Assembly: GCA_011192155.1 (NCBI GenBank)
Contig: DUEK01000128.1
Coordinates: 1 to 60,671 of the forward strand
From: Thermoflexia bacterium
GTDB lineage: Bacteria; Chloroflexota; Anaerolineae; B4-G1
DNA length: 60,671 bases
Direction of reading: 5' to 3'
Shown here piece by piece: positions 1-60,671 of this stretch. The notes beneath the pieces were generated by a model that saw only the letters and a program-made list of their open reading frames with translations, was not told the DNA's origin and did not search any database. Position 1 is the stretch's first letter; each line of letters starts with the position of its first letter. The position numbers were made by a program, and so were the translations under genes.

Positions 1-141
1 ATCGGCTAAAGCACCCATTTTGCCCCTAAGCGCTTCCCCATAGCCGCACTCTCTTCGAATTCGTAGCTGCCACTAGGTATTTCGGCGTGTGAGCAGCATA
101 CGTATTTTGGCCTATCAAAATAAGTATAACCGGCAAGCCGT

Positions 142-170
142 TTGCGTATTGTTTCGGGGGGTGATATAAT
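142..170 (+). promoter_or_regulatory. Predicted sigma-70-type promoter of the two-component operon
   Basis: TTGCGT at 142-147 and a consensus TATAAT at 165-170 are separated by 17 bases, upstream of the response regulator start at 197. The -10 is perfect and the -35 is partial. I see no convincing gene in bases 1-196. This is a pattern match only. Confidence 0.5.
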
Positions 171-196
171 CTGTGTGGCAAAGAGAGCAATGATAG

Positions 197-886
197 ATGA
201 GGGACACTGTGGATAATATCAGAATTCTGCTGGCCGACGACCACGCTGTAGTGCGGGAGGGCACAAAAGAGTTGCTGGAACAGCAAGGCGACCTGGAGGT
301 CGTGGCCGAGGCCAGCGATGGGAAGGAGGCAGTTCAGTTAGCCATCAGTCAGCACCCCGATGTGGTCATTATGGACTTTGCTATGCCAAAGCTCAACGGT
401 ATCGAAGCCACTCGGCAGATCAAAGCCATCGCTCCAGAAATTGCCGTGCTGGTGCTCAGCGCATACGATAGCGAGCAGTACATTTTCGCTTTCCTGGAAG
501 CAGGCGCCGCCGGTTACTTGCTGAAGGACGTACACGTTGACGAATTGGTAGAGGCCATCCGCGCCATATATGCCGGCGAATCAATCCTTCATCCGACCAT
601 TGCCCGCAAAGTGATCAATCGCTTTGCCCAACCCGCAAAAAAGACCGGATCAGAAGAGGTCTTGGATCAACTCACTGAGCGCGAATTGCAAGTTCTGAAG
701 ATGGCGGCTCAGGGAAAGTCTAACCGAGAGATCGCCAGCGAACTCGTCATCAGCATACGCACTGCTCAGACGCATCTGAGTAACGCCTTCAGTAAAATGG
801 GGGTCGGGTCGCGCACTGAGGCAGTGGTACACGCTCTGAGAAAAGGCTGGCTCACGCTTGAAGATACACTCGAAGATACATTCTAG
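197..886 (+). CDS. NarL/LuxR-family response regulator
   Basis: A DNA-binding response regulator of 229 residues. The receiver domain covers about residues 7-122, with the acidic pair D14-D15, the likely phosphoacceptor D60 (in VVIMDFAMP) and the conserved K110 (in YLLKD). A LuxR-type helix-turn-helix follows at about 158-212 (LTERELQVL, then NREIA and HLSNAFSKM). The length is normal for the NarL family. It sits 20 bases upstream of a NarX-type histidine kinase and is probably co-transcribed with it from the promoter at 142-170. The pair heads the Wood-Ljungdahl locus, so control of that locus is plausible, but nothing in the sequence shows the target. Confidence 0.95.
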   Translation: MRDTVDNIRILLADDHAVVREGTKELLEQQGDLEVVAEASDGKEAVQLAISQHPDVVIMDFAMPKLNGIEATRQIKAIAPEIAVLVLSAYDSEQYIFAFLEAGAAGYLLKDVHVDELVEAIRAIYAGESILHPTIARKVINRFAQPAKKTGSEEVLDQLTERELQVLKMAAQGKSNREIASELVISIRTAQTHLSNAFSKMGVGSRTEAVVHALRKGWLTLEDTLEDTF

Positions 887-906
887 TAAAGGACGTCAAG
901 TGGATA

Positions 907-2547
907 ATGGAAACCCAAAAGAAAAATAACGAGACGCCACGGGAGAATGATCTAGCAGACGCAAGATCGTGCCAAGAGGCCATCGCGCGGCTGCAGATGA
1001 TCAACGCCGTCACTGCCAAACTGACTCAATCTTTCAACCTGGAACAAACCCTCGACGATATCCTGGACAAAGTCTTGGAAGTAATGGGAACGGAAACCGG
1101 GGCGGTATACCTTCTGGACGAAGAGGAACAGGGATTGACCCTGGTGGCTCACCGAAACTTGCCAGACGAGGTGGTGGAGGAAAAGAACGGCTTGAAATCG
1201 GCCCGGATGCTCTCGCTCCACGAAGATCTTCAATGCAAACTGGCCGGCCCATTGCGCTCGAAAGGCAAAATTAACGGCTTGCTCTTCATCGGCAGTCGCC
1301 GGGCCTGCCCCATCCTGCGCCAGGAAGAGGATCTGTTTAACACCATTTGCAACACGACGGGCGTGTTCGTGGAGAACGTCCATCTGTATCAGGAGCGGGA
1401 GCGACAGTCGCAGGTTGAGCGCTGCGTGTGCGAAGTGACAGAAGAAGTCACCTCCGAACTAGAGTTGGACAAAGTTCTCCCTAAAGTAATGCAGATCGCC
1501 GTAAGACTGACCAAAGCCGACGGGGGCGTCGTGGCCCTGTTAAACGAAGAGAGAAATGTCATTACCTACCCATACCTCCACCATCTGCCCAGCGAATTGG
1601 CCGACGTGACGGTATCCAAGGGAGAGGGACTGTCTGGAGAGGTAATGACTACCGGCCGCCCCATGGTGATTGACAACTACCAGACCTACCCACGGGCTAT
1701 CCCGGCTTTCGCCCGGGCCGGATTGAGCAGCGTAATGATAGTGCCCATCGTGAGCGGAGAGAGAACCTTTGGAGCATTGAGCATCCTCAGTATCAAGGAA
1801 GCGAGGGGCTTCTCCGATAGAGACATAGCCGTCCTCACAGCCATCGGGCGTCAGGCCGGCATCGCGATTGAGAACGCCTATCTATACGAAAACATGCGTT
1901 TCTACGCACGCAGGATCACGCAAGCCCAAGAAAACGAGCGCCGGCGCATCGCCCGCGAACTCCACGACGATACGATCCAATCCCTGGTCGCGCTATCCCG
2001 CCGCTTGGAGGCTCTGGCTATCTCCAATGGCTCATTGTCTGAAGAAGCCGTTGTCCAACGCATCAACAAACTGCAAGAAGCGACGGGCAATGTGATCAAG
2101 AGAGTGCGGCGATTCAGCCGCGACCTCAGACCTTCCATCCTGGACAATCTGGGCCTCCTGCCCGCACTGGAAGAACTTACAGCAGAATTGGGTCGCCAGA
2201 GCAGCTTTCAAGCAGAATTTCGAGTGGTGGGCGAAGAACGACGTCTCTCTTCCGAAGTAGAGTTGACCTTGTTCCGCATAGCACAAGAGGCGCTGAACAA
2301 TGTCAGGAAACACGCCCAGGCGACCAGGGTCGTCACTACAATGAAGTTAAGCAACGGCGCGATCAAGATGATAATCCAGGACAACGGCAAGGGGTTCAAA
2401 TTACCTGCATTGACCGAATACCCCACGGCTGCGGGCAAACTGGGACTCACCGGTATGCACGAACGCGCCCGGTTGCTGGGAGGCATACTGGAGATAAATT
2501 CGGAACCCGGTCGAGGAACCAAAGTGATCGTCAGCGTACCAATCTAA
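907..2547 (+). CDS. GAF-domain sensor histidine kinase (NarX/HisKA_3 type)
   Basis: A soluble kinase of 546 residues with no obvious membrane segment. Two GAF-like sensor domains occupy about residues 35-160 and 180-330. A HisKA_3 dimerisation domain follows, with the phosphoacceptor His at about residue 353 in ARELHDDTIQ. The C-terminal HATPase_c domain shows an N box (ALNNVRKHAQ), a G1 box (DNGKGF) and a G2 region (GLTGMHERARLLGG). It is the likely partner of the upstream response regulator. The absence of transmembrane helices points to a cytoplasmic signal; GAF domains could sense redox state or a small ligand, but I cannot tell which. Confidence 0.93.
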   Translation: METQKKNNETPRENDLADARSCQEAIARLQMINAVTAKLTQSFNLEQTLDDILDKVLEVMGTETGAVYLLDEEEQGLTLVAHRNLPDEVVEEKNGLKSARMLSLHEDLQCKLAGPLRSKGKINGLLFIGSRRACPILRQEEDLFNTICNTTGVFVENVHLYQERERQSQVERCVCEVTEEVTSELELDKVLPKVMQIAVRLTKADGGVVALLNEERNVITYPYLHHLPSELADVTVSKGEGLSGEVMTTGRPMVIDNYQTYPRAIPAFARAGLSSVMIVPIVSGERTFGALSILSIKEARGFSDRDIAVLTAIGRQAGIAIENAYLYENMRFYARRITQAQENERRRIARELHDDTIQSLVALSRRLEALAISNGSLSEEAVVQRINKLQEATGNVIKRVRRFSRDLRPSILDNLGLLPALEELTAELGRQSSFQAEFRVVGEERRLSSEVELTLFRIAQEALNNVRKHAQATRVVTTMKLSNGAIKMIIQDNGKGFKLPALTEYPTAAGKLGLTGMHERARLLGGILEINSEPGRGTKVIVSVPI

Positions 2548-2575
2548 ATGTAAGATACCAGGGAGAGAAGCTGAA

Positions 2576-3766
2576 ATGAAGGTAGAGACAATCATTGATA
2601 ACACAATAAAACCCCAACTCATCGAAGCCTTTGGCCGGCAAGTTGCCAACTCACTGCTTACGCGAGCCACGCTCTCCTACGTCAGCACCGATGGAAGCGA
2701 GAAAGAGAGATATGAAACCCTTTTGTACTCGATTTGTTCCGACAAGCGCGTGATCGGTGTGTGGGGCAAGCAGGACGCCGCAAAGCAAATGACAGAATGG
2801 AAAACCCTACTAGAGACCGACTCTAGTATCACTTCGCTGCCCTTACAAGAAGGCAGTGATGATCTAATCAAAGGAGAAGAAACAATGTCAGCGAAAATTC
2901 TCGACGGTCGAGCTATGGCCAAAGAGGTGCGGGAAGAGGTCGTCGCCGGAGTGAACGATTTCAAGGCCAAACACGGCTTCACACCAACTATCGCCGTAGT
3001 GCGGGCGGGAGATGATCCAGCCTCGGTGAGCTATGCTAAAATGATCAAGAAATCCTTCGAGAAAGCGGGGATGAACTTTGCCCTGCACACCCTGCCGGAT
3101 ACGGCAAGCCAGGACGAAGTGGCGGGCCTGGTAGCCGAGCTTAACGCCGATAGCAACGTCCACGGCATTATGGTCCAGGAACCATTACCCAAAGGCATAG
3201 ATGATGCCGCTATCAAGGCTGTCATCTTACCAGAGAAGGACGCCGATGGAGTGAGCCCCATCAACGCAGGACGGCTAGCCCAGGCGTCCCCCGTCGGCAG
3301 GGCCGAGGGGGTAAAGGATTACATTGTGCCGGCTACTCCTCTCGGCGGGCTAGAGATGCTGAAACGGAGCGGGGTGGAGATGGATGGCAAGCGCGCGGTT
3401 GTCGTCGGCCGCTCCAACATCGTCGGCCGCCCAATGGCCTTCTTGCTCATGCAGCACCACGCCACGGTGAGCATGTGCCACTCGCACACCCGCCCCCTGG
3501 GCGACGCAACCCGCCAAGCTGACATTCTCTGCGTCGCTGTCGGGGTGGCCGAGTTGATCAAGGGGGATATGATCAAGCCAGGAGCAACCGTCATAGACTT
3601 TGGCTTCAACCGCTCTGAGGGCGAATGGGTGGGTGACGTGGACTTTGAGGAAGCCAAGAAAGTGGCCGGCATGATCACCCCCGTGCCTGGCGGGACGGGG
3701 TCAATGACCAACGTCATACTTATGAGAAACGTCCTTGAGGCGGCAAAGAAACAGATGAAGAGATAG
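2576..3766 (+). CDS. folD: Bifunctional-type methylene-THF dehydrogenase/cyclohydrolase with N-terminal extension
   Basis: The FolD part (about residues 104-396, 293 residues) carries the signatures GDDPASVSY, HGIMVQEPLP, KDADGVSPIN, GRSNIVGRP and PVPGGTGSMT. It would interconvert methylene-THF and formyl-THF using NAD(P). Two things are odd. The ORF opens with about 103 residues of unrecognised sequence; an internal ATG at 2885 with a good AGGAG-type site upstream gives a normal-length FolD, so the extension may be a fused domain or a separately initiated product. Also, the position that should hold the catalytic Lys (Y-x3-K in typical FolD) reads Y-A-K-M-I, so cyclohydrolase activity may be altered. 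A second, canonical FolD is at 19361. Confidence 0.9.
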   Translation: MKVETIIDNTIKPQLIEAFGRQVANSLLTRATLSYVSTDGSEKERYETLLYSICSDKRVIGVWGKQDAAKQMTEWKTLLETDSSITSLPLQEGSDDLIKGEETMSAKILDGRAMAKEVREEVVAGVNDFKAKHGFTPTIAVVRAGDDPASVSYAKMIKKSFEKAGMNFALHTLPDTASQDEVAGLVAELNADSNVHGIMVQEPLPKGIDDAAIKAVILPEKDADGVSPINAGRLAQASPVGRAEGVKDYIVPATPLGGLEMLKRSGVEMDGKRAVVVGRSNIVGRPMAFLLMQHHATVSMCHSHTRPLGDATRQADILCVAVGVAELIKGDMIKPGATVIDFGFNRSEGEWVGDVDFEEAKKVAGMITPVPGGTGSMTNVILMRNVLEAAKKQMKR

Positions 3767-3878
3767 GGCCTATCCAACCCCCGACGCGCCAATCAACCTT
3801 AATTCTCGTCCACCGCAAAGGAGTCAAGGGCCAGCCCTATCGAACCATATGAGCCTCACATATAGCCCGTTAGAGCCA

Positions 3879-3931
3879 TAGACAAGCCTGCGCAGCGGGA
3901 GTATAATCTCACCGTGTTACTGACCGTCAGT
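3879..3931 (+). promoter_or_regulatory. Predicted promoter with adjacent operator-like dyad
   Basis: TAGACA at 3879-3884 and TATAAT at 3902-3907 are 17 bases apart, a near-consensus sigma-70 promoter. Just downstream, ACTGA-CCG-TCAGT (3919-3931) is a perfect dyad between the expected transcription start and the ATG at 3937. The leader would be only about 20-25 bases, so a protein bound at the dyad could block initiation. The rest of the 170-base gap (3767-3936) shows nothing else I recognise. Confidence 0.5.
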
Positions 3932-3936
3932 CAGTT

Positions 3937-5019
3937 ATGAACATCTCCCGCGTATTCATTCTCGCCAGCCAACCGCTCTTTGCTGAGGGCGTCCAAAGCC
4001 TCCTCTCTGGCCAGCCAGGCATAGAGGTAGTGGGGGTTGCGCCTGCCGACCCCGGCGCATTTGCCCAGGTACAAACAGCCACCCCCGACGTAGTAATTAT
4101 CGAGGCCCAGGGTGGGGAACAGAGTCTCTTGGTGGCCCAGGTGCTAAAATCCATCCCCAGCGCCAAAGTCGTCGGCCTCTCTTTGGAAGACAACCGCATC
4201 CACACCTACTACCAGCAGAGCAAGCAAGGCCATCGCGTAGAAGACCTGCTGGATACAATTCGGGAACCGGTGATCCCAAAAAGCCGCAGCCCAAAAGCAC
4301 TGCGGCTTTTTGTCTTGTACCAGGGACACTATGGCGAACGCATCTTGGCAAACATCCAAAATAACGCTCCGAGGACTTGGGCCGTGGAGTCCTGGCGCGC
4401 TCCTTCCAACCTCCCCCCGGTGGTGGATGATCCATTATCCTTCCTCCCCACGCATCTCCCCGCCGCCGACCTGGTGCTCTCACTGGGAGAGAATGGCGGC
4501 GCGGCCCAACTCTTGCCCGGTATCGTCGAGCGCACCGGCGCGCGGGCACTCATCGCCCCGGTAGATAACGTGACATGGCTGCCCGATGGCCTGATTCGCC
4601 AACTGCGCGTCTGGATGGCGGCGATAGGCGTAAGCGCCGTTTTCCCCAAGCCGTTTTGCTCTCTCACCGAGAACTGTTATAATGTGCGCCAGCAGGAGAT
4701 CGCGTTCGAGGACCCCTGGATCGGCGAGTTTGCCCGCCAATTTGGCAGGCCTGTGCTCAAGATCGCACGCGATGGCGAAAAAATCACACAAATCGAGGTA
4801 GAGCGAGACACAGCCTGCGGGTGTGCCCGCTTCGTTGCCCGCAAGCTGGCCGGCGTGGACTTGCGAGAGGCGGTCATTCAGGCCGGCCTGTTTCACCACC
4901 ACTACCCCTGCCGAGCCACGATGCGCGTAGACCCCGGCCTGGACGAACCTTTGATACAAGCCGCTGGCAATTTTATGCGCCACGCGGTGGAAGTTGAAAT
5001 TGTGCCTTTAGAGCGCTAA
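3937..5019 (+). CDS. Pseudo-receiver / DUF166 fusion protein
   Basis: A protein of 360 residues in two parts. Residues 1 to about 118 look like a response regulator receiver, but the phosphoacceptor position is Glu (DVVIIEAQG) and the acidic pair is absent, so phosphorylation is unlikely. From about residue 127 (LRLFVLYQGHYGERI) it resembles DUF166, a family I associate with methanogens and other anaerobes; it has CGCARFVA and a C-terminal HHHYPC motif that could bind metal. The biochemical role is unknown. It lies between folD and fhs under its own predicted promoter, which suggests a role in, or sensing of, C1 or corrinoid metabolism. A terminator-shaped hairpin sits exactly at the domain junction. 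Confidence 0.75.
   Translation: MNISRVFILASQPLFAEGVQSLLSGQPGIEVVGVAPADPGAFAQVQTATPDVVIIEAQGGEQSLLVAQVLKSIPSAKVVGLSLEDNRIHTYYQQSKQGHRVEDLLDTIREPVIPKSRSPKALRLFVLYQGHYGERILANIQNNAPRTWAVESWRAPSNLPPVVDDPLSFLPTHLPAADLVLSLGENGGAAQLLPGIVERTGARALIAPVDNVTWLPDGLIRQLRVWMAAIGVSAVFPKPFCSLTENCYNVRQQEIAFEDPWIGEFARQFGRPVLKIARDGEKITQIEVERDTACGCARFVARKLAGVDLREAVIQAGLFHHHYPCRATMRVDPGLDEPLIQAAGNFMRHAVEVEIVPLER
4278..4311 (+). terminator. Intragenic intrinsic-terminator-like hairpin at a domain junction
   Basis: AAAAAGCCGCAG at 4278-4289 pairs perfectly over 12 bases with CTGCGGCTTTTT at 4300-4311, with a 10-base loop and a U-rich 3' side. This is the shape of a bidirectional intrinsic terminator, yet it lies inside the open reading frame at 3937-5019, where the pseudo-receiver ends and the DUF166 part begins. 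Confidence 0.55.
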
Positions 5020-5062
5020 CAAAAATATCGTATAGAAAATTTATTCAAGGAGGTAACAAAAA

Positions 5063-6949
5063 ATGCCCGTAAAGCGAGTTGACCCAGTTCCGAGCGATAT
5101 TGAGATCGCGCAAGCGGCCGAATTGCTCCCCATCATGGAGGTCGCACAGAGCGTCGGACTCTCCGAGGACGATATTGACCTGCAAGGAAAGTGGAAGGCC
5201 AAGGTCCACCTGGACGTGATCGAAAAGTTCAAGGACCGCCCCAGTGGCAAGTACATTGACGTGACCGCCATCACCCCCACGCCCCTGGGCGAGGGCAAGA
5301 CGGTGACGACCATCGGTGTCAGCCAGGGCTTGCACTATATCGGCAAAAAAGTCTTTACCTGCATCCGCCAGCCCTCGCAGGGACCGACCTTTGGCATCAA
5401 GGGCGGCGCGGCCGGCGGCGGCTATGCCCAGGTCGTGCCGATGGAGGACTTTAACCTGCACCTCACCGGCGACATCCACGCCGTCGGCGCGGCCCATAAC
5501 CTGCTGGCCGCGGCGATTGATAACCGCATGGCGAAGGAAGCCCGGTGGAGCACTAATTTCCTGGCCAAGGCGCTCTGCCCGGACGACGAATACACGCCCA
5601 GCATGCGCCGGCGGCTGGAAAAGCTGGGCATCGAATCGGCCAAGCCCTCCGACCTGAACGACGATGACAAGGAGCGTATGTTCCGCCTGAACATTGATCC
5701 CGACGCAGTCCAGTGGCGGCGCGTGGTGGACGTATCGGACGCCGCGCTGCGCAGCATCACCATTGGTTTGGGCGGCGCCGGCAACGGCCTGGTGCGCGAG
5801 ACCGGGTACGACATCACAGTCGCTTCCGAGATCATGGCCGCGCTGGCGATGTGCAACGACCTGGCCGACCTGCGCGAGCGTATGGGCCGCATCATCATCG
5901 GCACCAGCAAAAAGGGTGGATTGCGTTCGGCAGGCCGGATCGAACCGATCACGGCCGAGGACTTGAACGTGGCCGGCGCGATGACGGTTCTGCTCAAGGA
6001 CGCCCTCATGCCCAACCTGATGCAGACGCTGCCCGGCAGCCCGGCTTTTGTCCACTGCGGGCCGTTCGCCAACATTGCCCAGGGCAATAGTTCCATCATC
6101 GCCGACAAGATCGCACTCAAACTGGCCGATTATGTCGTGACAGAGTCCGGTTTTGGCGCCGACTGTGGGATGGAAAAGTTCATGAATCTCAAGAGCCGCT
6201 ACAGCGGACTGGTGCCCGACTGCGTGGTGCTGGTCTGCACCATCCGCGCGCTCAAGATGCACGGTGGCGGCCCCAAGGTCGTCGCTGGCAAGCCGCTGGA
6301 CAAGGCTTATACCAGCGAGAACCTGGAACTGCTGGAAAAGGGTCTGCCCAACCTGCTGCAACACGTCGAGAACGCGGTCAAATTTGGCGTGCCGGTGGTG
6401 GTGGCGATCAATCGTTTCAAGTACGACACCGACGCCGAGATCGAACTGATCCGCAAGCGGGCCCAAGAGACGGGCGCCGAAGACGCAGTGATGCATAATG
6501 TCTGGGCCAAAGGCGGCGAGGGCGGCGCGGCGCTGGCCGAGGCGGTCGTCGCGGCCTGTGAAAAACCGAACAATTTCAAGTTCCTCTACTCGGACGAAAT
6601 GTCCATCAAGGAAAAGATCGAGACAATCGCCCGCGAGATCTACCGCGCCGACGGGGTGGACTATACGCCCGAGGCGGAGGCCAAGATCAAGCTCTTTACC
6701 GATATGGGGCTTTCACACCTACCGCTCTGCATGGCAAAGACGCACCTCTCTTTCTCGCACGACCCGACGCTCAAGGGCACGCCGCGCGGATGGCGACTGC
6801 CCATCACTGATGTGCGGGCCAGTGTGGGTGCTGGCTTTATCTTCCCGCTGTGCGGCACAATGAAGACCATGCCTGGCCTGCCCACCCGCCCGGTCTTTAC
6901 CGATATTGACATTGACGTGGAGACGGGCAAGGTTTTGGGATTATCGTAG
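5063..6949 (+). CDS. fhs: Formate--tetrahydrofolate ligase
   Basis: Formyl-THF synthetase of 628 residues, which activates formate with ATP onto THF in the methyl branch of the Wood-Ljungdahl pathway. The P-loop-like TPLGEGKTVTT lies at about residue 73. Other family blocks are QPSQGPTFGIKGGAAGGG, LTGDIHAVGAAHNLLAA, RRVVDVSDAALR and GFGADCGMEKF. It is longer than the usual bacterial form of about 555-560 residues. A strong AAGGAGGT site precedes the ATG. It starts a tightly packed run that leads into cooS and acs. Confidence 0.97.
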   Translation: MPVKRVDPVPSDIEIAQAAELLPIMEVAQSVGLSEDDIDLQGKWKAKVHLDVIEKFKDRPSGKYIDVTAITPTPLGEGKTVTTIGVSQGLHYIGKKVFTCIRQPSQGPTFGIKGGAAGGGYAQVVPMEDFNLHLTGDIHAVGAAHNLLAAAIDNRMAKEARWSTNFLAKALCPDDEYTPSMRRRLEKLGIESAKPSDLNDDDKERMFRLNIDPDAVQWRRVVDVSDAALRSITIGLGGAGNGLVRETGYDITVASEIMAALAMCNDLADLRERMGRIIIGTSKKGGLRSAGRIEPITAEDLNVAGAMTVLLKDALMPNLMQTLPGSPAFVHCGPFANIAQGNSSIIADKIALKLADYVVTESGFGADCGMEKFMNLKSRYSGLVPDCVVLVCTIRALKMHGGGPKVVAGKPLDKAYTSENLELLEKGLPNLLQHVENAVKFGVPVVVAINRFKYDTDAEIELIRKRAQETGAEDAVMHNVWAKGGEGGAALAEAVVAACEKPNNFKFLYSDEMSIKEKIETIAREIYRADGVDYTPEAEAKIKLFTDMGLSHLPLCMAKTHLSFSHDPTLKGTPRGWRLPITDVRASVGAGFIFPLCGTMKTMPGLPTRPVFTDIDIDVETGKVLGLS

Positions 6950-6990
6950 AACACGGATTAGCAAGATTAACGGATAAATGGAGGTAAGAA

Positions 6991-7326
6991 ATGAGCAAAG
7001 TGGTACTTGAAGTACCAACCCTCTGGGCCGATCATCACGTCCTAAAAGTGCGGGACGCGCTGGTGAACCTGGGGGGAGTAGATGGCGTGTACGCCAGCTC
7101 GGCCTGGAAACAGGTTCTGGTGGACTATAATAATCGCAAGATAAAGCGCGCAGACATTGAAAAGGCGCTGGCTGAAGCCGGTTACCCGGTGGGCGGGGAC
7201 GAGGTCCCGGTGCTGACTCAGCCGACTGAGCTGCGCCGCGACCCACAGTGGGAAGTGTTAGGCTCGCGAATGACCGAGACCAACCAGGCCGACCGGGAGA
7301 TGTCGGGCGAGTTCCGGCGGTATTAG
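6991..7326 (+). CDS. Small HMA-like (ferredoxin-fold) protein lacking the CxxC metal site
   Basis: A protein of 111 residues. The first 70 or so have the beta-alpha-beta-beta-alpha-beta pattern and spacing of heavy-metal-associated domains (VRDALVNLGGVDGV, QVLVDYNNRKI, IEKALAEAGYPV). The usual CxxC is replaced by LWADHH, leaving an Asp-His-His cluster, and the last 40 residues are polar. It lies between fhs and cooS with a good GGAGGT site. A role in handling nickel or in assembly of CODH/ACS is a guess from position. I do not recognise a named family. Confidence 0.7.
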   Translation: MSKVVLEVPTLWADHHVLKVRDALVNLGGVDGVYASSAWKQVLVDYNNRKIKRADIEKALAEAGYPVGGDEVPVLTQPTELRRDPQWEVLGSRMTETNQADREMSGEFRRY

Positions 7327-7339
7327 GAGGTTATGGAAT

Positions 7340-9355
7340 ATGGCAAAAAAGAAAGCAAGAACACCGGAAGAGTCCAGTTGGGATCGAGCATCAGTCGCCC
7401 TTTTGGAGCGAGCTTGCGCTATCGAGATGGAAACCGCTTTCGAGCGGGCCGACTCGATCACGCCGTGCCCCATTGGAGCCGACGGTCTGTGCTGCAAGAA
7501 CTGTTCGATGGGTCCCTGCCGCCTGGTCGGCAAGACAGATCGCGGTGTCTGCGGCGCGACGATCGCTACAGTGGCGGCCCGCAACTTTGCCCGCGCTGTA
7601 ACGGTGGGCGCGGCGTCCCACTCTGACCACGGCCGGGATATGGCCTACACTCTCCTGGAGGCGGCCGAGGGACACGCGCCCGACTATGGCGTGCGCGACC
7701 CTTACAAGCTGATGGAGGTGGCAGACTTTTTGGACGTTCCGACAAAGGACGAAGAAGGAGAAAGACGACCCATCAACGATATCGCCCGGGACGTGGCCCT
7801 GGCGGCGCTGGGCGAATTTGGCAAGGTGCGGGGCGAGTTCTATTATCGCAAGCGCGCCCCGGCCAAGCGGCAAGAGATATGGGAGAGCCTGGGAATCACT
7901 CCCAGAAACATAGACCGGGAGATCGTGGACCTGCTCCATCGCACCCACATCGGCAACGACCAGGATGCCGAGCACATACTGGATCAAACGCTGCGCTGCG
8001 CTTTGGGCGACGGCTGGGGCGGCTCGATGCTGGGCACCGACATCTCTGACATCCTCTTTGGCACCCCGGCCCCGGTACGCTCCCAGGCGAATCTGGGCGT
8101 GCTCAGCGAGGACAAAGTCAACATCATCATCCACGGCCACGAGCCGACGCTTTCCGAGATGATCGTGGCGGCGGCGATGGATCCAGAAATGATCGAATAC
8201 GCCAAGAGCAAAGGCGCCAAGGGCATCCAGATGTCCGGCATCTGCTGCACGGCCAACGAGACGGTCATGCGGCAGGGCGTACCTCTGGCCGGCAACTTTT
8301 TGCAGCAAGAACTGGCGATCCTCACCGGCGCGGTCGAGGCGATGGTGGTGGACGTCCAGTGCATCATGCAGGGTATAGTACCCCTGGCGGACAAGTTCCA
8401 CACCGAAGTGATCACCACCTCGCGCAAGGTCAAGATCACCGGCGCCACCCACATTGAGTTCGACGAGAGCAAAGCGTTAGAGATCGCCAAACAGATCGTC
8501 CGCCGGGCGATTGACCTCTTCCCCAAGCGGGGCGAGACGCATATCCCCGAGGATCACAACCCGCTGGTGCCCGGTTTCTCACACGAGTACATTGACTACG
8601 CGCTGGGCGGCCTCTATCGCGGTAGCTTGCGCCCGCTCAATGACGCCATCATGGCTGGCCGTATCCGGGGCGTGGTCGCTAACATCGGTTGTAACAACGC
8701 CCGCGTGCGCCACGACGAGCTTTTCCACCACGTCGTCACTGAGTTTCTCAAGAACGACATCCTGGTGGTAGAGACCGGCTGTGGAGCCATCGCCAGCGCC
8801 AAACAGGGATTTATGACGCCCGAAGCGGCGTTAGAGGTTGCCGGGCCGGGCCTGCGCGAGGTCTGTGAGACGGTCGGTATGCCGCCGGTGCTTCACATGG
8901 GCTCCTGCGTGGACAACTCGCGCATCCTCACCGTCCTGGCCCAGATGGCGACCGAGGGCGGCCTGGGCGAGGATATCTGCGATATCCCGGCCGTCGGTAT
9001 GGCGCCGGAGTGGATGAGCGAAAAGGCGCTCTCCATTGCCACCTACTGCGTGGCCTCCGGGGCTTATGTCATCCTGGGTGGCAGCGACGGTCCCGTCTCT
9101 GGGAGCGAAGAGGTGCTGCGCTTGATGACCGAGGGCTGGGAGGAAAAAGTCGGCGGCCGGCTAGAGTTCGTCGAAGAAGCCGAAGAGATCGTCCGCCGCT
9201 CGATAGAGCACATTGATAAGAAACGCGCCGCGTTGGGCCTGCCGGAATACGACGCCAGCAAGTGGGGTCGCAGCGGCGACCGGCGTATGCCAGACCTGCT
9301 CGAAATTCCGTTTGAAGAGCGGATCGAAGCAGTCTACGGGCTGGCAGGAAAGTAG
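7340..9355 (+). CDS. cooS: Anaerobic carbon monoxide dehydrogenase catalytic subunit
   Basis: Ni-Fe-S CO dehydrogenase (CooS/AcsA) of 671 residues, which interconverts CO2 and CO with ferredoxin-level electrons. The N-terminal B/D-cluster cysteines are in CPIGADGLCCKNCSMGPC (about residues 43-60). The C-cluster region includes IIIHGHEP, SGICCTANE, NIGCNNARV, TGCGAIASAK and HMGSCVDN. The length is normal. It sits 13 bases upstream of the acetyl-CoA synthase gene, as expected for a bifunctional CODH/ACS. The start at 7340 has an AGGAGG site 8 bases upstream. Confidence 0.97.
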   Translation: MAKKKARTPEESSWDRASVALLERACAIEMETAFERADSITPCPIGADGLCCKNCSMGPCRLVGKTDRGVCGATIATVAARNFARAVTVGAASHSDHGRDMAYTLLEAAEGHAPDYGVRDPYKLMEVADFLDVPTKDEEGERRPINDIARDVALAALGEFGKVRGEFYYRKRAPAKRQEIWESLGITPRNIDREIVDLLHRTHIGNDQDAEHILDQTLRCALGDGWGGSMLGTDISDILFGTPAPVRSQANLGVLSEDKVNIIIHGHEPTLSEMIVAAAMDPEMIEYAKSKGAKGIQMSGICCTANETVMRQGVPLAGNFLQQELAILTGAVEAMVVDVQCIMQGIVPLADKFHTEVITTSRKVKITGATHIEFDESKALEIAKQIVRRAIDLFPKRGETHIPEDHNPLVPGFSHEYIDYALGGLYRGSLRPLNDAIMAGRIRGVVANIGCNNARVRHDELFHHVVTEFLKNDILVVETGCGAIASAKQGFMTPEAALEVAGPGLREVCETVGMPPVLHMGSCVDNSRILTVLAQMATEGGLGEDICDIPAVGMAPEWMSEKALSIATYCVASGAYVILGGSDGPVSGSEEVLRLMTEGWEEKVGGRLEFVEEAEEIVRRSIEHIDKKRAALGLPEYDASKWGRSGDRRMPDLLEIPFEERIEAVYGLAGK

Positions 9356-9368
9356 GAGGTAAGAGAAT

Positions 9369-12300
9369 ATGTCGAAATACATAGCAACACGCGCGATTCG
9401 CGGCGCTAATGCCATCGTAGCTGAGGCGGACGCGCTGCTCAAAAAGGCCATCGCCGAAAAGGGGGCTGAAACCCCCGTGGTTTTCCCCAACACGGCTTAC
9501 TTTCTGCCGACCACTTATGGCATGCTGAATCACAAGGTCGAAACGCTGGGAGACCTAGAGTTCTCCCTGGATTACGCCAAAAAGCTCCTGCACCCGCTGC
9601 CGGACGACAACCTGTGGGTCCCATACCTGGGCGAGACGCTCGACAGTGGGCAGGCAACCCTCCTGGCGGCGGAGGCCATCGAGGGCATCCGCTTCGCCTA
9701 CGGCGAGCAGCCAGGGGCTTATCCGGGACTAGAGTTGACCGGCAGTACCGAGTACCCGGACTTTACGGGCGACGGTCACTTGAACGGCCCCATTGACGAC
9801 ATCCAGTTGCGCTCGTGGGGCATCCAGTTGGTGGACGGTCGTATGCCGGGCTTTGCGGCCATCGTCGGCGCAGCTCGTTCCAATGAAGCCGCCGTCTCTA
9901 TCGTGCGCGAGCTTCAGAAACGCAACATTCTTATCTTCCTCTGCGGCAACTCGAATGGTCGTTCTATGATTGACCAGTTGCAAGAGGAAGGGGTAGAGAT
10001 GGGATACGATACCTATATCGTCCCGTTTGGCAGGGATACGATCTCTGCCATCTACCCGGTGGGCTTTGCTACCCGTTCCGCGCTGACCTTTGGCGGCTTA
10101 AAGCCCGGTCAGTGGCGGGATATTCTGCTCTATAACAAGTTCCGCGTTTTCGCTTTCGTGTTGGCGCTGGGCGAGGTGGATGATCTAAAATACGCCGCCG
10201 CCGCCGGAGCCATCTCCTACGGTTTCCCCACCATCGCCGATACCGTCATCCCCGAAATCTTGCCCACCGGCGTCACCCAGTACGAGCACGTCATCTCGAT
10301 GCCGTGGAACGAGATCGAGGCCGAGAACGACACAGAACGGGCGGCCAAACTGGTGCAGCGGGCCATTGAGGTGCGCGGTGTCAAGATCAAGATCACCGAG
10401 GTACCAGTTCCTGTTGCTTACGGCTCCGCCTTTGAGGGCGAGGTCGTGCGGCGGGCCGACATGCGGATCGAGTTTGGCGGCAAAAAGAGCCGCGCTTACG
10501 AGTACCTGCGCATGGTGGACATGGACGAGGTGGAGGATCACAAAATCGAGGTCATCGGCCCTGGATTCGAGGATCAAGAGGTCGGCGCTTCGATAGACCT
10601 GGGCATCCTGATCGAGGTGGCCGGGCGCAAGATGCAGGAAGACTTTGAGCCGGTGCTGGAGCGGCAGGTACACTACTTTATCAACGGCGCATCCGGCATC
10701 CAACACATCGGCCAGCGCGATATCGCCTGGATCCGCATCAGCAAGGGCGCGGTCGAGAAGGGCTTTAACCTCAAGCACTTTGGCGAAATCCTCTACGCTC
10801 GCTTCCACGCCGACTTTGGCGCCATCGTGGACAAGGTGCAGGTCAAGATATTCACTGACCCCGACCTGCACGCCGAGTGGCTGGAAAAGGCGCGCGAGGC
10901 TTACGAGTTCCGCAACCAACGCTTGGCCGATCTGACCGACGAGGCAGTGGACACGTTCTACGATTGCACGCTGTGTCAGTCGTTCGCGCCCACCCACGTC
11001 TGCATCGTCAGCCCGCAGCGATTGGGGCTGTGCGGGGCCTACAACTGGCTCGACTGCAAGGCCTCCAACCAGATCAACCCCACCGGCCCCAACCAGCCGG
11101 TGGTCAAGGGCAAGCTGCTCGACCCGGTCAAGGGGTACTGGACTGGCACCAACGAGAACGCGGTCAAGAACTCGCAAGGTACCGTTGACAAGGTGGCGCT
11201 TTACTCCATCATGGAGAATCCAATGACGGCCTGCGGCTGCTTCGAGTGCATCGTCATGTATCTCCCCGAGGTGGAGGGTGTAATGGTCGTCAGCCGGGAA
11301 GATCCGAGCATGACGCCGGCGGGGATGACTTTCTCCACGCTGGCCGGCATGTGCGGCGGCGGCATCCAGACCCCCGGCGTGATGGGCATCGGCAAGTTCT
11401 ACATGACCAGCCCAAAGTTCCTCTCGGCCGACGGCGGCTTTAAGCGCGTCGTGTGGATGTCCAGCTTCCTCAAAGACTCTATGGCGGCCGAGTTTGCAGC
11501 CGTAGCGGAACGCGAGGGCATCCCCAATCTGATTGACTTGATCGCCGACGAGCGCAAGGTCACGACGGTGGACGAGTTGGTCGATTGGGTCGAAGAAGTC
11601 AAGCACCCGGTTCTAGAGATGGGCGTGATGCAAGCGGAATCGGGAGAAGTTGAGGCTGAGGTCGAGGTCGAGGTTGAGGTGGAGGCTGAAGTGGAGGTGG
11701 AGGCTGAAGTGGAGGTGGAGGTTGCGCCGAAAGCAGTTGCGGTTGCTCCTGAACCTATCGCAGCAGAGGCCGCGCCCGTACTAGTGCCGCAAGCGCTGGC
11801 GAGTGCGGTCGGACCGGCGGATGTTCAGCAACTCGCCGAAACCGCAGCCGAAATCGTCATTGACCGTTTCCGTGGCGCACTGGTGGCGGCGTTGCAGCAG
11901 TTGGGCGGAGTCGCGCCCGCTGCGCCGGGCGTCCCCGTGGCTCCAGTTCCGATGGTTGAGCCTGTTGCGCCAGAGGTGGCTGCTCCCCCTGTAAAAAAAA
12001 TAGCTAGGGCGGCAGTGCCGCCCTGGAGCGAGGAGAAGGAAAGTCTCGATTTCCTCAAGGAAAAGTGGCCGGGCAGCATCCGCGAGATCACGCTGGGCGC
12101 GACCGCGGCAGAAGGCGGCACGCGAACCAAGACTGTGACCATCGGCGGCCAGACCTCAATGCCCTTCCTCGACGTCGAGGGTGAGTTGGGGTGCAAGCCG
12201 GCAATCGCCATCGAGATACAGGATCGCAAGCCGGACGACTGGTCGCCTCTGCTGATGCAAGCCTGGGGCGAGGCAATGAACGATCCGGGCGAGTGGGCCA

Positions 12301-12998
12301 AGGCGGCCGAGAAAGCTGGCGCGGACCTGATTCTGCTCCAACTCAGTCTGACCGACGCCGACGGCAATCCCAATACGCCGGAGAAGGCCGTCGCCGCTGT
12401 GCGCAAGGTGCTCGCGGCCACCGGCCTGCCGCTGATCGTGCTTGGCCCCGGCCAGGTGGATCCAGATAACGAATTGCTCGTGCCCGTCGCGGAGGCGGCG
12501 GTCGGCGAGCGGATCGTGCTGGGCGTGTGCGAGGAAAAGAACTATCGCACCATCGTCGCAGCGGCGCTGGCGCACGGCCAACTGGTCATCGCCCGCACCG
12601 CGATGGATGTCAACCTGGCGAAGCAGCTCAACATCCTGATCAGCGATATGGGCTTGCCTCTCGACCGGATACTGATGGACCCGACCTGCGCCGGCGTGGG
12701 ATACGGTATGGAGTACGGCTACTCGGTGATGGAGCGGCTGCGTCTGGCAGCCCTGCAGGGCGACGGCATGACCCAATTGCCGATGATCGTCACCGTGGGG
12801 TACGAGGCCTGGCGACAGAAAGAGAGCAAGGTCGGCGAGGGCGTACCAGAGGCTTGGGGTGATTGGGAGGAACGAGCCATCAACTGGGAGACGGTGACCG
12901 CGGCCACCCTGGTCGAATCGGCGGGCGACATTGTCGCGCTACGCCATCCTGAATCGGTGCGGCGGATTCGCGCGATGATTGAGGAGTTGGAAGGCTAA
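9369..12998 (+). CDS. acsB-acsD: Fused acetyl-CoA synthase (AcsB) and corrinoid protein small subunit (AcsD)
   Basis: One ORF of 1209 residues. Residues 1 to about 750 are bacterial-type acetyl-CoA synthase, including the N-terminal CODH-contacting region and the A-cluster. The A-cluster cysteines are in YDCTLCQSF through GLCGAYNWLDC (about 531-560) and CGCFEC (about 620). A low-complexity Val/Glu linker (about 757-790) and a Pro/Ala-rich stretch follow. From about residue 884 the sequence is the small CFeSP subunit (AcsD/CdhD), with LKEKWPGSIREITLG, TVTIGGQTSMPF and DPTCAGVGYGMEYGYS. I see no stop or frameshift between the parts, and acsC follows directly. The protein would combine the methyl-corrinoid carrier's small subunit with the enzyme it feeds. 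Confidence 0.95.
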   Translation: MSKYIATRAIRGANAIVAEADALLKKAIAEKGAETPVVFPNTAYFLPTTYGMLNHKVETLGDLEFSLDYAKKLLHPLPDDNLWVPYLGETLDSGQATLLAAEAIEGIRFAYGEQPGAYPGLELTGSTEYPDFTGDGHLNGPIDDIQLRSWGIQLVDGRMPGFAAIVGAARSNEAAVSIVRELQKRNILIFLCGNSNGRSMIDQLQEEGVEMGYDTYIVPFGRDTISAIYPVGFATRSALTFGGLKPGQWRDILLYNKFRVFAFVLALGEVDDLKYAAAAGAISYGFPTIADTVIPEILPTGVTQYEHVISMPWNEIEAENDTERAAKLVQRAIEVRGVKIKITEVPVPVAYGSAFEGEVVRRADMRIEFGGKKSRAYEYLRMVDMDEVEDHKIEVIGPGFEDQEVGASIDLGILIEVAGRKMQEDFEPVLERQVHYFINGASGIQHIGQRDIAWIRISKGAVEKGFNLKHFGEILYARFHADFGAIVDKVQVKIFTDPDLHAEWLEKAREAYEFRNQRLADLTDEAVDTFYDCTLCQSFAPTHVCIVSPQRLGLCGAYNWLDCKASNQINPTGPNQPVVKGKLLDPVKGYWTGTNENAVKNSQGTVDKVALYSIMENPMTACGCFECIVMYLPEVEGVMVVSREDPSMTPAGMTFSTLAGMCGGGIQTPGVMGIGKFYMTSPKFLSADGGFKRVVWMSSFLKDSMAAEFAAVAEREGIPNLIDLIADERKVTTVDELVDWVEEVKHPVLEMGVMQAESGEVEAEVEVEVEVEAEVEVEAEVEVEVAPKAVAVAPEPIAAEAAPVLVPQALASAVGPADVQQLAETAAEIVIDRFRGALVAALQQLGGVAPAAPGVPVAPVPMVEPVAPEVAAPPVKKIARAAVPPWSEEKESLDFLKEKWPGSIREITLGATAAEGGTRTKTVTIGGQTSMPFLDVEGELGCKPAIAIEIQDRKPDDWSPLLMQAWGEAMNDPGEWAKAAEKAGADLILLQLSLTDADGNPNTPEKAVAAVRKVLAATGLPLIVLGPGQVDPDNELLVPVAEAAVGERIVLGVCEEKNYRTIVAAALAHGQLVIARTAMDVNLAKQLNILISDMGLPLDRILMDPTCAGVGYGMEYGYSVMERLRLAALQGDGMTQLPMIVTVGYEAWRQKESKVGEGVPEAWGDWEERAINWETVTAATLVESAGDIVALRHPESVRRIRAMIEELEG
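11650..11727 (+). repeat. In-frame tandem repeat encoding the Val/Glu linker
   Basis: GAG-rich tandem units, including two and a half copies of an 18-base GTGGAGGCTGAAGTGGAG-like unit, encode an alternating Val-Glu/Ala-Glu linker between the AcsB and AcsD parts. Such repeats can change copy number, so linker length may vary between strains. Confidence 0.8.
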
Positions 12999-13005
12999 CA
13001 AACTG

Positions 13006-13040
13006 AAGAAACCAGGTTTTTCCGAAAAACCTGGTTTCTT
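13006..13040. repeat. Palindromic repeat (GAAACCAGG family), 16-bp perfect stem
   Basis: AAGAAACCAGGTTTTT at 13006-13021 pairs perfectly with AAAAACCTGGTTTCTT at 13025-13040, with a CCG loop, between acsB-acsD and acsC. Related full or half copies are at 20261, 26378, 35881, 37731 and 42287. It could attenuate or protect the polycistronic message, but it is first of all a dispersed repeat. Confidence 0.85.
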
Positions 13041-13062
13041 TGGCCTTTAAGGAGAACAAAAC

Positions 13063-14409
13063 ATGGCACTTTCAGGTATTCAAATCTACAAAATGTTGCC
13101 TCAGACCAACTGCAAGGAATGTGGCTTTCCAACCTGCCTGGCCTTTGCGATGAAATTGGCGGCCAAGCAGGTTGATCTGGACCTATGTCCCGATGTCTCG
13201 GACGAGTCACGGGAAAAACTGGCAGAGTCGTCCGCGCCGCCGGTGCGGCTGGTGACTCTCTCCGCCAACGGGAGAGAGGTGAAATCAGGAAACGAGATCG
13301 TGCTCTTTCGTCACGAAAAGACCTTTTTCAACCCATGCGGGCTTTTCATCCGCTTGCGCGACGATCAGCCGCTGGACGAGATCAAGGCAAAGGCGAAAGA
13401 AGCGGCAGAGTATATGGTCGAATACGTCGGCATGGAGTTGACGATTGACGGCTTTGCTATCGAGGCAACCGGGGACGGCGCCGCCTTCGCAGCAGCCATT
13501 GAAGGCGTGCTAGAGACGGCCAAGCTCCCCCTGATCCTCATCGCTGGCGACCCGGCCGTGATGGCGCAGGGGTTAGAAGCCGCCGAGGGGACACGGCCAC
13601 TGATCTATGGCGCTACAACGGAGAACTGGGAAGCCTTTGCGGAACTCGCCAAAAAGTACAACGCGCCAATGGCGATCCGCGCCGATACAATGAACGGCTT
13701 GGCCGAGTTGACGGACAAGATCAAGGGCGCGGGTGTGGAAGAGATCGTGCTTGACCCCGTCGTGCGCGATCTCAAGTCCTCGCTGACGATGAACACGCTG
13801 ATCCGTCGCATGGCGCTCAAAAAGACCTTCCGGGCGTTGGGTTTCCCCATCATCAGCTTTCCCGGCGAATGCGCGGACGACGAGGGTATGGTCACAATCG
13901 CGGCGACGCAGGCCATCGCTAAATACGGCGGCTTTGTCGTGCTGGATCGGTTCAGCCCAGCTACGATCTATCCCCTGTTGGCCCTGCGCACCAATATCTA
14001 CACCAACCCGCAGGAGCCGATCCAGGTGCAACCAGGGGTCTACGAGATCAACGATCCCAAGGAAGACTCCCCCGTGATGGTGACGACCAACTTCTCCATC
14101 ACCTACTTCTCCGTGGCGAACGAGATTGACGGCAGCGGCAATCCCGGCTGGCTGCTGGTGGCGGACGCGGAGGGCATGAGTGTGCTCACCGCCTGGGCCG
14201 CCGGCAAGTTCGACGCCGAGCGCATTGCCAAGGCGGTCAAATCCGCCGCTATGGAGAGCAAGGTCAGCCATCGCAAACTGATCCTCCCCGGTCACGTGTC
14301 GGTGCTGCTGGGCGAGTTGGAGGAAGAACTGCCGGATTGGGAAATCCTAGTCGGGCCGCGCGAAGCGGTAGACCTGCCCGGCTACTTGAAGATATGGAGC
14401 GCGTCTTAA
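13063..14409 (+). CDS. acsC: Corrinoid/iron-sulfur protein large subunit
   Basis: The gamma subunit of CFeSP, 448 residues, which carries the methyl group on its cobamide from AcsE to acetyl-CoA synthase. The N-terminal [4Fe-4S] module shows the expected spacing in NCKECGFPTC followed by LDLCP (about residues 17-46). A TIM-barrel and a C-terminal cobamide-binding region follow (for example FPGECADDEG and GNPGWLLVADAEGMSVL). Its partner small subunit is fused to AcsB just upstream. A good AAGGAG site precedes the ATG. Confidence 0.96.
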   Translation: MALSGIQIYKMLPQTNCKECGFPTCLAFAMKLAAKQVDLDLCPDVSDESREKLAESSAPPVRLVTLSANGREVKSGNEIVLFRHEKTFFNPCGLFIRLRDDQPLDEIKAKAKEAAEYMVEYVGMELTIDGFAIEATGDGAAFAAAIEGVLETAKLPLILIAGDPAVMAQGLEAAEGTRPLIYGATTENWEAFAELAKKYNAPMAIRADTMNGLAELTDKIKGAGVEEIVLDPVVRDLKSSLTMNTLIRRMALKKTFRALGFPIISFPGECADDEGMVTIAATQAIAKYGGFVVLDRFSPATIYPLLALRTNIYTNPQEPIQVQPGVYEINDPKEDSPVMVTTNFSITYFSVANEIDGSGNPGWLLVADAEGMSVLTAWAAGKFDAERIAKAVKSAAMESKVSHRKLILPGHVSVLLGELEEELPDWEILVGPREAVDLPGYLKIWSAS

Positions 14410-14481
14410 CAGACGCCCTGTTCGCAATCGGTACACTCTTTCCCCCGCAAACACGAGCCTGTAAACGCGGGGGAAAGAGTG
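14401..14481. repeat. Two hairpins after acsC, one with a 15-bp perfect stem
   Basis: GCGTCT-TAAC-AGACGC (14401-14416) is a small hairpin whose loop holds the acsC stop codon. Further on, CACTCTTTCCCCCGC (14434-14448) pairs perfectly with GCGGGGGAAAGAGTG (14467-14481) around an 18-base loop. No U-tract follows the long stem, so it need not be a terminator; it may bound the acsC message or be a protein site. The remainder of the gap up to 14580 shows only a ribosome binding site, AGGAGAT, near 14560. Confidence 0.7.
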
Positions 14482-14580
14482 ATACTTATCAATAATCCCA
14501 CGAAAAGTGCCACTGGCGCAAACAGTCCCCCTGTGGTATTAATGTAGCGATTCACACTAGGAGATGTAGCTATCAATAAC

Positions 14581-16551
14581 GTGACAGTCCGCTTCAAACC
14601 TGCCGATAAACAGGTGGAGGTAGCCGCAGGCACTCTCCTGAGCGATGCCGCCCGGCAAGCGGGGATAGAGATACTGATGCCCTGCGGTGGACAGGGACGA
14701 TGTGGCCGTTGCGCCGTCATCGTCGAAGAGGGCACAGTTCGCCGCCGCTCCACCCAGCGCATCTCTCCCAAAGACGTAGAAGCTGGCTACGCGCTGGCCT
14801 GCCAGACAATCGTCGAAGAGGATGTCGCCGTCAGCATCCCTCCGCAGGAGAAGATCGAGCGACGGCTGAAGGAAAGCAAACGGGCGGCAAAGGTCGAGTT
14901 GCCGTTCCCCTACGACCTGCACGACCAACCGCTGCGCAAGTACGCCATCACCTTGAAGCCACCCTCCTTGCAGGATCAAACTGACGACTGGTCCCGCCTG
15001 CGGCGCGAGTTGGCCCGCCTCTACGATCTGCAAGACCTACAGGCCTCCTTGCCGGTACTCCGCAAGTTGGGGCCGGCGCTGCGGGAGGGGGAATGGACGG
15101 TCACATTAGTAGTTAATCTAGACCCTGCGGGTTTCAGAAAGCCAGAAGGAACCGCTTCGCTTCCCTCTACAGTGGAAGGGTCTCCAAAGGGAACACCTGT
15201 CCTGCTAGACATCCTCCCTGGGGAACACCTGGAGAATCTGTGGGCCGCAGCGATTGACATCGGCACAACCAGTAACCACGTCTGGCTGGTGGACCTGATC
15301 AGCGGCAAGGTCATGTCCCAGAAAGCCGACTACAATGGTCAAATCGCCCGGGGCGAGGACGTCATCTCGCGCATCATTTACGCTTCCAAAGGGAACGGTC
15401 TGCAGGATTTGCAGGGGTTGGTGATGGAGACGCTCAATCGGCTGTTGGAACGGGCCGCGCGGGAGCGAGGTATCAGCACCGATCAAATCTACAAAGCGGT
15501 GGTAGCCGGCAACAGCACGATGATCCATCTCTTTGCCGGCATTCCCCCAAAACCTATCCGCCTGATGCCCTTTATCACCGTCATCAACCAGCTACCTCCC
15601 TTCCCGGCCCGCGAGATCGGCCTGGGAATCAACCCCGATGGAACAGTGGATTGCCTGCCCGGCATCGCCTCCTACGTGGGATCTGACATCACGGCCGGCG
15701 TGGTCAGTTCCCAAATGTGCGGCATGGATGATCTGTCGCTATTCATAGACATCGGAACCAACGGGGAGATCGTACTGGGAGATTGCACCTGGCTCATCTC
15801 CTGCGCCTGTTCAGCAGGGCCGGCCTTTGAGGGAGCGGGTGTGGTGCACGGGATGCGGGCCACTGCCGGGGCCATCGAGGAGGTGTGGATCAACGGTGGC
15901 CATGGTGGCCGCTTGGAAGATTACGATGTCACCTATCGCGTCATCGGTGAGGAGAAACCCCGGGGATTATGCGGTTCAGGCCTGATTTCCCTCATGGCGG
16001 AGATGTTCGCCGCCGGCGTGATGGACAAGAGCGGCAATATCCATCTCGACCTGCCTACCGAGCGGGTACGGAAAGGCGAGCACGGGGCGGAATACGTAGT
16101 GGCCTGGGCAGACGAATCGGCTACCGGAGAGGACATTGTCATCACCAAAGTGGACATTGACAACCTGATGCGGGCCAAGGCAGCCATCTATGCCGGCTTT
16201 TCTATCCTGGCCCGCAGTGTAGGGCTGAGCCTGGACGACGTAGGGCAGGTGCTCATTGGCGGAGCTTTCGGCCAGTACATCAACGTGAGTAACGCTGTCC
16301 GCATCGGCCTGCTGCCCGACAAGCCCTTTGATAGCTTTAGCTTTCTAGGCAACACCTCTATCCGAGGGGCGTACATGGCGCTCATCTCGCAGGATGCGCG
16401 CCGGCGGGTGACAGAGGTGGGGCAGATGATGACCTATCTGGAGCTTTCGGCCGATAATACTTTCTTTGACGAGTTCAACGCGGCCATGTTCCTGCCGCAT
16501 ACGGACATGAGCCAGTTCCCGTCGGTGGCGGCGCTGTTGGAGGGGGGATGA
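14581..16551 (+). CDS. Ferredoxin/ASKHA-domain reductive activator of the corrinoid protein (RACo-like)
   Basis: A protein of 656 residues. The N-terminal [2Fe-2S] ferredoxin domain shows CGGQGRCGRC and a later ALACQT cysteine. The C-terminal half is an ASKHA-type ATPase (DUF4445 type) with DIGTTSNHVW, VVAGNSTMIHLF, FIDIGTNGEIVLG and IGGAFGQYINV. This architecture matches RACo, which uses ATP to re-reduce inactive Co(II) CFeSP. The start is GTG at 14581; the AGGAG site is somewhat far upstream. It ends with an ATGA overlap onto the radical SAM gene. Confidence 0.92.
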   Translation: MTVRFKPADKQVEVAAGTLLSDAARQAGIEILMPCGGQGRCGRCAVIVEEGTVRRRSTQRISPKDVEAGYALACQTIVEEDVAVSIPPQEKIERRLKESKRAAKVELPFPYDLHDQPLRKYAITLKPPSLQDQTDDWSRLRRELARLYDLQDLQASLPVLRKLGPALREGEWTVTLVVNLDPAGFRKPEGTASLPSTVEGSPKGTPVLLDILPGEHLENLWAAAIDIGTTSNHVWLVDLISGKVMSQKADYNGQIARGEDVISRIIYASKGNGLQDLQGLVMETLNRLLERAARERGISTDQIYKAVVAGNSTMIHLFAGIPPKPIRLMPFITVINQLPPFPAREIGLGINPDGTVDCLPGIASYVGSDITAGVVSSQMCGMDDLSLFIDIGTNGEIVLGDCTWLISCACSAGPAFEGAGVVHGMRATAGAIEEVWINGGHGGRLEDYDVTYRVIGEEKPRGLCGSGLISLMAEMFAAGVMDKSGNIHLDLPTERVRKGEHGAEYVVAWADESATGEDIVITKVDIDNLMRAKAAIYAGFSILARSVGLSLDDVGQVLIGGAFGQYINVSNAVRIGLLPDKPFDSFSFLGNTSIRGAYMALISQDARRRVTEVGQMMTYLELSADNTFFDEFNAAMFLPHTDMSQFPSVAALLEGG

Positions 16552-17465
16552 ACCTGACCGGTTTGCATCTGTTACTAACGTACCAGTGCAACTACGAATG
16601 TGACCATTGCTTCGTCTGGGGAAGCCCCTCCCAAGAGGGCGTGATGACACTGGCGCAAATCGGCGACATCTACCGCCAGGCGCAGGAGTTGGGGACAGTG
16701 AACTCGATCTATCTGGAGGGCGGCGAACCGTTCCTCTACTACCCCATTATGGTGCGGGCGGCACGGGAAGCGACTAAATTGGGCTTCGGAGTCGGCATCG
16801 TGACCAACGATTACTGGGCCACCACGGTCGAGGACGCAGTCGAATGTCTGCGGCCACTGGCGGGCCTTGTGCAGGACTTGTCCATCTCCACCGACCTATT
16901 TCATTACGACGAGGTGATGAGCGCTCACGCACGCAACGCACTGGCGGCAGCGGAACAACTGGGCATCCCGGCAAGCACACTCACCTGCGAGACGCCAGAG
17001 GGAGCAGCAGGTTACCCCACCCAGACAGCCGGTGAGCCGGTGGAGAGTGGCCTAGCGGCCAATGCGGCCGCCATTATGTTCAAGGGCCGGGCGGCGGTGA
17101 AGCTGGTCGAAGGAGTGGCGCGGCGACCCTGGCGCGAGTTCAACGAATGCCCATACGAGACGCTGGACGATCCTGGACGGGTGCACGTGGATCACCTGGG
17201 CAACCTCCACGTATGTCAGGGACTGACAATGGGCAATCTCTTCGAACAATCGCTGACGGAGGTTGTGGCTGCATACGACCCGCAGGCGCACCCCATCGTC
17301 GGGCCGCTGCTGGCAGGCGGGCCGGCGGCGCTGGTGGAGCGGTACAACCTGCCGCACGAGGAAAGTTACGTGGATGCCTGCCACTTGTGCTACCTGGCTC
17401 GCGAGATACTACGAGAGCGGTTCCCGGAGTGCTTGGCGCCGGGACAAATGTATGGAGGGGACTGA
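16548..17465 (+). CDS. Radical SAM protein in the acetyl-CoA pathway operon
   Basis: A protein of 305 residues with the radical SAM motif CNYECDHCF (CxxxCxxC) near the N-terminus and a GGEP-type SAM-binding segment (YLEGGEPFLYY). The C-terminal region keeps several cysteines (FNECPYE, HVCQGLTMGN, DACHLCYLA), in the manner of a shortened SPASM domain that would hold an extra Fe-S cluster. It overlaps the RACo gene by 4 bases and runs into cooC, so it is co-expressed with activation and maturation functions. The substrate is unknown; modification of a CODH/ACS or CFeSP component is an inference from position. Confidence 0.88.
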   Translation: MNLTGLHLLLTYQCNYECDHCFVWGSPSQEGVMTLAQIGDIYRQAQELGTVNSIYLEGGEPFLYYPIMVRAAREATKLGFGVGIVTNDYWATTVEDAVECLRPLAGLVQDLSISTDLFHYDEVMSAHARNALAAAEQLGIPASTLTCETPEGAAGYPTQTAGEPVESGLAANAAAIMFKGRAAVKLVEGVARRPWREFNECPYETLDDPGRVHVDHLGNLHVCQGLTMGNLFEQSLTEVVAAYDPQAHPIVGPLLAGGPAALVERYNLPHEESYVDACHLCYLAREILRERFPECLAPGQMYGGD

Positions 17466-17466
17466 A

Positions 17467-18243
17467 TTGACAACCACAATTGCACTGGCCGGCAAGGGCG
17501 GCACCGGCAAGACCACCATCGCCGCGCTCATCATTCGCTACTTGATCGAGGAACAGAGCGGCTCCATCCTGGCAATTGACGCCGACCCCGCCACCAACCT
17601 CAACATGGTGCTGGGGATGGAGATGGGCGCGACCGTCGGCAGCATCCGCGAGGATATGTTGATCCAGGTGCAATCCAGCGGCGCGCTGGCCGGCTCAATG
17701 CCCGGTGGAATGAGCAAGCAAGATTACCTGGACTACGAAGTGCAGATGGCGATAGAGGAAGGTGATCGGGTGGACCTGCTGGTGATGGGCCGCCCCGAAG
17801 GCCCCGGCTGCTACTGCGCCGCCAACCAAATGCTGCGCGTGATCGTGGACCGCTTGAACAAGCAGTACGACTATGTAGTAATTGACAACGAGGCCGGGAT
17901 GGAACACCTTAGCCGCCGCACCACTCGCGACGTGGACGTGTTGCTGCTGGTGACTGACCCCACGCAACGGGGAATCGTCACGGCGCAGCGAATGGCAGAG
18001 ATGGTACCCGGACTGGAAATTGGCGTGGGCCACACCTACCTGATCGTCAACCGGCTGCGAGGAGAGATGCCCGCGCCGCTGGCCCAGACCATTGAACAAA
18101 CCGGGCTGAAATTGGTCGGCGTGGCGCCGGAAGATCCGGCAATGGCCGAGTTCGAGTTTACCGGGCGGCCGCTGGTGGAACTCCCAGCAGAGACGGCTGT
18201 TTATCAGGCGGTGCAAAAGATTGCAGAGAGCGTGATGGGATAG
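17467..18243 (+). CDS. cooC: CooC-type nickel-insertion ATPase
   Basis: A MinD/CooC-family P-loop ATPase of about 258 residues with the deviant Walker A GKGGTGKTT, Walker-type DADPATNLN, and a GCYCAANQ cysteine pair like the metal-binding CxC of CooC. It is expected to help insert nickel into CODH or ACS. I chose TTG at 17467 because GGAGGGG ends about 6 bases upstream; ATG at 17452 would add five residues but has no good site. A second CooC-like ATPase is at 41480. Confidence 0.92.
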   Translation: MTTTIALAGKGGTGKTTIAALIIRYLIEEQSGSILAIDADPATNLNMVLGMEMGATVGSIREDMLIQVQSSGALAGSMPGGMSKQDYLDYEVQMAIEEGDRVDLLVMGRPEGPGCYCAANQMLRVIVDRLNKQYDYVVIDNEAGMEHLSRRTTRDVDVLLLVTDPTQRGIVTAQRMAEMVPGLEIGVGHTYLIVNRLRGEMPAPLAQTIEQTGLKLVGVAPEDPAMAEFEFTGRPLVELPAETAVYQAVQKIAESVMG

Positions 18244-18400
18244 CGAGACTTGCCAGCGCATAGTATTTATGCCACAATTGTAGCGCGTAAATGCCGCATC
18301 GGAGAGGCAATCTCCACAGGCCGCTTGTTTTGTTCGAGCAGAACGTTTCTACGAGTGAGCACGCGCGAAAATCAACTAGTAAAACAAGGAGGTAGCTAGA
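18244..18400. other. Non-coding gap before acsE
   Basis: These 157 bases hold no ORF I can support. The only clear signal is a strong AAGGAGGT site just before the acsE ATG. The gap is long enough for a promoter, but I see no convincing -35/-10 pair. Confidence 0.6.
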
Positions 18401-19324
18401 ATGTACATAATTGGTGAGAACATTCACATCATTGCGCCCAGGGTCAAGAAGGCCATCGCCGAGCGAGACGCCAAATTCTTCCAAGACATGGCGGTGCGCA
18501 TGGTGGACGCCGGGGCGAGCGCAGTTGACCTCAACATCGGCCCGCAGAAAAAACACGGTCACGAGATTCTGCCCTGGCTGGTCGAGACCGTCGAGAAAGT
18601 GGTGGACGTGCCACTGGTATTCGACACCACCAACCTGGGAGCCATCGAGGCGGCCTGCGAGACGGTGAGCAAGGCTCAACCCATCATCAACTCCACCGAC
18701 GCGCGGGCCGAGCGCCTGGCGAGCGTGCCGGCGGTGGCGAAAAAGTTCAACACGCGCCTGGTCGCGCTGACGATGGCCGAGGGCATGATCCCCGTCGGCG
18801 CGGACGAGCGGGTGAGCATTGCACTGGAGACCCTGATCCCACACATGTTGGAGATTGATTTCCCCATCAACGACCTGATCATTGACCCGTTGGTATTGAC
18901 CGTCTCGGGCTGCCAGGAATACTGCCCAGAGTGCATCGAGGCGGTGCGCACGATAAAGTTCGCCTGGGATCCGCCCCCATTGACCAACGGCGGCCTCTCC
19001 AACGTCTCCAATGCCGTTCCTAACGAGATGCGCCCGTTGCTCAACCAGACGTACATGGTGATGCTGATGGGCGCCGGCTTGGATATGGTCATCGCTGACC
19101 CGCTGGACAAGGAACTGATGGAGTGGATCCGCGTGGTCGAGGAGCGGGACGAAAGCAGTGCGCTCAACAAGCTGCTGCTCAAACTGCACGACCGGGTGGA
19201 GGCGATGGAAGAATTGCAGCCCGACGACGTGGACATGTCTGACCCGCAGCAGGCCGACATCTGGAAGACGGTACAAGTGCTGCTGAACAAGGTGATCTAC
19301 ACAGATTCGTACCTGCGCGTGTAG
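18401..19324 (+). CDS. acsE: Methyltetrahydrofolate:corrinoid protein methyltransferase
   Basis: MeTr of 307 residues with a pterin-binding TIM-barrel fold, which moves the methyl group from methyl-THF to the Co(I) corrinoid of CFeSP. Family blocks include IGENIHIIAP, VDLNIGPQ, PLVFDTTN, INSTDARAERL, LTMAEGMIPVG and NGGLSNVSNAVP. The length is slightly above the typical 260-270. It joins the folate branch to the CODH/ACS branch and is followed by folD. Confidence 0.96.
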   Translation: MYIIGENIHIIAPRVKKAIAERDAKFFQDMAVRMVDAGASAVDLNIGPQKKHGHEILPWLVETVEKVVDVPLVFDTTNLGAIEAACETVSKAQPIINSTDARAERLASVPAVAKKFNTRLVALTMAEGMIPVGADERVSIALETLIPHMLEIDFPINDLIIDPLVLTVSGCQEYCPECIEAVRTIKFAWDPPPLTNGGLSNVSNAVPNEMRPLLNQTYMVMLMGAGLDMVIADPLDKELMEWIRVVEERDESSALNKLLLKLHDRVEAMEELQPDDVDMSDPQQADIWKTVQVLLNKVIYTDSYLRV

Positions 19325-19360
19325 TAGCGCGATGTGCGAATAACGCATTACGGAGGATAT

Positions 19361-20248
19361 ATGCCTGCGCAACTACTTGACGGAAGAGCGACGTCGGCCG
19401 CGATCCACGATGAGGTCAAGGCCGGGGTAGAGAAACTCAAGACTGAACACGGCATCGTGCCGGGGCTGGCCACGGTACTCGTGGGAGAGGACCCCGGCTC
19501 CAAAAGTTACGTCGGGATGAAGCAAAAGCAGTGCGAAAAGGCGGGGATGCATCCTTTCGCACGTCACCTGCCGGAGGACATCAGCCAGGAAGAACTCGAA
19601 AAGGTACTAGGGGAGCTGAACGCCGACCCAGATGTGCACGGTATCCTGGTACAACTGCCGCTCCCCGACCACCTGGACGAAGAAAGCGCCTTAGCGGCCA
19701 TCGCGCTCGAAAAGGACGTGGATGGTTTCCATCCGGTCAATATAGAGCGCTTGACCCTGCAAGGGATGGAACCGACGTTCGCACCGTGTATGCCCTTGGG
19801 CTGCGTCGAGTTGCTCGACCGCTACAATGTCGAGATCAAAGGGAAAGAGGCCGTGGTGCTAGGCCCCAGCAACATCGTCGGCCTGCCGGCGGCGATGCTG
19901 TTGCTTCACCGGGGTGCGACGCTCACCATCTGCCATCCCCACACGGAGAATCTGGCAGAGATCAGCAGACGGGCCGATATCCTCGTCGCCGCCATAGACC
20001 AACCCAGGATGGTGAAGGCTGAATGGGTCAAGCCGGGGGCGGCGGTAATCGACGTCGGCTGGAGCCGCGTGAAGGACGAGACGGCGAAGAAAGGATTTCG
20101 TGTCGTGGGTAACGTGGACTTTGACGCGGTCAAAGAAGTGGCCGGGTATCTCACACCGGTACCGGGCGGCACCGGGCCAATGACCATCGTGTTACTTTTG
20201 CAAAACACGCTTCTCTCGGCCAGGCGAGTGGCCGGTCTGATTGACTGA
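19361..20248 (+). CDS. folD: Methylene-THF dehydrogenase/methenyl-THF cyclohydrolase (canonical copy)
   Basis: FolD of 295 residues. The catalytic motif is intact here: SYVGMKQK has Tyr followed four residues later by Lys, as in characterised enzymes. Other blocks are HGILVQLPLP, EKDVDGFHPVN, GPSNIVGLP and PVPGGTGPMT. I start at ATG 19361 because CGGAGG lies just upstream. This copy is expected to do both dehydrogenase and cyclohydrolase steps, unlike the divergent copy at 2576-3766. It closes the core C1 gene run. Confidence 0.96.
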   Translation: MPAQLLDGRATSAAIHDEVKAGVEKLKTEHGIVPGLATVLVGEDPGSKSYVGMKQKQCEKAGMHPFARHLPEDISQEELEKVLGELNADPDVHGILVQLPLPDHLDEESALAAIALEKDVDGFHPVNIERLTLQGMEPTFAPCMPLGCVELLDRYNVEIKGKEAVVLGPSNIVGLPAAMLLLHRGATLTICHPHTENLAEISRRADILVAAIDQPRMVKAEWVKPGAAVIDVGWSRVKDETAKKGFRVVGNVDFDAVKEVAGYLTPVPGGTGPMTIVLLLQNTLLSARRVAGLID

Positions 20249-20260
20249 GGAACAGGGAAA

Positions 20261-20304
20261 GAAACCTGGTTTTTACCGCTTTGCTTACAGAAAAACCTGG
20301 TTTC
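20261..20304. repeat. Palindromic repeat (GAAACCAGG family), long-loop form
   Basis: GAAACCTGGTTTTT (20261-20274) and AAAAACCTGGTTTC (20291-20304) form a stem with one mismatch. The loop reads as the reverse complement of the loop in the copy at 35881-35923 (GTAAGCAAAGCG there), so this is the same element in the opposite orientation. It lies between folD and hdrC. Confidence 0.85.
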
Positions 20305-20322
20305 TGAGAAATCGGAGACAGT

Positions 20323-20727
20323 ATGCGAACCCAACTCTCGATTGACAAAGTGCGCGGCCCTTTTGTAACCAACGTGGAAGAGATCAGCGGTCAGGACTTG
20401 CTGGATTGTAACCAATGCGGCAAATGCAGCGCGGGCTGCCCGATCGTGGGAGTGATGGACATTCTGCCCAGCCAGGTCATCCGCATGGCGCAACTGGGAA
20501 TGGAGGAGGTGCTGGAGAGCAACACCGTCTGGATCTGCGCCTCCTGCCTGACCTGCGTCACTCGCTGCCCCAAGGGGGTGGACCTGCCCCGGCTGATGGA
20601 GGCGCTGCGCCAGATATCACTGCGCGAAGGGGTATCTAAACTTGACCTAGACGCGCTTCCTCCCGATCTGGTCAAGGCCGTGCCTCAACTCGCCATCGTC
20701 GGCGGGTTCAGAAAATACATAAAGTAG
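20323..20727 (+). CDS. hdrC: HdrC-like iron-sulfur protein
   Basis: A protein of 134 residues with two [4Fe-4S] motifs, CNQCGKCSAGCP and CASCLTCVTRCP, the HdrC arrangement that passes electrons between HdrA and HdrB. It is shorter than many HdrC proteins. It begins Hdr array I and is followed 14 bases later by hdrB and then hdrA, the usual partner set. In acetogens and sulfate reducers such sets can serve MetVF or thiol/disulfide acceptors; the acceptor here is not shown by the sequence. Confidence 0.93.
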   Translation: MRTQLSIDKVRGPFVTNVEEISGQDLLDCNQCGKCSAGCPIVGVMDILPSQVIRMAQLGMEEVLESNTVWICASCLTCVTRCPKGVDLPRLMEALRQISLREGVSKLDLDALPPDLVKAVPQLAIVGGFRKYIK

Positions 20728-20741
20728 ATTGGGAGATGGTA

Positions 20742-21623
20742 ATGAGTATACCGTACTATCCGGGTTGCACGCTCTCTACAAAAGCCAAGAACTATGATCG
20801 CTCAGGGCGGGCGGTGGCCGAATCGCTGGGGATGCCGTTGGAAGAACTGGCCGAGTGGCAATGCTGCGGAGCCACCTTCCCCCTGGTACTGGACGACTCG
20901 CTGGCTCTGATCGCCCCGACGCGCATACTGTACCAGGCACAGCAGGCCGGTGAGCGCGCGGATTCTCCGAAACCGTTAGCGACACTGTGCGCCATCTGCT
21001 TCCACGTCCTGCGCCGCTCCCAGGCGTTGCTGGAGCGCGACCCCGAGATGCTGGAACGCATCAACTGGTTCACCGAACAGGAATACAAGGGCAAAGTACA
21101 CGTCGCGCACTTTTTAGAGATCCTGCGCGATGACCTGGGCTGGGAGGCGCTGGCTGAAAAAATAGCGCGTCCACTGACCGGGTTGCAGGTGGCCCCCTAC
21201 TACGGCTGCCTGCTCCTGCGCCCATACGACGAGGTCGGTCTGGACGACCCCGAAAACCCGATCATCATGCACGACTTGGTGCGGGCGCTGGGAGCGGAGC
21301 CGGTGGACTTTGCCCACAATATCGAGTGCTGCGGTTCCTATCTGACGGTCAAAGAACCTCAAGTCTCAGAAACGCTCTCGAAGGACATTGTGGCCTCGGC
21401 GCGGGCGAGCGGCGCGCAGGCCATCGTCACCGCCTGTCCGCTGTGCCAGTTCAATCTGGATTACCCGCAGCGAGAGACGGAGGCCGGCCAGACAGGCGAC
21501 GAGATACCCATACTCTACTTTACTCAACTGATGGCTATCGCGCTCGGCCTGCCGGAGGAGACGTGGGGGTTGGAAGACAACTACGTGGGGCTGAATCTGG
21601 AAGCCGGAGAGCAAGGGGCATGA
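20742..21623 (+). CDS. hdrB: HdrB-like CCG-domain protein
   Basis: A protein of 293 residues with two cysteine-rich CCG domains, YYPGC through WQCCGATFP with CAIC in the first half, and IECCGSYL with CPLCQFN in the second. These bind the noncubane [4Fe-4S] clusters of HdrB, where a disulfide or other acceptor is reduced. I use ATG 20742, six bases after GGGAG, rather than the ATG two codons earlier. It overlaps the next hdrA by 4 bases. Confidence 0.94.
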   Translation: MSIPYYPGCTLSTKAKNYDRSGRAVAESLGMPLEELAEWQCCGATFPLVLDDSLALIAPTRILYQAQQAGERADSPKPLATLCAICFHVLRRSQALLERDPEMLERINWFTEQEYKGKVHVAHFLEILRDDLGWEALAEKIARPLTGLQVAPYYGCLLLRPYDEVGLDDPENPIIMHDLVRALGAEPVDFAHNIECCGSYLTVKEPQVSETLSKDIVASARASGAQAIVTACPLCQFNLDYPQRETEAGQTGDEIPILYFTQLMAIALGLPEETWGLEDNYVGLNLEAGEQGA

Positions 21624-22912
21624 TCGAACGAGCACTGGTGATCGGCGCCGGAATCAGCGGGATGCAGGCCGCGCTCGATATCGCCAACAGCGGTTACGAG
21701 GTCCTCCTGGTCGAGAAGGAGCCGACTATTGGCGGGCACATGGCGCAACTCTCCGAGACCTTTCCCACGCTGGATTGCTCCTCGTGCATCCTGACCCCCC
21801 GCATGGTCGAGGTGGGGCAACATACCAACATCCGCCGGCTCATGCTCAGCCAAGTCACGTCCGTCGAGGGAGAGGCGGGCAACTTTCAGGTCAAGATACT
21901 CCGCCATCCCCGCTACGTCATCGAGGACAAGTGCATTGCCTGTGGCGCTTGCGCCAAAGTTTGCCCGGTAAAAGTGCCCAGCGAGTTCGAGCGCGGAATG
22001 GCCGAGCGCAGCGCGATCTATATGCCTTTTCCACAAGCCGTGCCAGCGATCTACCATCTCGACCGGGACGTTTGCGAGGACTGTGGAAAATGCGCGGAAA
22101 AGTGCCCGGCCCAGGCCATTGATTACGACATGCAACCCGAGACGCTAGAGATTGGGGTGGGCGCCATCATCGTCGCCACGGGCTATGAGCTTTACGACGG
22201 CGAAGCGGTGCAGGCCTACGGCTACGGGTCGCACCCCGACGTGCTGAACGGGCTGGAATTCGAGCGATTGCTCTCCGCCTCCGGCCCGACCGGCGGGGAC
22301 GTGATCCGTCCCTCTGACGGCAAGGTTCCTAAAGAGTTGGTCTTTATCCAGTGCGCCGGCTCTCGCAACCCAGAGCACGGCATGCCCTACTGCTCCAAGG
22401 TCTGCTGCATGTACACTGCCAAACAGGCCATCCTCTACAAGCACCGCGTCCACGATGGACAGGTCTATTCATTTTATATGGATGTGCGGGCCGGCGGCAA
22501 GGGGTACGAGGAATTTGTTACCCGCGCGATGGAGGAAGACCGCACACTCTACATTCGCGGGCGCGTCTCCAAGGTCTTTGCCCAGAACGGCAAACTCATA
22601 GTGTGGGGTGCGGACACGCTGACCGACCAAAAGATCGAGATCGCTGCCGATATGGTGGTGGTGGCATCAGCAATCGTGCCCTCGGCAGGCGCGCGCCAGG
22701 TAGCGGAGATGTTGGATATCGAGGTGGACCAGTTCGGATTTTACGTCCCCTCAAACGAGGAAATGACGCCGGTCGAGAGCAGAGTGCCGGGAGTTTTTCT
22801 GGCCGGCGTAGGACTGGGGCCGCGCGACATCCCAGAGACGGTGGCCCAGGCCTCCGGCGCGGCGGCCAAAGCGCTGGCTTTGTTCGGAGCGGCAAAGGCG
22901 GGTGTGCAATGA
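21620..22912 (+). CDS. hdrA: HdrA, short form (FAD core with inserted ferredoxin)
   Basis: A 430-residue HdrA that begins at the FAD-binding motif (VIGAGISGMQ, residue 7 on) and lacks both the N-terminal HdrA domain and the C-terminal ferredoxin. It keeps the thioredoxin-reductase-like core, the core cysteines DCSSCIL and an inserted ferredoxin domain with CIACGACAKVCP and CEDCGKCAEKCP. Its features complement the long HdrA at 24066, which lacks exactly these, so the two probably form one working unit. The start overlaps the hdrB stop and the end overlaps the aminotransferase start (ATGA). Confidence 0.93.
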   Translation: MIERALVIGAGISGMQAALDIANSGYEVLLVEKEPTIGGHMAQLSETFPTLDCSSCILTPRMVEVGQHTNIRRLMLSQVTSVEGEAGNFQVKILRHPRYVIEDKCIACGACAKVCPVKVPSEFERGMAERSAIYMPFPQAVPAIYHLDRDVCEDCGKCAEKCPAQAIDYDMQPETLEIGVGAIIVATGYELYDGEAVQAYGYGSHPDVLNGLEFERLLSASGPTGGDVIRPSDGKVPKELVFIQCAGSRNPEHGMPYCSKVCCMYTAKQAILYKHRVHDGQVYSFYMDVRAGGKGYEEFVTRAMEEDRTLYIRGRVSKVFAQNGKLIVWGADTLTDQKIEIAADMVVVASAIVPSAGARQVAEMLDIEVDQFGFYVPSNEEMTPVESRVPGVFLAGVGLGPRDIPETVAQASGAAAKALALFGAAKAGVQ

Positions 22913-24069
22913 GACCCAAACTCTTTATCCCCGGTCCGTGCGAGGTGGACGAGGATGTGCTGGCGGCTATGGCCCAGCCCACGCTCAAGCACTATGGCCC
23001 CGAGTGGCTCAAGGTCCACCACGAGGTGCTGGGACTGCTCAAGCGAGTATTCCAGACCGAGAACGATCTCTTTATGCTGCCGGGAGCGGGGTCGGCCGCG
23101 CTGGACATGGCCTTTGGCAGCCTGCTGGCCACTGGCGATACGGTCATCATCGGCAACAACGGCTTTTTTGGCAATCGGATGGGAAGGATAGCCTCCGCCT
23201 GCGGCCTACGGTCAGTCTTTTTCATCGCGCCCCAGGGCCAGCCTTTGAACCCCGACGATCTGCGGCAAACCCTGGCCCAGGAGCCGGAAGCTCGAGCGGT
23301 GGCCATAGTTCACCACGAGACCTCTACCGCGGTGCTCAATCCGCTGCAAGAACTGGCGCAAGTAACCCACGAGGCCGGGCTGCCCATCATCGTGGACGGC
23401 ATAGCCTCCCTGGGCGGCGTAAACCTGCCGGTGGACGAGTGGAACATTGACGTCTGCGTGACGGTGGCGAACAAGTGCCTGGAATGTCCGCCGGGTCTGA
23501 CCTTTATCTCCGCCAGTCCCAAAGCGTGGGAGTGGGTGGATAGGAACAAGAGTCAGACTCACGGCTGGTACCTGAACCTGAAAACGTGGCGCAAGTATGC
23601 CGCCGATTGGGGAGATTGGCACCCCACCCCGGTCACGATGCCCACCAACAACGTGCTGGCGCTGCGGGCGAGCCTGCGACGAATCCTGGACGGCGGATTA
23701 GAAACCCACTTTGCCCGCTACCGCCAGGCGGCCCAGGCGGTCCGGCGCGGACTGGCAGCGGCCGGTTTTGAGATGCTGGTGGCGGAGACTTGTGCCTCGC
23801 CCATCGCTACAGCCGTAAAAGCTCGACCAGAGTTCAAGGTGAGCGAGTTGATCGAGTATTTGGCCCAGGCCCACTCCATCTACATCTCGGGCGGGATCGG
23901 GCCGCTGCGAGGGAAAATTTTCCGCGTAGGGCACATGGGCAAAGCAGCCACCCCACCCTACCTGATGGAATTTCTCTTTGCCGTGGAGACATTCCTGCGC
24001 AAGAAGGGATTCAAAGTTCCTGTAGGGGTCAGCCTGGTTGGCCTGACAGAGGAGCGGAAAAGCAAATGA
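22909..24069 (+). CDS. Class V aminotransferase (alanine/serine-glyoxylate type)
   Basis: A PLP enzyme of 386 residues in the alanine-glyoxylate/serine-pyruvate aminotransferase family. It opens FIPGPCEVDEDV, has the HETST substrate segment, the VDGIASLGG Asp that contacts PLP, and the likely Schiff-base Lys in ANKCLECPPG. It overlaps both hdrA neighbours by 4 bases, so it is translationally coupled inside an Hdr operon. A link between glyoxylate/glycine/serine and C1 metabolism is plausible. The exact amino donor and acceptor cannot be read from the sequence. Confidence 0.92.
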   Translation: MRPKLFIPGPCEVDEDVLAAMAQPTLKHYGPEWLKVHHEVLGLLKRVFQTENDLFMLPGAGSAALDMAFGSLLATGDTVIIGNNGFFGNRMGRIASACGLRSVFFIAPQGQPLNPDDLRQTLAQEPEARAVAIVHHETSTAVLNPLQELAQVTHEAGLPIIVDGIASLGGVNLPVDEWNIDVCVTVANKCLECPPGLTFISASPKAWEWVDRNKSQTHGWYLNLKTWRKYAADWGDWHPTPVTMPTNNVLALRASLRRILDGGLETHFARYRQAAQAVRRGLAAAGFEMLVAETCASPIATAVKARPEFKVSELIEYLAQAHSIYISGGIGPLRGKIFRVGHMGKAATPPYLMEFLFAVETFLRKKGFKVPVGVSLVGLTEERKSK

Positions 24070-25775
24070 GCCGGATTGGGGTATTCGTCTGTCACTGCGG
24101 GATCAATATAGCCGGCACGGTAGATGTGAAACGGGTAGCCAAAGAGATGCGCCAGCACCCGGACGTCATCTATACCAAAGATTACAAGTACATGTGCTCC
24201 GAACCGGGGCAGCGATTGCTCAAGGAGGCCATTGAGAAACGCGGCCTGGACGGAGTGGTGGTGGCGGCCTGTTCTCCCGCGATGCACGAAAAGACCTTTC
24301 GCGGGGCCTCGGCGTCGGTGAGGATGAACCCCTACCGCTGCGAGATCGCCAACATCCGCGAACAGTGTTCCTGGGTACATGCGCAGGAACCGGAGCGGGC
24401 CACCGAGAAGGCGCTCGACATCATACGCACTCTCGTGGAAAAGACCGCGCGGGACGAAAAGCTAGAGCCGTCCAGCCTGCCGCTGACCAAGCGGGCGATC
24501 GTCATCGGGGGCGGCCCGGCCGGGATGCAAGCCGCGCTCGATGTCGCCAGCGCCGGATACCCGGTTGTGCTGGTGGAGCGGGAAGCTAACCTGGGCGGCA
24601 AGATGGCCCAACTCAGCGGCACCTATCTCAACTTTAACGCCGCGCCCGACCTGTCGCAGCGCAGGGTTGAAAAAGTTCTCAACCACCCCAACATCGAGGT
24701 ATTGACGAGCGCAGAGGTGGCAAAGGTCGAGGGGTACGTGGGGAATTTCGAGGCGGAAGTTCGGGGTTCGGGATTGGGGAATTCGGAATCCCGAACATTT
24801 GACGTGGGCGCTATCGTGGTTGCCACCGGATGGGCGCCCTACCCCCAGGAGCGGCTGCCAGAATACGGCGGCGGCAAGATAGCGGACGTGGTGGATGGGC
24901 TGACGTTTGAAAAGATGTTGCAGAACAGCGCGGCGCCCCGGCGTCCCTCCGACGGGCGCGTGCCCCGCGAGGTGGTGTTCGTTCAGTGCGCTGGCTCCCG
25001 CGACCCGGAGCGCGGCGTGCCCTATTGCTCCAAGGTCTGTTGCATGTACGTCGCCAAGCAGGCGACAATGTTCAAAGAGCGCGTGCCGGAGGGTCAGGCC
25101 TATGTCTTTTACATTGACATCCGCTCGGCGGGCAAAGGATACGATGAGTACGTACAGCGGGCGATGGAGGAACAGGACGTGCTCTACCTGCGGGGCAAGG
25201 TGAGCAAGATTTTCCAGAATGGGGCCAAGACAATCGTATGGGGCGCCGATACGTTGAGCGGCCAGTCGGTAGAAGTGGCCGCCGACCTGGTGGTGCTGGC
25301 GACGCCGATGGCGCCCGACCCACACGCTACGGAACTGGCCCAGACCCTAAGAATCGGCATTGACCAGGACAACTTTTTCAGCGAAGCGCACCCCAAACTG
25401 CGCCCGGTCGAGAGCCTGACGGCGGGAATGTTCCTGGCCGGGGCGGCGCAGGGGCCAAAAGACATCCCAGAGACAGTGGCGCAGGCCTCGGGCGCGGCGG
25501 CCAAAGTGCTGCAACTGTTCTCCCAGGATGAGATGATCCAAGAGCCGACCGTGGCTTACGTCATCGAAGAAGTGTGCTCCGGGTGCGGCGTGTGCGTGGG
25601 GGCCTGTCCCTACGATGCGCGGGCGCTTGATTCGCTGCGCGGCGTCGTCAAAGTCAATGCGGCGCTGTGTCAAAACTGCGGGGCCTGCGTATCGGCCTGC
25701 CCTAACAAAGCCAGCCAGATCTATAACTGGACGCCGGAGCAAATCCTGGCGATGGCAGACGTGGTGGGTTGGTAA
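24066..25775 (+). CDS. hdrA: HdrA, long form (N-terminal domain, FAD core, C-terminal ferredoxin)
   Basis: A 569-residue HdrA. Residues 1-135 are the N-terminal HdrA domain (GVFVCHCGINIAGTVD, IREQCSWVH). The FAD core begins near residue 145 (VIGGGPAGMQ), but the core cysteines are missing (TYLNFNAAPDL where the short form has DCSSC) and no ferredoxin is inserted. A two-cluster ferredoxin ends the protein (CSGCGVCVGACP, CQNCGACVSACP, from about 502). This is the complement of the short form upstream. A 9-bp palindrome (24767-24795) is read in frame and adds about a dozen residues compared with the other long forms. Confidence 0.93.
   Translation: MSRIGVFVCHCGINIAGTVDVKRVAKEMRQHPDVIYTKDYKYMCSEPGQRLLKEAIEKRGLDGVVVAACSPAMHEKTFRGASASVRMNPYRCEIANIREQCSWVHAQEPERATEKALDIIRTLVEKTARDEKLEPSSLPLTKRAIVIGGGPAGMQAALDVASAGYPVVLVEREANLGGKMAQLSGTYLNFNAAPDLSQRRVEKVLNHPNIEVLTSAEVAKVEGYVGNFEAEVRGSGLGNSESRTFDVGAIVVATGWAPYPQERLPEYGGGKIADVVDGLTFEKMLQNSAAPRRPSDGRVPREVVFVQCAGSRDPERGVPYCSKVCCMYVAKQATMFKERVPEGQAYVFYIDIRSAGKGYDEYVQRAMEEQDVLYLRGKVSKIFQNGAKTIVWGADTLSGQSVEVAADLVVLATPMAPDPHATELAQTLRIGIDQDNFFSEAHPKLRPVESLTAGMFLAGAAQGPKDIPETVAQASGAAAKVLQLFSQDEMIQEPTVAYVIEEVCSGCGVCVGACPYDARALDSLRGVVKVNAALCQNCGACVSACPNKASQIYNWTPEQILAMADVVGW
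24767..24795. repeat. Palindromic element inside hdrA
   Basis: TTCGGGATT (24767-24775) and AATCCCGAA (24787-24795) form a perfect 9-bp stem within the coding sequence. The encoded GSGLGNSES segment is absent from the long HdrA paralogs at 33684 and 51294, which supports an in-frame insertion. Confidence 0.6.
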
Positions 25776-25805
25776 AGACAGACAATTAATTCGAGGAGGC
25801 CGAAA

Positions 25806-26378
25806 ATGACAGATATGTGGGAACAACTATCCCGTTATCGAAAAGTCAAACCGCTGCCCAACGGCGCGCGGGTGTTGCTGCGCCCATTGACCAAGGAGGA
25901 CAAACAAAGCTTGGTGAACCTCTTCGCCCGGGCTTCTCAAGAGGATTTGGAGTATTTCCGCGACGATGCGGGCGATCCGGCCGTGGTGGGGAGTTGGGTA
26001 GACAGTCTAGATCTAAAGCGCGTCTTTCCGCTGGTGGCCGTCGTGGATGACAAAATCGTCGGCGACGCCACTCTTCACTTCCGCGAGCGGTATCACCGTC
26101 ACCTGGCGTGGGTGCGCATCTTTCTCGACCGCGACTACCGCCGCCAGGGTATCGGCACATTGATGCTGCGCAGCCTGATTGAGATCGCGCGCCGTTTGAA
26201 CTTGCAGCAATTGTACACCGAAGTTGTGACCACCCAGGGACGGGCGATCAAGGCTTTCCAGGATATGGGCTTTCAACAAGAAGTGACACTGCGCGACTAC
26301 TTCCTCACCAGCGATGGGGAACCACTGGATATGGCGATCCTGGCGCTGCGTCTGGTAGACCGTTCGGGAGAATTCTAG
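25806..26378 (+). CDS. GNAT-family N-acetyltransferase
   Basis: A protein of 190 residues with the GNAT acetyl-CoA-binding signature DYRRQGIGTLMLRSLIEIA and a C-terminal beta-strand region. It starts after a GGAGG site. The neighbours are hdrA upstream and hdrC downstream on the same strand, so it appears co-transcribed with Hdr genes. Acetylation of an Hdr or acetyl-CoA pathway protein would be attractive where acetyl-CoA is the product, but the substrate is unknown. Confidence 0.9.
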   Translation: MTDMWEQLSRYRKVKPLPNGARVLLRPLTKEDKQSLVNLFARASQEDLEYFRDDAGDPAVVGSWVDSLDLKRVFPLVAVVDDKIVGDATLHFRERYHRHLAWVRIFLDRDYRRQGIGTLMLRSLIEIARRLNLQQLYTEVVTTQGRAIKAFQDMGFQQEVTLRDYFLTSDGEPLDMAILALRLVDRSGEF

Positions 26379-26391
26379 AAACCAGGTTTTT
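26378..26391. repeat. Half copy of the GAAACCAGG palindromic repeat
   Basis: A single arm, GAAACCAGGTTTTT, follows the GNAT gene directly; its first base is the last base of that gene's TAG stop codon. The opposite arm is missing. Confidence 0.7.
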
Positions 26392-26404
26392 CCAGGAGGA
26401 AGCA

Positions 26405-26995
26405 ATGACGATTTCCATAAGCGAATCGACGGGAACTGACCTCACGTTCAGAGACGCCGTGCGAGAGCGCAGCGGCGAGGACATTCACGCCTGCTTCTAC
26501 TGTCAAAAATGCACCATCGGCTGTCCGACGGCCTTTGTGATGGATTACAAGCCGGCCCAACTGCTGCGGTTGATCCAATTGGGACAGAAGGACAAGGTGC
26601 TCGGCAGCTCGGCTATCTGGATGTGCGTGGCCTGTGAGACCTGCGGCACGCGCTGCCCCAACCACATCCGGCTGGCGCCGGTGATGGACGCGCTGCGACA
26701 GATGGCGCTGGCCGGAGATTACAAGCCAGAGCCGGCCATTTACGCGCTGCACCGCGCCTTTCTCGATAACATCAAGCTGTTGGGGCGCGTATACGAGTTG
26801 GGCCTGGTAGCGGAATTCAAAACCTTGAGCCTGTTGGCAGGGGGGCCGGCGACCTTGTTCCGTGGACTAGGCGCCGACATAAAGATGGGCACCGGCCTCT
26901 TTTTCAAGGGCAAGTTCGGGATCGTGCCTGAGCGGATCAAGCGAATGGATGAAGTGAAAAAGTTGTACGAGGAGGCCGTCCGTGAGCGTGGATAA
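26405..26995 (+). CDS. hdrC: HdrC-like iron-sulfur protein, second copy
   Basis: A protein of 196 residues with two [4Fe-4S] motifs, CFYCQKCTIGCP and CVACETCGTRCP, in its first half, then a helical C-terminal region of about 100 residues as in full-length HdrC. An AGGAGG site precedes the ATG. It overlaps the following hdrB by 14 bases, which suggests translational coupling. Confidence 0.94.
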   Translation: MTISISESTGTDLTFRDAVRERSGEDIHACFYCQKCTIGCPTAFVMDYKPAQLLRLIQLGQKDKVLGSSAIWMCVACETCGTRCPNHIRLAPVMDALRQMALAGDYKPEPAIYALHRAFLDNIKLLGRVYELGLVAEFKTLSLLAGGPATLFRGLGADIKMGTGLFFKGKFGIVPERIKRMDEVKKLYEEAVRERG

Positions 26996-27869
26996 CAAAC
27001 ATCCAAGTAAAACCATCGAGTACTCGTATTATCCCGGCTGCACGGCGGAGGGCACGTCAGTCGAGTTTGACCGTTCCGCCAGGGCCGTATGCGAGGCCGT
27101 GGGGATTAAATTATTAGAGTTGGAGGACTGGAGTTGCTGCGGGGCCTCGTCGGCGCACAGCCTCAATCACGAGCTTTCGCTCTCGTTGCCGGGGCGCAAC
27201 GTGGCGCTGGCGCAGGAGGCGGGGCTGGATACGGTCATCCCCTGCCCGGCCTGCTACCAGAACAGTATGGCGGCTGACCGGGCCTTTCGTCAGGAGGAGG
27301 ACTGGCGGCATAAGATGGAGTCGCTGCTGGATTTTGAGTACACGGGCCAGGGGCGGCCCCGTCATCTGTTGGATGTGTTAAGCCGCGACCTGGATACAGA
27401 CGCGGTCAAAGCAAAAGTGATCAAACCGTTACAAGGGCTAAAGGTGGCCTCTTACTACGGCTGCGTGCTGGTGCGCCCGCCAGAGGTAACAGGCTGGGAC
27501 GACCCTGAGCACCCGATGACGATGGACACACTGCTCGAAGCGGCAGGCGCGACGCCCGTAGATTGGTCGTACAAGGTGGATTGCTGCGGGGCGAGTATGA
27601 CGTTCCCCATGGGTAGCGTGGTCATAGACCTCTCGACCAAGATCGTCGAGGGGGCCATCGAGGCCGGGGCCGATTGCATCGCTTCCGCTTGCGGCATCTG
27701 CCAGATCAACCTGGAAACGCGGCAAGCGGTTCAAAACAAGATGCCGATCTTTTACTTTACCGAACTGATGGCGCTGGCGTTCGGCTTGCCCGGTGTGGAA
27801 AAGTGGTTGGGCAAGCACACTGTTGACCCGCGTCCGTTGCTGCGAGAGCGGAATTTACTCGCCCGTTAG
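26982..27869 (+). CDS. hdrB: HdrB-like CCG-domain protein, second copy
   Basis: A protein of 295 residues with two CCG domains: YYPGC, WSCCGASSAH and CPACYQN, then YYGCVLV, VDCCGASM and CGICQIN. This is a complete HdrB cysteine set for two noncubane clusters. The start is GTG at 26982, with GAGGAGG just upstream inside hdrC. With the preceding hdrC and the double HdrA downstream it could form a second HdrABC-type complex. Confidence 0.94.
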   Translation: MSVDNKHPSKTIEYSYYPGCTAEGTSVEFDRSARAVCEAVGIKLLELEDWSCCGASSAHSLNHELSLSLPGRNVALAQEAGLDTVIPCPACYQNSMAADRAFRQEEDWRHKMESLLDFEYTGQGRPRHLLDVLSRDLDTDAVKAKVIKPLQGLKVASYYGCVLVRPPEVTGWDDPEHPMTMDTLLEAAGATPVDWSYKVDCCGASMTFPMGSVVIDLSTKIVEGAIEAGADCIASACGICQINLETRQAVQNKMPIFYFTELMALAFGLPGVEKWLGKHTVDPRPLLRERNLLAR

Positions 27870-27880
27870 CCATTTACACG

Positions 27881-27958
27881 ATGGAAAAAACACTGGCAGT
27901 TATCAACCAGGAGATCTTTCAGAAACGCTTTCTGAACGATGCCGACCGCCAGGAGTGA
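27881..27958 (+). pseudogene. Remnant ORF, possibly an internally deleted nucleotidyltransferase-type toxin gene
   Basis: A 25-residue reading frame begins MEKTLAVINQ and ends QKRFLNDADRQE, directly before the small gene at 27962. From memory the opening resembles small nucleotidyltransferase (AbiEii-like) proteins of about 150-200 residues, so this looks like the two ends of such a gene joined after an in-frame deletion. The call rests on very little sequence. Confidence 0.35.
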
Positions 27959-27961
27959 CTT

Positions 27962-28159
27962 GTGAAACAGATTTATCCAGACATCTCTGACATTTTAGCG
28001 GCCAAGTCAAAGCAAAGACGGACGCTCGTAGCATTATCTTGGGAAGATAAAGTGGCGATTGTTGAGCGGATGCGCGCGTTGCTGCCAAAAGGACAGTGGA
28101 AAAATAGACCGGCCGTCCAGCCCGATCCTCCACTCGACGCCTCTGCGAACACGCTATAA
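27962..28159 (+). CDS. Small hypothetical protein, antitoxin-like
   Basis: A 65-residue protein starting at GTG 27962. It has a charged helical segment (LAAKSKQRRTLVALSWEDKVAIVERM) of the kind I associate with small partners encoded beside nucleotidyltransferase-type toxins. It starts four bases after the remnant at 27881, which supports a decayed two-gene module inserted between hdrB and hdrA. No domain is recognised with certainty, and it may no longer have a function. Confidence 0.45.
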   Translation: MKQIYPDISDILAAKSKQRRTLVALSWEDKVAIVERMRALLPKGQWKNRPAVQPDPPLDASANTL

Positions 28160-28183
28160 CGCCATTTCAAATTGAGAGGAATT

Positions 28184-31100
28184 ATGACCAATAACAAAGA
28201 AATGCAACCCAATCAATCCATTTTGGTCGTGGGAGCCGGCATCGGCGGGATGCAGTCGGCGCTGTTGCTGGCCGAAGCCGGGCACAAGGTCTATTTACTG
28301 GATAGCGCGCCCGGTATCGGCGGTTCGATGCACCTGCTCGATCTGACCTTTCCCACCAATTCCTGCGGCCTGTGCCTGATGCTGCCCGGACGAGCCGCCT
28401 ACTGTCCCACTATTGAGTGCGACCTGCACCGCAACATCGAAATTCTGTCCTACGCCGAGGTGATGGGTGTGGAGGGAGAGCTGGGAAACTTTACCGTCAC
28501 GGTACGGAACAAACCGCGCTACGTGCACGTGGAGGCGTGCAACAACTGCGGACTGTGCGTCGACGTTTGCCCAGTGGAGCGGCCCGACCGGTACGAGGGC
28601 GACTTACACTCCGGCAAGGCGATCTACCGCCCGCCGACGCGCGCGATTCCGCCCGCCTACGTCATTGATATGGATTATTGCACCCGTTGCGGCAAGTGCG
28701 TCGAGGTCTGCCCTGTAGAGGCGATTGAGTTGGAGATGGAGGAAAGCGAGTCCCAGGTCAACGTCGGCGCCATCATCCTCAGCCCCGGCTTTGAGCCTTT
28801 CGACGCGCGCCTAAAGGGAGAATACGGCTTTGGCCACTACGATAACGTCCTGACCAGCCTCCAATTCGAGCGCATGGTCAGTTATTCCGGCTCGACCGGG
28901 GCCGACATCGCGCGTCCCTCCGATGGGCAGACGCCCAAACGAGTCGCCTTCATCCAATGCGTCGGTTCGCGCGATGACGCCATCGGGTGTGGCTACTGCT
29001 CCTCCGTCTGCTGTATGCACACGGCCAAACAGGTGGCGGTCGCCAAGCGGCTGCGGCCTGATCTGGACGTGACTGTATTCTTTATGGACATCCGCGCCCA
29101 CGGCAAGGATTTCGACGAGTATTTCGACAGGGTCGAGTCACTGGACGGCGTGCACTACCGGCGCAGTATTGTTTCTTCGGTTCACCAATACCAGCAGACG
29201 CGGAATCTAAAGCTGAATTGCGTGGCCGAGGACGGAAGCCTTCGGGACGAGGATTTTGATATGGTGGTGCTGGCGGTGGGCTTTGCGCCGCCGGTGGACG
29301 CCCAACAGTTGGGGCAATCGCTGGGAATCGAGTTGAACCAATACGGCTTTGGCGTGACGGACACCTTCACCCCCACCGAAAGCACGCGCCCCGGCATCCT
29401 GGTGAGCGGCGCGTTCCGCGAGCCAAAGGACATCCCCGAGACGGTGGTGGAGGCTTCGGCGGCGGCGGCCAGCGCGGCGCGTCTGCTGGGAAGCTCTTTG
29501 GATGAGGAAAAGGTAGAGAGAATAGATGAGAAAGAAGTAGATGAGTTGGCCTGGCCTCGTGTGGGCGTCTTTCTCTGCGATTGCCGGGGCGAGATCGGCG
29601 GGGTGATTGACCTGGAGGCGCTGACTGCTCACACGCGCGGCCTTCGGGATGTGGCGCTAGTGCAATCGCTGGACAACGCCTGCCTGGCCGGTGGAGCGGA
29701 GCAAATTATCCAGGCAGTGGAGGAGCACGAGCTCAATCGAGTGGTGATCGCGGGGTGCGCGGCCCGCCTCTACCAGACCGAGTTCGAGAAGATGATGCGC
29801 CGGGCCGGGCTGAACCCCGGCCTGCTGGAGCGGATCAACCTGCGCGGCGAGGTCGCCTGGGTACACTCTAACGGCAATGGCGCCGGCAAGGCGAAAGAAC
29901 TGGTAGAGATGGGGGTCGCCTCCGTCCGCTTGAGCCAGCCGCAGCAGCAGGCGACCAAAGAAATGTCGCAGCGGGCGCTGGTCATCGGCGGGGGGCTGGC
30001 GGGGCTGACCGCCGCCTCGAGCCTGGCTGAGATGGGACACGAAGTAGACCTGGTGGAGCAATCGGCGGAACTGGGCGGGCAATTGCGCAACACCCGCTAC
30101 ACGCTGGAAGAGGACGACCCCGGCGCGGCCTTGAGTGCGCTGATCGAGCAGGTCGAGGGCAAGGAGCGCGTTCACATCTACAAGGAAGCGCAGGTGGAGG
30201 CGGTCTCTGGCGGCGTCGGACAGTATCAGACGACCGTGGCCCTCCCTGATGGAAAAGAAACGCTGGAACACGGCGCTATCATCGTCGCCACCGGCGGACG
30301 CGAGGTCGCACCAACCGAATATCTTTACGGCCAGGACGAGCGCGTCGTAACCCAACGAGAGCTAGAACACCGCATCACAAATCCCGAATCCCCAATACCC
30401 AATACCGTCGTGATGATCCAGTGCGTCGGCTCGCGGGAGCCGGAACGGCCTTATTGCAGCCGCGTCTGCTGCTCCAAGTCGGTCGCCAACGCGCTCAAGA
30501 TCAAGAAACAGAATCCGCAGGCGAACGTCTTTGTCCTCTACCGCGAGATGCGCACCTATGGCTTTCGCGAGGACTATTACCGCGAGGCTCGCAGCCAGGG
30601 CGTGACATTCCTGCGCTATGAACTGCCGGACAAGCCCCAGGTCTCGATGGACGGGGACAGCCTGACGATCAGCTTGAAGGAACCGATCACTGGCGAGGAA
30701 GTGGTCATCAGCGCCGATCTGCTGGCGTTGAGCGTGGGGATCGAGCCGAACGATAACCGGCCGCTAGCCGACCTGCTTGATCTGCCGCTGGACAAGAACG
30801 GCTTTTTCCAGGAAGAATATCCCAAGATGCGACCGCTGGATTTCACCAAACGCGGCATATTTATGTGCGGACTGGCCCACTCGCCGCGCTTTGCCGACGA
30901 ATCAATCGCGCAAGCGCAAGGCGCCGCGATGCGGGCGGCGTCGCTGCTGGCGCAAAAGAAGCTGGAAGCGCCGACCACGGTGGCGCAGGTGAACACCCGC
31001 CTGTGCTCCGCCTGCGGCCTGTGCGTCGAGGTCTGCCCCTACGGCGCGCGGGTGCTAGAGTCGGGCGCTCCCTACGCCGAGGTGATTGATGTGCTGTGCC

Positions 31101-31213
31101 AGGGCTGCGGCGCGTGCGCGGCCGCTTGCCCGAACAAGGCCACGCAACAGGTGGGAAGTTTTGCGCCCCAGGTGTATCAAATGCTGGATGCGGTGGGGCT
31201 TGAGGGACAGTAA
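28184..31213 (+). CDS. hdrA: Tandem double HdrA (short form fused to long form)
   Basis: A 1009-residue protein with two HdrA modules. Module 1 (about 1-445) has an FAD motif (VVGAGIGGMQ), core cysteines SCGLCLM and an inserted ferredoxin (CNNCGLCVDVCP, CTRCGKCVEVCP), which is the short-form layout. Module 2 (from about 456) has an N-terminal HdrA domain (GVFLCDCRGEIGGV), a second FAD motif (VIGGGLAGLT, about 599), no inserted ferredoxin, and a C-terminal ferredoxin (CSACGLCVEVCP, CQGCGACAAACP), which is the long-form layout. ATG 28184 follows GAGAGGA. The fusion would hold a complete domain set, with two FADs and several clusters, in one chain. Confidence 0.93.
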   Translation: MTNNKEMQPNQSILVVGAGIGGMQSALLLAEAGHKVYLLDSAPGIGGSMHLLDLTFPTNSCGLCLMLPGRAAYCPTIECDLHRNIEILSYAEVMGVEGELGNFTVTVRNKPRYVHVEACNNCGLCVDVCPVERPDRYEGDLHSGKAIYRPPTRAIPPAYVIDMDYCTRCGKCVEVCPVEAIELEMEESESQVNVGAIILSPGFEPFDARLKGEYGFGHYDNVLTSLQFERMVSYSGSTGADIARPSDGQTPKRVAFIQCVGSRDDAIGCGYCSSVCCMHTAKQVAVAKRLRPDLDVTVFFMDIRAHGKDFDEYFDRVESLDGVHYRRSIVSSVHQYQQTRNLKLNCVAEDGSLRDEDFDMVVLAVGFAPPVDAQQLGQSLGIELNQYGFGVTDTFTPTESTRPGILVSGAFREPKDIPETVVEASAAAASAARLLGSSLDEEKVERIDEKEVDELAWPRVGVFLCDCRGEIGGVIDLEALTAHTRGLRDVALVQSLDNACLAGGAEQIIQAVEEHELNRVVIAGCAARLYQTEFEKMMRRAGLNPGLLERINLRGEVAWVHSNGNGAGKAKELVEMGVASVRLSQPQQQATKEMSQRALVIGGGLAGLTAASSLAEMGHEVDLVEQSAELGGQLRNTRYTLEEDDPGAALSALIEQVEGKERVHIYKEAQVEAVSGGVGQYQTTVALPDGKETLEHGAIIVATGGREVAPTEYLYGQDERVVTQRELEHRITNPESPIPNTVVMIQCVGSREPERPYCSRVCCSKSVANALKIKKQNPQANVFVLYREMRTYGFREDYYREARSQGVTFLRYELPDKPQVSMDGDSLTISLKEPITGEEVVISADLLALSVGIEPNDNRPLADLLDLPLDKNGFFQEEYPKMRPLDFTKRGIFMCGLAHSPRFADESIAQAQGAAMRAASLLAQKKLEAPTTVAQVNTRLCSACGLCVEVCPYGARVLESGAPYAEVIDVLCQGCGACAAACPNKATQQVGSFAPQVYQMLDAVGLEGQ

Positions 31214-31215
31214 AT

Positions 31216-32580
31216 ATGGAACGACATAAACCAGCAGCATTGATCATCGGCGCCGGCATCGCCGGCATCCAGGCCGCGCTCGACATCGCCGACGCGGGCT
31301 ACCCTGTCTACCTGGTTGAGCGGGAGCCGAGCGTGGGCGGGCGTATGTCGCAGCTCGATAAAACCTTTCCCACACTGGATTGCTCCTCCTGCATCCTGAC
31401 CCCCAAGATGGTGGACGTGGGCCGCCATCCCAACATCGAGTTGATGACCTATTGCGAGGCCGTCTCTGTCGAGAAGGAAGGTGACACATTCCGCGTACAA
31501 GTGCGCAAAAAGCCGCGCTACGTGGACGTGGACAAATGCACCGGCTGCGGCGAGTGCGCGGCAGCGTGCCGCATGAAAGGGCGCGTGATCAGCGATTTCG
31601 ATGAGGGAATCGCCAAGCGGTCGGCCATCTACGTGCCGTTTCCCCAGGCGGTGCCGCTAAAGTTTACGATTGACCCCAACTCTTGCCTCATGCTGACGCG
31701 AGGCAAATGCGGCAAAGGGCCATTGTGCCAGGAAGCGTGTACAGCCGATGCGATTGATTTCGAGCAGCAGGAAAAGTTTGTAGACCTGGACGTGGCCGCC
31801 ATCATCGTCGCCACCGGCTATGATTTGATAGACCCGCGTACCAAGCCCGAGTTCGCCTACGGAATCTACCCGGAGGTGATGACGGGCATCGAGTTCGAGC
31901 GGCTCTCGTCCGCCTCCGGCCCCACGATGGGTGATATTACCATAGACGGCAAAAAGCCAAAGGACGTCGTGTTCATCAAGTGCGTCGGCTCCCGCGACTC
32001 GCACACGGGCGTGCCCTACTGCTCCCGCTTTTGCTGCATGTACACGGCCAAGCACGCCCACCTGGTGCGAGATAAAGTCCCCGATGCCAACATCACGGTT
32101 TTCTATATGGACGTGCGGGCCTTTGGCAAAGGATACGAGGAATTCTACGACCGGGTGAAACAGGAACAGGTAATGTACCGGCGCGGAGAGCCATCAGAGA
32201 TATACCGGCGCAACGGCAGAGTGGTGGTGCTGGCCGAGGACACGTTGCTGGGGCAGCCTATCGAGGTCGAGGCGGACATGGTGGTGCTGGCGACGGCGGC
32301 CGTCCCCCGGGCCGACGCGGCGGAGACAGCGGCACTGGTGGGGTTGGAAATGTCGCCGGACGGATTCTTCCAAGAGGCGCATCCCAAGCTCCGCCCGGTA
32401 GATACGGAGGTGGATGGCGTCTTTATGGCGGGCTGTTGCCAGGGCCCCAAGGACATTCCAGATACAGTCGCCCAGGCAAAGGCGGCCGCATCATCGGCGC
32501 TGGGGGTGCTGGCGCGACGCGAGAAACAGCTCGAGCAAATGGATCGGGAGGATGGCATTGAAGACAAAAGCAATGACTGA
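31216..32580 (+). CDS. hdrA: HdrA, short form with unusual ferredoxin spacing
   Basis: A 454-residue short HdrA: FAD motif (IIGAGIAGIQ), core cysteines DCSSCIL and an inserted ferredoxin starting CTGCGECAAAC. The second inserted cluster site is unusual: the cysteines are spaced Cx7Cx5Cx3C (SCLMLTRGKCGKGPLCQEAC), while the paralogs at 47530, 49558 and 57988 have Cx7CxxCxxxC. It starts 2 bases after the double HdrA stop and overlaps the HdrC-HdrB fusion at its end. The likely partner is the long HdrA at 33684. Confidence 0.92.
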   Translation: MERHKPAALIIGAGIAGIQAALDIADAGYPVYLVEREPSVGGRMSQLDKTFPTLDCSSCILTPKMVDVGRHPNIELMTYCEAVSVEKEGDTFRVQVRKKPRYVDVDKCTGCGECAAACRMKGRVISDFDEGIAKRSAIYVPFPQAVPLKFTIDPNSCLMLTRGKCGKGPLCQEACTADAIDFEQQEKFVDLDVAAIIVATGYDLIDPRTKPEFAYGIYPEVMTGIEFERLSSASGPTMGDITIDGKKPKDVVFIKCVGSRDSHTGVPYCSRFCCMYTAKHAHLVRDKVPDANITVFYMDVRAFGKGYEEFYDRVKQEQVMYRRGEPSEIYRRNGRVVVLAEDTLLGQPIEVEADMVVLATAAVPRADAAETAALVGLEMSPDGFFQEAHPKLRPVDTEVDGVFMAGCCQGPKDIPDTVAQAKAAASSALGVLARREKQLEQMDREDGIEDKSND

Positions 32581-33682
32581 ACAATTAGAACTCTTTGGTT
32601 GTATTCAATGCGGCAAGTGCACCGGCGGCTGTCCGGTGGCGCGCAAAACGGTGCTAAACATCCGCAGCATGATTTACAATATGCTGGTTGAGCCTGAACT
32701 GGACGTAAAGGCGCACGAAGAGTTGTGGGACTGCACCTGCTGTTTCACCTGCGTCGAGCGCTGCCCCAAGGACGTGCGGCCGGCGGACCTCATTATCGAG
32801 TTGCGAGGTCAATTGGTGGAAAGTGGGCGCATCCCGGAGACGATTGGAGCGGCGCTGATGGGCACCTTCCGCCAGGGGAATCCCTCCGGCATGGCGCGGG
32901 AGGATCGGGCGGCCTGGGTCAACGGCACAGAGGTCAAAGCCGCACAGGAGGGATGCGAACTGCTCTACTACGTGGGCTGCACCCCGGCATACGACCTGCG
33001 CGTACACACCGTCACACGCGCGCTGGCGCGGGCCTTTACGGCGGCGGGGCTAGATTTCGGCACGCTGGGCACTGAGGAGAGTTGCTGCGGCAACGAGATC
33101 AAGCGTATGGGCGAGGCGGGCCTGTTCGAGATGCTGGTCGAGGAGAACAGCGAGTTGTTCCGCAGCGTGGGCGCGAGCCGGTTGGTGACCACATCGCCCC
33201 ACTGCTTTAACACCATCAAGAACGAGTACGGCCTGGACGGCATCGAGGTGCTACACTATACGCAACTCGTTGCCGCGCTGATCGAACAGGGCCAATTAGA
33301 GCTATCCAACGAGGTAAATAAAAAAATCACCTACCATGACCCTTGCTTCCTGGGCAAGCAGAACCACGTCTTTGACGAGCCGCGCGCCATCATCCAGGCC
33401 ATCCCCGGCGTCGAATTGGTGGAGATGGACCGCAACCGCGAGCGCAGTCTGTGTTGCGAGGGCGGCGGCGGGCGCATGTGGGCCGAGGGGACGAACCTGG
33501 AAGAGCGGCTGGCCTTCCAACGGGTACACGAAGCGGCCGAGACCGGGGCTGAAATTCTGGCTGTGGCCTGCCCTTTTTGCCTGCTGACGCTGGAGGACGC
33601 GGTCAAGGTGCAGGGATTGGACGAGCAAATACAAGTGATGGATATTATGGAGCTTGTGAATTTGTCCTTGGGTGAGGAATAG
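32558..33682 (+). CDS. HdrC-HdrB fusion (HdrD-like)
   Basis: A protein of about 374 residues that joins an HdrC-like part (CIQCGKCTGGCP, CTCCFTCVERCP) to an HdrB-like part with CCG motifs (ESCCGNEI; SLCCEGGGGRMW). This is the HdrD layout, with the electron-transfer and catalytic halves on one chain. The start is uncertain: TTG 32558 has GGGAGG 6 bases upstream, and ATG 32573 is also possible; both lie inside the end of the upstream hdrA. Between a short and a long HdrA, it would complete a further Hdr complex. Confidence 0.9.
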   Translation: MKTKAMTEQLELFGCIQCGKCTGGCPVARKTVLNIRSMIYNMLVEPELDVKAHEELWDCTCCFTCVERCPKDVRPADLIIELRGQLVESGRIPETIGAALMGTFRQGNPSGMAREDRAAWVNGTEVKAAQEGCELLYYVGCTPAYDLRVHTVTRALARAFTAAGLDFGTLGTEESCCGNEIKRMGEAGLFEMLVEENSELFRSVGASRLVTTSPHCFNTIKNEYGLDGIEVLHYTQLVAALIEQGQLELSNEVNKKITYHDPCFLGKQNHVFDEPRAIIQAIPGVELVEMDRNRERSLCCEGGGGRMWAEGTNLEERLAFQRVHEAAETGAEILAVACPFCLLTLEDAVKVQGLDEQIQVMDIMELVNLSLGEE

Positions 33683-33683
33683 G

Positions 33684-35369
33684 ATGGCGCAAAAACCTCG
33701 CATCGGTGTATACATCTGCCACTGCGGCACAAACATCGCTGCCACTGTGGACGTGAAACAAGTGGCCGAGTTCGCGGCGACCCTGCCGGGCGTCGTCGTG
33801 GCTCGCGATTACCTCTACATGTGCTCCGACCCCGGCCAGGGATTGATCCAGCGAGATATTGAGGAGCAGGAGCTAACCCGCGTGGTAGTGGCTTCCTGCT
33901 CGCCCCGCATGCACGAGCCGACCTTCCGAGGAGCGGGACAGCAGGGGGGCCTGAATCCTTACCTGGTGGAGATGGCGAACATCCGCGAGCAGTGCTCCTG
34001 GGTGCATAGCGATCGAGGCCAGGCAACGGAAAAGGCCAAGTGGCTGGTCGCCTCGGTGGTAGCCAAGTCCGCCTTGTTAAAGCCGTTGGAGGAGCGGGAG
34101 GTGGACGTTACGCCTGGGGCGGTCGTCGTAGGCGGGGGCATCGCCGGGATGACGGCCGCGCTCGACGTGGCCGACGCCGGCTTTCCGGTCTACCTGGTGG
34201 AGCAGAGCGGTCGCCTGGGCGGGCGGATGGCAGACCTGAATCGCACCTTTCCCACCCTGGAATCGGTGGCGAAACTGATGGGGCCATTGATCGAGCGCGT
34301 CCAAACTCACTCCAACATCACGGTTTTGCTAAACTCCCAAGTGACGGGGGTGGAAGGATTCGTCGGCAATTTCGAGGTCACAGTATCGGGAGAAATCCCC
34401 AATCTCCAGGTAGGCGCCATCATCATCGCCACCGGCTATGACGTTTTCGACCCGCACCGCAAACCCGAGTTGGGCTATGGACAGTACCCCAACGTCATCA
34501 CGTCGCTAGAGATGGAACAACGCTTGGCTGCAAAAGACCTGACAGGTTCCGGAAAAGCTATCAAGTCTGTAGCCTTTATCCAATGCGTCGGCTCGCGGGA
34601 CGCGCAAGTGGGCAACGAGTACTGCTCGCGGGTCTGCTGTATGTACACCGCCAAGCAATCTCTCCAGGTGAAGGAACTCTTGCCCGATGCCGACGTGACG
34701 GTCTTTTACATAGATGTGCGCACTTTTGGCAAAGGGGCCGAGGAATTCTACGACGAGGCGCGGGCCACGGGAGTGCGCTACCGGCGCGGCAACATCTCCG
34801 AGGTCATCCGTCACAATGGCCGGGTGGCGTTGATAGGAGAAGACACGCTTCTGGGCCGTCCCTTTGACTTTGAGGCGGATCTGGTGGTGCTGGCAGTAGG
34901 GATGGAGTCCCGCGCCGATGCAGGCGACCTCTCCAACCTGCTCAAACTGGCGCGCTCATCCGACGGCTTCTTTATGGAACTACATCCCAAGCTGCGACCC
35001 GTGGACACGGCGGTGGACGGCGTCTTTCTGGCCGGTTGCTGCCAGGGACCCAAAGACATTATAGACACCGTCGCTCAGGCCAAGGCGGCCGCCTCCTCCG
35101 CGCTCATCCCGCTCCTGCGCGGCGTGGTGCCAGTGATCTCAGAGACGGCGCTGGTGGACGAGGAATGGTGCGCCGGGTGCGGAATGTGCGTAGACGTGTG
35201 CCCCTTTGGCTCAGCGTCCCTCGACCCGCTGTGGGGAGTCTCGCGGATCAACGCGGTGCTGTGCAAGGGATGTGGGGCGTGCGCGACGGCCTGTCCCTCC
35301 AAGGCCATCCGCTTGCAGCACTTTACCGCCGAGCAGGTTCTGGCGCAGGTGGATGCGTTGGTGGGATGA
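33684..35369 (+). CDS. hdrA: HdrA, long form
   Basis: A 561-residue long HdrA: an N-terminal domain (GVYICHCGTNIAATVD, IREQCSWVH), an FAD motif near residue 147 (VVGGGIAGMT) and a C-terminal ferredoxin (CAGCGMCVDVCP, CKGCGACATACP, from about 495). The core cysteines are absent (TFPTLESVAKLMG) and there is no inserted ferredoxin. It pairs by content with the short HdrA at 31216. ATG 33684 immediately follows the HdrC-HdrB stop; GTG 33672 would add four residues. Confidence 0.93.
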   Translation: MAQKPRIGVYICHCGTNIAATVDVKQVAEFAATLPGVVVARDYLYMCSDPGQGLIQRDIEEQELTRVVVASCSPRMHEPTFRGAGQQGGLNPYLVEMANIREQCSWVHSDRGQATEKAKWLVASVVAKSALLKPLEEREVDVTPGAVVVGGGIAGMTAALDVADAGFPVYLVEQSGRLGGRMADLNRTFPTLESVAKLMGPLIERVQTHSNITVLLNSQVTGVEGFVGNFEVTVSGEIPNLQVGAIIIATGYDVFDPHRKPELGYGQYPNVITSLEMEQRLAAKDLTGSGKAIKSVAFIQCVGSRDAQVGNEYCSRVCCMYTAKQSLQVKELLPDADVTVFYIDVRTFGKGAEEFYDEARATGVRYRRGNISEVIRHNGRVALIGEDTLLGRPFDFEADLVVLAVGMESRADAGDLSNLLKLARSSDGFFMELHPKLRPVDTAVDGVFLAGCCQGPKDIIDTVAQAKAAASSALIPLLRGVVPVISETALVDEEWCAGCGMCVDVCPFGSASLDPLWGVSRINAVLCKGCGACATACPSKAIRLQHFTAEQVLAQVDALVG

Positions 35370-35451
35370 ATGTTAAAACACGGAGAAATCCGTCAGACCA
35401 TTGATAGAACTCTATCACTAACGTGGAAATTTGATATTTCAAGGGGGCAAT

Positions 35452-35880
35452 ATGGCTGAAGACAATTTCGAACCAAAGATCGTCGCCTTTCTGTGCAACT
35501 GGTGTACGTACACTGGGGCCGACCTGGCGGGCACTTCGCGCCTGCAATATCCGCCCAACGTGCGCATCATCCGCTTGATGTGCTCCGGCTCGGTTGACCC
35601 GACCTACGTACTCAAGCCGCTGCTGGACGGGGCCGACGGCGTGCTCATCGGCGGCTGCCACCCCGGCGACTGTCACTACCAGTCGGGCAACTACAAGGCG
35701 CGGCGGCGCATCATCGCGCTCAAAGAGATCCTCAAAAGCGCCGGGTACGACGATGACCGGGTCTGGCTGCGCTGGATCAGCGCCAGCGAGGGCGGCCGCT
35801 TTGCCGAGACGGTCACGCAGATGACCGAGGCAATGCGGGAGAAAGGGCCTAATCCGATGCGCCGGAAGTGGGCGGTATAA
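35452..35880 (+). CDS. mvhD: MvhD-type electron-transfer protein
   Basis: A 142-residue [2Fe-2S] protein of the MvhD/DUF-type delta family that joins an electron donor or acceptor module to HdrA. It shows CNWCTYTGAD, LMCSGSV and GCHPGDCHY. AAGGGGG lies upstream of ATG 35452. It follows a long HdrA and precedes an FrhB-like gene, the order expected if HdrA-MvhD receives or gives electrons to the FrhB/fumarate-reductase module downstream. Confidence 0.94.
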   Translation: MAEDNFEPKIVAFLCNWCTYTGADLAGTSRLQYPPNVRIIRLMCSGSVDPTYVLKPLLDGADGVLIGGCHPGDCHYQSGNYKARRRIIALKEILKSAGYDDDRVWLRWISASEGGRFAETVTQMTEAMREKGPNPMRRKWAV

Positions 35881-35923
35881 GAAACCAGGTTTTTGTGTAA
35901 GCAAAGCGACAAAACCTGGTTTC
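35881..35923. repeat. Palindromic repeat (GAAACCAGG family), full copy
   Basis: GAAACCAGGTTTTT (35881-35894) and AAAACCTGGTTTC (35911-35923) form a stem around a loop containing GTAAGCAAAGCG. The element starts at the base after the mvhD stop codon and ends 14 bases before the next ATG. Confidence 0.88.
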
Positions 35924-35937
35924 TAAAAGGAGACACA

Positions 35938-37038
35938 ATGAGAACTTTGATACCTGTCGAAAACAACGATACACTGACCGCTGTGCGCGGGTTCCTCAAG
36001 CAGTTGCTGGAAGCTGAGGTAGTGGATGCGCTTCTGCTGCCGATGGAGACCCCCGCCGGCACAATCACCCCCGCGCTGGTGAGCAACCCCGACCTGCTGG
36101 ACGCGGCCAACCCGCTGGCCCCGGTGATGGGACTGAACGCGGCGCGCGTGGCGGGCCACGTCTCCATCCGCGAGCCGCGCGCCAAGATCGGCGCAGTGTT
36201 GCGCCCCTGCGAGCTGCGGGCGCTGGTGGAACTGGTCAAACTCCAGCAAGCCAGCCTGGACGACCTGGTGACCATCGGCGTGGACTGCCTGGGAACCTAC
36301 GATGTGCCGGTCTACGCAGAACTGGACGTGGACATGGCGGCATACCTGGCAACAGCCCAGAGCGGCGAGTTGACCCCACAAGAGGGATACAGCTTCCGCG
36401 ACGGCTGCCAGATGTGTGAAAAGCCCCACGTCGAGCAAGCCGACATCACGCTGGAACTCTTTGGCGCGGATCTGACCATCGGCGTCCCGGTTAGCCTGCC
36501 AGACGAGATGGCCGAAAAGTTGGGACTGTCGGCGGCCAATGGGGATGGAGAGCGCGGCAAGGTAGTAGAAAAGCTGGTCGCGGCCCGCACTCGGGTACGC
36601 GACGCCCGCTTCACCGAGATCCACCAACAGCTCGACCAGGAGGGTGTTGAGGGGGTTTTTGCCGCCTGCGTGCGCTGCCACAACTGTATGACCGTCTGCC
36701 CCATCTGCTACTGCAAGACGTGCCTGTTCAAGAGCCCCGTCTTTGACCACGAACCGGCCCAGTACATGAACTGGGTGCAGCGCAAGGGGGCCTACCGGCT
36801 GCCGGCCGATACGACCCTCTTCCACCTGACTCGCCTCAACCACATGGCGCTCTCCTGCGTCGGATGCGGGATGTGCACCAGCGCGTGCCCGGCGGATTTG
36901 CCGGTGGGCCAGGTTTTTCGCGCCATTGGACAGCAGGTGCAAGCAGTGTTCGAGTACGTACCTGGGCGCGACATCGAAGAACCACTGCCGCTCGTTACCT
37001 TCAAAGAGGATGAGTGGATGGAAGTGGGGGAGGAGTAA
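35938..37038 (+). CDS. FrhB/FdhB-like flavo-iron-sulfur protein
   Basis: A protein of 366 residues. Its N-terminal and middle region (KIGAVLRPCELRALVEL, VGVDCLGTY-like GVDCLGTYDV, DGCQMCEKP) resembles the FrhB/FdhB C-terminal family, which transfers electrons through FAD. Two [4Fe-4S] sites follow, in CVRCHNCMTVCPICYCKTC (about 243) and CVGCGMCTSACP (about 306). Related proteins in anaerobes join formate dehydrogenase, F420 or ferredoxin to Hdr complexes. Placement after mvhD and before the fumarate-reductase-like FeS protein suggests it bridges the two. The native electron partner is not shown. Confidence 0.82.
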   Translation: MRTLIPVENNDTLTAVRGFLKQLLEAEVVDALLLPMETPAGTITPALVSNPDLLDAANPLAPVMGLNAARVAGHVSIREPRAKIGAVLRPCELRALVELVKLQQASLDDLVTIGVDCLGTYDVPVYAELDVDMAAYLATAQSGELTPQEGYSFRDGCQMCEKPHVEQADITLELFGADLTIGVPVSLPDEMAEKLGLSAANGDGERGKVVEKLVAARTRVRDARFTEIHQQLDQEGVEGVFAACVRCHNCMTVCPICYCKTCLFKSPVFDHEPAQYMNWVQRKGAYRLPADTTLFHLTRLNHMALSCVGCGMCTSACPADLPVGQVFRAIGQQVQAVFEYVPGRDIEEPLPLVTFKEDEWMEVGEE

Positions 37039-37043
37039 AAACC

Positions 37044-37730
37044 ATGGAAGAACAAAATGACCTGATCCCCGTTTACATCATGGGGAAACAATACATGGTA
37101 CCGCCGACGTTGACGATCATGAAGGCGATGGAATACGCCGGCTACCAACTCATCCGCGGTGTGGGTTGCCGGGGCGGCTTTTGCGGAGCATGCGGCACAG
37201 CCTACCGCATCCTGGGCGACCCCAAGCTCTACTTTGGTCTGGCCTGCCAGACTGTGGTGCAGCCGGGTATGTACCTGGCCCAGATCCCATTCTTCCCGGC
37301 CCCTCGCGCTACCTACGACATCACCAAATTAGAGCCTACGGCGACCACGCTCTTTAGCCTCTACCCGGAGGTGCTGCGCTGTCTGGGCTGTGGGGCCTGC
37401 ACCAAAGCCTGCCCCCAGGATATTGACGTGCGCAACTACATGGCGGCCGGCATGCGGGGCGACATCGCTGCACTGGCCGACATCTCGTTCGACTGTATCA
37501 TGTGCGGGCTGTGCGCGGTCCGTTGTCCGGCGGAGGAAGCCCAGTATAACATCGCCATCCTGGCCCGTCGCCTCTACGGCCGCTACCTGACGCCCCGCTC
37601 CCAGCATTTGCAGGCGCGGCTGGGGGAGCTAGAAGAGGGCAAGTTCGACGCGGAGATGGCAGAATTGAAAAAGCTGAGTAAAGAAGATTTGGTCGCGCAA
37701 TACAAAGCGCGAGACATTGAACCCAAGTAG
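37044..37730 (+). CDS. Fumarate reductase/succinate dehydrogenase-like iron-sulfur subunit
   Basis: A 228-residue protein with an N-terminal [2Fe-2S] ferredoxin domain (CRGGFCGACG, then LACQT) and two [4Fe-4S] motifs (CLGCGACTKACP; CIMCGLCAVRCP). The layout is that of FrdB/SdhB or the front part of TfrB, but without the CCG domain of TfrB. Its partner is the flavoprotein 33 bases downstream. No membrane-anchor subunits occur nearby, so the enzyme is probably soluble and served by the FrhB-like and Hdr proteins rather than by quinone. Confidence 0.88.
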   Translation: MEEQNDLIPVYIMGKQYMVPPTLTIMKAMEYAGYQLIRGVGCRGGFCGACGTAYRILGDPKLYFGLACQTVVQPGMYLAQIPFFPAPRATYDITKLEPTATTLFSLYPEVLRCLGCGACTKACPQDIDVRNYMAAGMRGDIAALADISFDCIMCGLCAVRCPAEEAQYNIAILARRLYGRYLTPRSQHLQARLGELEEGKFDAEMAELKKLSKEDLVAQYKARDIEPK

Positions 37731-37743
37731 GAAACCTGGTTCC
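37731..37743. repeat. Half copy of the GAAACCAGG palindromic repeat
   Basis: GAAACCTGGTTCC begins at the base after the stop of the FeS subunit gene. The second arm is missing. Confidence 0.55.
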
Positions 37744-37763
37744 TGGGAAGAGGAGTAATAAAA

Positions 37764-39371
37764 ATGAGCGGTTATCCGCCTGAAATGCAAGATTCCATCC
37801 GCAAGGTCGAGGCCACCCGCGCTCGGCGGATCAAGGAGACCGTCACGGCGATGAGCCTGGAAGAACGAGAGGCCATCCTGGAGGGTTTCCATCCCGATTA
37901 CAAAGACGAGACCTTTCACGCTATTCGAGTGGGAGCCAGCAAAGGTCAACGTATGCCCATCGAACTGGCCAAGATTGTCGAGGGACACCCCCACATCGGG
38001 CCGGACTTTGACCTGAGCGCGCCCATAGCAGAGACCGACGTGCTGATCATCGGCGGCGGCGGAGCAGGAGCCTCGGCCGCGCTCCTGGCACAGGAACAAG
38101 GGGCCAAAGTGACTCTGGTGACAAAGTTGCGCTTTGGCGACGCCAACACGATGATGGCCCAGGGCGGCATCCAGGCCGCCGACCGACCGGAAGATAGCCC
38201 CGCCATTCACTATCTGGACGTGATCGGCGGCGGGCACTTTACCAACGTTCCTGAACTGGTCGAGGCGCTGGTGATGGACGCGCCGTTCGCTATCAAGTGG
38301 CTGGAAGACCTGGGTATGATGTTCGACAAAGAGAGCGACGGGACGATGGTAGAAGCGCACGGCGGTGGCACCAGCCGCAAGCGCATGCACTCGGCGCGGG
38401 ACTATTCCGGCGCAGAGATCATGCGCACACTGCGAGACGAGGTGCGCAACCGGGAAGAGAGCATCACCGTGATCGAGTTCGCTCCCGCCATCGAACTGGT
38501 GCTGGACGATAAGGGACAGGCTGTTGGAGCCGTGGTGATGAACCTGGAGACCAATGCCCAGCAATACATCAAGGCCAAAACGGTAGTGATGGCGACCGGC
38601 GGGAGCGGGCGGCTGCACTACCAGGGCTTTCCCACGACCAATCACTACGGCGCAACGGCCGATGGGATCGTGCTGGCCTACCGGGCCGGCGCGCCCCTGG
38701 GCTACCTGGAATCTATGCAGTACCATCCCACCGGCGCCGCTTTCCCGGAGCAGATCGTCGGCCTGCTGGTGACAGAAAAAGTGCGCGGGCTGGGAGCCAA
38801 GCCGGTCAACAAGCACGGCGAACTGTTCGTCTATCCCCTGGAGCCGAGAGACGTGGAGGCGGCGGCCCTCATCCGCGAGTGTCAGGAGCGAAATAACGGG
38901 CTAGTCACCCCCACCGGGCAGCCCGGCGTCTGGCTGGATTCACCCATGATCGAGATGATCCACGGCCCCGGCGCCATCCAAAAGGCATTGCCGGCGATGG
39001 TGCGCCAGTTCGGTCGCTTTGAGATTGACATCACGCAGGAGCCAATGTTGGTCTATCCCACCTTGCACTATCAGAACGGTGGCGTGCAACTAAAGGCCGA
39101 TTGCTCCACCGAGATACCGGGGCTGTTCATCGCCGGCGAGGTAAGCGGGGGAGTGCACGGCCACAACCGGCTGATGGGCAACAGCCTGCTCGAGATCACC
39201 GTCTTTGGACGGCGGGCCGGGCGTTCGGCGGCCGTTTACGCGCAGGGAGTAAAACCGGGAAAGCCCACGTTGGCACATCTGGATATCTGGAACCAGGAAC
39301 TGAAGGAGACAGAAGTAGACACGGGAGTAACCTCCCCTATTCTGCTTCCCGATTACACGAGGCGGGAATAA
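37764..39371 (+). CDS. Fumarate reductase-type flavoprotein subunit
   Basis: A flavoprotein of 535 residues in the FrdA/SdhA/NadB family, lacking a signal peptide. A 90-residue N-terminal extension precedes the FAD motif (VLIIGGGGAGASAA). Catalytic-region signatures include HGGGTSRKRMHSARD, ATGGSGRLHY, MQYHPTG and the C-terminal HGHNRLMGNSLLE. The neighbours (FeS subunit, FrhB-like, MvhD, HdrA) favour a soluble fumarate reductase like methanogen TfrA. Fumarase lies 4 kb downstream. L-aspartate oxidase is less likely given the FeS partner. A remnant matching its C-terminus is at 39838-39948. Confidence 0.9.
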   Translation: MSGYPPEMQDSIRKVEATRARRIKETVTAMSLEEREAILEGFHPDYKDETFHAIRVGASKGQRMPIELAKIVEGHPHIGPDFDLSAPIAETDVLIIGGGGAGASAALLAQEQGAKVTLVTKLRFGDANTMMAQGGIQAADRPEDSPAIHYLDVIGGGHFTNVPELVEALVMDAPFAIKWLEDLGMMFDKESDGTMVEAHGGGTSRKRMHSARDYSGAEIMRTLRDEVRNREESITVIEFAPAIELVLDDKGQAVGAVVMNLETNAQQYIKAKTVVMATGGSGRLHYQGFPTTNHYGATADGIVLAYRAGAPLGYLESMQYHPTGAAFPEQIVGLLVTEKVRGLGAKPVNKHGELFVYPLEPRDVEAAALIRECQERNNGLVTPTGQPGVWLDSPMIEMIHGPGAIQKALPAMVRQFGRFEIDITQEPMLVYPTLHYQNGGVQLKADCSTEIPGLFIAGEVSGGVHGHNRLMGNSLLEITVFGRRAGRSAAVYAQGVKPGKPTLAHLDIWNQELKETEVDTGVTSPILLPDYTRRE

Positions 39372-39421
39372 ACAGCTACTGCAAGCACACTTAAAGCACG
39401 CTTAGTTTAAGGAGGTCAGAA

Positions 39422-39697
39422 ATGTACCCCCAGTACCCACCACAACAACCCATCTACTACGGTTCGCAATACAGCGGGTGTCTCAAGTTCATCTTGTACG
39501 CCATCTCGTTCTTCATCCCACTGGCAGGCGTGATCATCGGGGTGATATTTCTCTCACGCCCCGATCCTGAGTCCAAGAGCCTGGGACAGACTTGCCTGAT
39601 ACTTGGCATCATCTCGTTTGTGCTGTCCTGTTGCCTGGCTGTGGTGTTTGGAATCGGGCCTGTGTTCATAATTCCTTTCCTGGACTCGGGCTATTAG
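39422..39697 (+). CDS. Small two-helix membrane protein (DUF4190-like)
   Basis: A 91-residue protein with a Pro/Tyr/Gln-rich N-terminus (MYPQYPPQQPIYYG) and two hydrophobic segments at about 23-45 and 58-88, in the style of small DUF4190-type membrane proteins. An AAGGAGG site lies just upstream. The sequence gives no function, and its position after the fumarate-reductase flavoprotein gene may be incidental. Confidence 0.7.
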   Translation: MYPQYPPQQPIYYGSQYSGCLKFILYAISFFIPLAGVIIGVIFLSRPDPESKSLGQTCLILGIISFVLSCCLAVVFGIGPVFIIPFLDSGY

Positions 39698-39837
39698 ATT
39701 CGTTAAAACGTACCTTTTCAATAATCCGGGGTAATGTAGGCCGGCAGGCAAAGGTTGCACGCATTCCGACTTACTCTCGCCCCCACTTTTTGAGAAGATA
39801 CGTTAAAACCGAACTTGAATTAATAAAACTAGAGCTG

Positions 39838-39948
39838 CGCCACCGTCCAACTCACGTGGATGTCTGGAACCGAGAGTTAGAGAAGTTGGGAGTGGATACG
39901 GGAGTTGTCTCACCTATCCTGCTGCCCGGTTACACACGGCGCGTATAA
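39838..39948 (+). pseudogene. C-terminal remnant of a second fumarate-reductase-type flavoprotein
   Basis: The last 36 or so codons before the stop at 39948 read VDVWNRELEKLGVDTGV and SPILLPGYTRR, which match the end of the flavoprotein at 37764-39371 (LDIWNQELKETEVDTGV, SPILLPDYTRR). No other part of the domain is present, and the sequence before it (39698-39837) has no recognisable gene. This is most simply the tail of a deleted duplicate. Confidence 0.75.
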
Positions 39949-39985
39949 TAAACCTGACAGAGTGAGAATATTAAGGAGGAATCGT

Positions 39986-40489
39986 ATGAAGAAGGGAAGT
40001 TGGATTCAGAACTATCCCAAGGGGCTAGAGCGACTATACAAGTTTGCTGAACGTGTTTTCTTGGGCCTGGATGGGCTGTGGTCGGGTCTCGGCTATGATA
40101 TGAGCGAGAAGCTGATCAAGCCGGCCGAGGACCTGTTCAAAACCGTCGTCTTTGAGTGCAACGAATGTGGGCAGTGCGTCTTGCATTACACGGGCATGAC
40201 TTGCCCCATGAATTGCCCCAAACAGTTGCGCAATGGGCCATGCGGCGGCACGCGCGTCAATGGTCACTGCGAAGTTGAGGAGGATATGGAGTGTGTGTGG
40301 CTCAACGCTTTTGAGCGCTCGGTAAAGATGCCTCTCTACGGCGAGGAAATCGTAAACATTGAGCCGATGCATAACTGGATACGTGAGGGAGAATCCGCTT
40401 GGATTAACATGCTGCGTGAGAAAGATGGGACTTATCAGGATTCGACCCCGGAAAAACTTGAACTGGCTGATAGAGAGCTTTGGGAGTAA
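39986..40489 (+). CDS. metV: MetV-type methylene-THF reductase partner
   Basis: A 167-residue protein with the cysteine-rich MTHFR C-terminal pattern (CNECGQCVLHYTGMTCPMNC, then NGPCGGTRVNGHC and MECVW). In acetogens MetV binds MetF and is thought to carry electrons to it; in Moorella MetVF was reported to associate with HdrABC and MvhD. Its place here among hdr and mvhD genes and directly before metF fits that scheme. ATG 39986 follows TAAGGAGG. Confidence 0.92.
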   Translation: MKKGSWIQNYPKGLERLYKFAERVFLGLDGLWSGLGYDMSEKLIKPAEDLFKTVVFECNECGQCVLHYTGMTCPMNCPKQLRNGPCGGTRVNGHCEVEEDMECVWLNAFERSVKMPLYGEEIVNIEPMHNWIREGESAWINMLREKDGTYQDSTPEKLELADRELWE

Positions 40490-40493
40490 AACA

Positions 40494-41468
40494 ATGATAA
40501 AAAACAATGAGATGATAGCCGGTAGCAACTTGGAGAAAGTACTTCGTGCCGGGCACTTTGCCGTCACAGGAGAGCTTGGCCCCCCCACCAATGCCGATAA
40601 GAGCATCATTGATGAGAAAGCCGAGCATCTCAGGGGCGTGGTGGATGCTGTTAATATCACTGATAATCAAACGGCAGTCGTGCGTATGTCGTCTATCGCC
40701 GTGGCTGCGATGTTGATTGAGAAGGGGCTGGAGCCTGTTGTCCAGATGACGGCCCGTGACCGCAACCGTATCGCCATCCAATCCGACCTATTGGGCGCGT
40801 GGGCGCTGGGAGCTAAAAACCTGCTCTGTCTCACGGGCGACCACCAGATTTTTGGCAACCATCCCGAGGCCAAGGGTGTCTTTGATATGGACTCGATCCA
40901 GATGCTAGCGATGATGCGCGATATGCACGAGAAAGGCATCATACAATCGGGCGATGATATTGATGTTCCCCCCACCTTTTTCCTGGGCGCGGCAGCCAAT
41001 CCTTTCGCGCCGCCTTACGAGTACCGCCCGTACCGGCTGGCCAAAAAGATTCAGGCTGGTGCGAAATTTATCCAGACGCAGTGCATCTACAACATGCCGC
41101 GTTTCAAAGAATATATGCAGCGCGCTGGCGATATGGGTTTGTTGGACAATGTCTATGTGATGGGAGGCGTAACACCCTTAAAGAACGTTGGAATGGCAAA
41201 GTATATGGCCAAATCGGTTCCCGGTCTGGATGTCCCCGAAGAGTACATAGACCGTATGCGCGGCGCGACCAGTGGTATCCCCAAGGAGAATAAAAAGGCC
41301 CGCCGCCAAGCCTTGCGTGAGGAAGGTATCGCGATCTGTGTCGAGACGATCCAGCAACTCCAAGAGATCCCGGGCATGCATGGTGTGCATATTATGGCTA
41401 TCGAATGGGAGTCGGCCGTGCCCATCATCGTCGAGAAGGCAGGGTTATTTCCACGACCGAGTGTGTAG
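40494..41468 (+). CDS. metF: Methylenetetrahydrofolate reductase
   Basis: A 324-residue TIM-barrel flavoenzyme that reduces methylene-THF to methyl-THF, the last step before AcsE. Family segments include AVTGELGPPTNAD, DAVNITDNQ, MTARDRNR, LLCLTGDHQ and FIQTQCIYN. It starts 4 bases after the metV stop. Since MetVF lacks an obvious NAD-binding partner gene here, the hdr products are the likely electron source, which could save energy at this step. Confidence 0.95.
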   Translation: MIKNNEMIAGSNLEKVLRAGHFAVTGELGPPTNADKSIIDEKAEHLRGVVDAVNITDNQTAVVRMSSIAVAAMLIEKGLEPVVQMTARDRNRIAIQSDLLGAWALGAKNLLCLTGDHQIFGNHPEAKGVFDMDSIQMLAMMRDMHEKGIIQSGDDIDVPPTFFLGAAANPFAPPYEYRPYRLAKKIQAGAKFIQTQCIYNMPRFKEYMQRAGDMGLLDNVYVMGGVTPLKNVGMAKYMAKSVPGLDVPEEYIDRMRGATSGIPKENKKARRQALREEGIAICVETIQQLQEIPGMHGVHIMAIEWESAVPIIVEKAGLFPRPSV

Positions 41469-41479
41469 GGGAAATCGTT

Positions 41480-42259
41480 ATGGCTCTATTGACCAAAATC
41501 GCCATCAGCGGCAAGGGAGGGGTGGGTAAGACCACCCTCTCTGCGCTTTTGGCCCACATTTACGCCGAGCAAGGCCGCGACGTGATCGCCATTGACGCCG
41601 ACCCGGCCGGCGGGCTGGCCGAGGCGCTGGGGTTTCCGCCTGACATGATCGCCCAAGTGACACCGGTAGCCGAGATGGACGAGCTGATCTACGAGCGCAC
41701 GGGCGCCAAGCCCGGCACATCCGGCGGCTTTTTCACCATCAACCCCCGCGTGGACGATATCCCCGACCGGTTCAGCATCTCCCACCAGGGGATTCGCTTC
41801 CTGCGGCTGGGAGACATCGAAATCGGCGGCAGCGGCTGTATCTGTCCCGAAAGCGCGCTGCTCAAGGCGCTGATTACCCACCTGCTGCTCTACCGCAACG
41901 AGATGATGATCCTTGATATGGAAGCCGGAGTGGAACACTTGGGCCGGGCGACGGCGCGGGCGGTGGACGCCTTCCTGGTCATCCTGGAACCGGGACGGCG
42001 CAGCCTGGACACGGCCAGGCGCGTGCGCCAGTTGGCAGGAGACATCGGCATCAACCAAGTCTACGCCGTGGGCAACAAAGTGCGCGGCGAAAGCGATTGG
42101 GCTTTTCTCCAGGCCGAGAGTCCCGTGCCCACACTGGGCTACCTCTCTGCCAATCCCGAATTGACCGAAGCCGACATGCGCGGCGAGGGTATCTTCGACG
42201 CCGCTCCCCAAGCCGCTGAGGAAGCGCGAAAAATTATGGAGGCGCTGGAGGCGCTGTGA
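41480..42259 (+). CDS. CooC/AcsF-like P-loop ATPase, second copy
   Basis: A 259-residue MinD/CooC-family ATPase with GKGGVGKTT, DADPAGGLAEALG and a GSGCICPES cysteine pair like the CxC of CooC. It differs clearly from the copy at 17467. It follows metF by 11 bases and overlaps the C39-like gene. A metallocentre maturation role is likely by family. Whether it serves CODH/ACS or another enzyme of this locus is unknown. Confidence 0.9.
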   Translation: MALLTKIAISGKGGVGKTTLSALLAHIYAEQGRDVIAIDADPAGGLAEALGFPPDMIAQVTPVAEMDELIYERTGAKPGTSGGFFTINPRVDDIPDRFSISHQGIRFLRLGDIEIGGSGCICPESALLKALITHLLLYRNEMMILDMEAGVEHLGRATARAVDAFLVILEPGRRSLDTARRVRQLAGDIGINQVYAVGNKVRGESDWAFLQAESPVPTLGYLSANPELTEADMRGEGIFDAAPQAAEEARKIMEALEAL

Positions 42260-43047
42260 GACAAACGGCCATAAATGGAAAGAGGGCAGGTTTTTTCGCA
42301 AGCAACGCGGCAAAAACCTGGCTTCTGGTCTCGCTGCTTCTGTTCTATGCCATCCCCGCTTACGCCGACGAACTCCCCCCATCGGTGTTTGTGGAGGGGG
42401 TGGTCGGTCATCCCCAGGAACACAACCTCAGTTGCGAGTCCCGCTCGGCGACCGACCTGGCCGCTTTCTGGGGCGCGACGTTTACTGAGGACGACTTTTT
42501 CCGCCGCCTGCCCAAGTCCGATAACCCCAACCGTGGCTTTCTGGGTGACGTTGACCTGCCGCCGGGAAGTATGCCGCCCGTAGGGTACGGTGTCTACGCC
42601 GAGCCGGTCGCGACCAACCTCCGCAGTTTTGGGCTGGATGCGCGAGCCAGGCGGGAGTGGAACCTGGATAGCCTGAAAGCGGAACTGGCCGCCGGAAGAC
42701 CGGTCATCATCTGGTCAACCTACGATATGCGACTGCCGGGCGTAGAGAATTGGACATCGTCGGACGGCGCGACTTCCGTGATCGTCCAGTGGCAGCACAC
42801 ATTCGTCGCCGCCGGCTATGACGACGCCCCTGACGGGGGCAGCATCTACCTGGTGGACGCCTACGACGGCGCAACCAAGCACTTTGGCTACGAAACGTTC
42901 GACGCTGCCTGGGCCCAGTTGGGCCGTCAGGCCGTGACAACGAACGGGCCATTGAGCCAATTTGAGAGGAGGGTGTGGAAGGCAGCAAAGGGAGACACTC
43001 TTTGTCACCTTGTCGTGAATGGCCGATGGTCAGTCGGCCCTGAATGA
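42256..43047 (+). CDS. Secreted C39-like cysteine peptidase-fold protein
   Basis: A 263-residue protein with a signal peptide (hydrophobic LLVSLLLFYAIPAYA, cleavage likely after YADE-region Ala). The mature part has a papain-like C39_2 layout: a candidate Cys in HNLSCESRSATD, His in WQHTFVAAGYDD and Asp in YLVDAYDG. It would act outside the cell, unlike its neighbours. The start is GTG 42256, overlapping the ATPase stop. The early coding region contains a copy of the palindromic repeat (42287-42325), which encodes part of the signal peptide. Confidence 0.75.
   Translation: MRQTAINGKRAGFFASNAAKTWLLVSLLLFYAIPAYADELPPSVFVEGVVGHPQEHNLSCESRSATDLAAFWGATFTEDDFFRRLPKSDNPNRGFLGDVDLPPGSMPPVGYGVYAEPVATNLRSFGLDARARREWNLDSLKAELAAGRPVIIWSTYDMRLPGVENWTSSDGATSVIVQWQHTFVAAGYDDAPDGGSIYLVDAYDGATKHFGYETFDAAWAQLGRQAVTTNGPLSQFERRVWKAAKGDTLCHLVVNGRWSVGPE
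42287..42325. repeat. Palindromic repeat (GAAACCAGG family) inside a coding region
   Basis: CAGGTTTTTT (42287-42296) and AAAAACCTGGCTTC (42312-42325) form the stem and the loop carries GCAAGCAACGCG, like the loop of the copy at 35881. The element lies within the first 25 codons of the C39-like gene. Confidence 0.7.
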
Positions 43048-43061
43048 TTTGGAGGTGCTAG

Positions 43062-43931
43062 ATGGACAAAATGACCAAAGCATTTATCGAACTGGTCCGC
43101 CGGGCGGCGACCGACCTGCCGGCAGATGTGGAGGCGGTGTTGCAGGCCGCCCAGGCCCGTGAGGAACCCGGCTCCGCAGCAGCAGGAGCATTGGGGACCA
43201 TCCTGGAAAACGTGGCGTTGGCCCGCGCCAACTCCACCCCCGTCTGTCAGGATACGGGCACACCCATTTTCTACGTCTACCATTCCCTGGGGACGAGCAC
43301 GCGCGAGTTGCGGGCGCAGATCGAGGCGGCGGTGGCCGAGGCGACCGCCCGCTCCTACCTGCGGCCCAACGCGGTGGACTCGCTCAGCGGGCGCAACAGC
43401 GGCAATAACCTGGGAGTGGAATACCCCACTTTCCATTTTGAAGAGTGGGAGGAAAATTATCTCCAGGTCAAACTGCTCCTCAAGGGCGGCGGAAGCGAGA
43501 ACGTGGGCATCCAGTACAAACTTCCCCACAGCCCGCTCAAGGCCGGGCGCGATCTGGAAGGAGTGCGCAAAGTGGTACTGGACGCGGTCTACCAGGCGCA
43601 GGGCAAGGGATGCGCGCCGAGTGTGCTGGGCATCGCCCTCGGCAGCGACCGGGGGTACGGCTACGTCCACGCCAAGGAGCAGCTCTTCCGCCCGCTGAAA
43701 GACGTCAATCCCGCGCCAGAGCTGGCAGAACTGGAAGATCGGCTGCTGCGCGATTGCAACGAGCTGGGCATCGGACCGATGGGTTTTGGCGGCCAGACGA
43801 CCGTCTTTGGCGTCAAGATCGGAGCTTATCATCGTTTGCCGGCCTGTTATTTTGTCAGCGTTGCTTACAACTGCTGGGCCTGCCGGCGGGCGCAAATGAC
43901 AGTGCAAGATGAAAAAGTGGAGTACAGCTAA
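43062..43931 (+). CDS. Class I fumarate hydratase alpha subunit
   Basis: A 289-residue [4Fe-4S] hydratase subunit with CQDTGTPIFYV, SGRNSGNNLG, GSENVGIQYKLPHSP and GFGGQTTVFGVK segments. The two-subunit class I enzyme interconverts malate and fumarate and is oxygen-sensitive. Tartrate dehydratase is a related alternative, but the nearby fumarate reductase favours fumarase. It overlaps the beta subunit gene by one base. Confidence 0.92.
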   Translation: MDKMTKAFIELVRRAATDLPADVEAVLQAAQAREEPGSAAAGALGTILENVALARANSTPVCQDTGTPIFYVYHSLGTSTRELRAQIEAAVAEATARSYLRPNAVDSLSGRNSGNNLGVEYPTFHFEEWEENYLQVKLLLKGGGSENVGIQYKLPHSPLKAGRDLEGVRKVVLDAVYQAQGKGCAPSVLGIALGSDRGYGYVHAKEQLFRPLKDVNPAPELAELEDRLLRDCNELGIGPMGFGGQTTVFGVKIGAYHRLPACYFVSVAYNCWACRRAQMTVQDEKVEYS

Positions 43932-44560
43932 TGGCGACATACGAATTACAAATTCCAATTTCTGAGCAAGAAATCCGCGCCCTCCACGTCGGCGACACAG
44001 TCTACCTCTCCGGCGTGATGACCACCGGGCGGGACGCGGCGCACAAGTACCTGATTGATAATTTCATCTGCACAGACAGCGTGCCGGAGAGCGAGCAACC
44101 GCTATACGAGGAACTGCAACAGTTACTCGATGGCGGCCTCATCTATCACTGCGGGCCGGTGGTGCGCCAGGACGAGGAGGGTAAGTGGCACTTTGTCGCC
44201 GCCGGGCCGACCACATCCATCCGCGAGGAGCCTTACGAGGCGGACGTCATCGCTCACTTTGGGATGCGGGGCGTCATCGGCAAGGGCGGTATGGGGCCGG
44301 GGACGCTGCAAGCTTGCCAGGAACAGGGCGCGGTCTACTTTCACGCCGTCGGCGGGGCGGCATCGCTCATCGCCAATTCGGTCAAAGAGGTGGTAGCGGT
44401 CCGCAAGAAGGAAGAGTTCGGCGTGCCTGAGGCTTTTTGGATCATCCGCGTTGAACGCTTTCCGGTGGTGGTGACGATGGACAGCCACGGGCAGTCCATC
44501 CACGACGAGGTGGAGGCGGCATCGAAGGAAGCGCTGGCGCGGCTGGTGGCTGAAGGATAA
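43931..44560 (+). CDS. Class I fumarate hydratase beta subunit
   Basis: A 209-residue subunit with ALHVGDTVYLSGVMTTGRD, YHCGPVV, PTTSIREEPY and GKGGMG segments, typical of the C-terminal (beta) part of class I fumarases. Together with the alpha subunit it completes the active site. It lies between fumarate reductase genes upstream and KOR genes downstream, giving a partial reductive C4-to-C5 route. Confidence 0.92.
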   Translation: MATYELQIPISEQEIRALHVGDTVYLSGVMTTGRDAAHKYLIDNFICTDSVPESEQPLYEELQQLLDGGLIYHCGPVVRQDEEGKWHFVAAGPTTSIREEPYEADVIAHFGMRGVIGKGGMGPGTLQACQEQGAVYFHAVGGAASLIANSVKEVVAVRKKEEFGVPEAFWIIRVERFPVVVTMDSHGQSIHDEVEAASKEALARLVAEG

Positions 44561-44572
44561 GGGAGGTCAACG

Positions 44573-44854
44573 TTGAAATACTGGCGAGAACCGCTGGATT
44601 TGAAAGACATCCGAGTGCCGCATGGCAAAATCCACGTGCTGACCGAACGGTGCAAAGGCTGCGGTTGGTGCATCGAGTTCTGCCCGCGCGGCGTGCTGGA
44701 GGTTTCCGACGAAATCAACTCCAAAGGGTATCACCCGCCAAAGGTGATCCAAGACCGCACTGGGGCCTGCGTCAGTTGCGGGCTGTGCGAGTTGCTCTGC
44801 CCAGAATTTTCCATTTACGTCGAGCAGACGGAAGGCGAGGCGGTGCTTTTATGA
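44573..44854 (+). CDS. korD: 2[4Fe-4S] ferredoxin subunit of 2-oxoacid:ferredoxin oxidoreductase
   Basis: A 93-residue protein with two cluster motifs (CKGCGWCIEFCP; CVSCGLCELLCP). It starts at TTG 44573, with GGGAGG upstream, and overlaps korA by 4 bases (ATGA). The order D-A-B-C is common for 2-oxoglutarate-type KOR operons. Confidence 0.93.
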   Translation: MKYWREPLDLKDIRVPHGKIHVLTERCKGCGWCIEFCPRGVLEVSDEINSKGYHPPKVIQDRTGACVSCGLCELLCPEFSIYVEQTEGEAVLL

Positions 44855-46032
44855 GCAAAGCAAACCACAAAGGGGTGTTGAGCGGCGAGTTTTTTATGCA
44901 AGGCGACATCGCCTGCGCCGAGGGAGCCATCTGCGCCGGCTGTCGCTTCTTCGGCGGCTACCCCATCACCCCGGCCACAGAGGTGGCGCAACGTATGAGC
45001 GAACGGCTGCCTATCGCAGACGGCGTCTTTATCCAGATGGAGGATGAGCTGGCCTCGATGAACGTCATCCTGGGCGCTTCCTGGGCTGGGCAAAAGTCAA
45101 TGACGGCCACCAGCGGGCCGGGTTTTTCACTGATGATGGAGAACCTGGGTCTGGGCATCATGCTAGAGACGCCCTGCGTGCTGGTCAACGTCCAGCGGGG
45201 CGGCCCCTCCACCGGTCTGCCGACGCTGGTCGGTCAGGGCGATATGATGCAGGCGCGCTACGGCTCTCACGGCGATTATGCCATCATCGCGCTGGCCCCC
45301 TCTTCGCCGCAGGAATTGTTCGATCTGACCATTCACGCCTTTAACCTGGCCGAGATTTACCGTACGCCGGTGTTGGTGATGACCGACGCCGAAGTCGGCC
45401 ACATGACGGAAAAAGTCGTCATCCCACCGCCGGAAGAGATCGAGATCGTGCCCCGGCGCAAACCGACCTGCCCGCCAGAGGAGTATCTGCCCTACCGCGT
45501 CGCGCCCGGCGAGTGGGTCTCGCCGATGGCGGTCGCCGGCGACGGCTACCGCATTCACACCACCGGTCTGACTCACGACGAGCGCGGCTACCCCGCCACC
45601 ACTGGCGATAGCGCCCAATGGTCGCTGATCCAGCGGCTGATTGACAAGATCGAAAAGAACAAGGACGACATCATCATACTGGAAAAAGACGGGCTGGATG
45701 ACGCCGATGTGGTCATAGTCTCTTACGGCATAGCTGCCCGTACCGCCATCTGGCCGATGCAAATGGCCCGCGAGGAAGGCATCAAAGTGGGCATGTTGCG
45801 GCTGGTGACGGTCTGGCCCTTCCCTGACGAGCAAATCTGCGAGTTAGCCGGTCAGGTGAAAGGCATTGTAGTGCCCGAGATCAACATGGGGCAGATTGTG
45901 CGCGAGGTGGAGCGCTGCACGGCGGGCCAGGCAAAGGTGCTCTCGGTGCCCCATCCGGGAGGCGACATCCACGACCCGCAAGAGGTGCTCAAGGCCATCC
46001 GCGAGGCGGCTGGACGTGAGGTGAAGGAGTAG
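44851..46032 (+). CDS. korA: 2-oxoacid:ferredoxin oxidoreductase alpha subunit
   Basis: A 393-residue subunit with GGYPITPATEVAQRM, QMEDELASMNVILGASWAG, TSGPGFSLMMENLGLG and QRGGPSTGLPT. These features fit the 2-oxoglutarate or branched 2-oxoacid enzymes, which make or use acyl-CoA, CO2 and reduced ferredoxin. 2-oxoglutarate is favoured by the neighbouring fumarase and fumarate reductase genes, but substrate cannot be fixed from the sequence alone. Confidence 0.93.
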   Translation: MSKANHKGVLSGEFFMQGDIACAEGAICAGCRFFGGYPITPATEVAQRMSERLPIADGVFIQMEDELASMNVILGASWAGQKSMTATSGPGFSLMMENLGLGIMLETPCVLVNVQRGGPSTGLPTLVGQGDMMQARYGSHGDYAIIALAPSSPQELFDLTIHAFNLAEIYRTPVLVMTDAEVGHMTEKVVIPPPEEIEIVPRRKPTCPPEEYLPYRVAPGEWVSPMAVAGDGYRIHTTGLTHDERGYPATTGDSAQWSLIQRLIDKIEKNKDDIIILEKDGLDDADVVIVSYGIAARTAIWPMQMAREEGIKVGMLRLVTVWPFPDEQICELAGQVKGIVVPEINMGQIVREVERCTAGQAKVLSVPHPGGDIHDPQEVLKAIREAAGREVKE

Positions 46033-46035
46033 ACA

Positions 46036-46944
46036 ATGGGACTTGGAATGAACGGCTACCGGCTGGACAAGTCAATAGAAACAGACATCAAGCCTGAAGG
46101 ACTGGTAGAAGAGATCCACGGGCGCCACCCAATGGATGACCTGCTGCGCACGGAACGGTTGCCGCATATCTGGTGCCCCGGCTGCGGGCTGGGTACTGCG
46201 CTGACCTGTTTCCTCAGCGCGCTGCGCAAGTCGGAACTGGATTTGGACAAGGTGGCGGTGGTATCGGGCATCGGCTGCACCGGACGAGTGGCGGGTTACG
46301 TGCGGCTCGATTCGTTCCACACCACTCACGGACGGGCCGTCCCCTTTGCCACCGGCCTCAAACTGGGCAACCCTGAACTGAAAGTGATCGTCTTTTCCGG
46401 CGACGGAGATTTAGTGACCATCGGCGGCAACCACTTTATCCACGCGGCCCGGCGCAATATGGATATATCCGTCATCTGCATCAACAACTTTAACTATGGC
46501 ATGACGGGCGGGCAGGCCGGAGCGACGACGCCCATCGGCGGCTACACCTCCACGTCGCCTTACGGCAATTACGAGTACCCCTTCAATGTCTCCGCGCTGG
46601 CCGCGGCCAGCGGAGCGGTCTATGTGGCGCGCTGGACGGTGCTCCACGCCCGGCGACTGGAACGCGCTATGGTCGAAGCGTTGCTCAAGCCCGGTTTCAG
46701 CCTGGTGGAAGTGATCTCGCCATGCCCCACCGGCTTTGGCCGCCGGCACAAGCAGCGCCAGGGCTTGGACACGATGCGCTATTACCACGAGCACGGCGTC
46801 ATCCGCCACGGCGCCGACCCGCGTGAGACGGATATTGGGTTGGGCGGCGCGATAATCGAGGGAAAGTTCGTGGACGTTGACAAGCCAACCTTCCTGGAAC
46901 AGCGTACCCGGCGGCTGGAGCAGGTGTTAGGCAAACGCGAGTAG
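46036..46944 (+). CDS. korB: 2-oxoacid:ferredoxin oxidoreductase beta subunit
   Basis: A 302-residue TPP-binding subunit with WCPGCGLG, GIGCTGR, the TPP motif GDGDLVTIGGNH and NNFNYGMTGGQ. It follows korA by 3 bases. Its TAG stop codon (46942-46944) is provided by the REP element that starts at 46941, so the natural C-terminus may have been changed by that insertion. Confidence 0.94.
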   Translation: MGLGMNGYRLDKSIETDIKPEGLVEEIHGRHPMDDLLRTERLPHIWCPGCGLGTALTCFLSALRKSELDLDKVAVVSGIGCTGRVAGYVRLDSFHTTHGRAVPFATGLKLGNPELKVIVFSGDGDLVTIGGNHFIHAARRNMDISVICINNFNYGMTGGQAGATTPIGGYTSTSPYGNYEYPFNVSALAAASGAVYVARWTVLHARRLERAMVEALLKPGFSLVEVISPCPTGFGRRHKQRQGLDTMRYYHEHGVIRHGADPRETDIGLGGAIIEGKFVDVDKPTFLEQRTRRLEQVLGKRE

Positions 46945-46963
46945 CCGCGGTTTCCATACCGCG
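46941..46963. repeat. REP-like palindromic element between korB and korC
   Basis: GTAGC, then CGCGG-TTTCCATA-CCGCG, a 5-bp hairpin with a conserved loop. Other copies are at 48819, 48861, 49465, 49491 (inverted) and 60598. The GAGGAGG site for korC begins right after it. Confidence 0.85.
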
Positions 46964-46975
46964 AGGAGGCAAAGG

Positions 46976-47533
46976 GTGGATAGACTAGAAATACGGCTTT
47001 CCGGTTTTGGCGGACAGGGAATCATTCGCAGCGGCGAGATTATTGGCAAAGCGGCCGTTCTTTACGATAGCCGGTTCGCCACCTTCACTCAGAGCTATGG
47101 GCCGGAATCGCGGGGCGGGGCCTGCGCGGCCCAGGTAGCCATCGCCGATGACCCTGTGGAATTGAGTTACCCGCACGTCATAGACCCCTCGATCCTGGTC
47201 GTCATGTCACAGGGCGCCTACAACAAGTACGCGCCCGGCTTTCGGCGCGGCGGTCTGCTCATCGTAGACGACAGTCTGGTGGAGTTGGGCGAGGAGGCTG
47301 AGGGAATGAAGGTGCTAAAGATGCCCGCCACGCGCCTGGCCGAGGATTTGGGCCGCCGCATCGTCGCCAACGTGGTCATGCTAGGCTTTGTGGCCGCCGT
47401 AACCGACATCGCCTCGCCGGAGGCTATTCGGCAGGCGGTGCTCGATTCGGTGCCCAAAGGCACGGAGGAACTGAACGAGCGGGCATTTGAAACCGGGTTT
47501 GAGTATGGGCAAGAGATGAAAGTAAAAGCATGA
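46976..47533 (+). CDS. korC: 2-oxoacid:ferredoxin oxidoreductase gamma subunit
   Basis: A 185-residue gamma subunit (SGFGGQGIIRSGEIIGKAA, TQSYGPESRGGACAAQV). It starts at GTG 46976 with GAGGAGG upstream and overlaps the next hdrA by 4 bases, so an HdrA is translationally coupled to KOR. That coupling suggests ferredoxin from KOR may feed the Hdr system or the reverse. Confidence 0.94.
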   Translation: MDRLEIRLSGFGGQGIIRSGEIIGKAAVLYDSRFATFTQSYGPESRGGACAAQVAIADDPVELSYPHVIDPSILVVMSQGAYNKYAPGFRRGGLLIVDDSLVELGEEAEGMKVLKMPATRLAEDLGRRIVANVVMLGFVAAVTDIASPEAIRQAVLDSVPKGTEELNERAFETGFEYGQEMKVKA

Positions 47534-48822
47534 AAGACGTTCTCGTCATCGGCGGCGGCATCGCCGGCATCCAGGCCGCGCTCGACTTGGCCGAAATAGG
47601 CGCGCGCGTTCACTTGGTGGAGAAAAGCCCCAGCATCGGCGGGCGAATGGCCCAACTGGACAAGACCTTTCCCACCAACGATTGCTCCACTTGTATTCTC
47701 TCGCCCAAGATGGTGGACTGTGCTCGCCATCCCAACATCACCATCTACACCATGTCTGAAGTACAGAAAGTGCGCGGCGAGGCGGGCGATTTCACTGCGC
47801 GGGTGCTCAAAAAAACCCGTTACGTGGACGAGCGCGCCTGCACCGCCTGCGGCGACTGCGCCGAGGTCTGCCCCGTCGTCAAGCGGGACGAGTTCCAGAT
47901 GGGACTCTCCACCCGCCGAGCGATCTATATCCCGTTTGCCCAGGCCATCCCCCAGGCTTATCTGAGGAATCGCGAGGACTGTCTGGGCGGCGACCCCATC
48001 GCCTGCGGGCGCTGCATCGAGGCCTGCCAAAAGCAGTGTATTGATTTTGATATGCAGGACGAGGTGATTGAGCTATCGGTGGGAGCCATCGTCATAGCAG
48101 TCGGTATGGAGACCTTTGACCCGGTGGCGCTGACCGAGTACGGCTACACCCGCTATGAGAACGTCATCACCGGACTAGAGTTCGAGCGGCTGATCTGCGC
48201 CAGCGGGCCTTCCGGCGGGCGACTCATTCGCCTCACTGACCGTGAGGAGCCAAAGGTGATCGGCTTTATCCAGTGCGTCGGCTCGCGCAGTTTAAAGTAC
48301 CAGCGATTCTGCTCCTCGGTCTGCTGTATGCACGCCACCAAAGAGGCTGTCCTGGCCCGCGAGCACATCCCCGATGTCCAATCGCACATCTTTTACACCG
48401 ACCTGCGCGCCTCCGGCAAGGGCTTTCGCGAGTACATCAACCGCGCTCAGCGGGAGTACGGCGTGGAGTACATTCGCAGCCGCGTGGCCCAGATCGAGGA
48501 GGACGAGGATGGGCGGCTGGTCTTTCACTACGAGGACGCGGAGACCTCCCGCCCGCAACAGATGAAGGTAGACCTGGCGGTACTGGCTACCAGCATCATC
48601 CCCGGCCCTGGCGTGGCCGCCCTGTCAGAGGTGCTCGACCTGGAGTTGGACGAGTATGGCTTTTTCCGCACCAATCCCTTCTCACCGACCGACACGACGC
48701 GGGAGGGAGTGTTCACCTGCGGCGGCTGTCGCGGCCCGTCCGACATCCCACAATCGGTGGCTCAGGCCAGCGGCGCGGCGGCGCGGGCGGCGCAGTACGT
48801 GATGGAAATGGAGGGTATGTAG
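47530..48822 (+). CDS. hdrA: HdrA, short form
   Basis: A 430-residue short HdrA: FAD motif (VIGGGIAGIQ, residue 6 on), core cysteines DCSTCIL and an inserted ferredoxin with CTACGDCAEVCP and a second site spaced Cx7CxxCxxxC (DCLGGDPIACGRCIEAC). There is no N-terminal HdrA domain and no C-terminal ferredoxin. It is coupled to korC. Its TAG stop (48820-48822) comes from the REP element at 48819. It is a close paralog of the copy at 49558. Confidence 0.93.
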   Translation: MKDVLVIGGGIAGIQAALDLAEIGARVHLVEKSPSIGGRMAQLDKTFPTNDCSTCILSPKMVDCARHPNITIYTMSEVQKVRGEAGDFTARVLKKTRYVDERACTACGDCAEVCPVVKRDEFQMGLSTRRAIYIPFAQAIPQAYLRNREDCLGGDPIACGRCIEACQKQCIDFDMQDEVIELSVGAIVIAVGMETFDPVALTEYGYTRYENVITGLEFERLICASGPSGGRLIRLTDREEPKVIGFIQCVGSRSLKYQRFCSSVCCMHATKEAVLAREHIPDVQSHIFYTDLRASGKGFREYINRAQREYGVEYIRSRVAQIEEDEDGRLVFHYEDAETSRPQQMKVDLAVLATSIIPGPGVAALSEVLDLELDEYGFFRTNPFSPTDTTREGVFTCGGCRGPSDIPQSVAQASGAAARAAQYVMEMEGM

Positions 48823-48883
48823 TCGCGGTTTCCATACCGCGTCCACGTTGCGTCAAGTACGTAGCCGCGGTTTCCATACCGCG
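48819..48883. repeat. Two REP-like elements upstream of the transposase relic
   Basis: Copies at 48819-48841 and 48861-48883 share GTAG(C/T)C, a CGCGG/CCGCG stem and the loop TTTCCATA. They lie between hdrA and the REP-associated transposase pseudogene. Confidence 0.88.
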
Positions 48884-48903
48884 CTATTCCACAGGAGACG
48901 AGG

Positions 48904-49463
48904 GTGACCTCAGAACCAATTCGTGCTAGAATCCGACGGCTCTACGTGCCCAACGCACTATACTTCATCACCGCTGTCACACAATGGCGACGGCCAATCT
49001 TTGCCAATGAACCAGACCTAGAACTACTACGCGAGACGATGCGTAAGGTGAAAGAGATTCACCCATTTCAGATGCAAGCCATGCCTTTTTGCCCGACCAC
49101 TTTCATCTATTGATATTTATTCCCAGCACATCAGACATTTCGAAGGCACTGCACTCCATGCAGCGAAACTTCACGTTGAACTACAAGGAAACACATGGCA
49201 TAACGCGCAAGATCAAGTTGTGGCAACGGGGATTCTGGGATCACGTAATCCGTGACGAGCGTGACTTTGCCAATCATTTCCACTATATTCACTACAATCC
49301 GGTCAAGCACGGTTGTGTGTTGAAACCAGAAGATTATCCCCACACCAGTTTTCACGAGTACGTGAAGCGGGAATGATACAAAGTTGGCTGGGGGCATGTT
49401 GAGCCAGAAACATTAGAGGGGCTTGACTTTGAGCAAATGTCTCTTGAAACGCTGAGGGAGTAA
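48904..49463 (+). pseudogene. Broken REP-associated tyrosine transposase (RAYT, IS200-like Y1 family)
   Basis: The first part (GTG 48904 to about 49085) reads as the N-terminus of a Y1 transposase (RIRRLYVPNALYFITAVTQ). The frame then shifts near 49085, and the catalytic region continues in another frame from DHFHLLIF (HUH motif), through QRNFTLNYK and HYIHYNPVKHG. A TGA at 49374-49376 stands where related proteins have an aromatic residue, and the frame runs on to a stop at 49461-49463 (GWGHVEPE, GLDFEQM). So one frameshift and one nonsense change inactivate it. REP hairpins flank it on both sides. Confidence 0.85.
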
Positions 49464-49464
49464 C

Positions 49465-49514
49465 GTAGCCGAGGTTTCCATACCTCGCAAGCGCGCTATG
49501 GAAAGCGCGGCTAC
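49465..49514. repeat. Inverted pair of REP-like elements downstream of the transposase relic
   Basis: 49465-49487 is a direct copy whose stem is CGAGG/CCTCG. 49491-49514 is an inverted copy (reverse complement begins GTAGCCGCGC, with TTTCCATAG). The stems vary while pairing is kept. Confidence 0.85.
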
Positions 49515-49557
49515 ATGTGTTGGTCAAGCTAATTATGGCTGGAAGGGAAAATTTCCC

Positions 49558-50862
49558 ATGAAAGACGCACTCGTCATCGGCGGCGGCATCGCCGGCATTC
49601 AAACATCACTTGACCTGGCCGACATGGGCATCCAGGTACATCTGGTGGAGCGGCTGCCCTCAATCGGCGGGCGAATGGCCCAACTGGATAAAACCTTTCC
49701 CACCAACGATTGCTCCACCTGCATCCTCTCCCCCAAGATGAACGACTGCGCCCGCCATCCCAATATCACGCTCCACACCTACACCGAGGTCACGGCGCTC
49801 GAAGGCACGCCTGGCGCTTTCACTGCCAGGCTCATCAAGCACCCCCGTTACGTGGACGAGACCAAATGCACCGGCTGCGGCGAGTGCGTCGCCAAGTGCC
49901 CGGCCAAGGTGCCCGATGCGTTCGATATGGAATTGCGCGAGCGGAAGGCTATCTACCTCTACTTCCCGCAGGCCATTCCCCAAGTGATGACGATTGACCC
50001 CAACTACTGCATCTACCTCGACCGGGGCAAATGCGGCGCGTGTGTCAAGGTCTGCCAGGCGGAGGCGATTGACTTTGAGCAAACGGCGCAAGAGATAGAG
50101 CTGGACGTAGGCGCGGTCGTCGTCGCCACCGGCTACGAGTTCTTTGATCCACGAGGACTGGCGCAGTTTGGCTACGAGCAGTGCGCCAACGTCATCACGG
50201 CGTTAGAGTACGAGCGGCTCATCAGCGCCTCCGGCCCGACGGAAGGTCATCTGCTGCGGCCATCCGACGGGCAGCCGGCGAAGCGCATCGGCTTTATCCA
50301 GTGCGTCGGCTCGCGGGACGTGCGGCATCGGCGTTACTGCTCGTCGGTCTGCTGCATGCACTCTAGCAAACAGGCGGTGCTGGCCGCCGAGCACGACACC
50401 GAGGCCGAGTCCTACGTCTTTTACACCGACTTTCGCGCCTCCGGCAAGGGCTTCCGCGAATACGTGGCCCGCGCGGAGCGAGAGTACGGCGTGCATTACG
50501 TCCGCAGCCGGGTGGCTCGCATCACCGAGGGAGAGAACGAGGATCCAATCATCCATTATGAGGATGTGGAGACTTCCCGCCCGGCCAAGATGACGGTGGA
50601 CCTGGCGGTGCTGGCGACCAGCCTGATCCCCCGGCCCGACACTGCAGAACTGGCGCGAGTGCTGGGTATTGAGGTAGATACTTACGGCTTTGTCGAGACC
50701 GACCCGCTCGCACCGGTGGATACGACCCGTGAGGGCATCTTTGCCGCCGGATGCTGCCGCGAGCCGTCTGACATCCCAGAGTCAGTGGTGCAGGCCAGCG
50801 CGGCGGCGGCGCGGGCGGCGGGTGTTTTACCGCAGAGATCGCCAAGAGCGCAGAGGAAGTAA
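49558..50862 (+). CDS. hdrA: HdrA, short form with a replaced C-terminus
   Basis: A 434-residue short HdrA: FAD motif (VIGGGIAGIQ), core cysteines DCSTCIL with an extra Cys (KMNDCARH), and an inserted ferredoxin (CTGCGECVAKCP, then YCIYLDRGKCGACVKVC spaced Cx7CxxCxxxC). The last dozen residues (LPQRSPRAQRK) are encoded by the left inverted repeat of the adjacent GxxExxY cassette, so that insertion has replaced the original tail. Its likely partner is the long HdrA at 51294. Confidence 0.92.
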   Translation: MKDALVIGGGIAGIQTSLDLADMGIQVHLVERLPSIGGRMAQLDKTFPTNDCSTCILSPKMNDCARHPNITLHTYTEVTALEGTPGAFTARLIKHPRYVDETKCTGCGECVAKCPAKVPDAFDMELRERKAIYLYFPQAIPQVMTIDPNYCIYLDRGKCGACVKVCQAEAIDFEQTAQEIELDVGAVVVATGYEFFDPRGLAQFGYEQCANVITALEYERLISASGPTEGHLLRPSDGQPAKRIGFIQCVGSRDVRHRRYCSSVCCMHSSKQAVLAAEHDTEAESYVFYTDFRASGKGFREYVARAEREYGVHYVRSRVARITEGENEDPIIHYEDVETSRPAKMTVDLAVLATSLIPRPDTAELARVLGIEVDTYGFVETDPLAPVDTTREGIFAAGCCREPSDIPESVVQASAAAARAAGVLPQRSPRAQRK

Positions 50863-51286
50863 GAGATGTCAGAGAAGGAGACTCGATCACATAACAGAGA
50901 GCATTATCGGGGCAGCTATCGCGGTTCACCGGGTGTTGGGGCCTGGTCTCTTGGAATCTGCCTATGAAGCCTGCCTGGCATTTGAGCTCACGGAACGCGG
51001 GTTGAAGATTGAGCAACAAAAGCCATTACCAGTGATCTATCGTGAGGTGGAGTTAGATTGCGCCTATCGTCTAGATCTGCTTGTTGAAGAATCGGTCATT
51101 GTTGAGATTAAATCTGTTGAGCGATTAGCACCAATCCATCTGGCTCAGTTGCTTTCCTATCTAAAGCTTTCTGGCTGCAAGGTTGGTTTACTGATGAATT
51201 TTAATGTCAAGATACTGAAAGACGGTATTCGGAGAGTAGTGAATAATTTCCCAGATTCTCCACGCTCTCTGCGTTCTCAGCGGTAA
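50829..51286 (+). mobile_element. GxxExxY cassette with imperfect terminal inverted repeats; gene frameshifted
   Basis: An imperfect inverted repeat (50829-50856, ACCGCAGAG and AGAGCGCAGAGG blocks; 51260-51284, ending CTCAGCGGT) encloses a GxxExxY-family gene. The protein (from about 50891 to 51286) has [20 protein letters not shown] and the nuclease-like LDCAYRLDLLV and VIVEIKSV segments of the PD-(D/E)XK type. ATG 50866 is in a different frame from the body, so a small indel near 50887-50897 seems to have broken it; no good in-frame start is present. Confidence 0.7.
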
Positions 51287-51293
51287 AGATAAT

Positions 51294-53027
51294 ATGAATC
51301 AGCAACCGAAAATCGGCGTCTTTGTCTGTCACTGCGGCTCTAACATCGCCGGACACCTGGACGCAGGCGCGGTGGCCGAGTACGCGCGGACACTGCCGAA
51401 TGTCGTCTTTGTCCAAGAGAACATGTACACCTGCTCCGAGGCCGGCTTGGCCGACATCAAGAACGCCATCGTCGAAGAGGACCTGGAACGGGTGGTGGTC
51501 GCCGCCTGCACACCCCGCACCCACGAACCGCTGTTCCGCGAGACCTGCCGCGAGACGGGGCTGAATCCCTACCTGTTCGAGTTCGTCAACATCCGCGACC
51601 AATGCTCCTGGGTGCACATGCGCGAGCCAGAACTGGCTACGGAGAAGGCGCAAGACCTGGTGCGGATGGGCGTGTCCAAAGCTCGCCTGCTACAACCACT
51701 GGAAGAACAAGAGGTGCCGGTGGAACCCTCTGCACTGATCATCGGCGGCGGGATGATCGGCATGACGGTAGCTCTCAACCTGGCGAATCGGGGCTTTGAG
51801 GTCAAGCTGGTGGAGCAGGAGCCAGAACTAGGCGGCCTGCTGCTACGGTTAGATAAACTATACCCCACACAGGACGACGCGCAACCATTGGTCGCGACCC
51901 GCGTCGCCGAGGCGCAGAGCAACCCACGCATCAAGGTCTTTACCTCGTCAAAACTGCGCGAGGTGAAAGGTTTTGTCGGCAACTATGAAATCGTCGTCGG
52001 AGATAACGAGGGACGGCAATCCAGCTTTACCGTCGGAACCATCATCGTCGCCACCGGCGCGCAGGTGCTCAAGCCGGAAGGGATGTACGGCTACGACGGA
52101 AAGCGCGTCATCACCCAGTTGGAGATGGAGTCACTGTTAGCGGAAAGTGGAAAATCCCTAATCCCCAACCTCCAATCCGTCGTGATGATCCAGTGCGTCG
52201 GCTCCCGTATCCCAGAGCGGCCCTACTGCTCCCGCGTCTGCTGCACCACGGCCATCAAAAACGCGCTAGAAATAAAGTCGGCCCGCCCCGATGCCGAGGT
52301 CTACATCCTCTACCGAGACACTGAGACACAGGGCACGCGCTACGAGGCATATTACACCCGCGCCCGCGAGGCCGGTATCCAGTTCATCCGCTACAGCCTC
52401 CAACATCCACCGGAGGTTTCCAAGAAACGGGTGGTGGTATACGATGAACTGCTGGGCGCCAAACTGGGCATTCCCTATGATCTGGTAGTACTCTCCACCC
52501 CGCTGGTGGCCCGTGAGGGCGCGCGCGAACTGGCCCAACTGCTCAAGGTTCCGGTGGATGAGCACGGCTTTTTCCTGGAGGCGCACGTCAAGCTGCGCCC
52601 GCTCGACTTTGCCACCGACGGCGTCTACGTGGCTGGGACGGCCCGCTGGCCGGGCCATCTGGAGGAGACCATCACCCAGGCCTATGGCGCGGCGGCGCGC
52701 GCGGCAACGATCCTCTCCAAAGACCGCGTCACCTCGTCGGGCGTCGTGGCGCGGGTGAACGAGGCCCTGTGCCGGGGATGCGGCTGCTGTGTGGAGATCT
52801 GCGAGTTTGGCGCGCCGTCGTTGGTGGAGGCAGCGTCAGGGCCTGCCCTGAGCGGAGTCGAAGGGGTGGAGGTGGCCCGCGTCAACCCGGTGATGTGCAA
52901 GGGATGCGGAGTCTGCGCCTCGGTCTGCCCCACGGGCGCGATGACGGCGATGCACTTTACCGACGAGCAGGTCATCGCGATGGTGCGGGCGGCGCTGGCA
53001 ATCGAGTTACTAGTGGAGGAGGTATGA
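51294..53027 (+). CDS. hdrA: HdrA, long form with a repeat-derived insertion
   Basis: A 577-residue long HdrA: an N-terminal domain (GVFVCHCGSNIAGHLD, IRDQCSWVH), an FAD motif near 148 (IIGGGMIGMT), no core cysteines (LYPTQDDAQPL), no inserted ferredoxin, and a C-terminal ferredoxin (CRGCGCCVEIC, CKGCGVCASVCP). Between the two C-terminal cluster sites it carries ASGPALSGVEG, encoded by a palindromic element at 52842-52865 that the paralogs lack. It complements the short HdrA at 49558. Confidence 0.92.
   Translation: MNQQPKIGVFVCHCGSNIAGHLDAGAVAEYARTLPNVVFVQENMYTCSEAGLADIKNAIVEEDLERVVVAACTPRTHEPLFRETCRETGLNPYLFEFVNIRDQCSWVHMREPELATEKAQDLVRMGVSKARLLQPLEEQEVPVEPSALIIGGGMIGMTVALNLANRGFEVKLVEQEPELGGLLLRLDKLYPTQDDAQPLVATRVAEAQSNPRIKVFTSSKLREVKGFVGNYEIVVGDNEGRQSSFTVGTIIVATGAQVLKPEGMYGYDGKRVITQLEMESLLAESGKSLIPNLQSVVMIQCVGSRIPERPYCSRVCCTTAIKNALEIKSARPDAEVYILYRDTETQGTRYEAYYTRAREAGIQFIRYSLQHPPEVSKKRVVVYDELLGAKLGIPYDLVVLSTPLVAREGARELAQLLKVPVDEHGFFLEAHVKLRPLDFATDGVYVAGTARWPGHLEETITQAYGAAARAATILSKDRVTSSGVVARVNEALCRGCGCCVEICEFGAPSLVEAASGPALSGVEGVEVARVNPVMCKGCGVCASVCPTGAMTAMHFTDEQVIAMVRAALAIELLVEEV
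52842..52865. repeat. Palindromic element inserted in frame in hdrA
   Basis: CCCTGAGCGGAGTCGAAGGG, preceded by CCTG, is of a type widely seen between genes in many bacterial genomes. Here it is translated inside the C-terminal ferredoxin region without breaking the frame. Confidence 0.65.
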
Positions 53028-53039
53028 TGATGCGCAAAG

Positions 53040-53150
53040 AAAAGGGGACAAGGGGACAAGAAGACAGGGAAACAAGGGGACAGGGAGATAAATGGATTCA
53101 TTCCTTGCCTGCCTATTCCTTGTCTACTCGTTTACTTGTTTACCTATCCG
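53040..53150. repeat. Low-complexity GGGGACAAG repeats with imperfect inverted partner
   Basis: Purine-rich units such as GGGGACAAG and GGGAAACAAG (about 53043-53083) face pyrimidine-rich units such as CCTTGTCTAC and CTTGTTTACC (about 53104-53146). I see no gene in the gap 53028-53162. Confidence 0.55.
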
Positions 53151-53162
53151 GCAAGGAACCAC

Positions 53163-53597
53163 GTGAGCAAGCCGAGACTGCCTATGACCGCATTCCAGCC
53201 ACGAATCGTCGTTTTCGCCTGTAACTGGTGCTCCTACGCCGGGGCCGATCTGGCGGGCGTCAGCCGTATGCAGTACCCGCCCACCACGCGCGTTATCCGT
53301 GTGATGTGCTCAGGGCGCGTGCAGCCGGGGTTTATTCTGGAGGCCTTTAATCACGGAGCCGATGGTGTGCTCATCACCGGCTGCCACCCCGGTGACTGTC
53401 ACTATATCTCTGGCAATGATAACGCCGTCGTCGCTGTGGAAAAGACGGAACAACTCTTAAAGCTACTGGGTATTGAGAGCGGTCGATTGCGGCTAGAGTG
53501 GATCTCGGCCGCCGAGGGCGCTCGCTTCGCCCGCATCATGACCGAGTTCACTGAGCAGATCCAAGCCCTGGGGCCAAGCTCCCTGGGCGCGGTATGA
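53163..53597 (+). CDS. mvhD: MvhD-type electron-transfer protein, second copy
   Basis: A 144-residue protein with [17 protein letters not shown] and GCHPGDCHYISG, as in the copy at 35452. I use GTG 53163 (AAGGAA about 7 bases upstream); ATG 53184 is also possible. It would dock on the preceding long HdrA. It overlaps the hypothetical gene that follows by 4 bases. Confidence 0.92.
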   Translation: MSKPRLPMTAFQPRIVVFACNWCSYAGADLAGVSRMQYPPTTRVIRVMCSGRVQPGFILEAFNHGADGVLITGCHPGDCHYISGNDNAVVAVEKTEQLLKLLGIESGRLRLEWISAAEGARFARIMTEFTEQIQALGPSSLGAV

Positions 53598-54049
53598 CCA
53601 GTATGCGTGTCGAGGTGGACCAGAGCGGCAAAATGGAAGTGCTGAGGGTTGATACGGCTTTGGCCTTGTCCAATGGGATTACAGCATCTATTCTCATCCC
53701 AGCGGCCGTCAAGCGAGAGGTTTATCGGCAGTTAAAGTATCGCGGTGTAAAACACAATATGATCGTTGCGCGGATGTTTGCCGCTGGCCTGTTTCTGCTT
53801 TTGCGAGATTACTTGGGGAGCATCACAACAGTGATCATTGATGTCGAGTACGAAGGTTGGGACGCTATAATTAGAGGCCTGTTACTGGCTCGTATCCGAA
53901 AGGTGTCGCCGTGCATACATAAGGATCAAATCGGTTTCGGATACGTAGGGAAGAAATCCCCAGCGCACAAAGTGGCGTTGGAAGTATTCAGAAAGAAACA
54001 TGCACCTGGAAAGAAGATAAATGCTCAGGGGTTGTTATCCCTCTGCTGA
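53594..54049 (+). CDS. Basic hypothetical protein
   Basis: A 151-residue basic protein that I do not recognise as a named family. It has a hydrophobic helix (MFAAGLFLLLRDYLG), then TTVIIDVEYEGWD and a C-terminal FGYVGKKSPAHKVALE. The Asp/Glu pair on a predicted strand recalls RNase H-like folds, but that is speculation. ATG 53594 overlaps the mvhD stop. The base composition looks somewhat more AT-rich than its neighbours, and a possible structured RNA follows it, so the pair may be an acquired unit. Confidence 0.6.
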   Translation: MTSMRVEVDQSGKMEVLRVDTALALSNGITASILIPAAVKREVYRQLKYRGVKHNMIVARMFAAGLFLLLRDYLGSITTVIIDVEYEGWDAIIRGLLLARIRKVSPCIHKDQIGFGYVGKKSPAHKVALEVFRKKHAPGKKINAQGLLSLC

Positions 54050-54060
54050 TAAAGCAAAAA

Positions 54061-54139
54061 TCGGGAGGGCGTCTGTATCAGGACGCTCGCAGCCTGGCTA
54101 CACCGTCCGGTCAAGGATAGGAATCACCAGGCCCCCCGA
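54061..54139 (+). ncRNA. Candidate structured RNA element upstream of the HdrD-like gene
   Basis: TCGGGAGG (54061-54068) can pair with CCCCCCGA (54132-54139) over 8 positions with one A-C mismatch. Inside are GCGTC/GACGC (54069-54073 with 54082-54086) and GCCTGG/CCAGGC (54092-54097 with 54127-54132, sharing its last base with the outer stem). This is a closed multi-branch shape. It does not match a riboswitch, tRNA or other RNA that I know. It ends about 50 bases before the ATG at 54192. The strand is assigned by context only. Confidence 0.4.
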
Positions 54140-54191
54140 CTTTCGATTACATTTTACCACGTGATAATCAAGCTGTCAACAGGAACCACTG

Positions 54192-55355
54192 ATGATTTTC
54201 AAAGACATTCTTCGCCAGACCAGAGCCACCTACTGCCTTGACTGCGGCAAATGCACCGGCAGTTGCCCCGTGAGCCGGGTGGACGTCACCTACTCGCCAC
54301 GCTCCACCATCGAACGAGTGCTGGCAGGCCGGCCGGAGGCCCTGATCAACGACCAGCATCTCTGGTCGTGCCTGACCTGCGGCCTGTGTACCACCCGCTG
54401 CCCATCGGACGTGGACTATCCCGCTTTCGTCGTCGCCGCCCGCGTCGAGGCGCGCAAGACCGGCGCGGAGGGGGTCTACGCCCACAACGCCATCATGCAA
54501 CAGTTGATGGGGATCATGGGACAAACGATGCAGCAGAACCGCACCGGCTGGCTGACTGATGATCTGCAAACCGCGACCAAAGGCGACGATTTCTACTTTG
54601 TCGGCTGCCTGCCCTATTTCGACGTCATCTTTGCCGACTTGGGAATAGTCTCCACCGACGCGGCCCGCGACACAGTGCGGCTGCTGAACGCGATTGGCAT
54701 CACGCCGACAGTCAGCGGTGACGAGCGCTGCTGCGGGGCCGACTTGCTGCTCAACGGCGACGAGGAGGGTTTCCGCAAGCTGGCCGAGATCAACGTGCAG
54801 ACCATCGCCGCAAGCGGAGCCAAGCGGGTGATTTTCTCCTGCCCAGAGTGTTACAACGCTTTCCGCAACGACTATCCCCGCTACGTCGGCCCGCTGCCCT
54901 TTGAGACGATCCATCTCACCGAGTTGTTAGCCGAGCACCTGGACGCGCTCAAATTGGGCAAGTTGGCGGAAACCGTCACCTATCACGACCCGTGCCGCTT
55001 GGGCCGTTACCAGTCCATCTACGAGGAACCTCGGGCGCTCATCCAGGCCACGGGGGCCGAGTTGACAGAGATGCGCAATAACCGCGCCCAAGCTCTCTGC
55101 TGCGGGTCTGTTGGATGGGTCAATTGCGGACAATGCGCCAAGGGAATTCAGATGACCCGGCTGGGTCAGGCCCAGGCTACTGGCGCAGGGCGGATGATCA
55201 CTGCCTGCCCCAAGTGCCGCATCCACTTGAGTTGCGCCTTGCAAGACGCAGGGGACAAGATTGCCGTGGAATTGGAGGACCTCACGGGGCTGCTGGTGCG
55301 GGCTATGGAGACTAGAAGCAAGGGACTGGATGCAAAACGTGAATCAAGAATCTGA
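54192..55355 (+). CDS. HdrC-HdrB fusion (HdrD-like), second copy
   Basis: A 387-residue protein with an HdrC part (CLDCGKCTGSCP, CLTCGLCTTRCP) and an HdrB part with CCG motifs (ERCCGADLLL; ALCCGSVGW) and NCGQCAKG and CPKCRIHL near the end. This is the HdrD layout, as at 32558, but clearly diverged. It overlaps the next hdrC by 26 bases, so the two are probably coupled. Confidence 0.92.
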   Translation: MIFKDILRQTRATYCLDCGKCTGSCPVSRVDVTYSPRSTIERVLAGRPEALINDQHLWSCLTCGLCTTRCPSDVDYPAFVVAARVEARKTGAEGVYAHNAIMQQLMGIMGQTMQQNRTGWLTDDLQTATKGDDFYFVGCLPYFDVIFADLGIVSTDAARDTVRLLNAIGITPTVSGDERCCGADLLLNGDEEGFRKLAEINVQTIAASGAKRVIFSCPECYNAFRNDYPRYVGPLPFETIHLTELLAEHLDALKLGKLAETVTYHDPCRLGRYQSIYEEPRALIQATGAELTEMRNNRAQALCCGSVGWVNCGQCAKGIQMTRLGQAQATGAGRMITACPKCRIHLSCALQDAGDKIAVELEDLTGLLVRAMETRSKGLDAKRESRI

Positions 55356-55878
55356 AATCAAAAATCCGAAATCCGAAATCATAGACGCCAGCGCCTTTGA
55401 CCCCCACTTTCGGGACGAGATCGCCGCCGAGCCGGGGGGGGAGCGCATCCGGCGCTGCTACTCCTGCTCAACCTGCACCGCCGGCTGCCCCGTGGCCGGC
55501 GTCACCGACAAGTACAACCCGCGCCGCATCATCCACATGGCGCTGCTGGGGATGCGCGAGCAGGTGCTCACCAGTGAGTTCGTCTGGCTCTGCTCCGTCT
55601 GCTACACCTGCTACGAGCGCTGCCCGCAGGATGTGCGCATCCCGGAACTGATGAACGCCATCCGCAACATCGCCGTGCGCGAGGGGCATATCCCCTCCAC
55701 ATTCACCATACAGATGGAAAAGCTGCGGGAGCACGGCCGGCTCTATGAGATTGACGACTATGAAAACGAGCGCCGCGCAGAGTACAACCTGCCTCCCATC
55801 CACGAGGAGAAAACAGCCGTGCATCAGATTTTGAACAAGACGTGCCCGGAAACGTGCGCGGAAGAGGAGGCATCGTGA
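55330..55878 (+). CDS. hdrC: HdrC-like iron-sulfur protein, third copy
   Basis: A 182-residue protein with CYSCSTCTAGCP and CSVCYTCYERCP. The N-terminal 17 or so residues (NQESEIKNPKSEI) come from an AAATCCGAAATC-type repeat (about 55344-55378), which probably extended the original start. ATG 55330 or GTG 55339 could be used. It ends with a GTGA overlap onto hdrB. Confidence 0.92.
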   Translation: MQNVNQESEIKNPKSEIIDASAFDPHFRDEIAAEPGGERIRRCYSCSTCTAGCPVAGVTDKYNPRRIIHMALLGMREQVLTSEFVWLCSVCYTCYERCPQDVRIPELMNAIRNIAVREGHIPSTFTIQMEKLREHGRLYEIDDYENERRAEYNLPPIHEEKTAVHQILNKTCPETCAEEEAS

Positions 55879-56768
55879 CCGGCCAATACGCGCTTTACCT
55901 GGGCTGCACCGTGCCGGTGCGGGGAATGAATTACGAAATGTCCGCCCGCAGGGTCTCGGAACGGCTGGGCGTCGAATTGATAGACATAGACGGCTTTTCC
56001 TGCTGCGGTTTTCCCGCCAAACCGTTGGACTGGCAAGCCGGGCTGCTGATGGCCGCCCGCAACCTGGCCCTGGCGGAGGCGCAAGGGCTGGACATCCTAA
56101 CCCTGTGCAGTGCCTGCACCGGCACGCTCACCGAGGCCAATCACCGCCTCAAGGAAGACGCCAAACTGCGCGCCTGGACCAACGAGCAACTGGCCGATCT
56201 GGACCACGTCTACAAAGGCACGGTGCGAGTGCGCCACTTTGCCCGCATGCTCTACGAAGAAGTTGGCGTCAAGCGGCTACGGGAAGAGGTGACAGTCAAT
56301 CTGGCCGATTTCAAGTTCGCGCTGCACTATGGCTGTCACTACCTCAAGCCCTCGCACCTGTACGACGGCTTCGACGACCCGGAGAACCCCCAAAGCCTGG
56401 ATCGGCTCGTCGAGGCCACCAGCGCGCGCGTAGCGCGCTACGAGGACGAATCTCAGTGCTGCGGCGGCGGCATCCTTGGATTCGATGAGGAAACTGCGCT
56501 ACTATTGACCAAACAAAAACTGGATCACGTCACCGCCGTCCAGGCGGACGCGATGGTGCTCATCTGCCCCTTTTGCTCGATTATGTACGAGGCCAACCAG
56601 CGCCGCGTGGAAAAATTCTACGAGACCGAGTACAAACTGCCGGTGCTCTACTACCCCCAAATCCTCGGCCTGGCGATGGGCTTCTCATTGGAGGAGATGG
56701 GCATCAAGCTGAACCGGGTCAAGCCACGCAAGTTGATCAAGTTTGCAAGTAGGCAGGTGGGCAAGTGA
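55875..56768 (+). CDS. hdrB: HdrB-like CCG-domain protein, third copy
   Basis: A 297-residue protein with YLGCTVPV, FSCCGFPAK and CSACTGTL in the first half, and HYGCHYLKP, SQCCGGGIL and CPFCSIMY in the second, a complete two-domain HdrB. The start is GTG 55875, overlapping the hdrC stop with GAGGAGG upstream. It overlaps the HAD gene by 4 bases. Confidence 0.94.
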   Translation: MTGQYALYLGCTVPVRGMNYEMSARRVSERLGVELIDIDGFSCCGFPAKPLDWQAGLLMAARNLALAEAQGLDILTLCSACTGTLTEANHRLKEDAKLRAWTNEQLADLDHVYKGTVRVRHFARMLYEEVGVKRLREEVTVNLADFKFALHYGCHYLKPSHLYDGFDDPENPQSLDRLVEATSARVARYEDESQCCGGGILGFDEETALLLTKQKLDHVTAVQADAMVLICPFCSIMYEANQRRVEKFYETEYKLPVLYYPQILGLAMGFSLEEMGIKLNRVKPRKLIKFASRQVGK

Positions 56769-57463
56769 ATGTTGATGCAGTGCTGTTCGATTTCGACGGC
56801 ACGCTGGTACACTTGAACATTGACTTTAGCCAGATGCGGGCAGACGTGGAAGCGATCCTGCCCCGCTACGGCCTTTCTGCGGACAGCAAGGCGTCCCGCT
56901 ACACGCTTGAACTGATCGCCGAGTGCGCACAAGCTCTCACCACGCGAAATGGAGGAGAAGAAATAGCGGAAGCGTTTCGGCGGGACGCCGAGGCCGCCAT
57001 ACTTGCCATCGAGATGGGCGCAGCCGATACTGCCCAGGTACATCCCGGCGCGCCGGAGTTGTTGGAGCGACTGCGCGAGCGCGGGATCAAGATCGGCATC
57101 GTCACCCGCAACTGCCGGGCGGCGGTGGAACACATCCTGGGGAAAAACACGCTGACCTACGACGTATTGCTCACTCGCGACGACGTCGCAGCGGTCAAGC
57201 CGCACCCGGAACATCTGCTGGCCGCGCTGCGACTGCTGCAAGTCGAACCCCAGCGCGCGCTGATGGTGGGCGATCACCCGATGGACATACGCGCCGGCCG
57301 GGCAGTGGGAGCCAGAACCGTGGCCGTCCTGACCGGCTACAGCTCGGTAGAGCGGTTTATGCCAGAGAATCCCGATCTTGTTTTGGGACAGGTCGGAGAG
57401 TTGGTGACGTATCTAGAGAATTATCACCACAGAGACACAGAGAGCACAGAGTCTTTTTTATAA
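56765..57463 (+). CDS. HAD-family hydrolase
   Basis: A 232-residue haloacid-dehalogenase-type phosphatase with motif I DFDGTL, motif II VTRNCR-region Thr, a Lys in AAVKPHPEHL and motif IV VGDHPMDI. Phosphoglycolate phosphatase-like proteins share this layout; the substrate is unknown. The start is GTG 56765, overlapping the hdrB stop. The last 14 or so residues (HHRDTESTES) are encoded by the left inverted repeat of the next GxxExxY cassette, so its native tail is lost. Confidence 0.9.
   Translation: MNVDAVLFDFDGTLVHLNIDFSQMRADVEAILPRYGLSADSKASRYTLELIAECAQALTTRNGGEEIAEAFRRDAEAAILAIEMGAADTAQVHPGAPELLERLRERGIKIGIVTRNCRAAVEHILGKNTLTYDVLLTRDDVAAVKPHPEHLLAALRLLQVEPQRALMVGDHPMDIRAGRAVGARTVAVLTGYSSVERFMPENPDLVLGQVGELVTYLENYHHRDTESTESFL
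57426..57451. repeat. Left inverted repeat of GxxExxY cassette 2
   Basis: ACCACAGAGACACAGAG followed by AGCACAGAG. It matches the reverse complement of 57940-57965 at 24 of 26 positions. It encodes the end of the HAD protein. Confidence 0.85.
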
Positions 57464-57520
57464 GTCACTTTTCTTTTCTCAGTGTCCTCTGCGACTCGGC
57501 AGTTTGACGGGAGACTAACG

Positions 57521-57895
57521 GTGTACTATGAAAAGGAATTGACAGGCCGAATCATTGGGGCAGCGATTGAGGTTCACCGCGCACTCGGTCCCGGTCTGTT
57601 AGAATCTGCATATCAGGTATGTCTGGCTCAAGAGTTGTCTCTACAGGGCTTGATCTTTGAGCGAGAGAAGCCATTGCCCGTTGAATACAAAGGTCTACAA
57701 CTGGACTGCGGATACCGTCTCGATTTCATTGTAGATGGCAAAGTGGTTGTAGAGTTAAAAGCTGTAGATAAAATTCACCCAGTTCACGAGGCGCAGTTGT
57801 TGACCTACTTGAAACTTACTGGCTGTCGAGTCGGTCTGCTCATCAACTTTAACGTGCCAGTGCTAAAGAATGGCATCAAGCGAATGGTGTTATAG
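57521..57895 (+). CDS. GxxExxY protein (PD-(D/E)XK nuclease-like)
   Basis: A protein of 124 residues from GTG 57521, with GGGAG about 7 bases upstream; the frame is open from 57482. It shows [21 protein letters not shown] (the GxxExxY-family N-terminal signature), then [11 protein letters not shown] and VVVELKAV, whose D and ExK fit a PD-(D/E)XK nuclease fold. The family is often multi-copy in genomes, and its function is not established. This copy is intact and enclosed by near-perfect inverted repeats, in contrast to the frameshifted copy at 50829-51286. Confidence 0.88.
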
Positions 57896-57939
57896 ATCAA
57901 ACCACAAGGACACGGAAATTCTTATTTTTCTCCAAAACC

Positions 57940-57965
57940 CTCTGTGTACTCTGTGTCTCTGTGGT
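57940..57965. repeat. Right inverted repeat of GxxExxY cassette 2
   Basis: CTCTGTGTACTCTGTG followed by TCTCTGTGGT, the inverted partner of 57426-57451. It ends 8 bases before the ribosome binding site of the last hdrA. Confidence 0.85.
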
Positions 57966-57987
57966 TATTACACGAGGAGGTAGCAAA

Positions 57988-60585
57988 TTGCCTGATAACG
58001 ACCTACGGACTGGTACAGTTCGCCGCATCGGCGTTTTCGTCTGCGACTGCGGCCTGAACATCGCCGGCAGCCTGGATACGGAAGCGGTGCGCGAGTACGC
58101 CGAGAGCCTACCCGACGTGGTAGCAGCGATCCGCAACCGCTACACCTGCGCCGATCCCGGCCAGCAAGAGATCAAGAAAGCGATCGTGGAACATAACCTC
58201 AACCGCGTGGTCGTGGCTTCCTGCTCCCCCCGGCTGCACGAACCGACCTTCCGCAACTGCGTCAGCGAGGTGGGCCTCAACCCTTACCTGTTCGAGATGG
58301 CCAACATCCGCGAGCATTGCTCCTGGGTACACTTGCAGGATCGGGAGGCGGCCACCCGCAAGGCCAAAGACATCGTGCGGGCGGCGGTGGCCCGCGCCCG
58401 TTGGCTCTACGCCCAGGACGAGGAGCAACTGCCCGTCACCGACGCAGCATTAGTCATCGGCGGGGGCGTCGCCGGCATCCAGGCCGCGCTCGACCTGGCC
58501 GACGCCGGTCACCAGGTCTATCTGGTGGAAAAAGAGCCGTCCATCGGCGGCATTATGGCGCGGCTGGACAAGACCTATCCCACCATGGACTGTAGTATAT
58601 GAATTCTCGGCCCCAAGATGATGGATGCCGGTCGGCATCCCAACATCACCCTGATGGCCTACAGCGAGGTCGAGGACATTTCTGGCTACGTCGGCAACTT
58701 TAAGGTCAAGGTACGCAAAAAGGCGCGCTACGTGGACGAGACCGAGTGCACCGCCTGCGGCGACTGCGTCCCCGTCTGCCCCATCGTCAGCGCCGACGAG
58801 TTCCAGGCCGGACTCTCCACCCGTCGCGCCATCTATATCCCCTTCCCCCAGGCCGTCCCCTCCTCCTACATCATCAACGGCGACGAGTGCATGGGTAACA
58901 ACCCCATCGCCTGCGGCAAGTGCCTGGAAGCGTGCGACAAAAAGTGCATTGACTTTGATATGCAGGACGAGATCGTCGATCTGGACGTGGGCGCCATCAT
59001 CGTCGCCACCGGCATGGACGTCTACGACCCCACCCCGCTGGACGAGTACGGCTACACCAGCTACGCCAACGTCATCACCAGCCTCGAGTTCGAGCGGCTG
59101 ATCTCGGCCGGCGGCCCCACCGAGGGCCACTTTGTGCGCCCTTCGGACCAGACACGGCCCAAGCGCATCGGCTTTGTGCAATGCGTCGGCTCGCGCACCG
59201 CGCTGACCGACTCGAACCCCGACGGGCAGCGTGGCAATCCCTACTGCTCCAATATCTGCTGTATGAACACCATCAAGGACAGCCTGCTGCTCAAGGATCA
59301 CTACCCAGATACGGACATCTCGGTGTTCTACATGGACATCCGCGCCTTTGGCAAGGGATTCGAGGACCTCTATATGCGCTCCAAAGCGGAAGGCGTCCAC
59401 TACATCCGCGGCCTGCCGGGCGAGGTGGAGGAAGTGGACGGGACAGGCAACCTCACGGTCTATGCCGAAAACACCACCGACGGCAGGCTGGAAACGCACG
59501 AGTTCGACCTGCTGGTACTCTCGATAGGAACCACCCCTCGCAAGGAGACTGAGCTGGTGCGCCAATTACTGACCCTCTCCCGCACGAGCGATGGGTTCCT
59601 GATGGAGGCCCACCCCAAGCTCAAGCCGGTGGATAGCCCGACCAAGGGCGTCTACATCGCCGGCTGCGCCGAAGCGCCAAAGGACGTCAAGGACTCGGTG
59701 ACGCAGGCCAGCGCCGCCGCCGCCCGCGCCGAGATTCTGCTCAACGCGCCACAGATCCAGGTGGAGGCGATCACCGCCGTGGTGGACGAGGACCTGTGCA
59801 AAAAATGCGGTCAGTGCGCGAGCGTGTGCCCCTTCTCCGCCATCCTGTGGGAGAAAAAGGAGGTGGCGAGAGTCGTCAGCGCGGCCTGCGCCGGGTGCGG
59901 CACCTGCGCGGCAGAGTGTCGCTTTGACGCGATCACGATGCGCCACTTTACCGATCAGCAGATCTATGCCATGATTGACGCCATCCTGGAAGATGATCCT
60001 CAGAACAAAATACTGGCTTTTGCCTGTAACTGGTGCTCTTATGCCGGGGCCGACACCGCCGGCACCTCTCGTTTGCAATATCCGCCCAACGCTCACCTCA
60101 TCCGCACCATGTGCTCCGGGCGCGTGAGCACCGACTTTGTGTGGTACGCCTTCCGCAAGGGTGCGCCACTGGTGCTCGTCTCTGGCTGCCACTATGCCGA
60201 CTGCCACTATATTGACGCCAATCGCAACACCGTCCGCCGCGTGGACGCGCTGTGGGAGGGACTGGAGAAACATTCCGTCCGCCCGGAGCGGCTGCAACTC
60301 GATTGGTGCAGCGCTGCCGAGGGCCAAAAGTGGGCCAAGATCATGCGCGAGATCGAGGAACTGCGCGCCGCCGTCACGCCGGAGGAAGTGGAGAAGACAA
60401 AAGAGGCGCTGAAGGACAAGAAAACGCCCATCACCAGCAAGGTGTGGAAGTTGAAGGAGCCGACGCCGGCCACGATGCGCTGCTACCGCTGCGGCCACGA
60501 GTGGGAGGTGACGTTCGATCTCTCCGCCGGCGGGGAGCGTATGTGCCCGGCGTGCCGCAGTAACAGCGTGCGGGTGGTATTGTAA
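57988..60585 (+). CDS. hdrA: Full-length HdrA-MvhD fusion, predicted selenoprotein (TGA at 58600-58602 = Sec)
   Basis: A protein of 865 residues if TGA at codon 205 is read as selenocysteine. The N-terminal HdrA domain is 1-145 ([16 protein letters not shown]). The FAD core follows from about 154 ([10 protein letters not shown]), with MDCSI-Sec-ILGPKM where paralogs have DCSSCIL or DCSTCIL. Next come an inserted ferredoxin ([12 protein letters not shown]; Cx7CxxCxxxC), a C-terminal ferredoxin from about 603, an MvhD domain from about 678 ([19 protein letters not shown]) and a zinc ribbon ([14 protein letters not shown]) from about 830. TTG 57988 has GAGGAGG 7 bases upstream. No ribosome site precedes an ATG after the TGA. 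A simple nonsense mutation is the alternative. Confidence 0.88.
58623..58640 (+). promoter_or_regulatory. SECIS-like hairpin downstream of the in-frame TGA
   Basis: GGATGCC (58623-58629) pairs perfectly over 7 bases with GGCATCC (58634-58640), leaving the 4-base loop GGTC. The stem starts 20 bases after the TGA (58600-58602). Position, small loop and G residues at the start of the loop fit bacterial SECIS elements, which lie in the coding region just after the UGA. Confidence 0.65.
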
Positions 60586-60597
60586 GGACGAACCTTT

Positions 60598-60620
60598 GTA
60601 GCCGCGATTTCCCAATCGCG
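60598..60620. repeat. REP-like element after the last hdrA
   Basis: GTAGC then CGCGAT-TTCCCA-ATCGCG, a variant whose stem differs from the other copies but keeps full pairing. The remaining bases to 60671 hold no gene that I can support. Confidence 0.75.
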
Positions 60621-60671
60621 TGGATTTTCAGGCTCTCAGCCCTCGTTCCCGAGGGCGGTGTGGGCGAGAGC

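Follow-up and report, generated by a model that had tools for sequence, protein, structure and literature searches.

The acetyl-CoA synthase AcsB, which forms acetyl-CoA out of a methyl group and CO, and AcsD, a subunit of the corrinoid protein that supplies this methyl group, are separate proteins in other bacteria. AcsD itself has neither corrinoid nor an Fe-S cluster; the corrinoid that carries the methyl group sits on its partner AcsC. The archaeal counterpart is the ACDS complex (CdhA-E, 2.2 MDa). The corrinoid protein of the known bacterial system is unattached and has to locate ACS; its archaeal counterpart belongs to a single complex (PMC11474084). The AcsCD:AcsB ratio of C. autoethanogenum varies from 1.7 to 2.9 with the feed gas (PMC9040625). 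In 2024 the methyl-transfer step between ACS and the corrinoid Fe-S protein (CFeSP) was still without a structure of both together (PMC11474084); since then a complex with C. autoethanogenum CODH-ACS has been described, as a later paper cites (PMC12289521). In the extended ACS-CoFeSP state, an AlphaFold3 model that agrees with an EM map, ACS touches the corrinoid domain of the alpha subunit (AcsC) with its A3 domain and the beta subunit (AcsD) with A1 (PMC12289521). The C-terminal extension of MetACS is flexible, and a role for it in the swinging of ACS between CODH and CFeSP has been proposed; archaeal ACS also has a flexible C-terminal extension, of ~75 aa in M. thermophila (PMC11474084). 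No AcsB-AcsD fusion was found described in the open-access literature searched.

Here we describe such a fusion in Thermoflexia bacterium, on a stretch of 60,671 nucleotides (contig DUEK01000128.1), hereafter the window. The fusion is a variant of a known enzyme system and is real and recurrent.

The fused gene and its surroundings

A single open frame of 1209 aa runs from an ATG to its stop codon, which is included in the coordinates of Table 1, without an internal stop. An AGGAGG ribosome-binding site lies just 5' of the ATG and is overlapped by the stop of the upstream CODH gene. The first-pass annotation, made from the DNA letters, had read AcsB and AcsD in this one uninterrupted frame; the ORF and the Pfam, NCBIfam and PDB comparisons all agree. 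Pfam places CODH_A_N at aa 23-109, CdhC at 347-499, ACS_CODH_B_C at 512-753 and CdhD at 907-1192. By its sequence the first half is a complete bacterial-type AcsB with all six A-cluster ligands. It scores 961.5 bits against a cut-off of 800 for the AcsB equivalog NF040764 (NCBIfam, aa 10-752), and its six cysteines are spaced identically to C506/509/518/528/595/597, the A-cluster ligands of M. thermoacetica. The second half reads as a whole AcsD subunit, with 366.5 bits (cut-off 280) for the delta subfamily NF003376 over aa 895-1207 (NCBIfam) and a pLDDT mostly >85 in the full-length AF2 run. The narrow WLP_AcsD model NF040759 scores 263 against a cut-off of 430, but it is a narrow exception model, not defining for the AcsD family as a whole, and both the full-length delta model and PDB 4djd do match.

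Table 1. Coordinates of the fusion gene, its parts and neighbouring pathway genes in the window.
Feature	Position	Strand	Evidence or remark
acsA/cooS-type CODH, directly upstream of fusion	7340-9355	+	TIGR01702 above cut-off
acsB-acsD fusion gene	9369-12998	+	ORF, Pfam, NCBIfam
AcsB moiety, aa 1-752: A1 (CODH-binding), A2, A3 (A-cluster) domains	9369-11624	+	Pfam/NCBIfam; PDB ACS entries match aa 10-752
A-cluster ligand region, Cys 533, 536, 545, 555, 622, 624	10965-11240	+	spacing +0/3/12/22/89/91
Linker, aa 753-892, 140 aa	11625-12044	+	between domain matches; AF2 pLDDT about 25-50 outside helix
Val/Glu part of linker, imperfect 6/18-bp DNA tandem repeat	11658-11724	+	repeat analysis of DNA
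Conserved linker helix ADVQQLAETAAEIVIDRFRGALVAALQQLGGV, aa 817-848 (modelled helix aa 819-844)	11817-11912	+	conservation in both fused groups; AF2
AcsD moiety, aa 893-1209, corrinoid Fe-S protein small subunit	12045-12995	+	Pfam, NCBIfam; PDB 4djd 1.8e-91; AF2 pLDDT
acsC, corrinoid Fe-S protein large subunit	13063-14409	+	NF003195 549.6 bits; Fe-S domain PF04060
acsV/RACo-type corrinoid activator	14581-16551	+	RACo domains (Pfam)
Pterin-binding methyltransferase, probable AcsE	18401-19324	+	PF00809

The fusion gene is placed between acsA and acsC in a complete Wood-Ljungdahl cluster and is followed by acsC, acsV, a radical SAM gene, a CooC-like ATPase gene and a probable acsE. From acsC as the next gene, AcsC is predicted to be the partner of the AcsD half. 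A separate acsD elsewhere in the genome, with this copy unexpressed, had been named at first pass as an observation that would refute the reading; none was found in the 3.4 Mb assembly, which is about 83% complete, and the other strong CdhD-family match is AcsC. The same assembly encodes an orphan AcsB-like protein, ~36% identical (contig C46, L115:8650-10560, minus strand), which starts late in the A1 region and has CGD for CGC in the A-cluster. No CODH, AcsC or AcsD was seen among the neighbours scanned, and the orphan gene could be a paralog with another function or lie on a contaminant contig. In the window, a FolD (2576-3766) has an extra N-terminal segment of ~103 aa without a Pfam match to the segment, the equivalent of which is also fused to FolD in the relative L051; a second folD lies at 19334-20248.

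The linker span holds 4 and 9 stops in the other two forward frames and 0 in the fusion frame. A lost stop or a frameshift between two normal genes, caused by assembly or sequencing, would likewise appear as a single frame; the genome assembly is fragmented (178 contigs, 5% contamination), and a short tandem repeat lies at the linker start. Such an artefact is, however, exceedingly improbable. Dozens of independent assemblies have the in-frame join, with linkers that are homologous but diverged, and the fusion junction contains neither the tail of separate AcsB, ..L(T/S)M(P/D)P(I/L/M)(F/M), nor the start of separate AcsD, M-x-(V)EIPxEKW. Since relatives assembled independently carry an equivalent fused frame, chance or misassembly is excluded.

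The linker and its conserved helix

Separate AcsB ends in a short conserved C-terminal tail, and separate AcsD begins straight with its domain. In their place, fused proteins have 140-290 aa, mostly Ala, Pro, Val and Glu. The Val/Glu repeat and the following Pro/Ala-rich stretch noted at first pass were confirmed in composition, but that description overlooked a fusion-specific conserved helix, so that the linker is more than a spacer. As judged from conservation and modelling, the linker is made of disordered stretches flanking a helix that fused proteins conserve and separate AcsD lacks; about 65 disordered aa precede the helix of 26-32 aa and about 35-45 further disordered aa follow it. Because the Val/Glu part is a 6/18-bp DNA repeat, slippage could alter its length without breaking the frame.

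The helix ends in ..ALxAALxELGG in fused proteins, and a conserved PW...KEKW entry to AcsD follows. Within the window's group its mean identity is 59% as compared to about 40% in the flanks, and its length is constant whereas that of the flanks varies. Its pN/pS is about 0.38. The fused proteins fall into two main groups, and a helix-only profile match between them scores 35, while the highest score among 60 column shuffles was 15.6. The helix model matches only fused proteins or contig-cut AcsD fragments, with the remaining weak matches at chance level; in a few fused proteins (L079, L097, L017) its score is low. The full-length AF2 run gave a disordered linker with a lone helix (helix pLDDT about 45-55) and a domain orientation that is not fixed (pTM 0.39), and the run of linker plus AcsD again modelled the helix, at a pLDDT of about 75; both were single-chain models. 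The amphipathicity of the helix is weak in the window's own copy, being matched by 17% of shuffles. We regard the helix as probably a docking or self-association element.

The N-terminal extension of archaeal CdhD was considered as the source of the linker and rejected. The whole fusion protein aligned with NF003375 from aa 768; the linker alone gave no NF003375 match and only a chance-level one to an unrelated kinase model, the archaeal extension being judged here through the NF003375 model. No small linker-like gene was found between separate acsB and acsD; the gaps that were inspected contain either CBS-domain genes or nothing clear-cut.

The fusion might also be a precursor from which linker cleavage or an internal translation start yields separate AcsB and AcsD, leaving no functional tether. 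Long Pro/Ala/Val/Glu linkers are presumably prone to proteases, and the window has a GTG at 12015 with a weak AGGG 5 bases upstream. This GTG is not kept in relatives, which have GTC, GTA, GTT, GGT, GCC or ATT and only in L054 GTG, and none of them has a Shine-Dalgarno sequence at the site, whereas true starts carry AGGAGG or AAGGAG. The internal start at 12015 was rejected for this lack of conservation. A linker that is merely discarded would also leave its conserved helix unexplained, and we consider a precursor unlikely.

Distribution and descent of the fusion

A search for the equivalent architecture, which the first-pass annotation had proposed to map on taxonomy, shows that it recurs among uncultured bacteria in several families of the class Anaerolineae and is not peculiar to this genome. 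Among the 79 related loci, many encode AcsB and AcsD as a single frame and many as two genes. AcsD is carried by 150 of the 396 genomes in the class sample, and at least 16 of these 150, across seven families, have a fused frame (counted as a frame >1150 aa). Within the window's own family, a fusion-type linker is present in seven of eight acsD-bearing genomes (five intact, two cut by contig ends); the eighth has separate genes. Outside the class, no fused frame was found among 400 genomes sampled across the phylum. An apparent fused frame of 1074 aa in the Dehalococcoidia-like genome G422 proved to be two genes, acsD-TGA-acsB. The fused acsB-acsD contig L017 is labelled Thermoguttaceae (Planctomycetota) and groups inside the window's Anaerolineae clade, which points to mis-binning or horizontal transfer. 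Apart from keeping acsB and acsD separate, some close relatives have equivalent clusters, so the pathway does not depend on the fusion. Several separate-gene relatives (L027, L030, L036, L039, L043, L045, L048) encode 1-3 small CBS-domain-like proteins between acsB and acsD, recognised by the motif VRDxMHRGVxTC alone.

Inteins were observed inside acsB of Anaerolineae relatives, namely L097 (5263-12402), L081 (220-5556), L054, L077, L079, L080, L082 and L084. They occupy two sites, in both cases directly in front of an A-cluster ligand cysteine (C536 and C622 of the fusion protein in the window), and the copies scanned have Pfam Intein_splicing and LAGLIDADG matches. L097 combines both inteins and the AcsB-AcsD fusion in a single frame of 2380 aa, and the intein of L084 is short (about 219 aa) with no endonuclease match. 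No paper on inteins in acetyl-CoA synthase was found in the open-access literature.

A single clade of all fused proteins is strongly rejected for AcsB aa 1-690 (p-AU 4e-7), for which the window's group and separate-gene relatives form a supported clade (96). AcsD alone does not discriminate (p 0.286). At the junction (AcsB 691-752 plus AcsD 1-60) the tree uniting all fused rows is 22 log units better, though the alternative is not rejected (p = 0.144), and identity in AcsB 701-750 and AcsD 1-40 is higher between the two fused groups than between fused proteins and separate-gene kin. The AcsB result would fit two independent fusions, with the common helix and the N-terminal PW..KEKW motif as products of convergence. 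This reading is possible but doubtful, given the junction tree and identities and a helix-only similarity well above shuffled controls. The fused groups do not form a single clade in their AcsB bodies but have junctions that look homologous, so the junction may instead have moved by recombination. Both courses are possible, and the helix match between the groups makes us lean to a shared junction. A fusion ancestral to both groups, split again in the separate-gene lineages between them, would account for the separate-gene clades that both the AcsB and the AcsD tree place within fused ones. We hold it to be very unlikely: repeated splits would rebuild neither the short C-terminal tail that all separate AcsB share with distant never-fused relatives nor the CBS-domain genes between acsB and acsD of several separate-gene relatives, and a linker remnant was looked for in separate acsB and acsD and none found.

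We tentatively suggest that the acsB end, the helix linker and the acsD start form a module spread by recombination among Anaerolineae, whose helix docks on another pathway protein or self-associates. If this were true, CODH, ACS and the corrinoid protein would be a single fixed-ratio machine, reached independently of archaeal ACDS.

Proposed function and comparison with known systems

It is likely that the gene yields a working AcsB-AcsD fusion with the linker as a flexible tether keeping AcsC/AcsD beside ACS. From the gene and its neighbours we infer an uncleaved protein, a tethering effect, a 1:1 ratio and a role for the helix. The first-pass annotation had taken AcsD for the methyl carrier; this did not hold, the corrinoid carrier being AcsC, encoded next. 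With the corrinoid on AcsC, not AcsD, the tether would act through the AcsC/AcsD heterodimer. The AcsB half would bind CODH via its A1 domain and perform the A-cluster chemistry, and the AcsD half would pair with free AcsC, bearer of the corrinoid. A flexible chain from the A3 end to the AcsD start would hold AcsC/AcsD within reach and leave the corrinoid domain free to visit methyltransferase and activator; the dimer could swing among these and the A-cluster without leaving the complex. The tether would raise the local methyl-donor concentration and fix ACS:AcsD at 1:1. Tethering and a fixed stoichiometry had been proposed at first pass and would be a logical consequence of the single chain.

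Swinging-arm Pro/Ala linkers are known from the E2 component of 2-oxo-acid dehydrogenases. Like the linker described here, they are mobile Ala/Pro-rich chains around a small conserved element, but E2 is an unrelated protein, and in the fusion system the cofactor is on the partner subunit AcsC and not on the tethered domain. The MetACS C-terminal extension occupies the same place in the chain as the linker. The CODH/ACS systems of Moorella, Carboxydothermus and C. autoethanogenum, with a stand-alone corrinoid Fe-S protein, share with the fusion the A1-A2-A3 AcsB, the A-cluster ligands, the AcsD/AcsC families and the operon content; their AcsB and AcsD are separate, whereas the fusion system has one chain, nominally 1:1. 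The fusion offers a natural test of whether the AcsCD:AcsB ratio, which in C. autoethanogenum changes with the growth gas (PMC9040625), must be adjustable. A natural fusion holding ACS beside the corrinoid protein could also help trap the methyl-transfer state, and its linker is a natural design for synthetic CO2-fixing pathways. Archaeal ACDS keeps ACS and the corrinoid protein stably together, as the fusion is predicted to do. The partners in ACDS associate non-covalently, and their ACS is without A1; in the fusion the link is covalent, A1 is kept (CODH_A_N, Pfam) and the CODH is of bacterial type, the ACDS-type CODH alpha subunit model TIGR00314 giving 95 bits against 781. Most likely the fusion is the way in which these bacteria reach the kind of integration that archaea have in ACDS.
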